DNA of 64,000 bases, taken from assembly GCF_035593305.1 (NCBI RefSeq), contig NZ_CP141615.1, positions 2,077,722 through 2,141,721 on the forward strand, read 5' to 3'. Positions 1 through 64,000 of the stretch are shown here, one piece after another. The notes under the pieces were generated by a model, which saw only the letters and a program-made list of their open reading frames with translations, searched no databases and was not told where the DNA came from. The first letter of the stretch is position 1. Every line of letters begins with the position of its first letter. The DNA comes from Limnochorda sp. L945t (GTDB lineage: Bacteria > Bacillota > Limnochordia > Limnochordales > Geochordaceae). The position numbers and the translations under genes are program-made.

Positions 1-1829
1 TTGGCCCGGGTCACGCCGACGTAGCACAGCCGGCGCTCCTCCTCCAGGTCCGACGCCTCGAAGGTGCTGCGGGCGTGCGGCAGGATCCCCTCCTCCATCC
101 CCACCAGGAAGACCACCGGAAACTCCAGCCCTTTGGCCGAGTGGAGCGTCATGAGCGTGACCACCCGGGCGCTCTCGTCGTAGTCGTCGACGTCGGACAT
201 GAGTGCCACGTGCGCCAGGAAGTCGTCGAGCCCGCCCTCGGGATGCTCCTGCTCCCAGCGCGTCGCAAGCGACAACAACTCCTCGAGGTTTTCGATGCGG
301 GCCTGAGCCTCTTCGGTCCGCTCCTGCTTGAGCATGTCGAGGTACCCGGACTCCTTGATCACCTGCTCGACGAGCCCGGTGAGGCCGTGCTCCCCGAGCG
401 TCCCGCCCGCCAGCGCCCGCCACCGCACGAGTTGCCCGGCGAAGGCCCGCATCGCCTGAGCCACGGGCCGCGTAAACACGCCCGCCTCGCACGCCGCCTC
501 CAGCGCGGCCCCATCGCCCGGCTCCACGCCGTGTTGCCGGGCCCACGCCACCAGGCGTTCGACGGTGGTCTCTCCCACGCCCCGCCGCGGCACGTTGACG
601 ATCCGCCGCAGGCTCACCACGTCGCCCGGCGACGCGATTAGGCGCAAGTAGGCGAGGATGTCCTTGATCTCCTTGCGTTCGTAAAAGCGAAGGCCCGCCA
701 CGATGCGGTACGGGATCTGGTGGGCCAGAAACGCCTCCTCGAACGTCCGGGACTGCGCGTGCGTGCGGTAGAGCAGCACGAAGCTGTCCCACGAGCGCTT
801 GCCCTCCTGCACGCCGCGCAGGATCTGAAGGGCCACGAAGGTCGCCTCGCCCCGCTCGTCCTCGGCCCGGCAGAAGGTGATGGGGGCGCCGGCGGCGTTG
901 TGCGTCCACAGGCGCTTGTCGAGGCGCTCCGTGTTGTGGCGGATGAGCCGGTTGGCCGCCTCCACGATGGTCTTCGTCGAACGATAGTTTTGCTCGAGCC
1001 GCACCACCCGCGCCCCGGGGTAGTCCCGTTCGAAGGAGAGGATGTTGCGGATGTCGGCCCCCCGCCAGCCGTAGATGGACTGCATCTCGTCGCCCACGAC
1101 CATGAGGTTGCGGTGGGCCTGCGACAGGAGGCGCACCAGCTGGTACTGGGCATGGTTGGTGTCCTGGTACTCGTCCACCAGGATGAAGCGGAAGCGCCGC
1201 TGGTACTTCTCCAGCACCGCCGGGTGCTCCCGCAACAGGCGCACCGTCTCCACCAGCAGGTCGTCGAAATCGAGGGCCCTCGCCTCTCGCATGAGCTGCT
1301 GGTAGCGCTCGAACGCCCGCGCCACCGTCCGGTCGTAGACCGAGCGGGCCTCGGCGGCGGCCTGCTCGGGCCCGATGAGTTCGTTTTTCCACCGGGAGCA
1401 GGCGGCGAGCACCCCGCGCGGGTCGTAGCGCTTGGGGTCGATGTTGAGGGCCTTGAGGGCCTCGCGCATGACCTGCACCTGGTCGGGGGTGTCGAAGATG
1501 GCGAAGTCGTGGGGAACTCCCACGTGCGGCCCGTCACGGCGCAGGATCTGCACGCAGGTCGCGTGGAACGTCCCCACCCACGCCCTCTCGGACAGGCCTG
1601 GCCCCAGGAGCTGGCGCAGGCGCTGGACCATCTGCTGCGCCGCCTTGTTGGTGAAGGTGACCGCCAGGATCTCGTCGGGCGCGGCCGCCCCGGTGGCGAT
1701 GAGGTACGCGACGCGGTAGGTCAGTACCCGGGTCTTGCCGCTGCCGGGGCCGGCCACCACCAGAAGCGGTCCCTCGACGTGCTGCACCGCCTCTCGCTGC
1801 GCCTCGTTGAGGCCCTGCAGGAACGGCAC
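1..1829 (-). CDS. pcrA: PcrA/UvrD-type ATP-dependent DNA helicase (3' end cut by window edge)
   Basis: Superfamily 1 3'-5' DNA helicase of the PcrA/UvrD group, used in DNA repair and plasmid rolling-circle replication. Reading the minus strand gives the motifs in order: Q-motif region LNEAQREAV, Walker A AGPGSGKT, motif Ic TFHATCV, DEXQ-type motif II VDEYQDTNHAQY, motif III GDEMQSIYGWRGAD, motif IV QNYRS, motif V LHSAKGLEFPVVFL and motif VI YVGVTRA at the window edge. The C-terminal tail lies outside the window. I place the start at the GTG at 1829-1827 (MPFLQGLNEAQ...) because family members begin just before LNEAQ, but no strong ribosome binding site precedes it. The frame stays open back into hisIE, so a start overlapping hisIE is possible. 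It follows the hisIE stop by about 50 bases on the same strand and may be the last gene of the his transcript. Confidence 0.93.
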   Translation of the reverse strand, partial: MPFLQGLNEAQREAVQHVEGPLLVVAGPGSGKTRVLTYRVAYLIATGAAAPDEILAVTFTNKAAQQMVQRLRQLLGPGLSERAWVGTFHATCVQILRRDGPHVGVPHDFAIFDTPDQVQVMREALKALNIDPKRYDPRGVLAACSRWKNELIGPEQAAAEARSVYDRTVARAFERYQQLMREARALDFDDLLVETVRLLREHPAVLEKYQRRFRFILVDEYQDTNHAQYQLVRLLSQAHRNLMVVGDEMQSIYGWRGADIRNILSFERDYPGARVVRLEQNYRSTKTIVEAANRLIRHNTERLDKRLWTHNAAGAPITFCRAEDERGEATFVALQILRGVQEGKRSWDSFVLLYRTHAQSRTFEEAFLAHQIPYRIVAGLRFYERKEIKDILAYLRLIASPGDVVSLRRIVNVPRRGVGETTVERLVAWARQHGVEPGDGAALEAACEAGVFTRPVAQAMRAFAGQLVRWRALAGGTLGEHGLTGLVEQVIKESGYLDMLKQERTEEAQARIENLEELLSLATRWEQEHPEGGLDDFLAHVALMSDVDDYDESARVVTLMTLHSAKGLEFPVVFLVGMEEGILPHARSTFEASDLEEERRLCYVGVTRA

Positions 1830-1879
1830 GAGCGCGGCCGGCGGCGCTTCGCCGGCTCTGGATCGGGTATGAGGAGCAG

Positions 1880-2662
1880 TCAGTGCGATCCGCCTTTCTG
1901 GCGCCGGCGGGCCAGTTCGCGCCAGACCGCCTCCGAGGGCAGCCCCGCCGCCTCGAGGGTCACCAGCAGGTGATACAGCAGGTCGGCCGCCTCCCAGGCG
2001 AGCGCGTCGTACGCCCTGGCCAGCTCGCCGGGACGCGCCGTTCGCGCCTCCTCGGGGCCGCCGGCCGTTTGGGTCCCGGCGCCGCCGCTTCGGAGGCGGT
2101 CCACGTCCTTGGCGGCCAGGATGACCTCGCCGGCCTCCTCCGCGAGCTTCTTCAGCGGGGCGTCGATCCCTCGCTCGAGAAGCGAAGCCGTGTAGGAGCC
2201 CGGCTGCGGATCTTGGTGGCGCTGCCGGATGACCGAGCGGAGGGCGTCCAGGACCGCGGCCGTGGGTACCCCGCCGCCTTCCGGTGCGGCAGCCGGGCCG
2301 GTAGGGAGGGGTTCGACCGCAACCGGGAACGTGCGGTGAAAGCAGCTCCACTCCCCCAGGTGGCAGGCACCCTGGCCGTGCTGTTCCACCACGAGCAGCA
2401 CGGCGTCGCCGTCGCAGTCGAGCAGCACGTCCCGAACGTCCTGGCGGTTGCCGGACGTCTCGCCCTTGACCCACAGGCTCTGGCGGCTGCGGCTGAAGTA
2501 GGTGGCGCGCCCGGTGCGCAGGGTCGCCTCGAGCGCGCTACGGTTCATGTAGGCCAGCATGAGCACCTGGCCCGTCGCCTCGTCCACGGCCACGGCGGGC
2601 ACCAGCCCGTCCGGGCCGAAACGCACGTCGTCGAGGCTGGCCAGGCGGCGCATCGCGTGCAT
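1880..2662 (-). CDS. hisIE: Bifunctional phosphoribosyl-AMP cyclohydrolase / phosphoribosyl-ATP diphosphatase
   Basis: Catalyses steps two and three of histidine synthesis in the cytoplasm: pyrophosphate removal from PR-ATP and ring opening of PR-AMP. Residues about 1-120 are the HisI part, with the metal-binding stretch [13 protein letters not shown] and the downstream [15 protein letters not shown] cysteine/histidine cluster. Residues about 140-260 are the HisE part, with [26 protein letters not shown] and [13 protein letters not shown] glycine/alanine-rich insert of about 25 residues sits inside the HisE part near LRSGGAG, longer than usual. The ATG at 2662 is followed three codons later by a second ATG that could also serve. 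It lies 12 bases after hisF and closes the his gene order D-B-H-A-F-IE. Confidence 0.96.
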
Positions 2663-2674
2663 CGGCTTCCCCCC

Positions 2675-3433
2675 TCATGGCCGCACGGGCACGCCGTGGG
2701 CCGAGAGGTACGCTTTGACCTCCCGGATGGAGTGTTGCCCGTAGTGGAAAATGGAGGCCGCCAGCACGGCGTCGGCGCCCCCCAGCACGACCGCTTCCCG
2801 CAGGTGATCGAGCGAGCCGGCGCCACCCGATGCGATGACGGGCACGTCTACCCGCCGGGTGATGGCCTGCAGCAGTTCCCAGTCGTAGCCCGAACGGGTG
2901 CCGTCCCGGTCCATGCTGGTCACCAGGAGCTCTCCGGCCCCCCGCCTAACCGCCTCCTCGGCCCACGCCACGGCGTCGAGGCCCGCGGGGCGCCGGCCCC
3001 CGTGGGTGTAGACCTCCCAGGCGCCGGTGCCGGTGCGGCGAGCGTCGATGGCGACGACCACGCACTGCGCCCCGAAGCGGTCGGCCAGGCGGGTGACCAG
3101 CTGCGGGTCGGCCACGGCCGCGCTGTTGACCGACACCTTGTCGGCACCGGCCAGCAGCAACTCCCGCACGTCCTGTTCCGTGCGCACCCCACCGCCCACG
3201 GTGAGAGGAATGAACAGCTGCTCGGCCGTACGGCGCACCGCCTCCACGAGCGTGCGGCGCCCCTCCGCGGAGGCCGAGATGTCGAGGAAGACGACCTCGT
3301 CGGCGCCCTCCTGTTCGTAAAGGCGCGCCAGCTCGGCCGGATCACCGGCGTCCTGGAGCTGCCGGAACTGCACGCCCTTCACGACCCGGCCGTGATCCAC
3401 GTCAAGACACGGAATGATGCGGCAGGCCAGCAC
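2675..3433 (-). CDS. hisF: Imidazole glycerol phosphate synthase, cyclase subunit HisF
   Basis: A TIM-barrel cyclase. With HisH it turns PRFAR plus ammonia into imidazole glycerol phosphate and AICAR, linking histidine to purine synthesis. It has the usual 252 residues. The two catalytic aspartates are visible in [12 protein letters not shown] near the N-terminus and in VVVAIDARR about halfway, and phosphate-binding loops appear as TVGGGVRT and VIASGGAGS. The start is GTG at 3433 ([13 protein letters not shown]), which lies inside the 3' end of hisA, giving a 32-base overlap and probable translational coupling. Confidence 0.97.
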
Positions 3434-4181
3434 TGCGCCGTTTCACCCCCCGGGCGGCTGCATCCACGGCCTCCCGGACGGCGAGCGCCCCTTCGTAAAG
3501 CGCCCGCCCGACCACCGCGCCCCGTAAAGCGGGCAGCGCGGCGAGGCGCTCCACGTCGTGGGGGGAACCGATGCCGCCGGCTGCCAGCACCTGCAGCCCG
3601 GCGCCGGCTACCGCCAGTGCGGCCGAGGGGTCGTGGCCCCGCATCGTGCCGTCGGCCGCGACGTCCGTGACCAGAGCCCACCGCACGCCCAGGCGGGCCA
3701 ATCGCTCTGCGACCGCCTCAGGAGCCTCGTGCGACGGCTCCTGCCATCCGGCCACCGTCACCCGCCCGCCCCGCACGTCTACCGCCGCCCAGACCCGCTC
3801 GCTCCCGAACCGCCGGCACGCCTCCTGCAGCATCTCGGGGTGGCGCAGCGCCGCCGTGCCCAGCATCACGCAAGACGCGCCGGCTGCGAGCGCCCGTTCG
3901 ACGGCATCGAGAGAGCGCAGGCCCCCGCCGAAGTGGACCGGCACCCCCGCGGCCGAGGCGATCCGCCGCAGCACCTCGAGATGGACCGGGTGGCCGCTCC
4001 GGGCTCCGTCCAGGTCCACCACGTGCAGCCGGCTCGCCCCCTCCTGCACCAGCCGGCGTGCCCACTCCGTGGGCTCCAGGGGGTACCGGGTCACCTGGTC
4101 GAACTGCCCGGCCCGCAGGCGCACCACGTGCCCGCCCATCAGGTCGATGGCCGGCACGACCCAGAAAGGCTCGTCGTTCAT
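3402..4181 (-). CDS. hisA: Phosphoribosylformimino-5-aminoimidazole carboxamide ribotide isomerase
   Basis: The Amadori isomerase of histidine synthesis, converting ProFAR to PRFAR. The barrel starts with [13 protein letters not shown], whose Asp is the general base, and the second catalytic Asp is in [10 protein letters not shown]. Phosphate loops FGGGLRS and LAAGGIGS are present. The ATG at 4181 overlaps the hisH stop as ATGA. An open frame continues upstream through hisH and hisB, but that part is out-of-frame noise and the family alignment begins at [14 protein letters not shown]. The C-terminal tail ([16 protein letters not shown]) runs about 15 residues past the barrel and covers the hisF start. 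Confidence 0.96.
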
Positions 4182-4915
4182 GCCACCGTGGCCCCGCGGG
4201 CCTCGTCGCCCTCCGCCCCGGCACCGAGCGCCCACCCCACGAACCGCCTCAGCAACGACAGCCCCGTCGCGCCGCTCTTCTCCGGGTGGAACTGCACCCC
4301 GCCTGCGCGGCCCCGCCACGCCGCCGCGGCGAACCGCACGGCCCCCACCCGGCACCAGGCGGTGACCACGCCGGCTTGCTGTGGGGCAGGGTAGTAGGAG
4401 TGCGCGAAGTAGACGTAGGGCGGGGCGTCGCCCGGTCGGAACAGGGGGCAGGCCGTCCCCGTGAGCTCCAGGCGGTTCCACCCCATGTGGGGCACAGTGA
4501 CGCCCGGGGGGAAGCGGCGCACCACTCCGGGGAAGTAGCCGAGCCCCGGCACCCAATCCCGCGCGCCGCCCGCCTCTCGTGCGCTCTCCTCGCCGGCCTC
4601 GAACAGGATCTGATACCCCAGGCAAATGCCCAGAAGCGGCCGCCCCGCGTCGAGGTAAGCCCGAAGCCCTCGATCCAGGCCGAGCTCCCGGAGGCTGCGC
4701 ATCGCCGCCTCGAAGGCGCCGACGCCCGGCAACACCACGGCCTGCACCTCGTCGAGTGCGGCGGCGGCCGTGACCCGCACCACCTCGGCCCGCCGGGCCA
4801 CGGCCACGAGCGCCCGTTCCACCGACGCCAGGTTGCCCATCCCGTAATCGACCAGGCCGATCCGCCCGGGCACGTCCAGCGGCGCCACCGCCCGATCCGG
4901 CCGGAGCTCGTTCAT
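4178..4915 (-). CDS. hisH: Imidazole glycerol phosphate synthase, glutamine amidotransferase subunit HisH
   Basis: Class I glutamine amidotransferase that supplies ammonia to HisF. The nucleophile Cys is in LLGICLGYQILFE, the His/Glu pair in GVQFHPEKSG, and the N-terminal IGLVDYGMGNLASVERAL is the typical HisH opening. At about 245 residues it is slightly longer than the family norm because of a roughly 20-residue N-terminal lead (MNELRPDRAV...) and a C-terminal tail rich in Gly, Ala and Glu. The ATG at 4915 overlaps the hisB stop as ATGA, and the gene ends in an ATGA overlap with hisA. Confidence 0.96.
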   Translation of the reverse strand: MNELRPDRAVAPLDVPGRIGLVDYGMGNLASVERALVAVARRAEVVRVTAAAALDEVQAVVLPGVGAFEAAMRSLRELGLDRGLRAYLDAGRPLLGICLGYQILFEAGEESAREAGGARDWVPGLGYFPGVVRRFPPGVTVPHMGWNRLELTGTACPLFRPGDAPPYVYFAHSYYPAPQQAGVVTAWCRVGAVRFAAAAWRGRAGGVQFHPEKSGATGLSLLRRFVGWALGAGAEGDEARGATVA

Positions 4916-5523
4916 GCCTGCAGCGTCTCCTTGGTCGACGGGATCGCCGACGGGCGCCGGGGGTCGACGGCGACCGCCTCTCGGAGGGCCCTTGCCACCG
5001 ATTTGAACGTCGCCTCGGCCACGTGGTGCAAGTTGCGCCCGGAAAGCTCGCGCACGTGGAGCGTGAACCGGCCGGCGGAAGCGAGAGCGCCGAAGAACTC
5101 CCGGGCCAGCTGCACGTCCCACTCGCCGAGGCGGGCCCCGGGGGCGTCGAGAGTGGGAACTTCCCACGAAAGCAGGGGGCGGCCCGACAAATCGACCGCC
5201 GCCAGCACCAGAGCCTCGTCCATGGGCACGGCCGCATCGCCGAACCGGACGATACCCCGCCAGTCGCCGAGAGCCCGTCGCAGCGCGTCCCCCAGCACCA
5301 GACCGGTATCTTCCACCGTGTGGTGCCCGTCCACCTGCAAGTCGCCCGTCGCCTCGACCGTCAGGTCGAAGAGGGAGTGGTGGGCGAAACTCGCCAGCAT
5401 GTGATCGAAAAAGCCGATCCCCGTCCGCACCCGGCTAGTGCCGCTGCCGTCCAGGTGCAGCTGCACCCGGATCCGGGTCTCGGCCGTGCTCCGCTCGACC
5501 TCGGCCTGGCGGACTCCGTTCAT
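4912..5523 (-). CDS. hisB: Imidazoleglycerol-phosphate dehydratase
   Basis: Manganese-dependent dehydratase that makes imidazole acetol phosphate. It is the monofunctional type: about 203 residues, with no histidinol-phosphatase domain. The metal-binding repeats GFFDHMLASFAHHSLFDL and DGHHTVEDTGLVLGDAL are present in the first half, with matching copies in the second half (DLSGRPL, RNLHHVAEATFKS). The start ATG at 5523 overlaps the hisD stop as ATGA. No histidinol-phosphate aminotransferase (hisC) or histidinol phosphatase gene is recognisable in this cluster, so these steps must be encoded elsewhere. Confidence 0.97.
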   Translation of the reverse strand: MNGVRQAEVERSTAETRIRVQLHLDGSGTSRVRTGIGFFDHMLASFAHHSLFDLTVEATGDLQVDGHHTVEDTGLVLGDALRRALGDWRGIVRFGDAAVPMDEALVLAAVDLSGRPLLSWEVPTLDAPGARLGEWDVQLAREFFGALASAGRFTLHVRELSGRNLHHVAEATFKSVARALREAVAVDPRRPSAIPSTKETLQA

Positions 5524-6866
5524 GACGACTGGCGCACCTCCACCGAACGGGCGTGGGCCTCGAGGCCCTCGGCCCGGGCCAGGACCCGCACGGCCCGCGC
5601 GAGCTGCTCGAGGCCACCCGGTGAGGCGTGCACCCACGAGGTCATGCGGGTGAAGACGTGGACGCCGAGCGCGGAGGCAAACCGGGCGGTGCCGCCGGTC
5701 GGCAGCACGTGGTTGCTCCCGGCGGCGTAGTCGCCGAGGGCCTCGGGCGTGTGCGACCCGAGGAAGACCGCCCCGGCCCGGCGCACCTTGCCGGCCAGCA
5801 CCAGAGGATCCGCCGTGACGACCTGCAGGTGCTCCGGAGCGATGGCCTCGGCCAGCTGCAGCCCCTCGACGTCGAGGCGCCGGCAGGCCACCGCCGCCCC
5901 CCAGCGGCCCAGCGACTCCGCGGCCACGGAAGCCCGGGGAAGGGTCTCGAGCTGCACCTCGAGCTGCCGGTCGATCTCGTCCAACAGCGCCGGCGCGTCG
6001 GAGACCACGATGGCCGCCGCGTCGGGTGCATGCTCCGCCTGTGCGAGCAGGTCGGCGGCGACCCACCGGGGGTTGGCCGAAGCGTCGGCCAGGACGAGCA
6101 CCTCCGTCGGCCCGGCCAGGCCGTCGATGCCCACCGCCCCCACCACCTCGCGCTTGGCCAGCTGCACGAAAAGGTTGCCGGGGCCTGCGATCACGTCCAC
6201 CCTCGGGATCGACGCCGTCCCGTACGCCAGGGCTGCAATGGCCTGCGCCCCGCCTACTTGCAGCACCCGGGACGCCCCTGCCACCCGGGCGGCCGCCAGG
6301 ATGGCCGGGTGCGCCGGCGGCGGCGTGGCCACCACCACCTCGGCGACCCCCGCCAGGCGGGCGGGGATGACGCCCATCAACACGGTGGAGAGCAGCGGGG
6401 CCGTCCCTGCGGGAACGTAGATGGCCGCCCGCTGGACAGGGGTAGGCACCCATCCCACCACGACGCCCGGAGCGGTCGTTTCGAAGATGGGAGCGGCGAT
6501 CTGGCGCCGGTGGAAAGCCGTGATGGTCGCAGCCGCCGCCTCGAGCGCCGGCACGACCGGAGCGACCGCCGGATCCTGCAGGGCCGCTTCCATCGCCTCG
6601 GGGCCCGCCCACAGCCGCTCCGGGGAAAGCTCCACCCCGTCCAGCTCCCGGGTCCACCGGGCAACGGCCGTGTCTCCCTCCTCGCGCACGCTTTGCACGA
6701 TCCGGCGCACGGCCTCCACCGGCCGGGTGCCCGGCCCGAAGAGCCGGTCGAGCACCGTCCGGGCGCGCGGCGGCGCCTCCATCTCGGCCATCGGCGGCCG
6801 CCGGACGGCCTGCAAAATGGCCTCCAACCCGTCTCGCTCGACCACGAACCGCCGCAACAGCGTCAT
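5520..6866 (-). CDS. hisD: Histidinol dehydrogenase
   Basis: Zinc- and NAD-dependent enzyme performing the last two oxidations from histidinol to histidine. About 448 residues. Recognisable blocks are YVPAGTAPLLSTVLMG, VGGAQAIAALAYGT, IAGPGNLFVQLAKREVVG, GPTEVLVLAD, LLAQAEHAPDAAAIV (with the Gln/His zinc ligands) and GDYAAGSNHVLPTGG. The ATG at 6866 overlaps the hisG stop (ATGA), and the gene ends with an ATGA overlap with hisB. This series of 4-base overlaps suggests tightly coupled translation. Confidence 0.97.
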   Translation of the reverse strand: MTLLRRFVVERDGLEAILQAVRRPPMAEMEAPPRARTVLDRLFGPGTRPVEAVRRIVQSVREEGDTAVARWTRELDGVELSPERLWAGPEAMEAALQDPAVAPVVPALEAAAATITAFHRRQIAAPIFETTAPGVVVGWVPTPVQRAAIYVPAGTAPLLSTVLMGVIPARLAGVAEVVVATPPPAHPAILAAARVAGASRVLQVGGAQAIAALAYGTASIPRVDVIAGPGNLFVQLAKREVVGAVGIDGLAGPTEVLVLADASANPRWVAADLLAQAEHAPDAAAIVVSDAPALLDEIDRQLEVQLETLPRASVAAESLGRWGAAVACRRLDVEGLQLAEAIAPEHLQVVTADPLVLAGKVRRAGAVFLGSHTPEALGDYAAGSNHVLPTGGTARFASALGVHVFTRMTSWVHASPGGLEQLARAVRVLARAEGLEAHARSVEVRQSS

Positions 6867-7573
6867 GCCGTCCTCCCCGCCGCCACCCGCTGAGAAGCGA
6901 CCACGGCCCTGAGCTCGCCCAGCAGGCGGCGGACGGCGTCGTGCTTCAGCTTCCATCGCACCGGGTTGGCGATGAGCCGGGCCGAGATCGTATGGAGCGT
7001 GGCCACGGGCACCAGGCCGTTGGCCGCCAGGGTACGGCCTGTCTGCACCAGGTCCACGATGGCGTCGGCCAGCCCGACCCTGGGCGCAAGCTCGATGGAG
7101 CCGTGGAGGGCGATGACCTGCGCAGGGATCCCCTGGGCTTCGAAATAATGCCCAGCGGTACGCGGGTAGCGCGTCGCGACCCTCAGCGGCCGGCCCCGCT
7201 CCCGGGGGAGCGCCCCGTCTGGCCCGTCCGTCCCGTCGCCCCCGGCTCGGGCGGGTAGGGCCAGCTGCAGCCGGCAAAGGCCGATACCCAGGTCCAGGAG
7301 CTCGACGACGCCCGGATCCGTCTCCAGGAGGACGTCCTTCCCCACGATTCCGACGTCGGCGGCCCCCGCCTCCACGAAGGTCGGTACGTCGAAGGGCTTC
7401 GCCAGCAAGAACTGCACCCGTGCCCCGTGGTCCACGCTCACCAACCCCCGCGAGTCGGCGAGCACCGCGCTGGCGTCCAGGCCGGCCTGCCCCAGGAGGG
7501 CCACCGCCTCCGAAGTGAGGCGCCCCTTTGGGAGGGCGATGGTCAAGAGCGGCTGCTTCGAAGCATCGGTCAC
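6863..7573 (-). CDS. hisG: ATP phosphoribosyltransferase, short-form catalytic subunit
   Basis: First and committed enzyme of histidine synthesis, condensing ATP with PRPP. It is the short form lacking the C-terminal regulatory ACT-like domain, which explains the separate hisZ about 400 bases upstream. Motifs are TIALPKGRLTSEA, VEAGAADVGIVGKDVL and the PRPP loop GLADAIVDLVQTGRTL. An insert of about 20 residues (GGDGTDGPDG...) follows the middle strand. I choose GTG at 7573 (MTDASKQPLLTIALPKGRL) since family members start a few residues before LPKGRL. The frame also opens at GTG 7666, but that would add about 30 low-complexity residues and would place the start upstream of the candidate promoter. 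Confidence 0.93.
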   Translation of the reverse strand: MTDASKQPLLTIALPKGRLTSEAVALLGQAGLDASAVLADSRGLVSVDHGARVQFLLAKPFDVPTFVEAGAADVGIVGKDVLLETDPGVVELLDLGIGLCRLQLALPARAGGDGTDGPDGALPRERGRPLRVATRYPRTAGHYFEAQGIPAQVIALHGSIELAPRVGLADAIVDLVQTGRTLAANGLVPVATLHTISARLIANPVRWKLKHDAVRRLLGELRAVVASQRVAAGRTA

Positions 7574-7643
7574 CGGCGACCCCAGACCCCTTTCCGCCGT
7601 CCCGGTCCGCGGGGAGACGGGCGGCGGCGCGAGATTCGTGGCA

Positions 7644-7673
7644 ACATTAACACGCACGGGTGGCACCGATCAA
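7644..7673 (-). promoter_or_regulatory. Candidate promoter for hisG operon
   Basis: On the minus strand TTGATC (7673-7668), an 18-base spacer and TAATGT (7649-7644) give a plausible sigma-A promoter, with transcription expected to begin near 7637. The stretch is visibly richer in A+T than its surroundings. An inverted repeat with perfect 8-base arms, ACGGGTGG at 7656-7663 and CCACCCGT at 7683-7690, overlaps it and could be an operator or the remnant of a weak terminator. The -10 match is only moderate. Confidence 0.35.
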
Positions 7674-7722
7674 TGCCGGAGACCACCCGTGCCGAGCAGG
7701 CCCGCCGGTACGCGCCGGCACC

Positions 7723-7920
7723 TCAAGCCTTGGCCCGAGCGCGACCGGCCGAGGAGGTCGCCGCCCGTTTTTTGCGCCCATCGGAAGCGGCCGCTGCCAC
7801 CTCCGCCGCAGCGGGCGGCTCTCGTTTGGTCAACGCCGCTCCCCCGCACTCCGGACACTTGCGCGGCTTGCAGCGCGCCTCCTTTTGATAGCCGCACTGT
7901 GCGCAGACCCACACGGCCAC
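7723..7920 (-). CDS. Small RCKP-type rubredoxin-like zinc-ribbon protein
   Basis: A 65-residue protein with one metal-binding knuckle pair: CAQCGYQ near residues 6-12 and the tetrad-completing KPRKCPECGG around residues 18-27, including the signature RCKP. This pattern is known from small rubredoxin-like proteins of unknown function in anaerobes and Bacillota. Four cysteines could bind iron or zinc. The C-terminal half is Ala/Lys/Arg-rich and looks disordered, perhaps nucleic-acid-binding. The start is GTG at 7920. It lies between hisZ and hisG on the same strand, so it may be co-transcribed with the histidine genes, but no role in that pathway is known. Confidence 0.75.
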   Translation of the reverse strand: MAVWVCAQCGYQKEARCKPRKCPECGGAALTKREPPAAAEVAAAASDGRKKRAATSSAGRARAKA

Positions 7921-7992
7921 GACGCATCGCCCCCTTCGGACGTGAGCCGGCCGTACCGGGATGGCCCTGCGGCCGGTCTCAGGGAAGGTACT

Positions 7993-9345
7993 CTACGCCG
8001 GGCCGCCCCGGGTCACCTTTTGGACGAAGGTGTCGAGGTCCATGGCCGTCCACGCAACCTGCCCGGCGCCGGCATCGGTAGCGTCCACGAGAGAGGCTGC
8101 CGCCAGCGCCGGCTCGCCCTTCTCGCCCAAAGCCCCCTCCGGCAGGGGAGCAGCCACCCACTCGACCCCGGCTCGCCGCGCCTCCTGCAAGCTCTCCGGC
8201 AGCGGCCTCGCCAGCGGATCGAGCGCACACGAGATCCCCGATTGCCGCAACACGGCCGCCAGCTTCCACGCACCCGACGGCGGGCCCTGCTCGGGACCCT
8301 GCGGCCGGGTCCCCCGTACGATCCAGACCTGGGGGCCGCTGCGCTGCCTCGAGCGGCGGCCGGGCAGGGCATACAGGGTGTTGAGGACGCGGTCCAGGCT
8401 CACCGCGCATCCCGTCGCGGCAAGGGGCATGCCCAGCCGCCCGAGCAGCGTATCATACCGGCCGCCCGTGGCCAGCGACGCGCCGCCGTCCGGCGCGTAG
8501 ACCTCGAAGATGGCACCCGTGTAATAGTCGAGGTCCTTCACCATCCCCAGGTCGAAAGCCACGTGGTCTTCCAGACCCAACGCCCTCAGGTGCTCGAACA
8601 GTTCCAGGACGGACCGCAGCGCCGCCTGCCCTTCGCCGGCCGGGCACGCCCGGTACGCCGCCTCGACCACCTCGACGCCACCCCGGGCGTCGACCAGCGC
8701 CTCCAGGGCCCGGGCAACCGGCCGCGGCACGCCCGCTCCGGCAAGCGCCGCCTCGTATGCCACCAGATCGCGCCGCACGAGCGCCCGGCGGGCCGCCTGT
8801 GCGCTCTCCACCGGAAGTTGCTCCAGCAAGGCCTGCACGTACCCGGCGTGCCCCACCTCGACGTGGGGGTCGGGAATGCCCGCCTGCCGGCAGCTCTCCC
8901 ACGCCAGTGCCATGACCTCCGCGTCGGCCACCGGCCCCTGCGCACCCATGAGCTCCACACCGGCCTGTCCGAACTCCCGGGAGTCGTCGGGCCTGCGCCG
9001 GTCGTATCGGAAGACGCTGCCGACGTAGAACAGGCGGATCGGAAGGGGAGCCCCCCTCATCCGCCCCGCCACGAGGCGCGCCACCGCCGCCGTCCAGTCG
9101 GGCCGCAGCACCATCACCTGGCCGTCCCGGTCGACGAACCGGTAAGTCTGCCGCCCCGAAGGCTGGCCCCCGGCCTGCGCCACCACCTCGTAGAGTTCGA
9201 ACGTCGGGGTGATGACCTCCTCGTAGCCCCACAGCTCGAAGAGCGTTCGCAGTCGGGCCTCCAGTCGCCGGCGCTCCTGCGCCTGCGGGGGCAGGGCGTC
9301 GTAGGTGCCGGGGGGAGGATTCAACGAAAGACCCTGGCCGTTCAA
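7993..9345 (-). CDS. hisZ: ATP phosphoribosyltransferase regulatory subunit
   Basis: A histidyl-tRNA-synthetase-like protein that does not charge tRNA; it assembles with short HisG and carries histidine feedback control. It has class II synthetase-like blocks: motif 1 region GYEEVITPTFELYE, motif 2 region IRLFYVGSVFRYDRRR followed by DSREFGQAGVELMG, and the DYYTGAIFEVYAP and LATGGRYDTLLGRLG regions. It is 450 residues, slightly long. The start is TTG at 9345, five bases after the stop of the upstream sugar permease, whose last codons overlap the likely Shine-Dalgarno GAAGGGATGA. hisZ therefore seems to be read with the sugar transporter genes, which is unexpected. Confidence 0.93.
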   Translation of the reverse strand: MNGQGLSLNPPPGTYDALPPQAQERRRLEARLRTLFELWGYEEVITPTFELYEVVAQAGGQPSGRQTYRFVDRDGQVMVLRPDWTAAVARLVAGRMRGAPLPIRLFYVGSVFRYDRRRPDDSREFGQAGVELMGAQGPVADAEVMALAWESCRQAGIPDPHVEVGHAGYVQALLEQLPVESAQAARRALVRRDLVAYEAALAGAGVPRPVARALEALVDARGGVEVVEAAYRACPAGEGQAALRSVLELFEHLRALGLEDHVAFDLGMVKDLDYYTGAIFEVYAPDGGASLATGGRYDTLLGRLGMPLAATGCAVSLDRVLNTLYALPGRRSRQRSGPQVWIVRGTRPQGPEQGPPSGAWKLAAVLRQSGISCALDPLARPLPESLQEARRAGVEWVAAPLPEGALGEKGEPALAAASLVDATDAGAGQVAWTAMDLDTFVQKVTRGGPA

Positions 9346-9349
9346 CGTC

Positions 9350-10177
9350 TCATCCCTTCAAACCCGTCCGGATGATACCCTCGATGAACTGCCGCTGCAC
9401 CAGGAAGAAGAAGAGGAGCACCGGCGCCACCGCCATCGTCGAGGCGGCCATGGCCAGATTGGGCAGCGTGCCGTACTCCTGGAAGAAGGTCGCGACCCCC
9501 ACCTGGATGGGCCGCATCGTCTCCCGGTTGGTGACGATGAGGGGCCACAAGAACGCGTTCCAGCTCCCGATGAAGGTGAAGAGGCCTGCGGTCAGCACGG
9601 CAGGCCTGGCCAGCGGCACCAGGATCTGAGTGAGGAAGCGCCAGCGCGGGCAGCCGTCCACGGCCGCGGCGTCCTCGAGTTCCTGGGGAATGGTCTGGAA
9701 GAACTGGCGCAACAGGAAGATGGAGAACACGCTGATCATCCACGGCACCGTGAGCGCCAGGTACGTGTCGATCCAGCCGAGGCGCGACAGCACCAGGAAG
9801 TTGGGGACGAGCCGCAGCGGCTCGGGAATCATCATGGTGCCCAGGAAGAGCGCGAACAGCGGTTCACGCAAGTAGAAGTCGAGCCGGGCGAAGGCGTACG
9901 CCGCCATCGCCGAAACGACGAGCTGGCCGGCCGTCGTGACCACCGCCACCACCGCGCTGTTGAGGAAGTACCGGGCGAACGGCGCCGCCTGCCACGCCTC
10001 CACGTAGTTTCGCCAGCGCACGGGGTGCGGGACCCAGTGGATGGGCTGGGTGAAGACCTGGTCCGGCTCCTTGAGGGAGGTGACGAGCATCCACAGGAAG
10101 GGCACCGCGACCAGCACGGCGCCCGCCACCAGCGCCACCTGCACGGCGTATCGCACGAAGTCGTCACGGCGCTTCAC
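9350..10177 (-). CDS. Carbohydrate ABC transporter permease, MalG/UgpE type
   Basis: Inner-membrane subunit of a CUT1-family sugar importer, about 275 residues with six predicted membrane segments. The first is VALVAGAVLVAVPFLWMLV. The cytoplasmic EAA loop reads ELEDAAAVDGCPRWRFLTQI, the site that docks the ATPase. The GTG start at 10177 overlaps the stop of the partner permease as GTGA. No ATP-binding gene is present in this cluster, so a shared MsmX/UgpC-like ATPase encoded elsewhere would be needed. Confidence 0.9.
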   Translation of the reverse strand: MKRRDDFVRYAVQVALVAGAVLVAVPFLWMLVTSLKEPDQVFTQPIHWVPHPVRWRNYVEAWQAAPFARYFLNSAVVAVVTTAGQLVVSAMAAYAFARLDFYLREPLFALFLGTMMIPEPLRLVPNFLVLSRLGWIDTYLALTVPWMISVFSIFLLRQFFQTIPQELEDAAAVDGCPRWRFLTQILVPLARPAVLTAGLFTFIGSWNAFLWPLIVTNRETMRPIQVGVATFFQEYGTLPNLAMAASTMAVAPVLLFFFLVQRQFIEGIIRTGLKG

Positions 10178-11067
10178 TGGTAGTGCACCCGCGTCCCGAT
10201 GGTGCGCCGCTGCACCAGCGTCAGCACGAACAGGAAGACGAAGAGCACGTAGGCGATGGCCGAGGCGTACCCGAAGTCGAAGTACTCGAACGAGTGGCGG
10301 TACAGGTAGTAGACCAGCACCATGGTGCTGTCGAGGGGGCCACCCCTCGTCATGATGTAGACCGGCGAGAAGACCTGGAAAGCGCCGATGAGCGAGATGA
10401 TCAAGACGAAGTAGGTCGTCGGGGAGAGCAGCGGCCAGGTGACGTACCGGAACAGGCGCCAGCCCGACGCGCCGTCGATGGCCGCCTGCTCGTAGTACTC
10501 TCGGGAGATGTTTTGCAGCCCGGCCAGGAAGAGCACCGCCTGGTAGCCGAGCAGGTGCCACACCTGGGTGATCGCCACCGCCGGCATGGCGAGGCGCGGG
10601 TCGAGGAGCCATCGCTGGCGGGGCAACCCCACCAGGCGCAGGGCCTCGTTGAGCAACCCCCCGGCCTCCGGGTGAAAGACGTAAAACCAGACGATGGCCG
10701 CTGCGTTGGCCGCCGTGACGTACGGCAGGAAGTAAGCGGTGCGAAGCGCCCCGAGGCCCACGAGGGGCCGGTGGAGGGCCGAGGCGAGCAGCAGGGCGAG
10801 CGCCATGGTGGTCGGCACCGAAAGCAGCACGTAGTACGCCGTGTTGAGCCACGCCTGCCAGAAGTCGGGATCGCCCCGGAGCGCGAGGTAGTTGGCGAAG
10901 CCGACCCACTCCGGGGTGCCGATGATGTTCCATCGCAGCAGGCTCACGTAGAAGGAGTAGAAGACCGGCCCGATCTCGAACAGCCCCAGGAGCAGCAGCG
11001 CCGGCAACAAGAAGAAGAACGCCGCGACCGTGGCCCGTAACCTGGGAGAAGGACGGCGCCGCGCCAT
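10174..11067 (-). CDS. Carbohydrate ABC transporter permease, MalF/UgpA type
   Basis: Partner membrane subunit of the same CUT1 importer, about 297 residues. The N-terminal membrane helix is VAAFFFLLPALLLLGLFEIG, and the periplasmic/first-loop hallmark of UgpA-like permeases (SFYVSLLRWNIIGTPEWVGF) is present. The EAA loop is EQAAIDGASGWRLFRYVTWP. I choose the ATG at 11067 (MARRRPSPRLRATV), the normal N-terminus for the family. The frame stays open further upstream to 11214, but that part is arginine-rich noise. The 121 bases up to the binding-protein stop contain no other gene. Confidence 0.9.
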   Translation of the reverse strand: MARRRPSPRLRATVAAFFFLLPALLLLGLFEIGPVFYSFYVSLLRWNIIGTPEWVGFANYLALRGDPDFWQAWLNTAYYVLLSVPTTMALALLLASALHRPLVGLGALRTAYFLPYVTAANAAAIVWFYVFHPEAGGLLNEALRLVGLPRQRWLLDPRLAMPAVAITQVWHLLGYQAVLFLAGLQNISREYYEQAAIDGASGWRLFRYVTWPLLSPTTYFVLIISLIGAFQVFSPVYIMTRGGPLDSTMVLVYYLYRHSFEYFDFGYASAIAYVLFVFLFVLTLVQRRTIGTRVHYQ

Positions 11068-11188
11068 GACCGGCGCCCCGGCGACCACGTCAGGGCCGTG
11101 ACAGGAGCGCGCCCACCAGGCCGTCCTCGAAAGACGCGTCGTCGCCCCCCCTTGCTCCCGTCGAGGCTGTACGCGGGCAAGCGCCGGC

Positions 11189-12463
11189 CTAGCGACGCCG
11201 AGCGAGCTCCGCATCCGTCTTGCGAGCCGCCTCCTCCAGCGCCGCCTGAGGGGTCGCCTTCAACAAGAAGGCCTGCGCGACGGCGTCGGAGATGTAGTTG
11301 CGGATCCGGTTCCACTCCTGGATCGGAGGGTCGGTGACCGCGTACGGCAGCAGCACCAGCGCGGCGCCGTTGCGGGGATCCCGGCGCAAGTACTCCTGGA
11401 ACGCCGGAACCTTCATCGCGGACTGGCGAACCGGCAAGTAGAAGGTCTCCATCGACCAGCGGGCGGTCTGTTGCGGCTCCACCAGCCACTTCACGAACGT
11501 CCACGCCGCCTTCTGTTGCTCCGGCGTGGCCTTGCTGAAGATGACCAGGTCCGTGCCCGCGACCGGCGTCCGCCGGCTCGACCGCGTCGGCAGGGGCCCG
11601 ATCCCCCACTCGAACTTGTCGCCGACCGCCTGCTCCACGTACGGGCGGCCGGGAACGGAGGTGGCATAGGCCGCTACCTTGCCGGCCGCGAAGTCCTGCT
11701 CCATGTAGCCCTCGATGTAGTACGCCACCCGGTACTTGTGAAGCAGGTCGACCATGAACTGCAGCGCTTCCACTCCGGGCTTCTCGGCGAAGCGGGCTTT
11801 CTGGAAGTCCGGGCTCAGCCACTCCCCGCCGTTGGTCAGCAGGAAAAGGGCGAACTGGTCGACGTTGGGCCGCAGGCCGAAGCCGTGCCGGACGATCTCC
11901 CCGCCCCGCTTGAGAGTGGCCGCCCTGGAGACCTTGAGCAGCGCCTCCCAGTCGGCCGGAGCGCTCACCCCGAGCTCCTTGTAGAGGCTCGCGTTGTAAA
12001 AGAGCACGTAGATGCTCTTGTTGAACGGGATGCTCCAGAGCGTGCCGTCCCACCGGTTGGCCTCCAGGAACACCGGCCAGAAGTCGGCCAGCTCCTCCTT
12101 GCTCCAACCGTCCGGCCCCTTGACGAACGGATCCAGGGGCACGATGGCCTTCGCCTCGAGCAGTTGCTCGGTCCAGTTGCTGTACGACTGCGCCACGACC
12201 GGGGGTTGGCCGGCCGCCACCGATGCGAGAATCTTCTGCTGCAACTGCCCGTAGTTGCCCTGGTACTGGGCCACGACCTCCACGCCGGGATGGGCACGGT
12301 TGAACTCGTCGACGAGCGCCTTGATGGTCTCCCCCAGCGGCCCGCCCATGGCATGCCAGAAGGTGATGGTCGTCCGGGCCCCCGCGGCTGTCGCAGGGAC
12401 CGGCGCCAGCGCCACCACCAGCAGCGCTGCCACGATCCAGGCCCTGGTGCCGAGTGTGCGCAA
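11189..12463 (-). CDS. Extracellular sugar/glycerophosphate-binding protein, UgpB-like
   Basis: Solute-binding protein of the CUT1 importer. Residues about 1-27 form a Sec signal peptide (RTLGTRAWIVAALLVVALAP then ATAAG) without a lipobox cysteine. The mature N-terminus TITFWHAMGGPLGETIKALV and the following QYQGNYGQLQQKILASVAAG resemble glycerol-3-phosphate-binding UgpB, so a phosphorylated or polyol substrate is possible, but the family is too broad to be sure. The C-terminal region WNRIRNYISDAVAQAFL is typical. The start is TTG at 12463, preceded by AAAGGGGTGG seven bases away. It is first in the transporter-hisZ gene order. Confidence 0.88.
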   Translation of the reverse strand: MRTLGTRAWIVAALLVVALAPVPATAAGARTTITFWHAMGGPLGETIKALVDEFNRAHPGVEVVAQYQGNYGQLQQKILASVAAGQPPVVAQSYSNWTEQLLEAKAIVPLDPFVKGPDGWSKEELADFWPVFLEANRWDGTLWSIPFNKSIYVLFYNASLYKELGVSAPADWEALLKVSRAATLKRGGEIVRHGFGLRPNVDQFALFLLTNGGEWLSPDFQKARFAEKPGVEALQFMVDLLHKYRVAYYIEGYMEQDFAAGKVAAYATSVPGRPYVEQAVGDKFEWGIGPLPTRSSRRTPVAGTDLVIFSKATPEQQKAAWTFVKWLVEPQQTARWSMETFYLPVRQSAMKVPAFQEYLRRDPRNGAALVLLPYAVTDPPIQEWNRIRNYISDAVAQAFLLKATPQAALEEAARKTDAELARRR

Positions 12464-12537
12464 CGCTTGGCCACCCCTTTCCGACGGTGGGTTCGACGCG
12501 CCGGGAAAGGCCTCCTCGGAAGGAGCCCCGTGGATTC

Positions 12538-12555
12538 GTCAACAGGGGTGTTAAC
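12538..12555. promoter_or_regulatory. Operator-like dyad upstream of sugar transporter genes
   Basis: The 18-base sequence GTCAACAGGGGTGTTAAC has 7-base arms (GTCAACA and TGTTAAC) that are inverted repeats with one mismatch around a 4-base centre, in an otherwise G+C-rich gap of 131 bases between guaA and the binding-protein gene. The inner half TGTTAACA is itself a perfect palindrome. It resembles operators of LacI- or GntR-type sugar regulators and sits about 75 bases before the UgpB-like gene. No convincing -10 box was found beside it, so the call rests on symmetry only. Confidence 0.35.
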
Positions 12556-12594
12556 AATGCGTTGCAGGAGCTTTTCGAGCCGGGGCGAGGTCGC

Positions 12595-14187
12595 CTACTC
12601 CCATTCGATGGTCGCAGGCGGCTTGGCGCTCACGTCGTAGACCACCCGGGAGACCGTGGGCACCTCGTTGGTGATGCGGTGAGAGATCCGATCCAGCACC
12701 TCGTAGGGCAACCGTACCCAGTCGGCCGTCATGCCGTCGTCGCTTTGCACGCACCGCACGGCAATGACCGGCCCGTAATGGCGGGCATCTCCCTTGACCC
12801 CGACGCTCCAGGCACCGGTCCAGACGGCGAAGGCCTGCCAGACCTCTCCGGCCCACCCGGCCCTCTCCACCTCTTCCTGCACGATGGCGTCGCACGCCCG
12901 CACCGTCTCCAGGGCCTCGGCCGTCACCTCGCCGACCACCCTCACCGCCAGCCCCGGACCGGGGAACGGATGACGGTGCACGATGGCGTCGGGAAGCCCC
13001 AGCTCCCGGGCTACCCTGCGCACCTCGTCCTTGAAGAGGTACCGAAACGGCTCCACCAGCGTGAGCTGCATCTGCTCCGGCAGCCCGCCCACGTTGTGGT
13101 GCGACTTGATGGTGGCGGTGCGCCCGCCGCCCGACTCCACCACATCGGGGTAGAGCGTGCCCTGGACGAGGTAGCGCACGTCGGGGACGCCTCGGGCGCT
13201 TTCCTCGAAAACCCGAATGAACTCTCGGCCGATGATCCGCCGCTTCTCCTCGGGGTCCACGACGCCGGCCAGCTTGGTGAGGAAGCGCTGCCGGGCATCG
13301 ACGCGGGTCACGGGCACGCCGAGCCGCCCGCCGATCTCCCGCTCGACCGTCTCGGGCTCCCCCCGGCGCAGCAGGCCGTGATCCACGAAGATCGCCGTCA
13401 GCCGGTCGCCCAGCGCCCGGTGTGCCAGCACCGCCGCCGTCGACGAATCGACTCCGCCGCTCAAGGCCACCACCGCGCGCCCCCCGGTCACCTGCCGGCG
13501 AAGCTCGTCGACGGCGCGCTCCACGAAGGCGTGCATGTTCCACCCGCCACGCAGGCCCGCCAGGTCGTACAGGAAATGGCGCAGGAGCTCGGAGCCGAAG
13601 GGCGTGTGGGCCACCTCGGGGTGGAACTGCACCCCGAACCAGGGGCGCGACCCGTGCTCCATGGCCGCCACCGGCGAAAGCGGCGTCCGGGCCACCGTGC
13701 GGAAGCCGGGAGGCGGCCGTCGCACCAGGTCCCCGTGGCTCATCCAGCAGGTCATGCGCGCTCCCGGCGACCCGATCCCCTCGAACAGCCGCCCCGGCCT
13801 CCCGTCGTCGGCTGCCAGCACCTCGAGCTCCGCCCGTCCGAACTCCTGCCGCTCCCCCCGGCGCACCTCGCCGCCCAGGACATGCGCCATCAGCTGCATC
13901 CCGTAGCAGATACCCAAGACGGGTACGCCGGCTTCCCACACCGCGGGATCGGGCCGGGGCGCATCCTCGGCGTACACGCTGGAGGGCCCGCCCGAGAGGA
14001 TGATGGCCTGCGGCTTGCGGGACAGGATGGTCTGCGCCGGCGCGTCCCCCGGCAGCACCTCACAATACACGCCCAGCTCCCGCACCCTGCGGGCGATGAG
14101 CAGCGTGTACTGCGCCCCCAGGTCCAGCACCAGCACCCGTTCGGCGCCGGGCATACCGGCCGGGTCGACGGCGATGACCGGCCGCAT
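12595..14187 (-). CDS. guaA: GMP synthase (glutamine-hydrolysing)
   Basis: Converts XMP to GMP with ATP and glutamine. Residues about 15-205 are the class I amidotransferase, with the nucleophile in [16 protein letters not shown] and the His/Glu pair in [12 protein letters not shown]. Residues about 215-400 are the ATP pyrophosphatase with the P-loop [15 protein letters not shown], and the C-terminal dimerisation domain ends in the family-typical KPPATIEWE. The length of 530 residues is normal. The N-terminus carries about 15 residues ([16 protein letters not shown]) ahead of the first strand. The ATG at 14187 directly abuts the hpt stop, so hpt and guaA form a purine salvage/synthesis pair. 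Confidence 0.97.
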
Positions 14188-14784
14188 TCAGCGCGAACCT
14201 CTCTGGACGGCCTCAGGGCTCAGGATGCCGATGAACGGCAGATTGCGGTAGTGCTCCGCGTAGTCCAGCCCGTACCCCACCACGAACCGGTTGGGAATCG
14301 AGAAGCCGACGTAGTCGAGGTGCACGGGGAGCTGCCGCTGCTCGCTCTTGTCGAGCAGCACGCACACCCGCAAGCTGGCCGGCTTGCGGGACTGGAGGTT
14401 GTCCAGCAGGTAGCGAAGGGTCAGCCCCGTGTCGACGATGTCCTCCACGATGATCACGTGGCGATCGGCGATGGGGTGGTCCAGGTCCTTGAGGATCCGC
14501 ACGACGCCGCTCGACTTGGTGCCCGCCCCGTAGCTCGAGATGGCCATGAAGTCGACGGTGGACGGGATCGAGACGGCCCGCAGCAGATCGGACAGAAAGA
14601 GGACGGCGCCCTTGAGGATCCCGACGAAGAGGGGATCCAGGTCCTTGTACTCGTGGGAGATCTGGTGGCCGAGCTCCTGCACCCGCTGCCGGATGCGCGC
14701 CTCCTCGAGCAGCACGGACTCGATATCGCCCAAAAGAGGGCTCGCCTCCGCCTCGAGTGAACGCATCCCGGCCCCGCCCCTCAC
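14188..14784 (-). CDS. hpt: Hypoxanthine-guanine phosphoribosyltransferase
   Basis: Purine salvage enzyme joining hypoxanthine or guanine to PRPP. The PRPP-binding motif [14 protein letters not shown] is intact, along with the N-terminal [16 protein letters not shown] and the C-terminal base-binding segment [20 protein letters not shown]. About 198 residues. The GTG at 14784 overlaps the moaC stop as GTGA; an in-frame ATG at 14766 is an alternative that fits homologue lengths better. It sits directly before guaA, matching the shared purine role. Confidence 0.95.
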
Positions 14785-15263
14785 TCCACTGCCTTCCAGG
14801 CTCCGGAGCGGCCTCCCGACTTTTCCACCAGGTGGACGCCGGTAATCCGCATGCCGCGGTCCAGAGCCTTGGCCATATCATACACCGTGAGCGCGGCGAC
14901 ACAAACCGCCGTCAGCGCCTCCATTTCGACGCCGGTCACCCACCGCGCCTTCACCCGGGCCTCGACTTCCAGCGCCTGGCGCTCGGGCAGGGGCCTCAGG
15001 TGCACCTCCACGCCGCTCAACGGGATGGCGTGACAGAGCGGAATCAGCTCGGCGGTGCGCTTGGCGGCCATGGTGCCGGCGATGCGGGCCGCCGCCAGCA
15101 CGTCTCCTTTGGGCACGCGCCCCTGGGTGATGGCCTGGAGCGTCTCACCCCCCATCTCCACGTAGCCGCGCGCCACGGCCTCCCGCAAGGTGACGTCCTT
15201 GCCCGACACGTCCACCATGCGGGCCCGTCCCTGGTCGTCGAGGTGGGTGAGCTCTCCTTCCAT
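14781..15263 (-). CDS. moaC: Cyclic pyranopterin monophosphate synthase
   Basis: Molybdenum cofactor enzyme that forms cPMP from the MoaA product. Recognised by [18 protein letters not shown] near the N-terminus, [22 protein letters not shown] in the middle (the His of the PLCH block is catalytic) and [19 protein letters not shown] with [10 protein letters not shown] near the end. 160 residues is the normal length. It lies 13 bases after glnA and overlaps hpt. No other moa or moe gene is in the window, so its place between glnA and hpt is a mixed-function arrangement. Confidence 0.96.
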
Positions 15264-15276
15264 GAACCCCTCCGGC

Positions 15277-16605
15277 TCAGAAAGTGCCCAGGTACTGCTC
15301 GACTTCCCACCGGTGGACCTGGGTGCGGTACACGTCCCACTCGATGCGCTTGGCCTCCACGAACCGGGAGAAGACGTGCGAACCCAGCGTTTCGACGACG
15401 AGTTCGTCCTTGACCAGCTCGTTGACGGCCTCCTCGAGCGACCCCGGAAGGCTGCGGATGCCCGCTCGCTGCCGCTCCTCCGCCGTCATGTGGTAGATGT
15501 TCTTGTTGTGCGACTCGGGCGGCGACAGCCTGCGCCGCACGCCGTCGAGCCCCGCCGCGATGATGACCGCGAAGGCCAGGTACGGGTTGGCCGAGGGGTC
15601 GGGGCTGCGCAACTCCACCCGGGTCGATCGGCCCCGGCCGGAGGGCACCCGCACCAGGGCGCTGCGGTTTTGCGCGGACCACGAGATGTACACCGGCGCC
15701 TCGTAGCCCGGCACGAGCCGCTTGTACGAGTTGACCAGCGGGTTGGTCACCGCCGTGAAGGCCCGGGCGTGCTCGAGCAGCCCGGCCACGAAGTGCAGCG
15801 CGACGCTGGAGAGCTGGTACGGGCCGGCCGGCTCGTAAAACGCGTTTTCGCCGTCCCGGAACAGCGAGAGGTGGGTGTGCATCCCCGAGCCCGCCACCCC
15901 GTAGATCGGCTTGGGCATGAACGTCGCGTGGAGCCCGCGGCGCGCTGCCACCGTCCGGGTCACGACCTTGAGGGTGGCCACCCGGTCGGCGGTGACCAGG
16001 GCGTCGTCGTACCTGAAGTCGATCTCGTGCTGGCCCGGAGCCACCTCGTGGTGGCTCGCCTCCACGTCGAAGCCCATGGACTCCAGTGCCAGGACGATCT
16101 CCTGCCGGGCCGCCTCCCCCTGGTCGACCGGGCCGAGGTCGAAGTACCCGGCCTCGTCGTGAGTCTGGGTGGTCGGCTTGCCGTCGGGATCGCGCCGGAA
16201 CAGGAAAAACTCGCACTCCGGCCCCAGCATCACCCGGAAGCCCATGTCGGCAGCCTGCTGCAGGACGCGCTTGAGGACCATCCGCGGATCGCCCTCGAAG
16301 GGCTCCCCGTCGGAACGGACCACGTCGCAGATGAGCCGGGCCGCCCGGGCCTCGCCCGTCAGCCCCGGAAACAGGCAGTAGGTGGAGGGGTCGGGCCGCA
16401 ACCGCATGTCCGACTCTTCGATCCGGGTGAACCCCTCGATCGACGACCCGTCGAACATGATCCCCTCCTCCAGCGCGCGCTCGAGCTGGCGAACGGGGAT
16501 CGCCACGTTCTTGACCACGCCCAGGATGTCGGTGAACTGCAGGCGGACGAACTCGACGGCATCTTCCCGTGCGCGACGAATCACCGCGGCCGATGCATCA
16601 TCCAT
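15277..16605 (-). CDS. glnA: Glutamine synthetase, type I
   Basis: Makes glutamine from glutamate and ammonia. The length of 442 residues and the sequence match the GSI-alpha form found in Bacillota, which is feedback-inhibited rather than adenylylated. Visible signatures are [18 protein letters not shown] near residue 55, [28 protein letters not shown] (metal and ammonium site), [26 protein letters not shown] and the ATP-binding [16 protein letters not shown]. The start ATG at 16605 has a good ribosome binding site (GAGCTCGAGGAGCC). It follows glnR by 87 bases and is very likely regulated by it; the C-terminus is the usual VEQYLGTF. Confidence 0.97.
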
Positions 16606-16692
16606 GGCTCCTCGAGCTCCCTTTCGCCCATGCGTGGGTGCATGTGCAGCGGTGTACGCCGCGCTCGCCGCGGTTCCTGCACCTTTTCGCCA

Positions 16693-17184
16693 TTACTGCT
16701 GACGTTGCTCTTCCAGCCAGCGGACCAGTTCGTCCTGATGATCGACCGGAAACAGCGACGTCAGCCTGCGCCCCCGGGCCTGGCGGAAAATGGACGGATG
16801 GGTAACGTCTCCGCCGGGTCCCGCAGCGGGACCTCCGACGGCTGCCTCGCCGGCGAGCTCCTGCCCGCCGGGGCCCGGCGCTGCAGGACCGGCCTCGTGG
16901 GCCGCCGGCGTAGCGCCCGGCGCCGGCGCCGGCGCCGCCGCCCCGCCCTGGGAAGCCAGGTAGGCCCGGACGCCCTCCACGTTGAGCCCCTGGGCCATCA
17001 AGCTCTTGACCTGGCGCAAGCGCTCCACGTCCACCGGGGAGAAGAGGCGTCGGTTGCCCCGGGTGCGGCTGGGGGCAAGGAGCCCCTCCTTCTCGTAGTA
17101 GCGGATCTGGCGCGCGCTCAGGCCCGTCAGGCGCTCCACGACCCCGATGGGATAGACCGGCACGGTCGGCTCCACTCCAGGCAT
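16693..17184 (-). CDS. glnR: MerR-family nitrogen regulator GlnR
   Basis: Transcription factor that senses feedback-inhibited glutamine synthetase and represses glnRA. The N-terminal winged-helix domain reads VYPIGVVERLTGLSARQIRY then YEKEGLLAPSRTRGNRRLFS, close to Bacillus GlnR. The middle is an Ala/Pro/Gly-rich linker of about 50 residues, longer than in Bacillus. The C-terminal FRQARGRRLTSLFP corresponds to the glutamine-synthetase-sensing tail (FRQGDMSRFFH in B. subtilis). I place the start at ATG 17184 (MPGVEPTVPVYPIG); the frame opens at 17247 but the extra residues are unlike the family. The position directly before glnA supports the call. Confidence 0.92.
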   Translation of the reverse strand: MPGVEPTVPVYPIGVVERLTGLSARQIRYYEKEGLLAPSRTRGNRRLFSPVDVERLRQVKSLMAQGLNVEGVRAYLASQGGAAAPAPAPGATPAAHEAGPAAPGPGGQELAGEAAVGGPAAGPGGDVTHPSIFRQARGRRLTSLFPVDHQDELVRWLEEQRQQ

Positions 17185-17295
17185 GGTCGGCACACACCCC
17201 CTCGTCCCATCGACGGCCGGATGCCCCGGAGGGTCCTCCTGGCCCATTGCACAAGGGCCGGTAGCTCTATGGAAGCGACACCCCTTTTTACTCTT

Positions 17296-17324
17296 ATCAT
17301 ATCCGGCCCGTGCCGGGCCAACAA
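17296..17324 (-). promoter_or_regulatory. glnR-glnA promoter
   Basis: On the minus strand TTGTTG (17324-17319), exactly 17 bases, then TATGAT (17301-17296) form a well-spaced sigma-A promoter about 110 bases before the glnR ATG. The spacer contains a perfect dyad, GGCCCG at 17305-17310 and CGGGCC at 17314-17319, around TGC. MerR-family proteins bind between -35 and -10, so this may be an operator, although GlnR boxes normally have the TGTNA-N7-TNACA form. Confidence 0.65.
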
Positions 17325-17331
17325 GGCAGGA

Positions 17332-17348
17332 TGTCAGGACATCTAACG
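17332..17348. promoter_or_regulatory. GlnR-box-like site
   Basis: The plus-strand sequence TGTCAGGACATCTAACG fits the known GlnR/TnrA box TGTNA-N7-TNACA at every fixed position except the last (G in place of A). It sits immediately upstream of the -35 of the glnR promoter and overlaps the stop codon of alr. Position and pattern both suggest autoregulation of glnRA. Confidence 0.5.
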
Positions 17349-18554
17349 TCTCATGTAGACGCGGGGCAGCCTCGGACCGAGTTGTGTCACGATCTCGTAA
17401 GGAATGGTCCCGGTCAGGCGGGCTGCTTCGTCCACCGTCATCTCGCCCTGGTCTCCGGGGCCCAGCAGGCAGGCCACGGCCCCCACGGGCGGAGCGTCAT
17501 CGCCCGTCTCCACCATGCACTGGTCCATGCAGATGCGCCCGACGACCGGGTAAACCCGGCCCCCGATGGCGGCCCTGCCCCGGTTGGAGAGCCGGCGGGT
17601 GTATCCGTCCGCGTACCCGATGGGAAGGGTGGCGATGGTGGTCTGCCGGGTGGTCACGTGGGTCCTGCCGTAGCTGACGCCGCTGCCGGCGGGCAAGGTG
17701 CGCACTTCCGAGACCGCCGCCATCAGGCGGAGCGCGGGCCGCAAGGCGACCCGATCCTGCAGGTGAGGAGCAGGGTAGTAACCGTAAAGCCCCAGCCCGA
17801 TGCGCACCATGTCCCATCGCAGGTCAGAGGAGGAGAGCGCTCCGGCCGTGTTGGCCAGGTGGCGAAGGCGCGGAGCGCGGGTGCCCAGCTCCCTCTCCAC
17901 GGATGCCACCGCCTCCCGGAACCGGGCGGCCTGGATCGCCACATAGGAGAGGTCGGGATCGTCGGCGGTGGCAAGGTGGGAGTAAACGCCCTCGAGCTCC
18001 ACGGCCGGCAGCGACGCGACCCGGCCCGCAAGCCAGGCGGCCTGGTCCGGCAGCACGCCCAGACGTCCCATGCCCGTGTCCACCTTGAGGTGGACACGGA
18101 CCCGGCGTCCTCTGGAGCGGGCCGCCGCGTCGAGCCTCCGAGCTGCCTGCTCCGTGGTGACCGTCGCGCTCAGGCCCGCCTCCACGAGCCGGTCGAGGGG
18201 CTCGGCTGCCCCGCCGACTCCGAGGACCAAAATGGGGGCGTCGATGCCGGCGCTGCGCAGCGCGACCCCCTCGGAGGTGGTCGCGACGGCGAGGTAGCGC
18301 GCCCCCGCCTCGAGCGCCACTCGCGCTACCTCCACCGCGCCGTGGCCATAGCCGTCGGCCTTGACCACCGCCATGACCTGGGCCGGCTGGACGAGCTCAA
18401 CGAACGCCCGCGTGTTGGCCGCGATCGCGCCGAGGTCCACCTCCACCCAGCTGCGCCGGGGCCCCGCCGGTTCGCCGCCGCCGGAAGACGACGCCTCGGC
18501 GTGCGGGACCGCAACGGGCGAAACGTCAACCATTTTGGAGGAATGAGTTGACAC
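17343..18554 (-). CDS. alr: Alanine racemase
   Basis: PLP enzyme interconverting L- and D-alanine for peptidoglycan. The PLP lysine is K65 in VMAVVKADGYGHGA, and the catalytic tyrosine region is GSGVSYGRTHVT in the C-terminal half. The RICMDQCMVE block is also present. At 403 residues it is slightly longer than the 370-390 norm because of about 30 N-terminal residues rich in Ser and Gly before SWVEVDLGAIAANTRAF. The GTG at 18554 is supported by a strong site GGAAGGAG eight bases before it. It is divergent from birA and lies upstream of glnR on the same strand. Confidence 0.95.
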   Translation of the reverse strand: MSTHSSKMVDVSPVAVPHAEASSSGGGEPAGPRRSWVEVDLGAIAANTRAFVELVQPAQVMAVVKADGYGHGAVEVARVALEAGARYLAVATTSEGVALRSAGIDAPILVLGVGGAAEPLDRLVEAGLSATVTTEQAARRLDAAARSRGRRVRVHLKVDTGMGRLGVLPDQAAWLAGRVASLPAVELEGVYSHLATADDPDLSYVAIQAARFREAVASVERELGTRAPRLRHLANTAGALSSSDLRWDMVRIGLGLYGYYPAPHLQDRVALRPALRLMAAVSEVRTLPAGSGVSYGRTHVTTRQTTIATLPIGYADGYTRRLSNRGRAAIGGRVYPVVGRICMDQCMVETGDDAPPVGAVACLLGPGDQGEMTVDEAARLTGTIPYEIVTQLGPRLPRVYMRR

Positions 18555-18576
18555 TTGGCCGCTCCTTCCTTACCCT
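18548..18576 (+). promoter_or_regulatory. Candidate birA-bioY promoter
   Basis: TTGACA (18548-18553), 17 bases, TACCCT (18571-18576); start predicted near 18583. The -35 is perfect and overlaps the first codons of the divergent alr, so transcription of the two genes could interfere. The -10 region lies in a run of three AGGGT units on the opposite strand. Confidence 0.5.
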
Positions 18577-18621
18577 AACCCTGTACACCCTTCGCCACGC
18601 GCAGGAGGTGTCCGGCCCGAC

Positions 18622-19677
18622 TTGTTCGCTTCCACGGCCCCATCCGCGCCCATGGTGGCGCTGCGCCGGGCGCTGCAGCCCGGGCAGCCGATCTCCGGGC
18701 AGTCGCTGGCCCGGTCCCTGGGCGTGAGCCGCACCGCGGTCTGGAAGATGCTCGAAGATCTCCGGGCCTGGGGGTACCGGATCGACGCGGCGCCCCGCCG
18801 GGGTTACCGGTTGGTTTCGGCTCCCGATCTGCCGCTTCCCTGGGAGGTCGCCATGGCGCTGCCCCCCTCCCTGGCCGGCCTGCCCGTTCACTTCTTTCCC
18901 GTGGTAGGCTCCACCAACGACGAGGCCCGAAGGCTGGCCGAGGCAGGAGCCCCCGCCGGCACCGTCGTGGTAGCCGACCGGCAGACGAGCGGCCGGGGCC
19001 GCCGGGGACGTACCTGGCTGTCGCCGCCGGGCGGACTCTACTTCTCCGTCCTGCTACGTCCGCAACTCGAACCGCGCCTCGTCGCTCTCCTCTCCCTGGC
19101 CAGCGCCGTCGCCGTGACCAGGGCGGTCCAAAGCGCCGTACCGGGCGCCGGTGCCCGGGTCAAGTGGCCCAACGACGTGATCGCGGGCGGCCGCAAGCTC
19201 GCCGGCATCCTGGCCGAGCTCTCGGCGGATCAGGAGACCGTGCGCTTCGCCGTGATAGGGATCGGGATCAACGTGGAGACGCCGGAGCTCGACCCTGCCC
19301 GGGCAGGCGGGGGACTCCCTCCGATAGGGTTGCGGCAACTGGGGTGGACACAGCCCCGGGCGGAAGTCCTGGGCCGGGTGCTGGCAGCCCTCCATCGTCT
19401 CCTGGGAGGCTTCGAGCCCGGGCAACTACCGGCGGCGGCTCTCGTCGCCGAGGCCTCTTCCCTGCTCGCGTGGAAGGGCGAGGAGGTGGAGGTCCGGACG
19501 CCCTTCGGCTCGTGGCAAGGACGGCTCGCCGGGCTGGCGGGAGACGGCGCGCTGGTGCTGGAACGACCCGGCGGAGCCCGCCAGAGCTTGTACGCGGGAG
19601 ACGTGACGCTGCGGGAAGCGGGGGGACCCCCGGCCGCCGACCCCGGCGGGCCGGGGTCCATCGAACGAGGAGGTTGA
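18622..19677 (+). CDS. birA: Biotin-[acetyl-CoA-carboxylase] ligase with DNA-binding domain
   Basis: Attaches biotin to carboxylases and, because of its N-terminal helix-turn-helix, can also repress biotin genes. Residues about 10-70 are the winged helix (SLARSLGVSRTAVWKMLEDL). The ligase core has GSTNDEARRL, the biotinyl-AMP loop TSGRGRRGRTWLSPPGGLYF, KWPNDVIAGGRKLAGIL and FAVIGIGINV, and a C-terminal SH3-like domain follows (LLAWKGEEVEV). 351 residues, normal plus a short Pro-rich tail. The start is TTG at 18622, 13 bases after AGGAGG; an ATG at 18652 is an alternative. It is five bases before bioY. Confidence 0.94.
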   Translation: MFASTAPSAPMVALRRALQPGQPISGQSLARSLGVSRTAVWKMLEDLRAWGYRIDAAPRRGYRLVSAPDLPLPWEVAMALPPSLAGLPVHFFPVVGSTNDEARRLAEAGAPAGTVVVADRQTSGRGRRGRTWLSPPGGLYFSVLLRPQLEPRLVALLSLASAVAVTRAVQSAVPGAGARVKWPNDVIAGGRKLAGILAELSADQETVRFAVIGIGINVETPELDPARAGGGLPPIGLRQLGWTQPRAEVLGRVLAALHRLLGGFEPGQLPAAALVAEASSLLAWKGEEVEVRTPFGSWQGRLAGLAGDGALVLERPGGARQSLYAGDVTLREAGGPPAADPGGPGSIERGG

Positions 19678-19682
19678 CCAGG

Positions 19683-20294
19683 ATGATGTCGTCCGTCGCT
19701 TCGCCCTCGACACTGTCGCAGTGGACCCGGGCCGCCATGGCCGCGTCGCTCGTCGCGGTCCTGGCCCAGGTCGCCATTCCCCTGCCCTTCACGCCGGTGC
19801 CGGTCACCTTGCAGGTGCTGGGCGTGCTGCTCACGGCCATCGTGCTGCCCCCTCGGGCCGCGGGGTGGGCCATGGCCCTCTACCTTGCCCTGGGCGCCGC
19901 GGGCGTGCCCGTCTTCGCGGGCTCGAGCGGCGGCCCCGGGGTGCTGCTCGGCCCTACCGGCGGCTATCTCTGGGGCTTCCCGGTCGCCGCCGTGGCGGCG
20001 AGCGCGCTCTACCGGATGCCCTTCTGCCGGGCGCGGGTACGCGCGCCGGCCACCGCCGCGGCGGTGGCTGCAGGGGCAGCCGTGGCCATCATCTACCTGG
20101 CAGGGGCGTCACAGCTGGCACTGGTGCTGGGGTTGAACGCCCGTCGAGCGGTGGCCATGGGCGTGGTGCCGTTCATCGGCTGGGACCTGGCCAAGGCCGC
20201 CGCGGCCGCGCTGGTCGGACCGGCCGTGGAGAGGGCCCTCACTCGAGCACCCGCACGGGCTCCAGATCCTCGGGCGCCGGCTCGCCCCGCATGA
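19683..20294 (+). CDS. bioY: Biotin transporter BioY
   Basis: S-component of a biotin ECF transporter; six membrane helices, 203 residues. Recognised by IPLPFTPVPVTLQVLGVLLT near the N-terminus and GPTGGYLWGFPVAA after the second helix, both typical of BioY. A good Shine-Dalgarno (GAGGAGG) precedes ATG 19683, with a second ATG as next codon. It forms an operon with birA, so biotin uptake and sensing are linked. The last 56 bases (AlaPro/Arg-rich tail APARAPDPRAPARPA) overlap the 3' end of the convergent nnr gene. No ecfA/T genes are nearby. Confidence 0.94.
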   Translation: MMSSVASPSTLSQWTRAAMAASLVAVLAQVAIPLPFTPVPVTLQVLGVLLTAIVLPPRAAGWAMALYLALGAAGVPVFAGSSGGPGVLLGPTGGYLWGFPVAAVAASALYRMPFCRARVRAPATAAAVAAGAAVAIIYLAGASQLALVLGLNARRAVAMGVVPFIGWDLAKAAAAALVGPAVERALTRAPARAPDPRAPARPA

Positions 20295-21873
20295 GGCCGC
20301 GCATCGCCTCCCCGACGCGCGCCGCGATGCCGGCAGCCGTGACGCCCACGCTGCCGCCCTCGGCTGCCATCCACCCGGCCAGGCCGTGTACGTACACCGC
20401 AGCCAGGGCGGCCTCGACCGCGCCCACCCCCTGGGCCAGCAGGCTCCCGGCAATCCCCGCCAGCACGTCGCCGGAGCCCCCCGTGGCAAGGGCTGCCGAC
20501 GCAGCCGGGTTGAGCCACAGGCGCCCGTCGGGAGCCGCCACCACGGTCCGGGCGCCCTTGAGCACCACCACGGCCCCGAAGCGCCTGGCAGCCTCGAGAG
20601 CGTGCGTGACGCGGTCTTCCTGGATCTGCCCGACCGTCTTGCCCAGCAGCCTGGCCATCTCCCCCGGATGAGGCGTCAGGATACGGCCGGGATGGTTGGC
20701 GGCGGCCCCGGCGTCCGGCCGGAGCCATCGTTCCGCTCCCTCGGCCGCCAGGGCGTTGAGCGCGTCGGCGTCGACGACGAGAGGCTTCTGCCAGTTGCCC
20801 ACGACGGAGAGCACCGCCTGGCGCGTGAGCGGGTGGGTCCCCAGGCCGGGGCCGATGACGAGGGCGTCGCGGGATTGCTGCAGCGCCAGGATCTCTCCGG
20901 CCGAAGCCGGGCCCAGCCGCCCCTCTTCGCCCTCGGACAGGCCGGCCGTCAGCGCTTCGGGGACGGCGCCAAACGCGCCGTCCTGCAGCGACCGGGGCAG
21001 CCCCCACGTGACCAGCCCCGCGCCGGCCGCCGCGGCCGCACGGCTCGCCAGCACGCCCGCTCCGGCCATCCCCCGGGACCCTGCCACCACCAGCAGGTGG
21101 CCGAAGGTCCCCTTGTGCGCGTCCGAAGGGCGCGCAGGCAAGAAAGACCGCACGCTCCGGGCGTCCAGGATCTCGAAGGCGGGCGGAGCCTGCTCGAGCA
21201 AAGCGGGAGGAAACCCGATCTCCGCCACGTCGATGCGCCCACAAAGCGCAGCCCCCGGGAAAAGGAGCTGGCCCGGCTTGGGTAGCCCGAAGGTCACCGT
21301 CCGGGTAGCCCGGACGGCCACGCCCGCCACCAGCCCGGTATCGGCGTCCACCCCCGAGGGGATGTCCACCGCCAGGACAGGCACCGCTCCGGAGACTCGC
21401 TCGATGGCGGCAATGGCGGCCATCGCCGGCCCTCGGGGCGCTCCCCGGGCACCCGTACCCAGCACGGCGTCGATGATCAGTTGCGCACTCGCCAGGAGCT
21501 CGCCGGCACGGTCCTCCCCGAGGGAGGCAAGGGCGACGACCTCGATGCCGCTTCGCGTCGCGATCTGGTAGTTGGCCAGGGCATCAGGGGAAAGCCGCGG
21601 CCGGTCCCCCGCTTGCTCTGCCGCGAGCAACACCCGCACTCGGGCTCCCCGGTTGGCCAGCCGCCGTGCGGCGACGAGGCCGTCGCCGCCGTTGTTGCCG
21701 GGCCCCGCCACCACCACGACCCGCCGCCCGGCCGGGGAGCCGCCCAGCATCTCGGACGCGACTCGGGCGACCGCCGCTCCGGCGTTTTCCATCAGGACCA
21801 TACTGGGGACGCCGTACTCCGCCGCGGCGCGGCGGTCGACCTCCTGCATCGAGGCCACGCTGATGGCCTTCAC
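20239..21873 (-). CDS. nnrD: Bifunctional NAD(P)HX epimerase / dehydratase
   Basis: Metabolite-repair enzyme that restores hydrated NADH and NADPH. Residues about 1-215 form the YjeF_N epimerase domain (VVVVAGPGNNGGDGLVAARR, LAVDIPSGVDADTG). Residues about 230-540 form the ADP-dependent dehydratase of the ribokinase fold (HPGEMARLLGKTVGQ, VVVLKGARTVV, NPAASAALATGGSGDVLAGI). 544 residues is the expected fused length. GTG 21873 overlaps the acpS stop as GTGA; the pairing of acpS with nnr is common in Bacillota. The 3' end runs 56 bases under the convergent bioY. Confidence 0.95.
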   Translation of the reverse strand: MKAISVASMQEVDRRAAAEYGVPSMVLMENAGAAVARVASEMLGGSPAGRRVVVVAGPGNNGGDGLVAARRLANRGARVRVLLAAEQAGDRPRLSPDALANYQIATRSGIEVVALASLGEDRAGELLASAQLIIDAVLGTGARGAPRGPAMAAIAAIERVSGAVPVLAVDIPSGVDADTGLVAGVAVRATRTVTFGLPKPGQLLFPGAALCGRIDVAEIGFPPALLEQAPPAFEILDARSVRSFLPARPSDAHKGTFGHLLVVAGSRGMAGAGVLASRAAAAAGAGLVTWGLPRSLQDGAFGAVPEALTAGLSEGEEGRLGPASAGEILALQQSRDALVIGPGLGTHPLTRQAVLSVVGNWQKPLVVDADALNALAAEGAERWLRPDAGAAANHPGRILTPHPGEMARLLGKTVGQIQEDRVTHALEAARRFGAVVVLKGARTVVAAPDGRLWLNPAASAALATGGSGDVLAGIAGSLLAQGVGAVEAALAAVYVHGLAGWMAAEGGSVGVTAAGIAARVGEAMRGLMRGEPAPEDLEPVRVLE

Positions 21874-22280
21874 CGTCGCACCCCCAGCGCGACGACCACG
21901 GCGACATCGCGCCCGTGGCTCACCGAGACGCAGACCTCGTCGACGCCCAGCGCTTCGGCCACCCGGGCCGCCCGGCCCCGGAGCTCGATGGCCGGCCGGC
22001 CCCCTCGCCGGTGGGTCACCGCGATCTCATGGAAAGCAACCCCGCGACGGCCGGTCCCGAGCACCTTCATCACCGCCTCCTTGGCGGCGAAGCGAGCCGC
22101 CAGGCAAGCGGCCCTGGCCGCCGGGTGCCTCTTGGCCAGGCAGTAGGCAATCTCCTCGGACGAGAAGAGCCGTTCCAGGAACCGCTCCCCGTGGCGCTCG
22201 AGCGCCCTTGCGATGCGGTCGACCTCGACGACGTCGACCCCCACGCCCACGATCGCGCTCGGGCCCGGCCCACATCCCAT
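21870..22280 (-). CDS. acpS: Holo-[acyl-carrier-protein] synthase
   Basis: Transfers phosphopantetheine from CoA to acyl carrier protein. The magnesium-binding IVGVGVDVVEVDRIARAL opens the protein and the second block RFAAKEAVMKVLGTG is intact, followed by the C-terminal VCVSVSHGRDVAVVVAL. 136 residues from ATG 22280, slightly long because of a short MGCGPGPSA lead; the frame also opens upstream to 22394 inside glmS, which is not credible. GGAGG occurs 13 bases ahead. Directly upstream is the glmS stop with an intervening hairpin. Confidence 0.94.
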   Translation of the reverse strand: MGCGPGPSAIVGVGVDVVEVDRIARALERHGERFLERLFSSEEIAYCLAKRHPAARAACLAARFAAKEAVMKVLGTGRRGVAFHEIAVTHRRGGRPAIELRGRAARVAEALGVDEVCVSVSHGRDVAVVVALGVRR

Positions 22281-22304
22281 GGGGAAGTGCTCGCCTCCGG
22301 TGCC

Positions 22305-22327
22305 GGCGCCTCTTCGAGCAAGGCGCC
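22305..22327 (-). other. Hairpin between glmS and acpS
   Basis: Perfect 7-base arms GGCGCCT (22305-22311) and AGGCGCC (22321-22327) around a 9-base loop lie in the 62-base gap after glmS. There is no T-run, so it is not a normal intrinsic terminator; it may protect or attenuate the transcript before acpS-nnr. Confidence 0.35.
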
Positions 22328-22342
22328 GCCCTCGTTGGAAGC

Positions 22343-24157
22343 TTACTCCACCGTGACGCTCTTCGCCAGGTTGCGCGGCCGGTCCACGTCGCATCCCCGC
22401 TCCACGGCGGCAAAGTACGCGAGCATCTGTAGCGGCACCGCGGCCAGGACCGGGAGCAGCCCCTCCGGCGCATCGGGAAGGGCCAGGAGCGCGTCGGCGG
22501 CGACCTCCACCTCTTTACGGGCGTCGGGCCGATCCGGCGTGACGGCGACGACCCTGCCGCCCCGGGCCTTCACTTCCACCATGTTGCCCACGGTCTTGGT
22601 CCGCAGCGCCTCTTGGGTGGCGAGCGCCACGACAGTGCGCCCCGGCTCGATGAGGGCCAGGGTGCCGTGCTTGAGTTCGCCTGCCGCGTACGCCTCCGCG
22701 TGGATATAGGAGATCTCCTTGAGCTTCAAGGCCCCTTCCATCGCCACCGCGTAGTCGAGCCCCCGCCCGATGTAAAACAGGTGGGACTGGCCGGCCAGCT
22801 GGCGCGCCAGCTCCCGGACTCGCGGCTCCATCGCCAGGGTCTGCTCGATCCGCTGGGGGAGCTGCAGCAGCATGCGCCCCTCCTCCGGCCTCTCGACGCG
22901 GGAGAGGGCCAGGGCCAGCAGGTGCAGCGCCACGACCTGCGTGAGGTACGCCTTGGTCGAGGGGACGGCCACCTCCGGGCCCGCCTTCGTGGTGAGCACC
23001 CAGTCGGCCTCTCGGGCAAGCGAACTCCCCTCCACGTTGACGATGCCCAGCACCGGCGAACCCAGCCGGCGAGCCTCCCGCACGGCCGCCAGGGTGTCGG
23101 CCGTCTCCCCGGACTGGCTGATGGCCACCGTCAGGGTCCGGCCGTCGACCAGCGGCTCCCCGTAGCGAAACTCCGACGCCACGTCGACCTGGACGGGAAG
23201 GCGCGCCCACGCCTCGATGAGCCGCCGGCCCACCAGTCCCGCGTGCCAGGCGGTGCCGCAGGCCACGATCTGGATGCGCTCGAAGCTCCTCAGGCGATCG
23301 GGCGACAGCCCGGCGCCGGAGAGGTCGACGCTGCCGGCCGCCGGATCGACCCGGCCGGCCAGCGTCTGGCGGACCGCCTGCGGCTGCTCGTAAATCTCCT
23401 TCATCATGAAGTGGTCGAAGGAGCCCTTTTCGGCCGCCGACGCATCCCACGCCACCTCCACGGGCGAGCGGCCCACTACCTCGCCCCGGGCGTCCCAGAT
23501 GGTGACCCCCCGGAGGTCGATCCGCGCGACCTCCCCGTTGTCGAGGTAGAGGACCCGCCGCGTGGTGGCCAGCACCGGGGTGACGTCGGATCCGGCCACG
23601 TACTGCCCGTCCCCCACCCCGATGACGAGCGGGCTATCCTGGCGCGCGAGCGCCAGGGTATCGGGCTGGTCCGTACAGACGCAGGCCAGCGCCCACGAAC
23701 CGCGCAGCCTGCGGGTCACTTCCCGCAAGGCCGCGGCCAGGTCGCCCCGCCAAGCCTCTTCGAGAAGGTGGGCGACGACCTCGGTGTCCGTGTCGGACCG
23801 GAACCGGTGGCCGCGGGCCTCGAGCTCCTTTCGCAGCTCGGCGAAGTTGTCGAGGATCCCGTTGTGCACCACCGCGAAGCGCCCCGAGCAATCCGTGTGC
23901 GGATGCGCGTTGTGGTCGCTCGGCGCCCCGTGCGTGGCCCAGCGGGTGTGCCCGATGCCGGAGCGGCCCTCCAGCCCCTGGGAAGCCACGAGCCGCTCCA
24001 GCTGCTCCACGCGTCCTTGCGACTTGACCACCTGCAGGCGGTGGTTGACCACGGCCACCCCTGCCGAGTCATAGCCCCGGTACTCGAGCCGGCGCAGTCC
24101 CTCCAGGAGGATGGGAAGCGCCGGACGGTTGCCGACGTAGCCCACGATGCCACACAT
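22343..24157 (-). CDS. glmS: Glutamine-fructose-6-phosphate aminotransferase (isomerising)
   Basis: First enzyme of amino-sugar synthesis, making glucosamine-6-phosphate for peptidoglycan. Cys2 (MCGIVGYVGN) is the N-terminal nucleophile of the glutaminase domain, with HTRWATHGAPSDHNAHPH and VVHNGILDNFAELR. Two SIS sugar isomerase domains follow (IVACGTAWHAG, SQSGETADTLAAVREA, IGRGLDYAVAMEGALKLKEI) and the C-terminus ends with the invariant NLAKSVTVE. 604 residues, normal. The ATG at 24157 is set by the need for Cys2. The gene is preceded by a glmS ribozyme, so glucosamine-6-phosphate should shut off its own synthesis. Confidence 0.98.
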   Translation of the reverse strand: MCGIVGYVGNRPALPILLEGLRRLEYRGYDSAGVAVVNHRLQVVKSQGRVEQLERLVASQGLEGRSGIGHTRWATHGAPSDHNAHPHTDCSGRFAVVHNGILDNFAELRKELEARGHRFRSDTDTEVVAHLLEEAWRGDLAAALREVTRRLRGSWALACVCTDQPDTLALARQDSPLVIGVGDGQYVAGSDVTPVLATTRRVLYLDNGEVARIDLRGVTIWDARGEVVGRSPVEVAWDASAAEKGSFDHFMMKEIYEQPQAVRQTLAGRVDPAAGSVDLSGAGLSPDRLRSFERIQIVACGTAWHAGLVGRRLIEAWARLPVQVDVASEFRYGEPLVDGRTLTVAISQSGETADTLAAVREARRLGSPVLGIVNVEGSSLAREADWVLTTKAGPEVAVPSTKAYLTQVVALHLLALALSRVERPEEGRMLLQLPQRIEQTLAMEPRVRELARQLAGQSHLFYIGRGLDYAVAMEGALKLKEISYIHAEAYAAGELKHGTLALIEPGRTVVALATQEALRTKTVGNMVEVKARGGRVVAVTPDRPDARKEVEVAADALLALPDAPEGLLPVLAAVPLQMLAYFAAVERGCDVDRPRNLAKSVTVE

Positions 24158-24235
24158 GAGCCGAAGACGCCCCTTTCCCCGCGCCACGGGAACCGCGCGA
24201 CGGAGAAGGGGCCGAAGAAGGCATGGACCGAGACG

Positions 24236-24384
24236 ACCACCTGGAGACCTTCTGTCCCCGGGATCGCTCCCGGGATTTGGCAGTCTCCTCACGACCGTGG
24301 TGGGCCGGGGGTCACCCGCCGATAATCCGAGATCCCCCACCTCGTCAACTTGCAGGCCTCACGGGCCCGCAAGCCCTGGCGCTG
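24236..24384 (-). ncRNA. glmS self-cleaving ribozyme/riboswitch
   Basis: The 324-base gap between glmM and glmS carries, on the minus strand, a near match to the known glmS ribozyme. The scissile-site element AGCGCC is at 24383-24378, followed by CAGGGC and the P2 arm, then the core stretch GTTGACGAGGTGGGG, TATCGGCGGGTGAC, CCCCCGGC and the 3' part ending in GGGGACAGAAGGTC. These appear in the order and spacing of the Thermoanaerobacter tengcongensis ribozyme. It cleaves its own mRNA when glucosamine-6-phosphate binds, leading to decay of glmS mRNA. The 3' boundary is approximate. The 97 bases upstream (24385-24481) hold no clear promoter, so it may be co-transcribed from glmM. Confidence 0.92.
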
Positions 24385-24481
24385 CCGTGTCACGAAGCCA
24401 CGCACCGTCTCGCCGACGCCGCCCGGCGCTCCTGCCCGCTCGCGCGCTCCCGGTGCCGGTATGCGACTGTGTGCGAACCTC

Positions 24482-25879
24482 CTATGATCCGGACACGCTC
24501 TGCGCCACCACCCCCTCGCTCCCTGCGTGCTCCAGGGCCGCTACCACCCGGCGGGCCCACTCGTCCACCAGGGCCGGATCGGACGCCTCCACCATAACAC
24601 GGATGAGCGGCTCGGTGCCAGACGGGCGTACGTACACCCGGCCGGCGTCGCCGAGAGCCTCTCGCGCCCGGGCGATGACCTCCTGCACCTCGGCCCGGTC
24701 GAGCACCCCTTCCTTGCGGGCCACCCGCACGTTGACCAGCGCCTGCGGAAGACGTCGCATCTGGGCCGCGAGGTGTGACAGCGGCTCTTCTTGCCGGCGC
24801 ATCACGTCGAGCAGCATGAGCCCCGTCAGCATACCGTCGCCGGTCCTGGAGTGCTCCAGGAAGATGAGGTGGCCCGACTGCTCCCCGCCCAGCACGAGGC
24901 CATGGGTGCGCATCGCCTCCAGCACGTGGCGGTCTCCCGGCGGGGTCACGATCACGTCGCCGCCTGCGGCCCGCAGCGCCTCCCTCAAGCCGCCGTTGGA
25001 GTAGACGGTACAGGCCACGGCACCGCCGGGGAGCTTGCCCCGGCGTATCCGGTCAAGGGCGCAGATGGTGAGCAGCTGGTCCCCGTCGACCACGTTGCCG
25101 CGCTCGTCCGCCGCGATGCACCGGTCCGCGTCCCCGTCGAACGAAAGCCCGGCGTCCGCTCCGAAGCGCCGGACCTCCTCGGCCACGACCTCGGGATGGG
25201 TCGAGCCGCACGAAACGTTGATGTCCTCCCCGGAGTCCCCGGTATGGATGGCCCGCACTTCGGCGCCGAGCGCCGCAAACAACCGGGGCGCCAGCCGGTG
25301 CGCCGCCCCGTTGGCGCAGTCCAGCACCAGGCGCATGCCGCTCAGGTCCACCGGCACCCGCTCGGCGAGGTACTCGAGGTAGCGGTCGGCCCACCCGGCC
25401 TCGGTCCTCACCCGCCCGACGTCCCGGCCGGTGGGCCGGGGCAGCGGGTCTTCTCCCTGCTCCATGCGCTCGACCACGTCCTCCAGGTGCCTCTCCAGGT
25501 CATCGGAGAGCTTGTAGCCGTCGGGCCCGAAAATCTTGATGCCGTTGTCCTCGACCGGGTTGTGGGAAGCGGAGATCATGACGCCCGCCGCGGCCCCGGT
25601 ATGGTGGGTGAGCCAGCTCAACCCGGGCGTGGGCAGGATCCCGAGGCGCACCGCATCGACCCCTACCGAGGTGAGCCCCGCGGTGACGGCCGCATCGAGC
25701 ATCCCGCTCGAGACGCGGGTGTCGCTCGCCACCAGCACGAAGGGCCGCTCGCGGCCTCCTTCCCGCCGCCCGGCCACCAGAGCGCCCGCGGCCCTCGCCA
25801 GCCGGAACGCGAGCAGCGGGGACAGCTCCTGGTTGGCCACCCCGCGCACTCCGTCGGTGCCGAACAACCTGCGCCCCAA
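24482..25879 (-). CDS. glmM: Phosphoglucosamine mutase
   Basis: Converts glucosamine-6-phosphate to glucosamine-1-phosphate, the next step after GlmS. It has all four catalytic loops: VMISASHNPVEDNGIK with the phosphoserine, the metal loop FDGDADRCIA, the sugar loop GGEQSGH and the phosphate loop VRPSGTEPLIRV. I choose TTG at 25879 (MGRRLFGTDGVRGVAN) because GGGAGG sits ten bases before it and family members start at this residue. A GTG at 25918 overlapping the upstream amylase gene is an alternative. The order glmM-ribozyme-glmS places two consecutive pathway steps together. Confidence 0.95.
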   Translation of the reverse strand: MGRRLFGTDGVRGVANQELSPLLAFRLARAAGALVAGRREGGRERPFVLVASDTRVSSGMLDAAVTAGLTSVGVDAVRLGILPTPGLSWLTHHTGAAAGVMISASHNPVEDNGIKIFGPDGYKLSDDLERHLEDVVERMEQGEDPLPRPTGRDVGRVRTEAGWADRYLEYLAERVPVDLSGMRLVLDCANGAAHRLAPRLFAALGAEVRAIHTGDSGEDINVSCGSTHPEVVAEEVRRFGADAGLSFDGDADRCIAADERGNVVDGDQLLTICALDRIRRGKLPGGAVACTVYSNGGLREALRAAGGDVIVTPPGDRHVLEAMRTHGLVLGGEQSGHLIFLEHSRTGDGMLTGLMLLDVMRRQEEPLSHLAAQMRRLPQALVNVRVARKEGVLDRAEVQEVIARAREALGDAGRVYVRPSGTEPLIRVMVEASDPALVDEWARRVVAALEHAGSEGVVAQSVSGS

Positions 25880-25901
25880 TGCTCCAGCACCTCCCGCATC
25901 C

Positions 25902-27839
25902 TCACCGGCAAAGCGCACCCCACGTCGAGTGGGGCACGAGCAGCATCCCGCTCTGCGGGCCGAGGGTAAGGCGAAGCCGGCGCCCCCCGCTCACGCACCG
26001 GCCGGAGAGGAGGTCCACCCAGCGGGTGGCCCGGCCACGAGCGTGCCGCGCCCTGCCCACCTCCGCCAGATCGGCCATCTCCTCCCCGGGATCCACGGTC
26101 ACCGTCTCCCGCCCCTGGCTGCGGCTCACGACGCAAAGCGCCGCGCCGGCCGGCGGCCCGCCGCGCAAACGGCCGAAGGCTACCACGTCGCTGCTGCCCG
26201 CCACCTCGACCACGGCCAGGTCGCCGCGAGCAAGAGCCCCTACCTGCTTGCGAAGCCGGGCCAGCCGCCTCACCCACCGCCACGTCGGCAGGTCCTGGCG
26301 CCGCTCGTCCCAGGGGAAACATTGGCGGCAATCGGGGTCCTTCCCCCCCGTCATGCCGGCCTCGTCGCCATAGTAGACGGTGGGTAACCCCGGGAAGGCG
26401 GCCACGAACAGCATCATGGCCCGCACGGCCTGCGAACTCCCCCCGGCCGCCGTGCGCACCCGCTCCGTGTCGTGGCTGCCCAGGACGTTCATGAGGGTCA
26501 AGAAAGCGGGGGCCGGGTACGCCCGGGCCAGATGGCCCAGGCGCTGCCAGAGTTCGACCGGCCCGATGCTCCGGCGAACGAAGAAGTCGAGCAAGGCGTC
26601 GCGCAGGGGGTAGTTCATGACGGCGTCGAACTGCTCTCCGGACAAATACCCCGAGGCCTCGTGCCAGATCTCCCCGACGATGTACGCGTCGGGCTTGAGG
26701 CTCTTGACGAGCTTGCGCCACTCGGGCCAGAATCCCGGCTCGAGCTCGTTGGGCACGTCGAGCCGCCACCCGTCGGCCCCGAGCTCCATCCAGTACCGGG
26801 TGACCCGGAAGAGGTAGGCCCGTACCTCGGGATGCGCGGTGTTGAGCTTGGGCAGGTGGGGCAAGTTCCACCAGCAGGCGTACGACGGCGGGTCGCGGCG
26901 CAGGGGCCACTCGTACACGTAGTACCAGTGGAAATAGGGCGAGGCCGGCCCCTTCTCCGCCACGTCCCGGAATGCCCAAAACGTCTCCCCCGTATGGTTG
27001 AACACCGCGTCCAGGATCAGGCGCATCCCCCGGCGGTGCATTTCGTCGATGAGCCGCCGCACGGTCTCTTCCGTGCCGAGCGCCGGATCGACCGCGAGGT
27101 AGTCGGAGGCGTCGTAGCGATGGTTGGACGGCGCCTGCACGATGGGGTTGAGGTAGATCACGTCCACGCCGAGATGCTGCAGGTAGTCGAGCCGGCGCCG
27201 AATCCCCTCCAGATCCCCCCCGAAGAAGTTGGAAAAGGTGGGGGCGTCTCCCCAGGCGGCGACCCCCGGCGGGTCGTTGGCAGGGTCGCCGTTGTAAAAG
27301 CGGTCCGGGAAGATCTGGTACGCCACGCCCGTACGGGCCCACGCGGGGGTGACGAAGGCCGGCCGCTGCGCCAGGTCGACCGCCCACCACTCCCCGGGGC
27401 CGGGCATGGCCGCCGACGACCCTCTGGGCCCCCACCACACCGTCGCCGTCCCGGCGGGCGCCGCCTGTCCCGCCCCCCGCGGCCAGCGGCCGTCGGGGGC
27501 GCCCGCGCCCCCCGCCAGCTCGAGCCTTACCACGTACGACAACGCCGGACGCCGGGCTTCCACCTCGACCCGGTACCACCACGTCTCCTGGAGGTTGGCG
27601 ATCGGCGCGGCCGGCAGGCGCCGGAGCGACCCGTCGTCGAGCCACACCTCGAAGCGAAGCGGCCTCGGCCCCTCCCACGAAAAGCGCAAGAAGGCGTGCC
27701 GCTCGCCGCTGCGCACCACGTCGCCGCCTGGCGGCTGCGGGTCGTGGGAAAGGAACCCTGCCGGCTTCCACGTCACCAGAGCCCGCTGCTGCACTCCCGC
27801 CCGTGCCCCGTCGTCTGGTCGGAAGCGTATCGCTGCCAT
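25902..27839 (-). CDS. GH13 alpha-amylase-family glycosidase (neopullulanase/cyclomaltodextrinase-like)
   Basis: Alpha-glucan hydrolase, 645 residues, no signal peptide, so intracellular. Residues about 1-150 form an N-terminal beta domain of the kind seen in cyclomaltodextrinase and neopullulanase. The catalytic barrel follows with GVAYQIFPDRFYNGDPAND, region I DAVFNHTG, region II GWRLDVPNE (nucleophile D361), region III VGEIWHEASG (acid/base E390) and region IV NVLGSHDTER (D457). A C-terminal beta domain ends at LLVPHSTWGALCR. ATG 27839 lacks an obvious ribosome binding site. It is the first gene of the minus-strand series leading into glmM, which starts 22 bases downstream; perhaps it feeds glucose units from stored glucan into amino-sugar synthesis (inference). 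Confidence 0.92.
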   Translation of the reverse strand: MAAIRFRPDDGARAGVQQRALVTWKPAGFLSHDPQPPGGDVVRSGERHAFLRFSWEGPRPLRFEVWLDDGSLRRLPAAPIANLQETWWYRVEVEARRPALSYVVRLELAGGAGAPDGRWPRGAGQAAPAGTATVWWGPRGSSAAMPGPGEWWAVDLAQRPAFVTPAWARTGVAYQIFPDRFYNGDPANDPPGVAAWGDAPTFSNFFGGDLEGIRRRLDYLQHLGVDVIYLNPIVQAPSNHRYDASDYLAVDPALGTEETVRRLIDEMHRRGMRLILDAVFNHTGETFWAFRDVAEKGPASPYFHWYYVYEWPLRRDPPSYACWWNLPHLPKLNTAHPEVRAYLFRVTRYWMELGADGWRLDVPNELEPGFWPEWRKLVKSLKPDAYIVGEIWHEASGYLSGEQFDAVMNYPLRDALLDFFVRRSIGPVELWQRLGHLARAYPAPAFLTLMNVLGSHDTERVRTAAGGSSQAVRAMMLFVAAFPGLPTVYYGDEAGMTGGKDPDCRQCFPWDERRQDLPTWRWVRRLARLRKQVGALARGDLAVVEVAGSSDVVAFGRLRGGPPAGAALCVVSRSQGRETVTVDPGEEMADLAEVGRARHARGRATRWVDLLSGRCVSGGRRLRLTLGPQSGMLLVPHSTWGALCR

Positions 27840-28093
27840 ACTATTCGGTATCGTGTCTCCATCTCCAAACGAGTAGCTGCGGCGCGCCGCACGGGCTCAC
27901 CGGGCGGCCAGGCGCCTCTCTTCGAGGCGGACGGGCCCTGTCCTGCTGCCCCCGGAGCGAGCGGGCGGCCTCTCCTGAACGGGCGGGCGGCCCGGGCAGG
28001 CATCCCGGGCCCATGGGGCGAAGTTGCGGGCTGCGCCTGTCAATGGTCACGCACTCTGCCAACGGGCACGAAACGAGGAGGGATTCGACAGCC

Positions 28094-29194
28094 GTGGCTG
28101 ATGCTTCCCCGCTCACGATCTCCCCGCAGACCCTGGAGCTGTTGCGAGAGCTGACCGAGGCGGCCGGGGTCCCCGGCTTCGAGGATCCGGTGCGCGCGGT
28201 GATGCGCCGCCACCTGGAAGGCTCGGGCGAACTCGTCCGGGACGCCATCGGTAGCGTAGCGGCCGTGCACCGGGGCAGCGCCGAACGCCCCCGGATCCTG
28301 ATGGCCGGCCACATGGACGAAGTGGGCTTCATGGTCGGATCCGTGACCGACGAGGGCTTCCTCCGCTTCCAGACGCTCGGCGGGTGGTGGGAGCAGGTGA
28401 TGCTGGCCCAGCGTGTCACGGTCCTGGGCGAGAAAGGGCCGGTACCCGGAGTCGTCGGGAGCAAGCCGCCCCACATCCTGTCGCCCGAAGACCGCAAGAA
28501 GGTCGTGGAGAAGAAGGAGATGTTCATCGACGTGGGGGCCTCTGACCGGGCCGAGGTCGAGGCCATGGGGATCCGGCCCGGCGACCCGGTGGTGCCGGCC
28601 ACCTCCTTCACGCTCCTGGCAGGCGGCAGGCGGGCGCTGGCCAAGGCCTTCGACAACCGGGTGGGCTGCGCGCTGGCCGTCGAGGTGCTCCGCCGCAGCG
28701 CGTCCGGGCCCGGCCACCCCAATACGCTCATCGCGGGCGCCACGGTGCAGGAGGAAGTAGGCCTGCGAGGGGCGGCCACCCTCGCGGAGCTGAGCCAGCC
28801 CGACGTGGCCTTCGCCCTGGAGGTCTCCATCGCGGGCGACACCCCCGGCGTCAAGCCCGAGGAAGCCCAGTCGAAGCTGGGCAAGGGGCCGGCCATCACG
28901 CTGTACGACGCGTCCATGGTACCGCACCGCAAGCTGCGCGACTTCGTCGTGGAGACGGCGAAAGAGGCCGGGATCCCGTACCAGTTCGACCTGATGCCCG
29001 GCGGAGGGACCGACGCGGGGCGGTTCCACCTCTGGCGCCGGGGCGTACCCTCCCTGGTGATCGGCGTCCCCGCCCGCTACATCCACACGGGTTCGAGCAT
29101 CATCGACCTGTCGGACTTCGAGGCGGCCGCCCGTCTCATGACGGAAGTGGTGCGCCGCCTCGACGCAACCATTCTCGACGGCCTGCTCTCCTGA
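28094..29194 (+). CDS. M42 family metallopeptidase (glutamyl aminopeptidase/FrvX type)
   Basis: Di-metal aminopeptidase of the tetrahedral TET type, or a cellulase-like FrvX protein; about 366 residues. Metal-binding motifs appear in order: LMAGHMDEVGFMV, AFDNRVGCALAVEVL, ATVQEEVGLRGAATLA (catalytic Glu pair), ALEVSIAGDTPG and the C-terminal ARYIHTGSSIIDLSDFE with the last His ligand. GTG 28094 follows GAGGAGGG by about 11 bases; the frame is open further upstream to 27803 but that region overlaps the divergent amylase start and reads as low-complexity arginine/serine sequence. The 254-base gap before it shows no clear promoter. A strong terminator follows, so it appears monocistronic. Confidence 0.93.
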   Translation: MADASPLTISPQTLELLRELTEAAGVPGFEDPVRAVMRRHLEGSGELVRDAIGSVAAVHRGSAERPRILMAGHMDEVGFMVGSVTDEGFLRFQTLGGWWEQVMLAQRVTVLGEKGPVPGVVGSKPPHILSPEDRKKVVEKKEMFIDVGASDRAEVEAMGIRPGDPVVPATSFTLLAGGRRALAKAFDNRVGCALAVEVLRRSASGPGHPNTLIAGATVQEEVGLRGAATLAELSQPDVAFALEVSIAGDTPGVKPEEAQSKLGKGPAITLYDASMVPHRKLRDFVVETAKEAGIPYQFDLMPGGGTDAGRFHLWRRGVPSLVIGVPARYIHTGSSIIDLSDFEAAARLMTEVVRRLDATILDGLLS

Positions 29195-29212
29195 CCGCCG
29201 AGAGCCCGCGCA

Positions 29213-29246
29213 GGACAGGCGCCCCGGCGGGGGCGCCTGTCCTTTT
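29213..29246 (+). terminator. Rho-independent terminator after the M42 peptidase
   Basis: A perfect 13-base stem, GGACAGGCGCCCC (29213-29225) and GGGGCGCCTGTCC (29230-29242), with a GGCG loop followed by TTTT. It lies 18 bases after the peptidase stop codon and is the clearest intrinsic terminator in the window. Confidence 0.93.
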
Positions 29247-29281
29247 CCACCGGTGGCACGCGTGCGACCCCAGGAGGTCGT

Positions 29282-29362
29282 ATGCGGTTTCAAAAACATG
29301 AGGAAATCGACGTTCTTTTTCCGCCATCGACCGCGTTGAACAGCGATCGACCAGCGTGGTAA
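29282..29362 (+). CDS. Possible 26-residue small protein
   Basis: ATG 29282 is preceded four bases away by a perfect AGGAGG and opens a 26-codon frame beginning MRFQKHEEIDVLF and ending PAW before TAA at 29360. Its codons are much richer in A+T than neighbouring genes. No family is recognised. The candidate promoter at 29336-29365 overlaps its 3' end, so the two would not belong to the same transcript, and no promoter is visible between the terminator and this frame. It may be chance. Confidence 0.25.
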   Translation: MRFQKHEEIDVLFPPSTALNSDRPAW

Positions 29363-29365
29363 GAT
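29336..29365 (+). promoter_or_regulatory. Candidate promoter of the carbohydrate cluster
   Basis: TTGAAC (29336-29341), 18 bases, TAAGAT (29360-29365), with transcription predicted to start near 29372 and an 86-base leader before the TTG start at 29458. The surrounding 100 bases are the only A+T-rich stretch in this 263-base gap. Confidence 0.55.
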
Positions 29366-29457
29366 GATTCCAGACCGACTCCACATCGCGGTAACCGTCG
29401 TCGCACGCTCCAGCCACCTCACCCCGCTTCTCCGTTCGTTCTAAGGGGGGGAGCTTC

Positions 29458-31968
29458 TTGAAGGCCGTCGTCATGGCCGGCGGAGAAGGTTCGAGGCTTC
29501 GTCCCCTCACCGTACAGCGGCCCAAGCCCATGGTTCCCGTCGCCAACAAGCCCATCCTCGCTCACATCGTGGAGCTGCTGCGCCGCCACCAGTTCACCGA
29601 CATCCGGGCCACGCTGCACTACCTGGGGGACGACATTCGTAGCCATTTCGCCGATGGTGCCGAGTTCGGCGTGCGGATCAGTTACTCGGTCGAAGAGTCG
29701 CCCATGGGCACGGCCGGCAGCGTCAAGCTGTGCGAGGAGTTCGTCGGGCAGGAGCCGTTCCTCGTCATCAGCGGGGACGCGCTCACGGACATCGATCTGG
29801 CAGCGGCCACGGCGTTCCACAAGCAGCGCGGGGCGCTGGCGACCCTGGTGCTCACCCGCGTGGAAAACCCCCTGGAGTACGGGATCGTCGTCACCGACGA
29901 CGAGGGCCGGATCCAGCGGTTCCTGGAAAAGCCGAGCTGGGGTGAGGTCTTCTCCGATACGGTCAACTCCGGCATCTACATCCTGGAGCCCGAGGTGCTC
30001 CGGTACATCGAGCCGGGCCGGGCGGTCGACTTCAGCCAGGACGTCTTCCCCGTCCTGCTCAAGAAGAAAGCGCCCCTCTTCGGCTTCGTGTCGAGCGGCT
30101 ACTGGTGCGACGTCGGTAACATCGGCGCCTACCGCATGGCGCACGACCACGTGCTGGAGGGCCTGGTCCAGGTCGACGTCGACGGCCGCCGCATCAACGA
30201 CGTGTGGATGGGCCGCGACGTGGTCATCGACGCGACGGCCGAGATCCGGGGGCCGGCCATTATCGGCGATAACTGCCGGATCGGGCCGGGCGCCCGCATC
30301 CTGGGCTACACGGTACTGGGGAGCAACTGCATCGTCGAAGAGCAGGCGACGATCCAGCGTTCCATCGTCTGGCACGGGGTGTTCGTGGGGAGGGGCGCGC
30401 ACGTCTCGGGAGCCATCCTCGGCCAGCAGGTGGCCGTCGACCGCGGCTGCGTGATCGGCGAAGGGGCCGTCGTCGGCGATCGCAGCGTCCTGCGCCAGGG
30501 AGCCAAGGTGGCACCCCAGGTCAAGGTCTGGCCCAACAAGGTAGTCGAAGCCGGCGCCCGGGTCAACATGAGCGTCATCTGGGGCTCGGCGTGGCACGAG
30601 TCGCTTTTCCGGGATCGGGGCGTCTCGGGCCTGACCAACGTCGAGATGACCCCGGAGTTCGCGGTGCGCCTGGCCGCCGCGTTTGGCACGTACCTGGGCA
30701 AGGGGACCGTCGTGACGACCAGCCGCGACGAACACCCTGCCTCCCGCATGATCCTGCGGTCGCTCATCGTGGGCTTCTTGACGGTGGGGACCAGCGTGCA
30801 GGATCTCCGCTCCACGCCGCTCACCATCGCCCGGCGGGCCGTCCCCGTGCTGGGCGCGGCCGGAGGGGTGCACGTGCGCGTCGACCCGCGGGATCCCTCC
30901 TCCACCCTGGTGGAGCTGCTGGACCACCGGGGCATCAACGTGCACCGGTCGGCCGAGCGCAAGATCGAGTCCCTGTTTTTCCGGGAGGAGTTCCGGCGCA
31001 CCCCGGCCGAGGAGGTCGGGAGGCTGGACTTTCCGGCCCGGGTCCTGGAGAGCTACACCGAGGCTTTCTTCGACTTCATCGACGCGCCCCGCATCGCCCG
31101 CCGCCGCTTCAAGATCGTGGTCGACTACGCGTACGGCCGGCTCTCCATGGTCGTGCCGGGCCTGCTCGCCCGCCTCGGGTGCGAGGTCATCGCGCTCCAC
31201 CCGTACCCCGATCCCCGCAGGGCGCCCCGTTCCCGGGAAGACCGGGCCCGCATGCTCGTGGAGCTCGGGCAGGCCGTCGCCATGCTGGGAGCGGACCTCG
31301 GCGCCCTCATCGACGACGACGGGGAGCGGCTCTTCCTGGTCGACGAGCAGGGCCGCACGGTCTCGGAGGAGATCCTGCTGGCCTTGATGACCCGGATCGC
31401 CCTGGAAGGGCGGCCTTCGGGCAGCACGGTGGGAGTGCCCGTCAGCGCGCCCAGCATCGTGGACCAGATTGCCGCCGAGCGGGGAGCGCAGGTGCTGCGC
31501 ACCAAGCACGAGGCGAGGGCGCTCATGCATCTGGCCGCCGCCCACCGGGACAACATGGTGATCGCAGGCAACACGCAGGGAGGGTTCATCTTCCCCGCGT
31601 TCCACCCGACGCAAGATGCCCTGGTCGCCCTGGCGAGGGTCCTCATGGCGCTGGCCGACGGCGGCCGGCTGTCGGAGCTGGTGGCGCAGGTGCCCGACTT
31701 CTACCTCCAGGAACAGGCCATCGAGTGCCCCTGGGAGTACAAGGGGCGGGTCATGCGGCTGCTCGCCCGGGAGGCCGGCACGGCCAGGGAGGCCGAGTAC
31801 ATCGACGGCATCAAGATGTTTTACGACCGGGGCTGGGTGCTGGCCTTGCCCGACGCCTCCGAACCGGTCTTCCACCTCATCGCGGAGGGGAAGAGCCGCT
31901 CGGACGTCGAGGAGCTCATCGGCCGCTACGCCACCCGCATCCAGGAACTGCAAAAGAAAGGGGCCTGA
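29458..31968 (+). CDS. Sugar nucleotidyltransferase fused to left-handed beta helix and a degenerate phosphomannomutase-like domain
   Basis: 836 residues. Residues 1-235 are a nucleotidyltransferase (MKAVVMAGGEGSRLRPLT, RPKPMVPVANKP, FLVISGDALTDID, NSGIYILEPEVL) that activates a sugar-1-phosphate. Residues about 250-365 are hexapeptide repeats (IGDNCRIGPGARIL). Residues about 375-830 resemble phosphomannomutase, but every catalytic loop is altered: ASHNP is replaced by VDPRDPSS near residue 475, the metal loop is DDDGER near 620 rather than DGDADR, GEESGH is NTQGGF, and RPSGTEP is LPDASEP near 800. The last domain is therefore probably not a mutase and may have a structural or regulatory role. 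TTG 29458 has the strong site AAGGGGGGGAG. The stop overlaps the next start (TGATG). Often annotated as mannose-1-phosphate guanylyltransferase, but the nucleotide and sugar cannot be told from sequence. Confidence 0.85.
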   Translation: MKAVVMAGGEGSRLRPLTVQRPKPMVPVANKPILAHIVELLRRHQFTDIRATLHYLGDDIRSHFADGAEFGVRISYSVEESPMGTAGSVKLCEEFVGQEPFLVISGDALTDIDLAAATAFHKQRGALATLVLTRVENPLEYGIVVTDDEGRIQRFLEKPSWGEVFSDTVNSGIYILEPEVLRYIEPGRAVDFSQDVFPVLLKKKAPLFGFVSSGYWCDVGNIGAYRMAHDHVLEGLVQVDVDGRRINDVWMGRDVVIDATAEIRGPAIIGDNCRIGPGARILGYTVLGSNCIVEEQATIQRSIVWHGVFVGRGAHVSGAILGQQVAVDRGCVIGEGAVVGDRSVLRQGAKVAPQVKVWPNKVVEAGARVNMSVIWGSAWHESLFRDRGVSGLTNVEMTPEFAVRLAAAFGTYLGKGTVVTTSRDEHPASRMILRSLIVGFLTVGTSVQDLRSTPLTIARRAVPVLGAAGGVHVRVDPRDPSSTLVELLDHRGINVHRSAERKIESLFFREEFRRTPAEEVGRLDFPARVLESYTEAFFDFIDAPRIARRRFKIVVDYAYGRLSMVVPGLLARLGCEVIALHPYPDPRRAPRSREDRARMLVELGQAVAMLGADLGALIDDDGERLFLVDEQGRTVSEEILLALMTRIALEGRPSGSTVGVPVSAPSIVDQIAAERGAQVLRTKHEARALMHLAAAHRDNMVIAGNTQGGFIFPAFHPTQDALVALARVLMALADGGRLSELVAQVPDFYLQEQAIECPWEYKGRVMRLLAREAGTAREAEYIDGIKMFYDRGWVLALPDASEPVFHLIAEGKSRSDVEELIGRYATRIQELQKKGA

Positions 31969-33398
31969 TGGGTGTGGAAGCGCTGCGGGCGCCGGATCGC
32001 CATACCCTTTCGCCCGAGACGGCCGTCTTCACCTTGCTCTCGTTCGAGGGGCCCGACCTGTACAGCAGGGCCGGCGGGCTCGGGGTACGGGTGACCCAGC
32101 TGGCGAGCGCGCTGGCGCGAGCCGGGTACCACACCCATCTCGTCTTCGTCGGGGACCCGGCGGCACCGGGGATGGAGGTGCAGGAGGAGGGGCGTCTGCA
32201 TCTGCACCGCTGGTGCCAGTGGATCAGCCGGTACTATCCGCAGGGAGTGTACGAAGGCGAAGATGCCAAGCGCTATGACTTCGACGAAACCGTGCCCGAC
32301 TTCGTGACGGGCCAGATCGCCCGCCGGGCGGTCGAACAGGGCAAGGTCCTGGTCGTGCTGGCCGAAGAGTGGCACACCGCCCACACCGTCTGTGAACTGA
32401 GCGACCGCCTGTGGGGCGCCGGGCTGCGGCACCACGCCCTGCTCGCCTGGAACGCCAACAACACGATGGGGTTCGACCGCATCAACTGGGGCCGGCTGGG
32501 CTACGTGACCACCGTCACGACCGTGAGCCGGTACATGAAGCACGTGATGTGGGGCCGGGGCATCAATCCGGTCGTGATTCCCAACGGGATCGCCGACGAA
32601 GCGTTGCGCCCCGTGCCTCCCCGGTCGGTCGGAGTGCTGCGCAAGGGCCTCGAGGGGGCCGGCGGAAGGGTGCTGCTCGTCAAGGTCGGGCGCTTCGACC
32701 CCGACAAGCGGTGGCTGATGGCCGTGGAGGCGGTGGCCCTGCTCAAGGGGCAGGGCATGGCGCCCAAGATGGTCATCCGGGGCGGGATCGAGCCGCACGA
32801 GCGAGAGGTGCTGGAGCGGGCGTCCGGGCTGGGACTGAGGACGATGCCGGTCCATCTCGAGAGCCACGCGACCCCCTCCGAGCTGGCCCAGGTGATCTCC
32901 GCCCATCCGGAGGTCGACGTCTTCCAGCTCAAGTTCTTCGTCTCCGACAACCTGCTGCGGACGCTCTACCAGGCGGCGGATGCGGTGCTCGCCAACAGCG
33001 GTATCGAGCCGTTCGGGCTGGTGGGGCTCGAGGTCATGGGCGCCGGCGGCTTGCCGATCACGGGGGCCACGGGCGAGGATTACGCCATCGCCTATCACAA
33101 CGCCATCGTGCTCGAGACCGACGATCCGCGCGAAATCGCCTACCACGTGCGCCGGGTCGTGGACGACCCGGCTTTGAGCCAACAGCTGCGGGAAAACGGG
33201 CGGGCGACGGCGGCCCGATATACCTGGTCGCGCGTGCTGCCCATCCTGGTGGACCGCCTGCAGTTCGCGGCGGAGCAGCAGCGCCTGGTGTGGCCCCGGC
33301 TCCGGTCGACGAGGGAGGACGGAGGAGGGGGCCGCAGCAGGCCCGAGGGTGCGGGCGAGGTGAAAGAGGCGGCGGCCGCGCTAGAGGAGGTCCGGTAG
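31968..33398 (+). CDS. GT4-family glycosyltransferase
   Basis: A GT-B fold transferase, 476 residues, no membrane segment. The N-terminal donor-side glycine loop is SRAGGLGVRVTQLASALARA, the first C-domain strand is LLVKVGRFDPDKRW, and the C-terminal NSGIEPFGLVGLEVMGAGG carries the EX7E motif of retaining GT4 enzymes. The layout resembles glycogen/sucrose synthase relatives. The last about 40 residues are a charged Gly/Glu/Arg tail. It starts on the last base of the preceding stop codon and is followed two bases after its own stop by the GH57 gene, so the three proteins are likely made in step. It probably builds an alpha-linked glucan or glycoside from the sugar nucleotide made by its neighbour (inference). 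Confidence 0.85.
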   Translation: MGVEALRAPDRHTLSPETAVFTLLSFEGPDLYSRAGGLGVRVTQLASALARAGYHTHLVFVGDPAAPGMEVQEEGRLHLHRWCQWISRYYPQGVYEGEDAKRYDFDETVPDFVTGQIARRAVEQGKVLVVLAEEWHTAHTVCELSDRLWGAGLRHHALLAWNANNTMGFDRINWGRLGYVTTVTTVSRYMKHVMWGRGINPVVIPNGIADEALRPVPPRSVGVLRKGLEGAGGRVLLVKVGRFDPDKRWLMAVEAVALLKGQGMAPKMVIRGGIEPHEREVLERASGLGLRTMPVHLESHATPSELAQVISAHPEVDVFQLKFFVSDNLLRTLYQAADAVLANSGIEPFGLVGLEVMGAGGLPITGATGEDYAIAYHNAIVLETDDPREIAYHVRRVVDDPALSQQLRENGRATAARYTWSRVLPILVDRLQFAAEQQRLVWPRLRSTREDGGGGRSRPEGAGEVKEAAAALEEVR

Positions 33399-33400
33399 CC

Positions 33401-34840
33401 GTGGCCCAGCACCTGGTGATCTACACGGTCATCCACCAGCCCAGGCGCCTCAAGCTGCCGGCCCAGCCCATCCCCAAAGGGGCGGTCCCCGCCGACATCG
33501 AACGCTGCCTGTTCGACGAGCGCATGAACCGCCGGTATCTGGAGAAGGTTGCGGCCACCTGCTACCACCCGGCCACCGAGATGTTCCTCGAGCTGGCCGA
33601 CCGGGGGCTCAAGTTCAGCGTCGGTTTCTCGTGGTCGTTCTTGCGGCAGGCGCAGATGTGGGACGAGGCGCTCATGGAGAAACTCCGGCGCCTGGCCCGC
33701 CACCCCAACGTGGAAGTCATCAACGTGGAGCCGTACCACAGCTTCCTCTTCTACGTCGACATGGACGCCTTCGTGCGACGGATGCGGGAAACGGCGGAGA
33801 TGCTTCGCAAGCTGTTCGACCTGCGCTCGCCCGTCGCCGTGACCGACACGACCGAGATGTTCATGGCCAACGACATCTACTTCGCGCTGGCGCAGGCGGG
33901 CTTCCGGGGGGCGCTCATGGACGGCAGGCCGTGGGTGCTCGGGTGGCGACAGCCCAGCTATCTGTACCACTATACCCGGCGTCTGTACCTGCTCACCCGT
34001 CACTACCAGCTGAGCGACGACGTCGGCTACCGCTTTTCCAACCGCTCGTGGGCCCTGTGGCCGCTGTACGCGGACACGTACGCCCGGTGGATCGCCGAGG
34101 CATCAGGCGACGTGGTGACCGTCGGGTGGGACTACGAGACGTTCGGCGAGCACCACTGGAAGGAGACCGGCATCTTCGACTTCATGCGGGCGCTGCCCCG
34201 GGAACTCGAGCGCCAGGGCGTCGAGACGCTCTTGCCCGGCGAAGCCATCGCGAGGCTGCGGGATCGCAGCCACCACCTTCCCCTGCCCGCCTTTCCCACC
34301 ACCTGGGCGGGCGAGGGCGGCGTGGGTTTTTTCCTGGGAAATGGCGCGCAGCAGGCGGTCTTCCAGCTCATGCATCACGTCTATCACAAGGCGCTGCTCA
34401 CCCAGGATCCGGCCATCATCGATCTCGCGATGTGGCTGCTCCAGTCGGACAACCTGCACCTGATCCAGTGGTTCGGGCGCAGCGGCTCGGAGGCCGAGGT
34501 CTCGGCCTACTTCACGCCCCGGGAATGGTGGCGCCTCGGACCTCACGGGATCATCCACGAGATCCAGCAGGTGTTTCGTAACTTCCTGGTCGCCATGGAC
34601 GCCTACCTCACCCACGAGGTGCGCTACCTCCCCGGCGAGCAGCCCCCGCCGGTCAACCGGCGCCGGCGCGCCCGGCCCGAGCTCCCGCCCATCGCCCCGC
34701 TCGTCCCCGGCAGCGAAGCGGCCGCCGGCAGCACCGACGGGCGGCGGGAAGCGGCGGCCGCGCTGCAGGCACCGAGAAGCGTGGCGGCCAACAGCCGCGA
34801 GACCCCCGCACGAGCCCGAGCCAGGGCCAGAGGCGCCTGA
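33401..34840 (+). CDS. GH57-family glycoside hydrolase/transglycosylase
   Basis: 479 residues, cytoplasmic. GH57 region 1 is IHQPRRLKLP, the nucleophile region is VTDTTEMFMANDIYFAL (E152) and the acid/base region is VGWDYETFGEHHWKETGIFD (D244), so catalysis looks intact. Related proteins are alpha-amylases or branching-type enzymes of thermophiles. The C-terminal about 60 residues (PVNRRRRARPELPP onward) are Arg/Ala-rich and unlikely to fold. GTG 33401 follows GAGGAGG, which lies in the 3' end of the glycosyltransferase gene. It is last in the three-gene carbohydrate cluster. A short GCGCC/GGCGC hairpin follows the stop codon at 34832-34846, followed further on by TTTTT, and might be a weak terminator. 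Confidence 0.87.
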   Translation: MAQHLVIYTVIHQPRRLKLPAQPIPKGAVPADIERCLFDERMNRRYLEKVAATCYHPATEMFLELADRGLKFSVGFSWSFLRQAQMWDEALMEKLRRLARHPNVEVINVEPYHSFLFYVDMDAFVRRMRETAEMLRKLFDLRSPVAVTDTTEMFMANDIYFALAQAGFRGALMDGRPWVLGWRQPSYLYHYTRRLYLLTRHYQLSDDVGYRFSNRSWALWPLYADTYARWIAEASGDVVTVGWDYETFGEHHWKETGIFDFMRALPRELERQGVETLLPGEAIARLRDRSHHLPLPAFPTTWAGEGGVGFFLGNGAQQAVFQLMHHVYHKALLTQDPAIIDLAMWLLQSDNLHLIQWFGRSGSEAEVSAYFTPREWWRLGPHGIIHEIQQVFRNFLVAMDAYLTHEVRYLPGEQPPPVNRRRRARPELPPIAPLVPGSEAAAGSTDGRREAAAALQAPRSVAANSRETPARARARARGA

Positions 34841-34861
34841 AAGGCGCGTAAGCCCGCGTTT

Positions 34862-34891
34862 TTCGAACCCGCCCGCCCTTTGTGGTACAAT
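34862..34891 (+). promoter_or_regulatory. Extended -10 promoter of the two-component operon
   Basis: TGGTACAAT (34883-34891) is a good extended -10 element (TGnTAnnnT), with TTCGAA 18 bases upstream at 34862-34867 as a weak -35. Transcription is expected from about 34898, giving a leader of about 50 bases before the kinase start. Confidence 0.6.
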
Positions 34892-34911
34892 GAACGAGGT
34901 GTGAGGTTTAC

Positions 34912-34950
34912 ATGGTGTCAACGGGTGCGAGGGTCGGGCGGGCGCGGTGA
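34912..34950 (+). CDS. Possible 12-residue leader peptide overlapping the kinase start
   Basis: ATG 34912 follows GTGAGG with a 5-base spacing and encodes MVSTGARVGRAR before TGA at 34948. That stop overlaps the GTG start of the kinase (GTGA at 34947), while the kinase itself has no close Shine-Dalgarno. The arrangement suggests translational coupling through a leader peptide, as with the GTGA overlaps elsewhere in the window. Short length makes chance likely. Confidence 0.3.
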   Translation: MVSTGARVGRAR

Positions 34951-36407
34951 AGGAGTCGGTCATCGAGTTTTTCCGGGCCAACGCGGTGGTGGTCCAGTTC
35001 GCCTATGGACTGGCCTTTTTCGCCATGGGCCTCGCCATCGCCCTGGAGTCGCGGCGCCCGAGCCAGCTGCGCATGGCACGCCACCTCCCGCTGCTCGGTA
35101 CCTTTGGCATCCTGCAGGCGCTGGCGAGTTGGGGGCAGGTCTTCATCCCCATCCAGCGCACGTATACGCCGCCGGCCATCGTGGTGACGCTGCAGGCTCT
35201 GCACGCGCTCCTGACGGCGCTGACCTTCTCGTTCTTGATGGCGTTCGGTGCGCGCCTTCTGGCCGATGGCGACCCGAAGCTCCGGCTGCTCGCCCATCTG
35301 CCCCTCTTGCTCACGACGGTCTGGGGCGTGAGCTTCTTCTTCTACCCCGTGGTCATGCTGCCCGCGAGCTACGAGCACTGGCTGGTCGTCAGCGAGGCGT
35401 GGTCCCGATACATCCTGGCCTTCCCCGGGGCGGTGCTGGTGGCTGTTGCGCTGGCCCGCCAGTTCGACGAGCTGCGGGTAGCGGGCATGGGGCATCTGGT
35501 GCGGCGGCTGCAGTGGGCCATCGTCTCGTTCGGCGCTTACGCCGTGGCGGCCGGCCTGATCGTGCCCAACGCCGGGTTTTTCCCGTCTAACCGGCTCAAC
35601 TCCGAGCAGTTCTTGCAGGTGACCGGCCTTCCGGTGGAGGGCGTTCGGGCGCTGACCGGGCTCGGTATGGCGTATTTCATGATCCGGGTCATGGAGATGT
35701 TCGACATCGAGGCGGCCCAGCGGCTGGAGGAAGTGCGGAGGATGCGGGCGATTCTCGCCGAGCGGGACCGGATCGCCCGGGAGCTGCACGACGGCGTCAT
35801 TCAGTCCTTGTACGCATTGGGCCTGGGCATGCAAAACGCGCGGTACGCCATGGAGTCGACCCCCGAGGCGAGCCGGCGCTTGCTCGACGAGCTGCTCGCC
35901 CGGGTCAACGGCATCATCCAGGACGTCCGGGGGTACATCATGGACCTGCGCCTGCCGGGCGAGACCGCCCTCACTCTCGCCCAAAAGCTGAGCGCGGTCG
36001 CCGGCGAGGCCTCCCGGGTCTATCACCTGCCGGTACACCTGGAGATAGGATCCATTGACGAGAAGGCGTTGCCGCCCGCGGTCGCCAATGAACTCTCCCA
36101 GGTGGTGAAGGAGGCCGTCAGCAACGCCGCCCGCCACGGGCAGCCCCGCCAGGTGCGCGTCGGCGTGCACGAGTCGGAGGGCGAGCTCGTGCTGTACGTG
36201 CAGGACGACGGGCGTGGGTTCGACCCCGGGCAGGCCGGCGATCGCCAGGGATGGGGCCTGGTCAACATGCGCCGGCGGGCGGAGCTCCTGGGGGGCGAGT
36301 TCGACATCGACAGCCGCCCGGGAGAGGGCACGACCGTGATGGTACGTATTCCCTTACGGGCGCCGTCGGAGCGAGCCCCCGTGGAGGGGCAACGGATCAG
36401 CGCATGA
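34947..36407 (+). CDS. 7TM sensor histidine kinase, NarL/LiaS-type (HisKA_3)
   Basis: 486 residues. Seven hydrophobic segments lie between residues about 12 and 255 (for example FAYGLAFFAMGLAIALES and ALTGLGMAYFMIRVMEMF), forming a membrane sensor with no large external domain. The dimerisation helix has ERDRIARELHDGVIQSLYAL with phospho-accepting H281, and the ATP-binding domain has VVKEAVSNAARHGQP (N box), DDGRGFDP (G1) and QGWGLVNMRRRAELLGG (G2). The ligand is unknown; a 7TM bundle suggests a membrane-soluble or small diffusible signal. It is followed 27 bases later by its likely partner regulator. The start is GTG 34947. Confidence 0.92.
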   Translation: MKESVIEFFRANAVVVQFAYGLAFFAMGLAIALESRRPSQLRMARHLPLLGTFGILQALASWGQVFIPIQRTYTPPAIVVTLQALHALLTALTFSFLMAFGARLLADGDPKLRLLAHLPLLLTTVWGVSFFFYPVVMLPASYEHWLVVSEAWSRYILAFPGAVLVAVALARQFDELRVAGMGHLVRRLQWAIVSFGAYAVAAGLIVPNAGFFPSNRLNSEQFLQVTGLPVEGVRALTGLGMAYFMIRVMEMFDIEAAQRLEEVRRMRAILAERDRIARELHDGVIQSLYALGLGMQNARYAMESTPEASRRLLDELLARVNGIIQDVRGYIMDLRLPGETALTLAQKLSAVAGEASRVYHLPVHLEIGSIDEKALPPAVANELSQVVKEAVSNAARHGQPRQVRVGVHESEGELVLYVQDDGRGFDPGQAGDRQGWGLVNMRRRAELLGGEFDIDSRPGEGTTVMVRIPLRAPSERAPVEGQRISA

Positions 36408-36434
36408 AAGCGGACGACGAGGTGAGAAGCCGCC

Positions 36435-37148
36435 ATGGTTGACGGTGCGTCTGGCCGTCCACAGCAGGCCGGCAGGCAGGTGCGCATCCTGGTGGCCGAC
36501 GACCACGAGGTCGTACGGATCGGGCTCCGGTCGCTGCTGGAGCGGATCCCGGAGTTCGCCGTGGTGGGAGAGGCCGATACCGGCAGCCGGGCGGTGGAGC
36601 TGACCGACTCTCTCCAGCCCGACGTCGTCGTCATGGACATCCGCATGCCGGAGCTCAACGGGGTCGAGGCTTGCCGGCGCATCAAGGAGCGCCATCCCGG
36701 GGTCAAAGTCATCATGCTCACCTCGTACCCCGACGACGAGGCCGTCTTCGGGGCGGTCATGGCCGGGGCCAGCGGTTACGTCCTCAAAGAGGTCAACTCG
36801 ATGGACCTGGTGGACGCCATCCGCACCGTGGCGCGCGGCGAGTCGCTGCTCGACCCGTCGGTGACGGGCAAGCTCCTCGACCGGGTCCGCAACATGACCG
36901 CCGAGGAGGCCCAGCCGCACGAGAAGCTCAACCCTCAGGAGCGCCGCATCCTGGCGCTCATCGCCGAGGGCAAGACCAACCGGGAGATCGCCGAAACCTT
37001 GTACTTGAGCGAAAAGACGGTTCGCAACTACGTCTCCATGATCCTGAGCAAGCTCGGACTGGCCAACCGGGCCGAGGCGGCCGCGTACGCCGTCCGGCAA
37101 AACATGGTGCGGGATGTCAAACCCGACGGGCACATGAACGGCGCGTAG
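36435..37148 (+). CDS. NarL/DevR-type response regulator
   Basis: 237 residues: receiver domain with acidic pocket ADDHEVV and phospho-acceptor D68 in [13 protein letters not shown], then Lys in YVLKEVNS, then a LuxR-type helix-turn-helix [20 protein letters not shown] followed by [20 protein letters not shown]. The DNA-binding part is close to DevR/DosR (EKTVRNYVS). It is partner of the 7TM kinase by position and family. About 17 extra residues precede the first strand. The target genes are unknown; the following membrane protein and the peptide transporter are candidates. Confidence 0.94.
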
Positions 37149-37193
37149 CCGCGCCGGACGTGGCCCGGTCAGGGACGGGGGGCTGGCGCATCG

Positions 37194-37922
37194 ATGAACC
37201 CGGTGACCCACACGCTGTCCGTGAGCGTGGCGGCCGCGGCCTTTGCCGTGAGCACGGCGTTTGCGGCCATGGTGCTGCGCCGCTTCGGCCGCAGGCCGCG
37301 CTCTTTGCACCTGTTGCTCTGGGGTATCGGCCTGCTCCTGTACGCCATCGGCGCGGCCGCGCAGGTGCACAGAGGACTCTACGGTTTCAGCGAGGCAGGC
37401 TTCCGGCTCTGGTACCTGACGGGAGCGGTCATGGTGGCCGCCTACCTGGGCCAGGGTACGGCTTACCTCTTGCTGCCCCGGCGCGTCGCGCACCTCTTGA
37501 TGGCGCTCCTGGCCGTGGGTACTTCGTATGCAGCATTCAAAGTGGCGGGGGCGCAGCTCGACCCGGCACGGGCCGCAGGGGCCGAACTCTCCGCGGCCGT
37601 CATCGTCTCGCCGGGCGTCCGGGTGCTGACTCCGTTTTTCAACGTCTACGGCACCCTGTTGCTGGTGGGCGGAGCCCTCTGGTCGGCGTGGGCCTTTCGC
37701 CGGCGGCGTACCCACTACGACCGGATGATCGGCAACGTCCTCATCGCCCTCGGGGGCCTGGCGCCTGCCATCGGGGGGACGCTCAACCGGTTCGGCCTGC
37801 CGGGCCTGTACGTGGGCGAACTGGTCGGCGCCGTCGTGATGTACCTGGGGTTCTTGAAGGCGACTTCCCCCGATCCCGTCCGGTCGGCCCGTCCTGCCCC
37901 CCACCCTGCGCCGGGCGCCTGA
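37194..37922 (+). CDS. Seven-helix membrane protein of unknown function
   Basis: 242 residues with seven hydrophobic stretches, for example VSVAAAAFAVSTAFAAMVLR and HLLLWGIGLLLYAIGAAAQ, ending in a Pro/Ala tail. No enzyme motif is seen. The helix layout and N-out orientation resemble the sensor part of the upstream kinase (a buried GxxxY/W pattern and short loops), so it may sense the same signal or be a paralogue of that sensor module. It lies 46 bases after the response regulator on the same strand and is probably in the same operon. Confidence 0.75.
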   Translation: MNPVTHTLSVSVAAAAFAVSTAFAAMVLRRFGRRPRSLHLLLWGIGLLLYAIGAAAQVHRGLYGFSEAGFRLWYLTGAVMVAAYLGQGTAYLLLPRRVAHLLMALLAVGTSYAAFKVAGAQLDPARAAGAELSAAVIVSPGVRVLTPFFNVYGTLLLVGGALWSAWAFRRRRTHYDRMIGNVLIALGGLAPAIGGTLNRFGLPGLYVGELVGAVVMYLGFLKATSPDPVRSARPAPHPAPGA

Positions 37923-38253
37923 CGCTCGCGGGTTCCCGGGAGTCTCCCAGAAAGTTCCTCCAGGCGCCGGCTCCCTCCGGAGGTGACACCCGCAGGGACG
38001 CGGCCGCCCTGGACCGGGCCTGCAGGGCTTTACGCGCGTCCAGACAGGGAATGCGGCGCGGCAGGAGTTGACACCATGCTGCCGAACCGAACCCCCCAAG
38101 GGATATCGTTCGGAGAGGGCGCGAGCCAATAAGGGGGGAGCGTGGAGGGAGCTGGTAGGCCCCCCCTCCGTACAGCGGGGGGGGCGGGTGTTCGTGTTCC
38201 GCGCGCGAAACGAGGAGAGCTCGGCCTCGAGCTCGGGAAGGGAGTGCAGCCTT
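37923..38253 (+). other. Leader region of the peptide transporter operon
   Basis: This 331-base stretch holds no convincing gene. It has an all-G:C hairpin with 8-base arms GCCCCCCC (38159-38166) and GGGGGGGC (38178-38185), and a perfect TTGACA at 38068-38073 that has no matching -10 box 16-18 bases downstream. A strong Shine-Dalgarno AAGGGAG lies at 38238-38244 before the TTG start of the binding protein. A long untranslated leader or an RNA regulator is possible; I recognise no known riboswitch motif. Confidence 0.45.
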
Positions 38254-39942
38254 TTGCGGCATACGTGGCGACAGGTGGCGTTCGTGGCGGCGGTGGCGAT
38301 GGCGCTGGCGGGGGCCCTGGGCGGCGTGGCGCTGGCGGCCAAACCCTTACCGCCCATCGTGATGTTGAGCGACACGGGCGACGTGGTGCGGACGATGAAC
38401 CAGGCCATCCAGGAGATGGTTCGCAAGAACCTGGGCCTGGAGATCCAGATCGAGTACATGGACTTCAAGACCCGCCTCGAGCGGATGCGCAACAGCAACT
38501 TCTCCGTCGTCTTCGCCGGGTGGGGGCCCGACTACGACGATCCCATGACCTTCCTCGACCTGTGGGTCACGGATAGCGCCTTCAACGACGGCAAGTGGAG
38601 CAACCAGCGCTACGACGAGCTCCTGGCGGCCGCGAAGAACACCACCGACCAGGAAAAGCGCATGCAGTACTTCGTCGAGGCGGAGAAGATCCTGGCGCAG
38701 GAGGCTCCCATCGCTCCCGTTTACTGGCGATCCCGCCTCTCGCTCTACAAGCCGTGGGTGAAGGGGATCATCCGGCGGCCGGTGGGGGCCGAGGCCGAGT
38801 ACAAGTGGGCCTACACCCAGGGCCGGCCGGGCGGCGACTCGCCGATGTACCTCAACCTCAACCTGGGCGAGGAGCCTCCCGATCTGGATCCGGCGACGTC
38901 CACCGACACCGTCTCCTTCCTCATCCTCAACGCCACCCTCGACGGCCTCGTGCGCAAGGATGCCCAGGGCCAGATCCGCCCGGGTAGCGGGTTGGCCGAG
39001 AGCTGGACGGTCTCCCCGGACCAGAAGGTGTACACCTTCAAGCTCCGCAAGGCCACCTGGGACGACGGCACGCCCATCACCGCCGACGACTTCGTCTACC
39101 AGTGGCGGCGCGTGATCGACCCGCGGACGGCCTCCCAGTACCAGTTCATGATGGAGCTGGCCGGCATCGCCAACGGCTCCAAGATCGCCAAGATGGACGC
39201 GAAGGACGGGGAGGCCATCGACAAGGCCCTGGAGACCTTTGGCGTGAAGGCGCTGGACGAGCGGACGCTGCAGGTCACCCTGGAGAAACCCAACCCGCTT
39301 TTCCTCGAGCTGACCACGTTCATCAGCTTCCTGCCGGCGCCCAAGCACCTGGTCGAAAAGTACGGCGACAAGTATGCCGCTGAGGCCAGCACCATCGGGG
39401 CATCCGGGCCCTTCCGGATCGCCGAGTGGAAGCACCAGTACGAGCTGGTCCTGGAGAAAAACCCGAAGTACTGGGACGCCAAGAACGTGAAGCTCCAGAA
39501 GATCCACTTCGACATGATCACGGACGCGGGCACGGCCCTGCAGATGTACGAGCAGGGCAAGCTCGATATCGCCGGCGTCGCCAGCCGCTACGTCGACGTG
39601 TACCGCAATCACCCCGACCTGCAGCCGCCGTGGCCCGACGGCTCCACCTTCTACTGGGAGTTCAACACCCTCGATCCGGTGCTGAAGAACGCCAAGGTGC
39701 GCCGGGCCATCGCGCTGGCCATCGACCGCAAGGCGTTCGCCGACCGGGTGCTGCGCAACGGATCGTATCCGGCCACGTCGCTCACGCCTCCGGTCATCAC
39801 CGACCCGGCCAAGGGCGGGATCTTCCAAAAGCGGGTCGGCGAGCTCTTCCCCGCCACGCCCGACGTGAAGCTGGCCCGCCAGCTGCTGCGGGAAGGCCTC
39901 ACCGAGCTCGGCTACGAGGTCCCGGAGGTGGCCCGCCAGTAG
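38254..39942 (+). CDS. Circularly permuted OppA-type peptide-binding protein
   Basis: 562 residues. The TTG at 38254 has AAGGGAG nine bases ahead and yields a Sec signal peptide (RHTWRQVAFVAAVAMALAGA, then ALAAK). Residues about 30-189 read LPPIVMLSDTGD, AIQEMVRKNLGLEIQIE, AGWGPDYDDPMTFLDL, KWSNQRYDELLAAA, AEKILAQEAPIAPVY and KPWVKG, ending EYKWAYTQ. These are the blocks that normally form the C-terminal third of OppA. After a linker GRPGGDSP, residues about 198-562 read MYLNLNLGEEPPDLDPATST, ESWTVSPDQKVYTFKLRKAT, TADDFVYQWRRVIDP, ASGPFRIAEW, KVRRAIALAIDRKAFADRVL and LLREGLTELGYEVPE, normally the N-terminal two thirds. Both parts are complete and in one frame, so total content matches a normal OppA. 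No lipobox Cys. Followed by oppB/C/D/F-like genes. Confidence 0.88.
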   Translation: MRHTWRQVAFVAAVAMALAGALGGVALAAKPLPPIVMLSDTGDVVRTMNQAIQEMVRKNLGLEIQIEYMDFKTRLERMRNSNFSVVFAGWGPDYDDPMTFLDLWVTDSAFNDGKWSNQRYDELLAAAKNTTDQEKRMQYFVEAEKILAQEAPIAPVYWRSRLSLYKPWVKGIIRRPVGAEAEYKWAYTQGRPGGDSPMYLNLNLGEEPPDLDPATSTDTVSFLILNATLDGLVRKDAQGQIRPGSGLAESWTVSPDQKVYTFKLRKATWDDGTPITADDFVYQWRRVIDPRTASQYQFMMELAGIANGSKIAKMDAKDGEAIDKALETFGVKALDERTLQVTLEKPNPLFLELTTFISFLPAPKHLVEKYGDKYAAEASTIGASGPFRIAEWKHQYELVLEKNPKYWDAKNVKLQKIHFDMITDAGTALQMYEQGKLDIAGVASRYVDVYRNHPDLQPPWPDGSTFYWEFNTLDPVLKNAKVRRAIALAIDRKAFADRVLRNGSYPATSLTPPVITDPAKGGIFQKRVGELFPATPDVKLARQLLREGLTELGYEVPEVARQ

Positions 39943-39991
39943 CGCTGCCGGATGCATTCCAAAAGCATCTGGCACGATGGCAAGATCGCCA

Positions 39992-40024
39992 GGAGGTGGA
40001 GACCCCGGCCGGGCCTCCACCTCC
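39992..40024 (+). other. Intercistronic hairpin after the binding-protein gene
   Basis: Perfect 10-base arms GGAGGTGGAG (39992-40001) and CTCCACCTCC (40015-40024), with a G+C-rich inner loop and no T-run, in the 134-base gap between the peptide-binding gene and the first permease gene. Such hairpins commonly block 3' exonucleases so that the binding protein is made in excess over the membrane subunits. Confidence 0.7.
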
Positions 40025-40076
40025 CCCCGGCTCTCCGTGCCGGGTGGATGGCCGGTACGCCAGGAGGTAAAGGGCA

Positions 40077-41003
40077 TTGGTCCGTTACATCGCGAGGCGC
40101 ATCGCTCTGGGCGTGCTCACGCTGTGGGTCATCGCCACGCTCACCTTCGTCCTGATGCACGCCATCCCCGGGGATCCTTTCGCCAGCGAGAAGCTCACGC
40201 CGCAGATCCACCAGCTCATGCTGGTCAAGTACGGGATGGATCGGCCCCTCATCCAGCAGTACTTCACATACCTCGGCAACCTCGTGCGCGGCGACCTGGG
40301 GTACTCGATGCGGCAGATGAACCGCACCGTCAACGACATGATCCGGGAGGGCTTCCCGGTCTCGGCCCATCTGGGGCTGCAGGCGATCGCCGTCGGGGTG
40401 ACCTTCGGGCTGGTGCTCGGCGTGATCGCCGCCGTCAACCACAACCGGTGGCCCGACTACGTCGTGATCCTCCTCGCCCTGCTCTTCGTCTCCATCCCCG
40501 GCTTCGTGGTCGGTGCGCTCATGCAGTACGTCTTCGGCGTCAGGCTGGGGTGGCTGCCGGTGGCCCGCTGGGAGGGCTTCGTCTACACGATCATGCCGAC
40601 GCTGGCCCTGGGCCTTTCGATGATGGCCGGCCAGGCGCGCTTCATGCGAAGCAGCATGCTGGAGGTCCTGGATCAGGATTACGTCCGCACCGCCGAGTCC
40701 AAGGGCCTCTCCCGGCGAGAGGTGCTCTGGCGGCACACCATTCGCAACGCCATCTTACCCATCGTGACCATCATGGGGCCGCTCGTCGCAGGGGTGGTGA
40801 CCGGCTCGTTCATCATCGAGAGCATGTTCGGCATCCCCGGGCTCGGCAAGTATTACGTGCAGAGCATCTATAACCGGGACTACCCGCTGATCATGGGGAC
40901 CACCATGTTTTACGCGGTGTTGCTCGTCGCCATGATGCTCCTGGTCGACCTGGCGTATACCCTGGTAGACCCGAGGATCCGGCTGGGGAAGGCCTCCGAC
41001 TGA
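40077..41003 (+). CDS. oppB: Oligopeptide ABC transporter permease, OppB type
   Basis: 308 residues, six membrane helices. MVRYIARRIALGVLTLWVIA is the typical OppB/DppB N-terminus, followed by GDPFASEKLTP, GDLGYSMRQ and, near the end, the EAA-type loop RTAESKGLSRREVLWRHTIR NA region and GSFIIESMFGIPGLGKYY. TTG 40077 is preceded by AGGAGG. It is the first membrane subunit, downstream of the permuted binding protein, and has all features of a functional transporter subunit. Confidence 0.95.
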   Translation: MVRYIARRIALGVLTLWVIATLTFVLMHAIPGDPFASEKLTPQIHQLMLVKYGMDRPLIQQYFTYLGNLVRGDLGYSMRQMNRTVNDMIREGFPVSAHLGLQAIAVGVTFGLVLGVIAAVNHNRWPDYVVILLALLFVSIPGFVVGALMQYVFGVRLGWLPVARWEGFVYTIMPTLALGLSMMAGQARFMRSSMLEVLDQDYVRTAESKGLSRREVLWRHTIRNAILPIVTIMGPLVAGVVTGSFIIESMFGIPGLGKYYVQSIYNRDYPLIMGTTMFYAVLLVAMMLLVDLAYTLVDPRIRLGKASD

Positions 41004-41058
41004 TGAAGAGCAGGAGATCCACGCGGAGCAACAGGGCAGCAGGGAGCGGTGGAGCACA

Positions 41059-41994
41059 GTGAACCAGGCCGTACGCGCGATAGACCCCCCCGCCGAGCTC
41101 TTCCGGCCGGCAGCCATCTCGGAGGAGGCTGCAGAGGCGCTCGACCGGCCGCCGCGAAGTTACTGGGCGGATGCATGGGCCCGCTTCCGCCAGAACCGGA
41201 TGGCCGTGGCCGGGCTCGTCGTGCTGGTCGTCATCGGCATCCTGGCCATCGTCGGGCCCTACCTGACCGGCTATGACTACCGGGAGACGAGCCTGCTCGA
41301 CACGGACCTGCCTCCCTCGCCCGAGCACTGGTTCGGCACCGACGAGCTCGGGCGGGACATCTTCACCCGGCTCTGGTTCGGGGCGCGTATCTCGCTGCTC
41401 ATCGGGCTCCTGGCGGCCGCCATCGACCTGGTCGCCGGGGTGACCATGGGCGGGATCGCCGGCTACTTCGGAGGCATGGTCGACGACGTCATCATGCGCA
41501 TCGTCGAGATCGTCTACTCCATCCCGTCGCTCCTCGTGATCATCCTTCTGCTCGTCGTGATAGGGCCGGGGCTCGGCTCCATCGTCGTCGCGCTGGGAGT
41601 CCTGGGATGGGTCGGGATGGCGCGCCTCGTGCGAGGCCAGGAGCTCCAGATCAAGCAGCAGGAGTACGTGCTGGCCGCCCAGGCCCTGGGGGTGCGTTCC
41701 TGGAAGATCATCGTGCGCCATCTGGTGCCCAACACCATGGGGGTCATCCTCGTCAACATCACGTTGACGGTGCCGGGCGCGATTTTCACCGAGGCTTTCC
41801 TTTCGTTCTTGGGGCTGGGCATCCAGGACCCCCTGGCGAGCTTGGGCTCCATGATCTCCTCGTCCTACCAGGTCTTGCGGGTTTATCCGCATGAGCTCCT
41901 CTTCCCGGCCCTGGTCTTGAGCCTGATCCTGCTCGGCTTCAACTTCCTGGGCGACGGGTTGCGCGACGCCCTGGACCCGAGGCAGCGTCATTGA
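41059..41994 (+). CDS. oppC: Oligopeptide ABC transporter permease, OppC type
   Basis: 311 residues. An N-terminal cytoplasmic segment (residues 1-45) leads into RFRQNRMAVAGLVVLVVIG, followed by the OppC signature HWFGTDELGRDIFTRLWFG ARIS, the ATPase-docking stretch RGQELQIKQQEYVLAAQALG, and TEAFLSFLGLGIQDPLASLG. GTG 41059 is the likely start (MNQAVRAIDPP). The downstream oppD begins one base after its stop. Confidence 0.95.
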   Translation: MNQAVRAIDPPAELFRPAAISEEAAEALDRPPRSYWADAWARFRQNRMAVAGLVVLVVIGILAIVGPYLTGYDYRETSLLDTDLPPSPEHWFGTDELGRDIFTRLWFGARISLLIGLLAAAIDLVAGVTMGGIAGYFGGMVDDVIMRIVEIVYSIPSLLVIILLLVVIGPGLGSIVVALGVLGWVGMARLVRGQELQIKQQEYVLAAQALGVRSWKIIVRHLVPNTMGVILVNITLTVPGAIFTEAFLSFLGLGIQDPLASLGSMISSSYQVLRVYPHELLFPALVLSLILLGFNFLGDGLRDALDPRQRH

Positions 41995-41995
41995 C

Positions 41996-43102
41996 ATGGT
42001 CGCTGCAGGTGGAAAAGGAGGCGGCCGCCCCAAGGTGGAGCCACTGTTGAGCATCGACAAGTTGCGGGTCAATTTCTACACCCACGCCGGCACCGTCCAC
42101 GCGGTCCGGGGCGCGTCCTTCGAGGTGCGCGAGGGCGAGACCCTGGCTCTCGTGGGCGAGTCGGGGTGCGGCAAGAGCGTGACGGCCCTTTCCATCATGC
42201 GGCTCGTCCCCCACCCGGGGCGCATCGACGGGGGCACCATCCGGTTCGCCGGCAAGGAGCTCACCGCTCTTTCCCTGCGCGAGATGGAGCGGGTACGGGG
42301 CGCGGAGATCGGGATGATCTTCCAGGATCCGATGACCTCCCTCAATCCCACCATGACCATCGGCCAGCAGATCGCCGAGCCTCTTCGCAAGCACAAGGGC
42401 ATGGGGCCGAAGGAGGCGCTGGACCGGGCGGCCGAGATCCTGGCCATGGTGGGCATCCCCAACCCGCGGACGCGCCTCGCCCAGTTCCCTCACGAGATGA
42501 GCGGCGGCATGCGCCAGCGGGTGATGATCGCCATGGCCATCGCCTGCGAGCCGCACCTGCTCATCGCCGACGAGCCCACCACCTCCCTCGACGTCACCAT
42601 CCAGGCCCAGATCCTGGAGCTCATGAAGGGCCTGCAGGAGAAGTTGGGTATGGCCATCCTGCTCATTACGCACGATCTGGGGGTGGTGGCACGCCTCGCC
42701 GACCGGGTCGTGGTCATGTACGCCGGCCAGGTCGTGGAACAGGCGGGCGTCGATGAGCTCTATTACCATACCCTCCATCCCTACACCCGGGCGCTGATGC
42801 GATCGGTGCCCAACCCGGAGGCCGGAGTCCGGCAGGAGCTGGAGTCCATCGCCGGCTCTCCCCCCGACCTGTACCAGGAGCCGCCCGGATGCCCGTTCGC
42901 TCCGCGCTGCAGCCGGGTGCTCGAGGTGTGCCGGTCCTACCCGCCGCCGTTTTTCGAGGCGGGCCCGGAGCACGTCTCGGCCTGCTGGCTCCTGGATCCC
43001 AGGGCCGGGCGATGGGGCAAGGACTTCCTTGCCACGTCCCCCAGGCCCTACGCCGAGGCCGCCGCCTCCCCCAAAACCCCGGATCAAGAGGTCGAAGCGT
43101 AG
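41996..43102 (+). CDS. oppD: Oligopeptide ABC transporter ATPase, OppD type
   Basis: 368 residues from ATG 41996. Walker A is [14 protein letters not shown]-loop [16 protein letters not shown], signature [15 protein letters not shown], Walker [19 protein letters not shown] and switch His [11 protein letters not shown]. The C-terminal OppD/F extension has [12 protein letters not shown] plus further cysteines (EVC, SACW), which can hold an iron-sulphur cluster. AAAAGGAGG lies inside the first codons, so the real start may be GTG 42035 ([15 protein letters not shown]). Confidence 0.95.
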
Positions 43103-44119
43103 ATGTCAGCCATGCCGGTCCGAGACGTACCGCACGAGGCGCCCCGCGAGGTTGCGGGCGGCGAGGCCGCCCCGGTACTGCTCGAGGTGCGGGGGCTCAA
43201 GAAGTACTTCACGATCCGCCGTGGGCTGCAGGTGCGGGCCGTCGACGGGATTGACTTCCACATCCGCAAAGGCGAGATTTTCGCGCTCGTAGGAGAGAGC
43301 GGCTCGGGCAAGACCACCGTCGGGCGGGTCGTCATCGGCCTGTACCACCCGACGGCGGGCCAGGTGATGTTCGACGGCAAGGACGTCCACCGGCTATCGG
43401 GCGCCGAGCTCTATCGCTTCAAGCGTCGGGCCCAGATCATCTTCCAGGACCCGTACGCCTCCCTGGATCCCCGCATGACCGTGGCGGAGATCATCGGCGA
43501 AGCCCTGGACAGCCACGGGCTCGCCCACGGCCGGGAACGCCTGCACCGGATTGCCGAGCTGTTGCGGGTGGTCGGGCTCAACCCCGAACACGCCAGCCGC
43601 TACCCTCACGAGTTCAGCGGAGGGCAGCGCCAGCGCATCGGGATCGCACGGGCGCTCGCCGTCGACCCGGAGTTCCTGGTGGCCGACGAGCCCATCTCGG
43701 CGCTGGACGTCTCCATCCAGGCCCAGATCGTCAATTTGCTGGCGCGTCTTCAGGCGGAGCGCGGGCTCACGTACCTGTTCATCGCCCATGACCTCGCCAT
43801 GGTGCGCCACCTGAGCGACCGCATCGGCGTGATGTACCTCGGGCACCTGGTGGAGACGGGGCCGACGCGGGAGGTTTACCGCAAGCCCCTGCACCCGTAC
43901 ACCCAGGGGCTGATGTCGGCGGTGCCGATCCCCGATCCCCGCCGGGAGCGCCAGCGCCACCGGATCCTGATGGAGGGCGAGATCCCGAGCCCCATCAACC
44001 CGCCTTCGGGCTGCCCCTTCCGCACCCGCTGTCCTCGGGCGGAGGAGGTCTGCGCCCGGGTGCGCCCCGAGCTCAAGCCCGTCGAACCCGGCCACCAGGT
44101 GGCCTGCCATCTCTACTGA
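43103..44119 (+). CDS. oppF: Oligopeptide ABC transporter ATPase, OppF type
   Basis: 338 residues. Walker A VGESGSGKTTVGR, Q-loop IIFQDPYASLDPRMTV, signature FSGGQRQRIGIARAL, Walker B FLVADEPISALDVSIQAQ, switch His FIAHDLAMVRHLS; C-terminal PPSGCPFRTRCPRAEEVC is the OppF cysteine extension. ATG 43103 follows the oppD stop with no gap. It is last in the five-gene transporter operon. Confidence 0.96.
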   Translation: MSAMPVRDVPHEAPREVAGGEAAPVLLEVRGLKKYFTIRRGLQVRAVDGIDFHIRKGEIFALVGESGSGKTTVGRVVIGLYHPTAGQVMFDGKDVHRLSGAELYRFKRRAQIIFQDPYASLDPRMTVAEIIGEALDSHGLAHGRERLHRIAELLRVVGLNPEHASRYPHEFSGGQRQRIGIARALAVDPEFLVADEPISALDVSIQAQIVNLLARLQAERGLTYLFIAHDLAMVRHLSDRIGVMYLGHLVETGPTREVYRKPLHPYTQGLMSAVPIPDPRRERQRHRILMEGEIPSPINPPSGCPFRTRCPRAEEVCARVRPELKPVEPGHQVACHLY

Positions 44120-44149
44120 GGACGTCGCCGAAAGGCAAGGGAAAGCGGA

Positions 44150-44209
44150 GGCCCGCCCTGCCCCCTGGAGCCGGTGTTGCATGCACCACGCGTCCCGGCA
44201 GGACGGGCC
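44150..44209. terminator. Long-loop inverted repeat between convergent oppF and spore-protein gene
   Basis: Arms GGCCCGCCCTGCC (44150-44162) and GGCAGGACGGGCC (44197-44209) pair over 13 bases with one mismatch around a 34-base loop. The flanks continue the pairing imperfectly (AAGGGAAA before, TTTCCCTT after). It occupies most of the gap between two converging genes and could end transcription in both directions, though the loop is large for an intrinsic terminator. Confidence 0.45.
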
Positions 44210-44224
44210 TCGGGCTCGTTTCCC

Positions 44225-44572
44225 TTACTTGATGCCGAACGCTTGCTGGGATTGACCCGGGCGGATCTCCGAAGGATTGTGCGCCGAGGTCGCTCCCCTC
44301 TGGGCGTCGGGTTCGACGGGCAGCGCCGCTCGGAACGCTGCGGTGGCCGAACCAGCCGCTTGCTGCGCCAGGGTTTGCTCGGCAGCGGCGATCATGCGCC
44401 GCACCATGTTGCCCCCCACGGCCCCGCACTCCCTGGCGCTGATGTTGCCCCAATAGCCGGACTTGTACTCAGGGTTGATGTTGAGCTCGGAAGCTACCTC
44501 GTATTTGAACTTGTCCAGCGCGCCGAGCGCCTGGGTCAGCAGGGGCCGGTTGCGCTTCTGGCCTGCAGCCAT
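44225..44572 (-). CDS. Alpha/beta-type small acid-soluble spore protein
   Basis: Spore DNA-coating protein. Residues about 14-65 hold the family core ALDKFKYEVASELNI, then YWGNISARECGAVGGNMVRR MIAAAEQTL (the GNMVRR block with the GPR protease region near its start). The total of 115 residues is longer than the usual 60-75: a C-terminal tail of about 45 residues rich in Ala, Pro and Gln (FRAALPVEPDAQRG and onward) has no counterpart in typical members. ATG 44572 is chosen because AGGAGG precedes it by eight bases; a GTG lies three codons earlier. Its presence indicates an endospore-forming host. Confidence 0.87.
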   Translation of the reverse strand: MAAGQKRNRPLLTQALGALDKFKYEVASELNINPEYKSGYWGNISARECGAVGGNMVRRMIAAAEQTLAQQAAGSATAAFRAALPVEPDAQRGATSAHNPSEIRPGQSQQAFGIK

Positions 44573-44657
44573 CTCCGTCACCTCCTGAACCTAAGGTGAC
44601 CCGATGACCGGAAGGCCCGCGCAAGCAAATGCGGGCACGCCTGGCGGGTGTTGGGCT

Positions 44658-45368
44658 CTACGGGCTCGGGGCCGCCGCCGAGGCGGAGCTTCCCAGGATG
44701 CGGCCGCGCAGCTGGTGGGCGACGCGCTTGCCGGTCACCATGTAGATGACCCGCTCCCCGATGTTGGTAGCGTGGTCGGCGATGCGCTCCAGGTAGCGGG
44801 CCGCGAAGATCAGGTTGATCGCCTGGGTGACCCGCACCATGTCCGCGCCTTTTGCCACGTATTGCATGAGCTCGTCGTACAGGGCGGCGAAAAGATCGTC
44901 GACGGGGTCGTCGGCCCGGCACACGGCCTCGGCCAGCTCGACGTCGCGGTGCACGAAGGCATCCAGGCTCTGGCGGAGCATCCGCTGGGCCATCTCGGCC
45001 AGCCGGGGGATGTCGATGAGCGGCTTGAAGAGGGGCTCCCTGGCGAGCCGCACCGCCACCTCCGCGATGTTGGTGGCGTAGTCCCCCACCCGCTCCAGGT
45101 CCGTGATCACCTTCAGCACGGTGCCGATGGTCCGCAAGTCGCCTGCCAGCGGCTGCTGCAGCGCGATCAGCCGGATGCACCGCTCCTCGAGGTCGACCTC
45201 CAGCCGGTCCACCAGGTCGTCGTCGTCGATGACCTGGGTGGCCAGCTGCCGATCGCGGTCGCGCAGCGCTTGCACCGCCAGCTCGACCGCCTTTTCCACC
45301 AGCGAGCCCATGCGCAGGATCTCCTGCTGGAGCTCGGACAGCTCTTGGTCGAACGCGCTCCTGGCCAC
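44658..45368 (-). CDS. phoU: Phosphate transport regulator PhoU
   Basis: 236-residue all-helical protein made of two PhoU repeats. The metal-binding E/DxxxD patterns are seen in TDLERVGDYATNIAEVAVRL in repeat one and AARYLERIADHATNIGERVIY in repeat two. It restrains the PhoR kinase when phosphate is plentiful. The partners phoR and phoB lie immediately upstream in the same direction, but no pstSCAB transporter genes are adjacent. GTG 45368 start. A tail of about 15 residues (SASAAAPSP) ends the protein. Confidence 0.95.
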   Translation of the reverse strand: MARSAFDQELSELQQEILRMGSLVEKAVELAVQALRDRDRQLATQVIDDDDLVDRLEVDLEERCIRLIALQQPLAGDLRTIGTVLKVITDLERVGDYATNIAEVAVRLAREPLFKPLIDIPRLAEMAQRMLRQSLDAFVHRDVELAEAVCRADDPVDDLFAALYDELMQYVAKGADMVRVTQAINLIFAARYLERIADHATNIGERVIYMVTGKRVAHQLRGRILGSSASAAAPSP

Positions 45369-45452
45369 CGGTCTCGCCCCATCCTTCCGGCTCGCCCGGC
45401 GCCGGTGGGCCGCCCGCGCGGTAACGCACCGTGCACCTTGCAGCGTAACGCG

Positions 45453-45481
45453 AGTATACGCCAGTAACGGCGCCCCTTCAA
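45453..45481 (-). promoter_or_regulatory. phoU promoter overlapping the 3' end of phoR
   Basis: TTGAAG (45481-45476), 17 bases, TATACT (45458-45453) on the minus strand. The -35 overlaps the phoR stop codon, and transcription should begin near 45446, about 78 bases before the phoU GTG. Two direct copies of GTAACGC (plus-strand 45421-45427 and 45445-45451), 24 bases apart, flank the start point and may bind a regulator. The phoR-phoU gap also holds a GGCGCC/GGCGCC hairpin. Confidence 0.6.
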
Positions 45482-46911
45482 GGCGCCTTCGCGGGTGACG
45501 TCGCCGCCGGCAGCCAGAAGCGGAAGGTGGTACCCACCCCGACTTCGCTGTCGACCTCGATGCGCCCGCCGTGGAGTTCCACGATGTGGCGGACGATGGA
45601 CAGGCCCAGGCCCGTGCCTCCCAGTTCCCGGGAGCGAGCCCGGTCCACCCGGTAAAACCGCTCGAAAATCCGGCTCAGGTGCTGCCGGGGGATACCGATG
45701 CCGGTGTCGGCCACCTCCACCCGCACCGTGCCGTCCCGCTCCGGCCTCGCCCGCACCCGGATGCTGCCGGCCATGGTGTACTTGATGGCGTTGTCCAGCA
45801 AGTTGATGAACACCTGGCGGAGCATGTCCTCGTCGCCCAGCACCGGCGGCAGTCCGGGATCGAACTCCATGGAGAGCGCGAGCCCCTTGGAGCCGGCCTT
45901 GCGGCTGAACATCTGGACGACCGCCTCGGCCACCTCCGACAGCCGGAGCGCCGCCGGATGGAACGCCGCCGTGCGCGACTCGAGTCGCGAGAGGTCCAAC
46001 AGGTCGTTGATGAGCGCCACCAGCCGGTCGGTCTCCCGGGCCATGATCTCCAAGAAGCGCGTCCGGGTGGCCGCGTCCTCCGCCGCGCCCTCCTGCAGCG
46101 CCTCGATGAAACCCTTGATGGCCGTGAGCGGCGTGCGGAGCTCATGCGAGACGTTGGCCACGAAGTCGCTGCGCACCCGTTCGAGCCGCCGGAGCTCGGT
46201 CACGTCGCGCACGAGGGCCACCGCCCCCCAGGGCGTCCGGGCCCGGTCGGCCGGAGCACCTCCCGCCGCCTGTCGCGCGGCGTCCGGCGACGCGGGCGGA
46301 GCGAGCGGCGCGGCCGTCACCTGGAAAGTACGTTCGCCGGGCGTACCCACCAGGCGGAACTCCCGCACCTGCGGCTGGCCGCTTTGCAGGGTCTCGCCCA
46401 CCGCGGTCGCCAGGTCGTAGCTTCGAATGGCCTCCACCAGCGGCCGGCCGAGCACGTCGGTGTCCCGGACGCCGAAGAGGCGGCTCGCCGCCTGGTTGAA
46501 GAGGATGACCCTGCCGGAGGGGTCGACGGCGATGCAGCCGTCGACGAGGCTGGCCAGCACCCCGCTCAGCTCCGCCTGCTTGCGGGACGACTCGGCCAGC
46601 GCGGCGCTGAAGCTCGACGACAGCTGGCGAAGGCGCGCCGCGAGATCCGACAGTTCCTCGGGCTGGGAGAGCAGCACCTCACTGGCCTGGCCCGACTGCA
46701 TGAGCCCCACGAAGTCGGACAGCCCGTCGATGGCCGTACGGACCGACGCGACGGCCCGGCGGCTGAAGAAGACGCCCGCCCCGATGGCGGCCAGCACCGC
46801 CACCAGCACCGCCTCGTGGGCGGGCACGCCCATCCGGCCGAGCCCGCTCCAAAAGAGCGCCGCGGCGAAAAAGCCGGCGGCCGCCGCCGAGACGTGGGAG
46901 AAGAAGAGCAT
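45478..46911 (-). CDS. phoR: Phosphate sensor histidine kinase PhoR (WalK-like architecture)
   Basis: 477 residues. Two N-terminal membrane helices (about 5-50), a HAMP-like coiled segment, a PAS domain (about 115-215; LVDGCIAVDPSGRVILFN), then HisKA with FVANVSHELRTPLTAIKG (H256) and HATPase_c with NLLDNAIKYT (N), VADTGIGIPR (G1), ERFYRVDRARSRELGGTGLG (F-G2). The PAS domain has a low-complexity insert (PPASPDAARQAAGG). It lies just after phoB (31 bases) and before phoU; together they make a PhoBR-PhoU phosphate-sensing module. Confidence 0.93.
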   Translation of the reverse strand: MLFFSHVSAAAAGFFAAALFWSGLGRMGVPAHEAVLVAVLAAIGAGVFFSRRAVASVRTAIDGLSDFVGLMQSGQASEVLLSQPEELSDLAARLRQLSSSFSAALAESSRKQAELSGVLASLVDGCIAVDPSGRVILFNQAASRLFGVRDTDVLGRPLVEAIRSYDLATAVGETLQSGQPQVREFRLVGTPGERTFQVTAAPLAPPASPDAARQAAGGAPADRARTPWGAVALVRDVTELRRLERVRSDFVANVSHELRTPLTAIKGFIEALQEGAAEDAATRTRFLEIMARETDRLVALINDLLDLSRLESRTAAFHPAALRLSEVAEAVVQMFSRKAGSKGLALSMEFDPGLPPVLGDEDMLRQVFINLLDNAIKYTMAGSIRVRARPERDGTVRVEVADTGIGIPRQHLSRIFERFYRVDRARSRELGGTGLGLSIVRHIVELHGGRIEVDSEVGVGTTFRFWLPAATSPAKAP

Positions 46912-46942
46912 GCGTCGCAGGGACGGCGGGGAGAGACGTCGC

Positions 46943-47662
46943 CTACGCAGGGTTTTCTCGCATCCGATAACCCACGCCTCTTACGGTCTCGATGTAGCGA
47001 GGATGGGCCGGATCGTCCTCGAGCTTCTGCCGGAGGCGCACCACGTGGACGTCCACCGTCCGCGTGTCACCCGCGAAATCGTATCCCCACACCTTCTCCA
47101 GCAAGAGCTCTCGGGTCATCACGATCCCCTTGTTGGCCATGAGCATGCGCAAGAGGTCGTACTCTTTGGGCGTGAGGTCGACCGGCCGGCCCTCCACCCA
47201 CACCTGGTGGCGGGCCAGGTCCATCACCACGCTGCCCGCCCGCAGCTCGTTGCCGCCCGGCGGGCCCGACGCCGCGGATCGGGCCGCCTCCTGGGCCGCC
47301 TGGGTGCGCCGCAACACCGCACGTATACGGGCGACCAGCTCGCGGGGGCTGAAGGGCTTGGTGATGTAGTCGTCGGCCCCGAGCTCCAGCCCGACCACCT
47401 TGTCGACCTCGCCCGCCTTCGCGGTCAGCATGATGATCGGGATGCTCGCCTTCTGCCGCAGCTGGCGGCAGACCTCCAGCCCGTCGAGGCCCGGCAACAT
47501 GAGGTCGAGCAGCACGAGATCGGGCCGGGTCCGCTCTACCGCCTCCAGCGCCTGCGGTCCACTCGCGGCCGAGTCGGTGACGAACCCCTCCTTCTCGAGG
47601 GTGAAGCGCACCAACTCCACGATGGAAGGCTCATCGTCGACCACCAGTACCCGGTATGCCAT
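46943..47662 (-). CDS. phoB: Phosphate response regulator PhoB/PhoP (OmpR family)
   Basis: Receiver domain with VLVVDDEPS and D53 in LVLLDLMLPGLDG, conserved Lys in ADDYITKPFSPREL, then an OmpR/PhoB winged helix: LTPKEYDLLRMLMANKG, VWGYDFAGDTRTVDVHVVRL RQK, ETVRGVGYRM. The receiver-effector linker contains an Ala/Gly-rich insert. I place the start at ATG 47662 (MAYRVLVVDDEPS); the frame also opens at 47701, which would overlap leuB further. The chosen start still lies 32 bases inside the 3' end of leuB, so phoB appears to be transcribed with or through the branched-chain operon. Confidence 0.93.
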   Translation of the reverse strand: MAYRVLVVDDEPSIVELVRFTLEKEGFVTDSAASGPQALEAVERTRPDLVLLDLMLPGLDGLEVCRQLRQKASIPIIMLTAKAGEVDKVVGLELGADDYITKPFSPRELVARIRAVLRRTQAAQEAARSAASGPPGGNELRAGSVVMDLARHQVWVEGRPVDLTPKEYDLLRMLMANKGIVMTRELLLEKVWGYDFAGDTRTVDVHVVRLRQKLEDDPAHPRYIETVRGVGYRMRENPA

Positions 47663-48869
47663 GATCACGCCCGCCGTCGCCGCGTGTGGTTCTGCGCGCA
47701 TCGTCGCCCGTCCTGCTGGCGAAGAGGGGAAGCCTCTCCAGGATTTGCGCCGTCATCTCCCGGGTCCCCACCACCCGGACGGCGGGCGTGCCGGCCCCCC
47801 CGCCCGCCCCCTCGGTCGCTCGTCCGGCGACCAGGTCGCGCGTCCGGAAGCCCTCCTGCAACGTGGCGGCCACCGCCTCTTCGATCATGGCGGCCACGTC
47901 GTCCCATTGCAGGTCGAGGCGCGCCAGCAGCGCCGCCGACAGGATGGCTCCGATGGGGTTGGCCAGCCCCTGGCCGGCAATGTCCGGGGCCGTGCCGTGG
48001 ACTGGCTCGTAGAGGCCCACGGGCCCTCCGATGCTGGCCGAGGCGAGCATCCCCAGGGAGCCGGCCAGCACCGCCGCCTCGTCGCTCAGGATGTCCCCGA
48101 AGGTGTTCTCGCACAGCAACACGTCGAGCGACCGGGGCGACTGCACCAGCTTCATGGCACAGCTGTCCACGTACTGGTAGGTGCACTCGACGTCGGGGTA
48201 CTCCCCGGCCAGCGACTCCACCCGTTCCCGCCACAGGCGCGAGGTCTCGAGGATGTTGGCCTTGTCCACCAGGCAGAGCTTGCGCCGCCGCTTGCGGGCC
48301 AGCTCGAAGGCGAAGCGGGCCACCCGGTCGATCTCGACGTCGGCGTACTCCATGGTGTCGAAGGCCAGGATCCGCCCGTCCTGGTCGCGCCGCCCCCGGG
48401 CCCCGTAGTAGAGCCCCCCGAGAAGCTCCCGCACGATGACCAGATCCGTCCCGCGGGCGACCTCCGGCCTCAACGGAGTCGCGTCTTCCAGCCCCTCGAA
48501 CAGCCTCACGGGGCGGATGTTGGCGAAAGCGCCGAGGGCTCGCCGCAACTCGAGCAGCCCCGCCTCGGGGCGCAAGGCTCCCGGCAGGCGGTCCCAGCGG
48601 GGACCGCCCACGGCCCCCAGCAACACCCCGTCAGAGTGCAGGCAAGCCTGGATGGTGGCATCGGGCATCGGCCCCAGCCCCCGGTCGATGGCCTCCCCGC
48701 CTCCCGCCGCCCTCGTGAACCGTACCTCTCGGCCGGCAAGATTCGCAGCCTCTTCCAGGCACTGCGCCGCCGCCTCGACGACCTCCGGCCCGATGCCGTC
48801 CCCGCCGATGAGGACGACGTGCGCCGCGGAGCGCTCCGGGCGCGCCCTCATCCCCTCACCCTGTCGCAC
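47631..48869 (-). CDS. leuB: 3-isopropylmalate dehydrogenase
   Basis: NAD-dependent oxidative decarboxylase of leucine synthesis. Blocks: VVLIGGDGIGPEVVEAA, GAVGGPRWDRLPGALRPEAG, ANIRPVRLF, RELLGGLYYGARG, VDKANILETSRLWRE, LLCENTFGDILSDEAA and GPVGLYEPVHGTAPDIAGQG. 412 residues, about 50 longer than usual: an insert near GAGGGAGTPAVRVVG and a C-terminal tail RTTRGDGGRDHGIPGTGGRR that runs over the phoB start. GTG 48869 has GGGAGG nine bases before it and overlaps leuD by 14 bases; ATG 48851 is an alternative. Confidence 0.96.
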   Translation of the reverse strand: MRQGEGMRARPERSAAHVVLIGGDGIGPEVVEAAAQCLEEAANLAGREVRFTRAAGGGEAIDRGLGPMPDATIQACLHSDGVLLGAVGGPRWDRLPGALRPEAGLLELRRALGAFANIRPVRLFEGLEDATPLRPEVARGTDLVIVRELLGGLYYGARGRRDQDGRILAFDTMEYADVEIDRVARFAFELARKRRRKLCLVDKANILETSRLWRERVESLAGEYPDVECTYQYVDSCAMKLVQSPRSLDVLLCENTFGDILSDEAAVLAGSLGMLASASIGGPVGLYEPVHGTAPDIAGQGLANPIGAILSAALLARLDLQWDDVAAMIEEAVAATLQEGFRTRDLVAGRATEGAGGGAGTPAVRVVGTREMTAQILERLPLFASRTGDDARRTTRGDGGRDHGIPGTGGRR

Positions 48870-49389
48870 GCGCGCTTGCCTCCCGCTCCTGCAGCCGCCG
48901 GGCCACGTAGGGTACCAATCCGCCGGCCTCCAGGATCTCCCTCATGACGTCCGGCATCCGCTCCGCCACGAACGTGCGCCCGCCTGCCTCGTCGAGCACG
49001 GTGCCCGCCTCGAGGTCGATGCTCACCGTCTGCCCGCTCTGGACGGGGATGGGCTCGGGGCACTGGAGCACGGGCAGCCCCACGTTGACCGCGTTGCGGT
49101 AGAAGATCCGGGCAAAAGAGCGGGCCACCACGCAGGCGATGCCGGCCGCCTTGAGGGCGATGGGGGCGTGCTCCCGGCTGCTGCCGCTGCCGAAGTTGAC
49201 GCCCGCCACCACGATGTCGCCCGGCCAGATCCGCTCCCTCAAGCTGGGGTCCAGGTCCTCGAAGACGTGCCGGGCGAGTTCCTGGGGATCCGACGTGGTG
49301 AGGTAGCGGGCCGGGATGATCACGTCGGTGTCCACGTGGTCGCCCACCACCCACACCCGGCCCCGGACGGTGCGCGGTATGGCCGTCAT
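48856..49389 (-). CDS. leuD: 3-isopropylmalate dehydratase small subunit
   Basis: 177 residues. Recognised by DHVDTDVIIPARYLTT, NFGSGSSREHAPIALKAAGI (swivel-domain loop) and SFARIFYRNAVNVGLPVL. ATG 49389 overlaps the leuC stop as ATGA. The length and sequence match the archaeal/thermophile-type small subunit that pairs with the shorter LeuC beside it. Confidence 0.96.
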   Translation of the reverse strand: MTAIPRTVRGRVWVVGDHVDTDVIIPARYLTTSDPQELARHVFEDLDPSLRERIWPGDIVVAGVNFGSGSSREHAPIALKAAGIACVVARSFARIFYRNAVNVGLPVLQCPEPIPVQSGQTVSIDLEAGTVLDEAGGRTFVAERMPDVMREILEAGGLVPYVARRLQEREASARATG

Positions 49390-50696
49390 GCCGCCTCACC
49401 TGCCACTTCCAGGAAGTCTTTCTCCGTCAGGCCCAGCTCTTCGGGAGAAGCGATACGGCCCATCACCGCAGAGGCCGCGACGACGGCCGGGCTGGCCAGG
49501 TAGATCTCGCTCTCCCGGTGCCCCATCCGTCCCACGAAGTTGCGGTTGCTGGTCGAGATCGCCCGCTCGCCCCTGGCCAGCACCCCCATGTGCGCGCCCA
49601 GGCAGGGGCCACAGGTGGGCGTGCTGACCGCGGCTCCCGCCTCGACGAAGCAATCGAGCAACCCCTCCGCCATGGCCTGCCGGTAGACGCGCTGGCTCGC
49701 CGGAATCACGATCATCCTCACGTCCTGGTGCACGCGCCGCCCCCGCAGCACCCGGGCCGCCAGCCGCAGGTCCTCGATCCGCCCGTTGGTGCACGACCCC
49801 ACGAAGGCCTGGTCGATGCGGACGCCGAGCGCGGCCGCTTCACTGACGGGCCGGGTGTTTTCCGGCAGGTGAGGGAAGGCCACCTGGGGCTCGACCCGGC
49901 TCACGTCGATCTCGACCTCGCCGGCGTACCGGGCGCCGGGATCGCCCCGGAAGATGCGGGGCGGGCGGCGGGCTCTCCCCTCCTCCCAGGCGAGGGTGAC
50001 CTCGTCGACCTCGAAGATGCCGGTCTTGGCCCCCGCCTCGATGGCCATGTTGGCCATCGTGAACCGGCCCTCCATGCTGATGTCCCGCACGGCCTCGCCG
50101 GTATACTCCAGGGCCTGGTAGAGCGCCCCGGCCACGCCGATCCTTCCGATCGTGTGCAGGACGAGATCCTTCGCCGTGACCCAAGGCTTGCGCCGCCCGT
50201 AGTAGACCACCCGGAGCGTCTCCGGCACCCGCAGCCACGTCTCCCCCAGCGCCATGGCCGCGGCGATGTCGGTCGAGCCCATGCCCGTGGCGAAACAGCC
50301 CAGCGCGCCGTTGGTGCACGTGTGGGAGTCGGCGCCGATGACCACGTCGCCCGGCACGACCAGCCCCTCTTCGGGGAGCAGGACGTGCTCGATGCCCATC
50401 CGCCCGATTTCGAAGAAGTAAGGGAGATCTTGCTCCCGGGCGAACTGCCGCATGGCCTGGATGTTGGCCGCCGCCTGGATGGTGGGGCTCGGGGCGAAGT
50501 GGCTCGGGACCATCGCCACCGCTTCCCGATTGAAGACGCGCCTGGCCCCCATACGGTAGAACTCCTGGATGCTGATGGGTGCCGTCACGTCGTTGGCCAG
50601 GATCATGTCGACCCGGGCATGGACGATCTCCCCCGCCCGCACCTCTCGCCTGCCGCTGTGATCGGCCAGGAGTTTCTCGACCAGCGTCATGGCCAT
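49386..50696 (-). CDS. leuC: 3-isopropylmalate dehydratase large subunit
   Basis: Aconitase-superfamily [4Fe-4S] enzyme that isomerises isopropylmalate. The cluster cysteines are visible in VGSCTNGRIEDLRLAA and STPTCGPCLGAHMG, and the active-site block IGADSHTCTNGALGCFATGM is intact. 436 residues: the shorter HacA/archaeal-type LeuC, not the 465-residue enterobacterial form. ATG 50696 follows leuA by 7 bases and the gene overlaps leuD. Confidence 0.96.
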   Translation of the reverse strand: MAMTLVEKLLADHSGRREVRAGEIVHARVDMILANDVTAPISIQEFYRMGARRVFNREAVAMVPSHFAPSPTIQAAANIQAMRQFAREQDLPYFFEIGRMGIEHVLLPEEGLVVPGDVVIGADSHTCTNGALGCFATGMGSTDIAAAMALGETWLRVPETLRVVYYGRRKPWVTAKDLVLHTIGRIGVAGALYQALEYTGEAVRDISMEGRFTMANMAIEAGAKTGIFEVDEVTLAWEEGRARRPPRIFRGDPGARYAGEVEIDVSRVEPQVAFPHLPENTRPVSEAAALGVRIDQAFVGSCTNGRIEDLRLAARVLRGRRVHQDVRMIVIPASQRVYRQAMAEGLLDCFVEAGAAVSTPTCGPCLGAHMGVLARGERAISTSNRNFVGRMGHRESEIYLASPAVVAASAVMGRIASPEELGLTEKDFLEVAGEAA

Positions 50697-50703
50697 AGCG
50701 GCC

Positions 50704-52293
50704 TCACCCCCCGCTCGCCGGCGCCGGCGCCGGCTCGCTTGCCTGGAAGTGCGCGGCGGCCGGGGCTTCCGCCCCCGCCTGGTGCGCGTAGGTCATGCGG
50801 TTGACGGCCTGCAAATAAGCTCGGGCGCTGGCCTCGAGCACATCCGTGCTGGCCGCCCTGCCCACGAACACCTGCCCGTCGTCCCGTACTCGCACCGTCA
50901 CCTCGCCCATGGCGTCCTTGCCCGAGGTCACCGCCTGGAGCTGGTAGCTCACGAGCTCGGCCCGGATGGCACCGGCTCGCTCGATGGCCCGGTACAGGGC
51001 GTCCACCGGGCCGTCCCCGCAGGCGGCCTCCTGAACGAGCTCGCCCGTGTCCGCCAGGCGCAACCGTACCGTGGCGGTGGGGACCGACCCCGTGCCGCTC
51101 GCCACGTGGAAGTACTCGAGCAGGTAGCGCTCCGGCACGCTGACGGTGCGGTGCTCCTCCACCAGCGCCACCAGGTCCCGGTCGGTCACCGACTTCTTGC
51201 GGTCGGCGAGCTGCATGAGGCGCTCGTAGATGACGGCGAGGTCGGCGTCGCTGACCTGGTAGCCGAGTTCCTCGAGGCGATGGCGGACGGCGTGACGCCC
51301 CGAATGCTTCCCGAGCACCAGCCGGCTCTGGGCCTGGCCCACCCACTCGGGCCGCATGATCTCGTAGGTACGGCGTTCCTTGAGCATCCCGTCCTGGTGG
51401 ATGCCGGCCTCATGGGCAAACGCGTTATCCCCCACGATGGCCTTGTTGGGCTGCACGACGATGCCCGTCAGCTGGCTCACGAGCCGGCTCGTGCGATAGA
51501 GCTGCTCGGTCACGATGCCCGTCTCGAACGGGAAGCGGTCCTGGCGGGTCTTGAGCGCCATGACCACCTCTTCGAGCGCGGCGTTGCCGGCCCGTTCGCC
51601 GATGCCGTTGATGGTCCCCTCGACCTGGCGGGCCCCCGCCTCCACGGCGGCCAGCGTGTTGGCCACCGCCAGCCCCAGGTCGTCGTGGCAGTGGGCGCTC
51701 AAGGTGGCCCGCTCGATCCCGGAGGTGTGGGCCTTCACGTACCGGAAGAGCTCCGCATACTCGCTCGGGGTCGCATACCCCACCGTGTCGGGGATGTTGA
51801 TGATGGTCGCCCCGGCCGACAAGACCGCCTCGAAGACCCGGCACAGGAAGTCGGGGTCGCTGCGGGTGGCATCCTCTGCCGAGAACTCCACCTCGTCGGC
51901 CAGCCCTGCGGCCAGCCGTACGGACTCCCGGGCGATCTGCAGGACCTCCTCCGGGCTCTTGCGGAGCTTGTACTGCATGTGGATGGGCGACGTGGCGACG
52001 AAAACGTGGATGCGGCTGCGGGCCGCGCCCTTGACGGCCTCCCCCGCCGCCTCGATGTCCCGCGGGTTGCCCCGGGCGAGCACGGCAATGGTCGGCCGGC
52101 GCACCTGGCGGCATATCTCCTGGACAGCGGCCAGCTCGCCGGGCGAGGCCGCCGGAAAGCCGGCCTCGATGACGTCGACGCCCAGTGCGTCGAGCTGGCG
52201 GGCCACCTCGAGCTTCTCCAGCTCGTTGAGGCTGGCCCCCGGCGACTGCTCGCCGTCCCGCAGGGTCGTGTCGAAAACCTGGATGCGCACCAC
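50704..52293 (-). CDS. leuA: 2-isopropylmalate synthase
   Basis: Commits 2-ketoisovalerate to leucine. The catalytic barrel has [47 protein letters not shown] and [16 protein letters not shown]; the C-terminal LeuA dimer domain (from about residue 390) carries the leucine-sensing region. The last 25 residues are Ala/Pro-rich. The start is GTG 52293, preceded by GGGGGG at about 11 bases; a second GTG follows directly. It lies 46 bases after serA. 529 residues, slightly long. Confidence 0.96.
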
Positions 52294-52339
52294 CGCTGTC
52301 GATACCCCCCAACGGCGCCGGCGCCACCGGTACGTCCCG

Positions 52340-53956
52340 CTACCACTCCACGACCCGGATGTCCCAGAGGTCCGGGATGCGGCGCAAGGTCTCCACCACC
52401 CCGGGCGGGACCTCCTGGTCGACCCCGACGACCATGACCGCATGGCCGCCCGGGCGGTCCCTGCCCACCTGCATGTAGGCGATGTTGATCTGGTGCTGGC
52501 CCAGGATGGTGCCGACCTTCCCGATGATGCCGGGCCTGTCCTGATGCGACGAAACCAGCAAGTAACCCGACTCCTCCACGTCGATGCGGTATCCGTTGAT
52601 CGCCACGAGGCGGGGCCGGCCGTCGTCCCCCACGTGCCCGGCCACGCTCACTTCGGCCGAGTCGCTCCCCCGGGGACGGGACCGCAGCAGGATCAAGGCC
52701 CCCGTGGCCGCTTCCTGCTCCTTCAAGGCCCCGTGGCTGTGGGTCTCCACCACCTCCATGCCGCGCTCCCTCGCGAGCACGGGGGCGCTGGCCAGTGTCA
52801 CGCCTTCCTGCATGACGGGGGTCAGCACACCCCACAAGACCGCAGCGGTGAGGGCCCCGCTCTCGGGAGCGTGGGCGAGCTCCCCGCGGTACACGATCTC
52901 CAGCCGGGCCATCGCCTCAGGGCCGAAGAGCTCCGCGAACGCCCGGCCCAACCGGCGCGCCAGCTCCACGTGGTGACGGGCCCTCGGCCAGCGCTCCGGC
53001 GGAATGGAGGGAAGGTTGACGGCGCTGTGAGGCAGCTCTCCGGAGAGCACCCTCAGCACCTCCTCCGCCACGGTGCGCGCCGCGCTCGCCTGCGCCTCCC
53101 GGGTACTGGCGCCCAGGTGCGGAGTCATGACCACGTTGGGCAGGCCGAACAGAGGGCTGTCGGCCGGCAACGGCTCGGTCTCGTACACGTCGAGCGCCGC
53201 CCCGGCCAGCCGGCCCTGTGCGAGCGCCCGGGCAAGGGCGGCCTCGTCGACGATGCCGCCGCGAGCGCAGTTGACCAGGTAAGCGGTCGGCCGCAACCGG
53301 GCCAGGCGGGACGCGTCGAGGAGGTGGCGGGTGCGAGGCGTGAGCGGACAGTGGATGCTGACAAAATCGCACCGCTCCAGCATGGGATCGAGATCCATGA
53401 GCTCGACGCCGAGCTGCGCTGCCCGCTCGCCCGTCACGTACGGGTCGTGGGCCACCACCGTCATGCCCATGGCGCGCGCCCGGCGCGCCACTTCGGTGCC
53501 GATGCGGCCCAGCCCCACCAGGCCCAGGGTCTTGCCCGCCAGCTGGACCCCCATGAACCGATGGCGCTCCCAGCGCCTCTCCGATGCGAGGGAATGGTGG
53601 GCCCAGGGAATGCGCCGGGCCACCGCGAGCATCAGCGCCAGCGCGTGCTCGGCAGCCGCCACGGTATTGGCCTCAGGGGTGTTGACCACGACGACCCCGC
53701 GCCGGGTCGCCGCCTCCACGTCGATGTTGTCGACGCCCGTGCCGGCGCGGCCCACCACGCGCAGGCGCTTGCCGGCTTCCAGCACGGCGGCGTCGACCCG
53801 GGTCTCGCTGCGCACGACGAGGGCGTCGTACTCGCCAATGCGGGCGAGCAGCGCCGCCCGGTCCGGATCGTGACGGACGTCGACCTCCGCCCCTGCCTGC
53901 CGCAGCCGTTCCACGCCGGCCTCGTCCAGCGGATCGGCCACCAGGACGCGCGTCAT
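52340..53956 (-). CDS. serA: D-3-phosphoglycerate dehydrogenase
   Basis: First enzyme of serine synthesis. 538 residues, the long type: substrate/NAD domains with [16 protein letters not shown], catalytic residues in [14 protein letters not shown] and [12 protein letters not shown], then an intervening ASB domain and a C-terminal ACT domain ([20 protein letters not shown]). ATG 53956 overlaps the stop of the upstream aminotransferase as ATGA. Its location inside the ilv-leu operon places serine synthesis under the same leader. Confidence 0.96.
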
Positions 53957-55143
53957 GGCCGCGCCCCTTGCCGCTCCAGCCAGACCGCCTGGGCGGCCGC
54001 CACGCCCTTACCCGGAGCGCTCACCGGCGCCCCGGTGCGCGCCAGCGCCATTTCGGCCGCCGCCACCGCGTTGATCATGTCGAGCGGCGTGGCAAACCCC
54101 ATGTGCCCCACCCGCAGGATCTGGCCCGCAAGGCGCCCCTGCCCACCGCTGAACACGACGCCCAGCTCCTGGAGCGCCACCCGCCGCACCGCCTCCACGT
54201 CGACGCCGGCCGGCGGGCGCACGGCGGTCACCGTGGGAGAGGCGAAGCGATCCTCGACCATGAGCTCCCATCCGTCTGCCTCGAGCCCGGCTCGCACCAT
54301 GTCGCGCATGAGCCGGTGCCGGGCGAATCGCTCCTCGGGCGCCTCCCGGGCCATCAGATCCAGGGCCTCGTCCACCGCGTAGACGACGGAGACGGCGGGC
54401 GTCCAGGGAGTCTGGCCCTTCTCGAACATGCGCCGGTGGGCCGCCAGATCGAGGTAGTAGCGGCTCGCCCGGCTGGTCTCCGCCCGCTGCCAGGCACGGC
54501 GCGACAGGGCCACGAAGGCGAGCCCCGGCGGCGCCATGATGCACTTTTGAGAGGCGCTCACCACCGCGTCCAGCCCCCAGGCGTCCATGGAGAGAGGAGC
54601 GCCGCCCAGGCCGCTGACCGAGTCCACCACCACGAGCGCGTCGGGGGCCACCTGGTCCCGGACGCGGGCGATGGCCTGCAGATCGTTGAGCACCCCGGTG
54701 GACGACTCGTTGTGGGTCGTGAAGATGGCCCGCACGCCCGGGGTCTCGCGCAGCCGCTCTCCCAGCTGCTGCGGGTCGACCCCCGTGTGCCACGGGTACT
54801 CCATCACCTCGACCTGGGCGCCGAAGGCCGTGGCGATCTCCACCCACCGGTGCCCGAAGACGCCCCCCTCGAGCACCAGCACGCGATCGCCGGGGGAAAC
54901 GAGGTTGGCGCACGCCGCTTCCATCCCCGCCGTGCCTGAGCCGGTCAGGATCGCGACGTACTGCTCCGTCCCCACGAGTCGCTGGAGCCGCTCCGTCACC
55001 CTCGCCAGGATCGCCTTGAACTCCGGCCCTCGATGATTGATCATGGGCCGGGACATCGCCCGCAACACCGACGGCGGTACCGGCGTGGGCCCTGGGATCC
55101 GTAGCTCTTGCTTTTCCTGCAACCAGTGCGTCGACACCGTCAT
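53953..55143 (-). CDS. Class V aminotransferase (serine/alanine-glyoxylate or phosphoserine type)
   Basis: PLP enzyme, 396 residues. The PLP lysine is in VVSASQKCIMAPPGLAFVAL, the N-terminal block is LRIPGPTPVPPSVLRAM and the aspartate holding the pyridine nitrogen is in LVVVDSVSGLGG. It resembles the serine-pyruvate/alanine-glyoxylate group used by thermophiles and methanogens as a phosphoserine aminotransferase. Coupling to serA (ATGA overlap) makes that role likely here. A tail of about 10 residues is extra. Start ATG 55143. Confidence 0.88.
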   Translation of the reverse strand: MTVSTHWLQEKQELRIPGPTPVPPSVLRAMSRPMINHRGPEFKAILARVTERLQRLVGTEQYVAILTGSGTAGMEAACANLVSPGDRVLVLEGGVFGHRWVEIATAFGAQVEVMEYPWHTGVDPQQLGERLRETPGVRAIFTTHNESSTGVLNDLQAIARVRDQVAPDALVVVDSVSGLGGAPLSMDAWGLDAVVSASQKCIMAPPGLAFVALSRRAWQRAETSRASRYYLDLAAHRRMFEKGQTPWTPAVSVVYAVDEALDLMAREAPEERFARHRLMRDMVRAGLEADGWELMVEDRFASPTVTAVRPPAGVDVEAVRRVALQELGVVFSGGQGRLAGQILRVGHMGFATPLDMINAVAAAEMALARTGAPVSAPGKGVAAAQAVWLERQGARP

Positions 55144-55197
55144 CCAGCCGCCTTTCCCGGGAAATGGTCAGGCGACCATCTTCGCCGCACGACCGGC

Positions 55198-56274
55198 CTA
55201 CCCTTGCCCGTCCCGGGACGGGCCTGCCTCCCGCGCTCCGGCCTCGGCCAGGAGCTGGCCGACGACCTCCTTCGCCTCCTGGGGGGTTTCGATCCAGGGC
55301 ATCATGAAGCGCAGCCGCCGGCCCACTTCCTCGATGGGGTGCCGCGCCTGCGCGTAGCGCAGGGCGTTCATGACGGGGCGGCCTGCCTGGTTCTCCAGGA
55401 TCCACTCCCTGGCGAAGCGGCCCGAGCGGATCTCTTCGAGCACCGACCTCATGCTCTGGCGCACGCGATCGTCGATGACCTTGCGGCCCACGGTCAGGTC
55501 ACCGTACTCGGCGGTGTCAGAGATGGAGTGCCGCATCCAGGCGATGCCGCCTTCGTACATGAGGTCGACGATGAGCTTCATCTCGTGCAGGCACTCGAAG
55601 TAAGCCACCTCGGGCTGGTACCCGGCCGCCACCAGCGTGTCGAAGCCGGCCCGCACCAACTCCGTCATCCCGCCGCAGAGCACCGCCTGCTCCCCGAAGA
55701 GGTCCGTCTCGGTCTCCTCCGCGAACGTGGTCTCGAGCACCCCGGCCCGCGTGGCGCCGATCGCCTTGGCGTACGCGAGGGCAAGCGATCGGGCGTGGCC
55801 GGTGGCGTCCCGATGCACCGCGAAGAGCGCAGGGACTCCCTTCCCCTCCTGGTACATGCGGCGCACCAGATGGCCCGGGCCCTTGGGCGCCACCATGAAG
55901 ACGTCCACGTCCTGGCCCGGACGGATCTGGCCGAAGTGAACGTTGAACCCGTGGGAAAACCCCAGCGCCTTGCCCGCCGCCAGCGCCGGGCGAATCTCCT
56001 CGAACACCTGCGGCGCCACGTGGTCCGGCACCAGGAGCTGGACGACGTCGGCCTGTTGAGCCGCCTCCCGGGGCGGCACCACCTCCCACCCGTCTTCCCG
56101 GGCCCGGCGGTAGTTGCGGCTGCCGGGGCGGTTGGCCACCACCACGCGGACCCCGCTGTCCCTCAGGTTGAGGGCATGAGCGTGGCCCTGGCTTCCGTAC
56201 CCCACGATGGCGACGGTCCTGGAACGGAGCACCTCGAGATCGGCGTCCGGGTCGTAGTAAAGCCGAGCGGCCAT
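55198..56274 (-). CDS. ilvC: Ketol-acid reductoisomerase, class I
   Basis: Second enzyme of valine/isoleucine synthesis. N-terminal NADPH loop [20 protein letters not shown], substrate and metal residues in [24 protein letters not shown] and [18 protein letters not shown]. 358 residues, about 20 longer than the 330-340 norm through a Glu/Ala/Gly tail. ATG 56274 begins one base after the ilvN stop. Confidence 0.97.
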
Positions 56275-56275
56275 G

Positions 56276-56827
56276 TCAGATCACCCGCACCCCTTCCGAT
56301 GCAAGTTTGCTCGGTGGCACGCCTCCCGCCGGCCCGGCCGTGCGCGCTACCCGCCCCGGACGAGCCATGGCGACCGTGCCGCTGCGTACCAGCTCCTTGA
56401 ACCCGAAGGCCCGCAGGATCCGCAAAGCGGCCTCGACATCGGCCGTGGGGCCGGTCAGTTCGACCGTCACCGACTCCTCTCCCACGTCTACCAGCCGGGC
56501 CCCCACGAGCTGAGCCATCTGCGCCGCCTCGAGCCGCCGGGAGGCGTCGGCGGCCAGCCGCACCAGGACCAGCTCCCTTTCGATCGGCTCGTCGTCGGTG
56601 ATGTCGCTCACCTTGATGACGTCGACGAGCTTGTGGAGCTGCTTGGTCACCTGCTCGACGCCCGGCTCGTCTTCGTCGAGCACCAGCGTCATCCGGGCGA
56701 GCGCCGGGTCGTCGGTGGCGCCGACGGCCACGCTCTGGATGTTGAAGCCGCGCCGGGAGAAGAGCGCCGACACCCTCGTCATGACCCCCGGCTGGTTGCG
56801 CACCAGCACTGCCAGCACCCGCCGCAT
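56276..56827 (-). CDS. ilvN: Acetolactate synthase small (regulatory) subunit
   Basis: 183 residues with an N-terminal ACT domain ([32 protein letters not shown]) that binds valine and a C-terminal domain ([17 protein letters not shown]-like). The start ATG 56827 directly follows the ilvB stop, so subunits are made in step. A short Gly/Pro-rich tail ends the protein. Confidence 0.96.
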
Positions 56828-58606
56828 TCACTCCACCCGGCCCTTCACGCCGGTCATCTCGTCGATGGCCCGGCCGGGCGGCACCATGGGCAGGACGAGC
56901 GCGGACGGGTCGACCACGACGTCCAGCACGTAGGGTCCGGGGGCGGCCAGCGCCTCGGCCAGCGCGGCGGTCATCTCCTCCGGGCGGTCGACCCTGCGTC
57001 CGGGCACTCCGAAGCCTCGAGCGATGGCGACGAGGTCCGGCCCCGGCGGCAGGAGGCTCTCCGCGTAGCGGCCTTCATAGAAGATCTCCTGCCACTGGCG
57101 CACCATCCCGAGAGCACCGTTGTTGATCACGACGATGGGAAGGGGCAACTGCAGCTGCGCCGCCACGGCCAGCTCCTGCACCGTCATCAGGAAGCCGCCG
57201 TCACCCACGACCGCCACCACGGGCCGGTCCGGCACGGCCAGGCGCGCCCCGATGGCCGCAGGAAGCCCGAACCCCATGGCGCCGAGGCCGCCCGACGTGA
57301 TCTGCAGCCGAGGGGCCTGGAACCGGTAGAACTGCGCCACCCACATCTGGTGCTGGCCCACGTCGGTCACCACCACCGCTTCCCCTGCGGTGAGGGTGTC
57401 GAGGGCGACGACGACGTCCTGGGGAGCGACGACGCCCGGGGTGCGCTCGTACAGGAGCGGGTACTCGTCCTGCCAGGTGCGGATCTGCTCCAGCCACGCG
57501 TCGTGGCCGGCAGGGGCGACCAGGGGGATGAGCTCTTCGAGGACCCGGCGAGCGTCGCCGACGATGGGCACGTCCACCGCAACGTTCTTGCCGATCTCCG
57601 CGGGGTCGACGTCGATGTGGATCTTGCGGGCACCGGGGGCAAACCGCGTGACGTCGCCGGTCACCCGGTCGTCGAAGCGGGCACCCACGGCGATGAGCAG
57701 ATCCGCGTGCTGGACGGCGTAGTTGGCCCAGGCGGCGCCGTGCATGCCCAGCATCCCGAGGGAAAGCGGGTGGCGCCCCGGCACGGCACCGAGGCCCATC
57801 AGCGTCATGACCACAGGGATCTGGGCCCGCTCGGCGAGCTCCACGACCAACTCGCCCGCTCCCGCCGTGACGACTCCGCCCCCCACGTACAACAGGGGCC
57901 GCCGCGACTCTTCGACCAGCCGCGCGGCCGCCTCGATCTGGCGCGGGTGGCCCGCTGTCGTCGGGCGGTACCCGGGCAGGTCGAGCGGCGGCGGGTACGG
58001 CATCCACCGGACGCGCTCGTTGGCCACGTCCTTGGGGAGGTCGATGAGCACCGGGCCGGGCCGCCCGGTACGGGCGATGTAGATGGCCTCGTGGACGACC
58101 GACGGGATGTCGCAAGCCCTGCGAACGGAATAGTTGTGCTTGGTGATGGGCATGGTCACCCCGCACACGTCCGCCTCCTGGAACGCATCCCGCCCGATCG
58201 CGCTGGTCGCCACCTGGCCGGTGATGGCCAGGACCGGCACAGAGTCCATGTGGGCGCTGGCGAGGCCCGTCACCAGGTTGGTGGCTCCCGGGCCGGAGGT
58301 CGCCATGCAGACCCCCACCCGGCCCGAAGCCCGGGCGTACCCTTCCGCCATGTGCGCGGCACCCTGCTCGTGGCGGACGAGCACGTGGCGAGGCCGCCCG
58401 ATCCGGTACAGGGCGTCGTAGACCGGCATGATCGCCCCGCCCGGGTACCCGAAGACGACCTCGACCCCCTCTTCCACCAGCGCCCAGATGAGTGCTTCGG
58501 CACCGCTCACCTCCTGGCCGGGCGCGATGCCGGCCGGCGCCTCGGTGCGGGACAGTCGGTGTCCCTCCGGCGCGTTGTTTGGCCCTCGAGCCGTATCGAT
58601 ACCCAT
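56828..58606 (-). CDS. ilvB: Acetolactate synthase large subunit
   Basis: Thiamine-diphosphate enzyme starting branched-chain synthesis. 592 residues: EEGVEVVFGYPGGAIMPVYD (catalytic Glu region is RHEQGAAHMAEGYARASG), FAD region GARFDDRVTGD and the TDP motif VVGDGGFLMTVQELAVA with VVINNGALGMVRQWQ. An N-terminal lead of about 30 residues (MGIDTARGPNN...) precedes the domain. ATG 58606 has CAGGGGGCG ahead. It is first gene behind the T-box leader. Confidence 0.97.
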   Translation of the reverse strand: MGIDTARGPNNAPEGHRLSRTEAPAGIAPGQEVSGAEALIWALVEEGVEVVFGYPGGAIMPVYDALYRIGRPRHVLVRHEQGAAHMAEGYARASGRVGVCMATSGPGATNLVTGLASAHMDSVPVLAITGQVATSAIGRDAFQEADVCGVTMPITKHNYSVRRACDIPSVVHEAIYIARTGRPGPVLIDLPKDVANERVRWMPYPPPLDLPGYRPTTAGHPRQIEAAARLVEESRRPLLYVGGGVVTAGAGELVVELAERAQIPVVMTLMGLGAVPGRHPLSLGMLGMHGAAWANYAVQHADLLIAVGARFDDRVTGDVTRFAPGARKIHIDVDPAEIGKNVAVDVPIVGDARRVLEELIPLVAPAGHDAWLEQIRTWQDEYPLLYERTPGVVAPQDVVVALDTLTAGEAVVVTDVGQHQMWVAQFYRFQAPRLQITSGGLGAMGFGLPAAIGARLAVPDRPVVAVVGDGGFLMTVQELAVAAQLQLPLPIVVINNGALGMVRQWQEIFYEGRYAESLLPPGPDLVAIARGFGVPGRRVDRPEEMTAALAEALAAPGPYVLDVVVDPSALVLPMVPPGRAIDEMTGVKGRVE

Positions 58607-58634
58607 CGCTTCGCCCCCTGCCCACGGAAATGCG

Positions 58635-58673
58635 AAAAGCCCCTGCCGCCCGGTCTATGCGGGCGACAGGGGC
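58635..58673 (-). terminator. T-box-controlled intrinsic terminator
   Basis: On the minus strand GCCCCTGTCGCCCG (58673-58660) pairs with CGGGCGGCAGGGGC (58652-58639) over 14 bases with one G:U, loop CATAGAC, followed by TTTT at 58638-58635. It ends 29 bases before ilvB. Confidence 0.88.
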
Positions 58674-58969
58674 GACAGCACTCGGTGCCTCGCGGTACCA
58701 CCCTGCTTCGGATCCCGGCGGGGATCCCTCGGACGCTTCACCGCCCGGCCCGGCGGTAAAGCCTGCGCGATAACGGGCGCTCCCGCCCGGGCCTACTGGG
58801 GCACTCGGCGGCCCGTTGGGCCCGGAGGCTCCGGGGTGAGTTCGAGGAGGGGCCAGGCGCCGGCTCCCACCACCCGCCGGCTCTCTCTAAAACGGCCTTC
58901 CCGCTTCCCCTACTGCTCCCCATCGTCGCCGTTGGCCACCGGGACGATCCTGCCCGGCAGCAACTGTTG
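58635..58969 (-). promoter_or_regulatory. T-box leader of the ilv-ser-leu operon
   Basis: The conserved T-box AGCAGGGTGGTACCGCG lies at 58707-58691 on the minus strand, followed by an intrinsic terminator that it can prevent. Upstream are Stem I features: AGAGAG, a GGTGGTGGGAGCCGG loop region, and GAACTCACC, in which CTC (58840-58838) is the likely specifier codon, matching leucine. Uncharged tRNA-Leu would pair with it and stabilise the antiterminator, switching on ilvB-N-C, the aminotransferase, serA and leuA-C-D-B. The specifier assignment is less certain than the T-box call. Confidence 0.9.
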
Positions 58970-58975
58970 GGCACC

Positions 58976-59004
58976 ACTATACGCACGACCCGGGGAGCAG
59001 TCAA
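58976..59004 (-). promoter_or_regulatory. ilvB operon promoter
   Basis: TTGACT (59004-58999), exactly 17 bases, TATAGT (58981-58976). Transcription should begin near 58969, immediately before the T-box Stem I. It is the strongest-looking promoter in the window. Confidence 0.85.
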
Positions 59005-59060
59005 GCAGTCGGCTTTCGAATTTACGAACCGTTTACATCGCTCGCGCTCGCCCCGGCGCG

Positions 59061-59486
59061 CTAGGCCCGGGCCTTCGCCACGTTCTTGAGCCGGCGCCCG
59101 AAGGCCCGGGCCTCCTCATCGCCGCCGAGCTCGGCGAAGTCCTCGACCCAGGCGCCTTGCTTCTCGAGGGCCGCCATGAGCTGCTTGAGCGCCTTTGCCC
59201 ACCCGAAGCCGCTGCGGCGCACGAAAGCCGCCGTACGCTTGCCCTCCAGGCGGGTACACCGAGTCAAAGCTTCTGCCACGTCGTCGGCGATGCGGCCCCG
59301 GACGAGCCCCAGAGAAGGGCTACCCACGCAGACCAGATCGTAGGCTGCGACGCTGATGGGCTGCGTCCGAGATGGGTCCACCTGCATCAGATCCGCACGG
59401 ATGTTTTCGGCCTCGAGCCCTTCGGCCAGGGCCTTGGCCAGGGCCGTCAGGTTACCGACCGAGCTGTAGAGGACAAGGGCCCGCAC
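59061..59486 (-). CDS. Flavodoxin-like protein
   Basis: 141 residues. The N-terminal LVLYSSVGNLTALAKALAEG matches the FMN phosphate loop (SSxGNT-like, with L in place of T), and VCVGSPSLGLVRGRIADDV fits the second FMN-binding loop. The C-terminal KQLMAALEKQGAWVEDFAEL is as in flavodoxin-domain proteins. The aromatic isoalloxazine clamp is not clear, so cofactor binding is uncertain. GTG 59486 has GGAG about eight bases before it. It sits between argH and the ilv promoter with no obvious pathway link. Confidence 0.75.
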   Translation of the reverse strand: MRALVLYSSVGNLTALAKALAEGLEAENIRADLMQVDPSRTQPISVAAYDLVCVGSPSLGLVRGRIADDVAEALTRCTRLEGKRTAAFVRRSGFGWAKALKQLMAALEKQGAWVEDFAELGGDEEARAFGRRLKNVAKARA

Positions 59487-59582
59487 CGGCCATCTCCACC
59501 TCTTGCCAGGCGCTCTCCCGGGAGATTCGTCCCGGCGGGCGCAACTCCCTTGTGGCCCTACCTTGACATGGGGTCCGGAGCC

Positions 59583-61006
59583 TCATGCAGCGCCGGCAGC
59601 GGAGGGCGGCTCAGGCCATCCGCCCATCTCGCGAAGGCGTACCCTGGCTTGCGCGATGGCCTGTCGCACGGCCGAAGGCGCCGTACCTCCCGGGAGCGAA
59701 CGGGCCTCGAGGGCCGCCTCGAACGTCAGCCGCTCTTTCACCTCGTTCCCGAACAGGGGCGAGTGTCGCCGCAGATCTTCCGGCGAGAGGCCGGTCAGGG
59801 CCACTCCCCGCCGGGCCGCCTCCTGCACGACGTTGCCCACGATCCGGTGCGCCTCGCGAAAGGGCATGCCCCGGCGGGCGAGGTAATCGGCGAGCTCCGT
59901 CGCCAGCATGTCCGGCGTGCAGGCCTGCCGCATCCGATCTCGCCGGAAACGCACGGACCCCATGAGTTCGGCCGCCATCTCCAGGGATGCCACGGTCTGA
60001 TCCACGGCGTCGAAGAGCGGTTCCTTGTCCTCCTGGAGGTCCCGGTTGTAAGCGAGCGGCAGCCCCTTCAGCACCATGAGGAGCCCCACGAGGTGCCCGG
60101 CCACCCGCCCGGCTCGCCCGCGCATCAGTTCGGCCGCGTCGGGGTTTTTCTTCTGGGGCATCATGCTGGAGCCGGTGGCGAGGCGATCGGGCAACTCCAC
60201 GAAGCCGAAGGCGGGATGGTTCCAGAGGACGAGCTCCTCTCCCAGCCGGCTCAGGTGCATCATGATCACGGCGGCGGCGTACAGCACGTCGAGCACGAAG
60301 TCGCGGTCCGAGACGGCGTCCAGGCTGTTGGGGCAAAGCGCGTGGAAGCCGAGCTCGGCCGCCACCGATGCCCGGTCCAGCGCGAAGGCGGCGCCGGCCA
60401 GGGCTCCCGCCCCCAGCGGCAACACCGAGGCCCGGCCGTGCGCCTCCCGCAACCTCTGCCGGTCCCGAAAGAGCATCTCCACGTACGCCATCAGGTGATG
60501 GCCCAGGGTCACCGGCTGGGCCGGCTGCAGGTGAGTCAGCCCCGGCAACAGCGTCTGCGCTTCCTGCTCGGCTCGATCGAGCAGCGTCTCTTGCAGCGAA
60601 GCCGCCGCCCGATCGAGCAGCACGCACGCCTCGCGGGCGTACAATCGCAGGTCGGTCGCTACCTGGTCGTTACGGCTGCGGGCCGTGTGCAGTTTGAGCG
60701 CTACCGGGCCGATCCGCTCGTGGAGCAGGCGCTCGACGGCGGAGTGGACGTCCTCGTCGGGGCCGTCCAGGAGCTCCGGACGGGCAGCGATCTCGTCCTC
60801 GAGCGTCTCGAGGCCGGCGACGATCCGGTCCGCCTCCTCGGGCCGCAGGATCCCGCAGCGCCCCAGCATACGGGCGTGCGCCCGGCTGGCCCGGACGTCG
60901 TGGCGCCAGAGCCGGCGGTCGTACGAGAGCGAGGCGGTGTAACGCCACATCCGCTCGTCGGGCGCCTCGGTGAAGCGCCCGCCCCACATGGAGGCCTCCG
61001 GGCCGC

Positions 61007-61010
<4 letters not shown>
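59583..61010 (-). CDS. argH: Argininosuccinate lyase
   Basis: Last enzyme of arginine synthesis, releasing fumarate. 475 residues: [65 protein letters not shown] and the superfamily signature [16 protein letters not shown] with the catalytic Ser loop. ATG 61010 overlaps the argG stop as ATGA. The C-terminus has a short Ala/Pro tail. Confidence 0.97.
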
Positions 61011-62239
<1,229 letters not shown>

Positions 62240-62273
62240 CGCCACTGCCACCCCTCCCCGCTCCCAAGGCTCT

Positions 62274-64000
62274 TCAAGTACGCTGAAGCCCCGTCACGGC
62301 GGGGCTCCCCGCCCGCCTCGGCAGGCGGGCCGTGTAATCCTGCAGGGCCACCGGGCTCGGTACCTCCCCGGCCTGCAGCGCCACCAGGGCCTCGGCCAGC
62401 GCCCCGGCGAGATCCAGCGACGTGAAGCACGGCACCTTGAACTCCACCGCGGCCCGGCGCAGCTTGAAACCGCTCCGCTGCGGGATCCGACCTCGGGTCG
62501 GCGTGTTGACCACCAGGTCGACCTGTCCCGCCCGTACCAGATCCACCACGTCGGGGTGGCCTTCGCCGATCTTGTGGACGAAGTCGGCAGGGATGCCCTG
62601 CGCCTCCAGGAACCGGCGAGTCCCCTCCGTCGCCACGATGCGGTATCCCGCCTCCACCAGCCTTCGCACGATGGGCAGCGCCTCTTCCTTGTCCTTGTCG
62701 GCCAGCGTGACGAGCGCCTTGCCACCCGAGGCCCGCACCTGCAGCCCCGCCGCCACCAGCGCCTTGTACAGCGCCCACGGGTAGGTCCCGTTGAGGCCCA
62801 GCACCTCGCCCGTCGACTTCATCTCGGGCCCCAGGAAGACGTCCACGTCGTCCAGCTTGTCGAAGGAGAAGACCGGCGCCTTGACCGCCACGTAGGGAGG
62901 CGGCGTATCGGGGCCGTAGATCAGCCCGTCGGGCCATCCCAGGCGCTCCAGGCTCTCGCCCATGATGACCTGGGTGGCAAGCGCCACCAGCGGCACGCCG
63001 GTCACCTTGCTGATGAACGGCACCGTGCGGCTCGCACGGGGGTTGGCCTCCAGCACGTAGATGCGGCCCTGGCTGATGACGAACTGCACGTTGAGCAACC
63101 CCCGCACGCCCAGCGCCAGCGCCAGCTCCCGGGTGTGAGCCGCGATGGCCGACGCCTGCTCGGGCGTGACGTGGACCGGGGGAAAGACGGCGGTGGAATC
63201 GCCCGAGTGGATCCCGGCCCGCTCGATGTGCTCCATGATGGCGGGGATCACGACCCGGGTGCCGTCGGAGACCGCGTCCACCTCGATCTCCCGGCCCGGC
63301 AGGTAGCGGTCGAGGAGCACCGGGTGGTCGGGGCTGACCCGGACCGCCATCTGCATGTACTCCAGGAGTTCGTCCTCGCTGTGGCAGATCTCCATGGCGC
63401 GGCCGCCGAGGACGTACGAGGGCCGGACCATGAGCGGATAGCCGATCTTGTTGGCGACCCCCAGGGCTTCCTCCACGCTGGAGGCGCTGGCTCCCTCTGC
63501 CTGGGCGATGCCGAGGGCCGCCACGAGCTCGGCGAAGCGCCGGCGGTCCTCGGCCAGGTCGATGGCCTCCGCGCTGGTGCCCAGCACCGGCACCCCCGCC
63601 TCGGAGAGCGGCTTGGCCAGGTTGATGGCCGTCTGCCCTCCGAACTGCACGATGACGCCGAGCGCCCGCTCCCGGCGCACCACCTCCAGCACGTCCTCCA
63701 GGGTCAGCGGCTCGAAGTAGAGGCGATCCGAGGTGTCGAAGTCGGTGCTGACCGTCTCGGGGTTGTTGTTGACGATGACCGCCTCGTACCCCAGGCGCTG
63801 CAAGGCCCAGACCGAGTGCACCGAGCAGTAGTCGAACTCGATCCCCTGCCCGATCCGGATGGGCCCGGCGCCCAACACGACGACGCGGGGCCGGCGCCCC
63901 TCGCTCACCTCGTCCTCCTGTTCGTAGGTGGAGTAGAAGTACCCCGTGCGGGCCTCGAACTCTGCGGCGCACGTGTCGACGCTCTTGAAAACGGGCCGTA
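62274..64000 (-). CDS. carB: Carbamoyl-phosphate synthase large subunit (C-terminal half; runs off right edge)
   Basis: Makes carbamoyl phosphate for arginine and pyrimidines. The window holds the last about 575 codons; the frame is open to the edge ([20 protein letters not shown]). [20 protein letters not shown] opens the second synthetase half, with the ATP-grasp residues [36 protein letters not shown] and [16 protein letters not shown]. The last about 140 residues form the MGS allosteric domain ([30 protein letters not shown]). Position beside argG and argH suggests an arginine-linked copy, but whether a separate pyrimidine copy exists cannot be seen. Confidence 0.97.

Follow-up and report, generated by a model that had tools for sequence, protein, structure and literature searches.

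The protein encoded at positions 38254-39942 (+ strand) of the window, the 64,000-nucleotide stretch of Limnochorda sp. L945t DNA that we analysed, is very probably (about 0.9) a naturally permuted, circularly rearranged substrate-binding protein (SBP) of cluster C, in the SBP_bac_5, OppA/DppE-like family, which would serve the neighbouring OppBCDF importer as its peptide receptor. The gene is a single open frame of 562 codons for amino acids with a TTG start and a TAG stop, and a Shine-Dalgarno-like AAGGGAG (38238-38244) lies 9 nt 5' of the start. In this OppA-type protein, the canonical C-terminal third (C-block, residues 32-187; 38347-38814) stands ahead of the canonical N-terminal two thirds (N-block, residues 198-555; 38845-39918). 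The N-terminus reads as a hydrophobic signal peptide of residues 1-29 (38254-38340), which ends in GGVALAA and has no lipobox cysteine.

The Pfam SBP_bac_5 profile (PF00496) matched the protein with an E-value of 1.8e-85 and 287.7 bits, against a curated cut-off of 32.4. The first part of the protein aligned with profile positions 291-366 (E 4e-13) and the second part with positions 4-279 (E 1e-71), which marks the protein as a permuted variant of the family and not a canonical member. Comparison with OppA/DppE chains of the PDB by phmmer revealed the same two blocks in reversed order. In particular, residues 201-555 matched 6npo chain positions 37-382 (i-E 4e-64) and residues 40-188 matched positions 392-543 (i-E 1e-25), and the pattern recurred against 5kzt, 8ay0, 8are and 1b05. 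Our own canonical profile, built from 34 canonical relatives and 493 positions long (h numbering), covered the protein as h338-492 and then h3-332, each block once and without repeat; the blocks are complementary, and none is duplicated or lost. The preliminary description had read this block order, its completeness and its coordinates from the letters of a single frame spanning the whole protein; phmmer and Pfam reproduced them far beyond chance, and the two off-diagonal blocks that it expected from a profile alignment did appear. A collinear alignment was excluded by three independent profiles (phmmer against the PDB, our own profile and Pfam). Two complementary blocks are swapped, the old termini are joined and the new termini lie inside the old chain, and natural circular permutation of an OppA-type protein is the reading that these alignments support. 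Two details of that description needed adjustment: the linker between the old termini is present but extends over about residues 188-197 (TQGRPGGDSP; 38815-38844) rather than GRPGGDSP, and the protein ends near the junction but not exactly at it, about 7 residues past the last aligned residue. This C-terminal end falls in a loop of variable length among canonical proteins.

The structure of the mature window protein was predicted by AlphaFold2 from an input of 41 type I proteins (those that share its cut, see below), with a pLDDT of 89.5 and a pTM of 0.88. Segments below a pLDDT of 50 (residues 178-186 and 190-196 of model P0001) were confined to the linker of the fused termini and its surroundings. 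The model of the type II protein L110 reached a pLDDT of 94.1 and a pTM of 0.88. Foldseek revealed OppA and DppE as the top matches of the type I model and NikA, DppA and AppA as those of the type II model. Foldseek aligns sequentially and covered only part of the chain for both types, for the window model about 380 columns with a TM-score of about 0.53-0.57 for most top matches; such partial coverage is expected for permutants. Asp93 of the GW-x-x-DY-x-x-P motif (38530-38532) aligned with Asp419 of Escherichia coli OppA in the 1b05 alignment, so that the relocated block carries a ligand residue. In OppA, Asp419 takes part in binding the peptide N-terminus; this position is conserved in the permuted protein, which may bind peptides.

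The same permuted order was found in the independently assembled MAG Limnochordaceae Bu05 (L021, 99% identity), in a genome of the same family (G001, 83%), in one of another family of the order (G010, 58%) and in dozens of other genomes. Two SBP genes or gene halves could in principle have been misjoined during assembly or binning, as this genome carries about a dozen canonical SBP_bac_5 loci and such repeats can confuse assemblers. However, the arrangement is identical in the independent MAG and in two other genera (83% and 58% identity), and about 45 distinct type I sequences are cut at the same place; this rules out a misassembly for practical purposes and leaves it a negligible probability. 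The source genome is one 3.31-Mb contig, and the L945T assembly is closed and combines Nanopore and Illumina data (PMC11456536); Bu05 and Carboxydochorda subterranea L945T (CP141615), a diderm thermophile, are members of one species (PMC11456536). The dN/dS of the window gene was 0.11 against Bu05, 0.22 against G001 and 0.27 against G010, and it was equal in the C-block and the N-block (against G001). The permuted gene is under purifying selection, and the single frame together with these ratios rules out two separate genes.

The window protein is no single oddity: it is one of several lineages sharing its cut, besides which a second cut type exists. The same genome contains a second permuted SBP_bac_5 gene (G000:C1:744215-745720; L103 8198-9895, - strand), 27% identical to the first and followed by oppB and oppC; its product aligns with the window protein across the junction. 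Relatives were searched with an alignment (A1) that spans the non-native C-to-N1 junction and should detect permutants cut anywhere between about h110 and h340. Within the class, permuted proteins gave full-length matches with E-values of 2e-52 or better, and canonical proteins gave half matches of 8e-35 or worse. Permuted SBPs were found as 32 genes in 26 of the 73 genomes of the class, in 48 of the 399 genomes of the phylum (three half matches set aside) and in 3 of the 301 genomes of Chloroflexota, the phylum of Dictyobacter; these tallies are minimum values, as scoring was limited to the top candidates of each genome. None was found in 349 genomes of Pseudomonadota, the phylum of Rhizobium, a weak negative result with at most seven candidates scored per genome and no positive control. 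All matches listed in a plasmid search were in two pieces, with no close permuted relative among them. Likewise, no solved permuted structure was recognisable among the PDB matches listed for type I families 1 and 2 and type II, whose displayed alignments and best stretches fit the canonical order in two blocks.

About 90 distinct permuted proteins displayed only two kinds of cut. Type I, the cut of the window protein, lies at about canonical position h333/h337; the proteins end at h330-335 and begin at h329-349, the consensus reads LaeaGy before the cut and pdgkleitlly after it, and 44 distinct members plus three from Chloroflexota were counted. Type II, also with 44 distinct members, is cut at about h198/h200 after the KNPxYW motif (consensus vleknpdYwda, then kavkldkief); these proteins end at h197-201 and begin at h187-201, except for three aligned from h229-256, at least two of which are truncated by a contig end. 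The order N2-C-N1 was read in L110, L111, L113, L114, L121-L126, L132-L139 and other type II permutants. When the indel peaks of 72 non-redundant canonical proteins were ranked by height, h339 came second and h197 seventh; both cuts thus coincide with canonical indel hot spots, which suggests that new ends arise in loops tolerant of change. Cuts at the other loose loops, h115, h167 and h309, were never seen among the approximately 90 permuted proteins. By the domain layout of OppA, the type I cut would fall in lobe 2 and that of type II in lobe 1.

To the re-ordered permuted sequences, canonical relatives were added for an IQ-TREE analysis (81 rows, 466 columns, LG+C20). On this tree, type I must have changed five separate times (bootstrap range 5-5), each time forced by well-supported branches; type II requires a single change and forms one monophyletic lineage. 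The type I lineages are F1 (the window protein, L075, L167 and L174), F2 (L006, L180, L182, L187 and L201), L207, L217 and F3 (11 rows). Two permutants from Chloroflexota nest in family 3, and phylum borders are therefore no marker of origins. One permutation may instead have happened once in the distant past and spread vertically and horizontally, with many reversions to the canonical order. One cut is common to all type I proteins, rooting cannot distinguish gain from loss, and AU tests retained both F1 with L217 as one clade (p 0.061) and F3 with type II as one clade, which fitted 13 units better. The same tests, however, rejected all type I proteins as one clade by 607.6 log units (p 3e-49), as well as clades of F1 with F2 (p 8e-6) and F2 with L207 (p 6e-5), and a reversion at the same point would be as hard as a permutation, so that at least five interconversions stand on the tree either way. 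We consider a single ancient origin unlikely. At least three type I lineages are firmly distinct by the pairwise tests, and the separateness of F3 from F1, F2 and L207, and of F1 from L207, rests on the tree. In view of the two retained clades, we put the type I origins at probably four or more; the type II lineage may share its junction with F3.

The trees of the two halves bear on how these proteins arose. Both halves of F1 were placed near OppA of the Bacillus/Lactobacillus type, and F2 likewise had its two halves next to the L221/L224 group; the canonical-order sisters of F2 are about 53% identical (L221). A domain shuffle, in which the C-block of one paralogue was fused to the N-block of another, would give the same block order without permutation. 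The best canonical relatives do differ between the halves of some sequences, such as L167 and L217, and the C-block is short and weakly resolved in trees. Against this, both halves of F1, and likewise of F2, fall in the same canonical groups, which argues against a fusion of unrelated paralogues; the complementary cut points would have to be a coincidence, and a fusion of two copies inside one tandem array is indistinguishable from a permutation. A chimera is thus very unlikely. The permutants probably originated from a tandem SBP array that was trimmed at both ends. Tandem duplication followed by trimming, proposed in the preliminary description, is plausible, but the duplicated intermediate (an N-C-N or C-N-C open reading frame) was not found among the fetched loci. 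A MAG of the Kiritimatiellales (L060 2867-6083) contains two canonical SBP genes in tandem that overlap by a few bases, and from this kind of array a permutant could arise. Additionally, two adjacent type II permuted SBP genes were observed beside one oppB operon in L170, L171 and L172.

We found a signal peptide ahead of the new N-terminus in nearly all complete permuted proteins, so its re-attachment, first described for the window protein, extends to the homologues. In 13 type I proteins, a lipobox-like cysteine, read by eye, closes the signal peptide. At most permuted loci with enough flanking sequence, the next gene encodes an OppB-type permease, followed by OppC, OppD and often OppF, a layout in which the permuted gene holds the position of the canonical SBP gene; in the exceptions L184 and L186, it follows oppF. 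The window operon has the order SBP-oppB-oppC-oppD-oppF and comprises, on the + strand, the permeases oppB (40077-41003; Pfam BPD_transp_1, 3.6e-41) and oppC (41059-41994; OppC_N and BPD_transp_1) and the ATPases oppD (41996-43102) and oppF (43103-44119), both with ABC_tran and oligo_HPY matches. The gap of about 140 nt between the SBP gene and oppB (39943-40076) folds better than 200 of 200 shuffles (z -3.45) and includes a stem-loop at 39947-39973 (GCCGGATGC ... GCATCTGGC). The hairpins of this gap may serve in processing or attenuation and thereby raise the expression of the SBP over that of the permeases. No match to a sigma-70 promoter was found upstream of the permuted gene. A 242-aa apparent membrane protein with no Pfam match is encoded at 37194-37922, between the permuted gene and the response regulator of a NarL/LuxR-type two-component pair (HisKA_3 kinase and response regulator; 34947-37148, same strand), which may regulate the opp operon.

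The permuted protein could also be redirected or a decaying relic, for example a sensor or scavenging protein that the adjacent transporter does not use. The two-component system upstream would suit such a role, and two homologous copies are interrupted by stop codons. The G001 orthologue (L104 7806-9491, - strand) carries a TGA in frame after APIAPIYW, at the codon that reads CGA in the window; this may be a nonsense mutation, a sequencing error or readthrough, the remaining operon is intact, and the gene may thus be dispensable in that strain. The type I permuted gene of G299 (L189 3681-5417) has an in-frame TAG inside the C-block. The purifying selection, the intact signal peptide and ligand Asp, and the constant placement by oppBCDF as the SBP gene adjoining oppB make this explanation quite unlikely. 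Most probably, the window protein is functional, is secreted and binds peptides for the adjacent OppBCDF, with a putative function in transport.

We propose that the ancestral termini, both presumably on lobe 1, were joined by the short flexible linker, and that the new termini would be found in a loop that tolerates indels, leads from the DPxxAxxLLxEAGY helix into the next strand and, judging by the OppA structure, presumably belongs to lobe 2. The protein would be exported by the signal peptide at its new N-terminus, fold as OppA, bind peptide between the lobes and dock on OppBC, with both termini now on lobe 2. With the peptide-binding residues and, according to the model, the fold retained, normal peptide binding and delivery to OppBC would be expected. 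The recurrence of one cut in several lineages would be explained by a loop that can accommodate free ends and by natural termini close enough together to be joined. We suggest, tentatively and with some doubt, that cluster C has a permutation hot spot at which at least four independent events produced the type I cut, and that this cut persisted because relocating the termini, and in lipoproteins the membrane anchor as well, from lobe 1 to lobe 2 usefully alters docking or opening dynamics.

Compared with canonical OppA/DppE (PF00496, cluster C; 6npo, 5kzt, 8ay0 and 1b05), the window protein shares all blocks, the ligand Asp, secretion and the oppBCDF neighbour, but it differs in the order of the blocks, in its termini within the loop at about h333/h337 and in the fusion of the old termini by a short linker. 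Cases of natural circular permutation are generally rare and tend to be deduced from distant structures. Among ABC-type binding proteins, TpMglB-2 (Tp0684) of Treponema pallidum is a circularly permuted cluster B glucose-binding protein, termed cluster Bc, which retains the bilobed fold and for which ligand binding has been shown (PMC4990184). It belongs to another SBP cluster (the type I sugar binders), its fold topology and cut are different, and few members of its family are described; the window protein stands outside this sugar-binding fold, its best relatives being cluster C OppA/DppE. The glycine betaine-binding proteins OpuAC and ProX are likewise ABC-transporter binding proteins related by circular permutation (CPSARST, PMC2395249). 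These small betaine/molybdate binders share less than 24% identity and were found from structures (PMC2395249), whereas the homology of the permuted OppA-type proteins is plain in sequence, with a canonical sister up to about 53% identical. We found no description of permuted OppA/DppA (cluster C) SBPs in the open-access literature, in agreement with the preliminary description; this absence is no proof, and the only literature match for DppA with circular permutation concerns alignment software.

Permutation of ABC binding proteins was thus already known from cluster B and the betaine binders, and the surprise here is its recurrence at fixed sites: it recurs at the same loop in one of the largest bacterial receptor families. 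In annotation, methods that depend on sequence order report permuted proteins as matches that are incomplete or split into two stretches. The design of permuted SBP biosensors can take the two natural cut sites as a direct guide. As canonical sisters reach about 53% identity, the effect of permutation on folding, export, ligand binding and docking is open to experiment, for which F2 and its canonical L221 sisters are the best pair.
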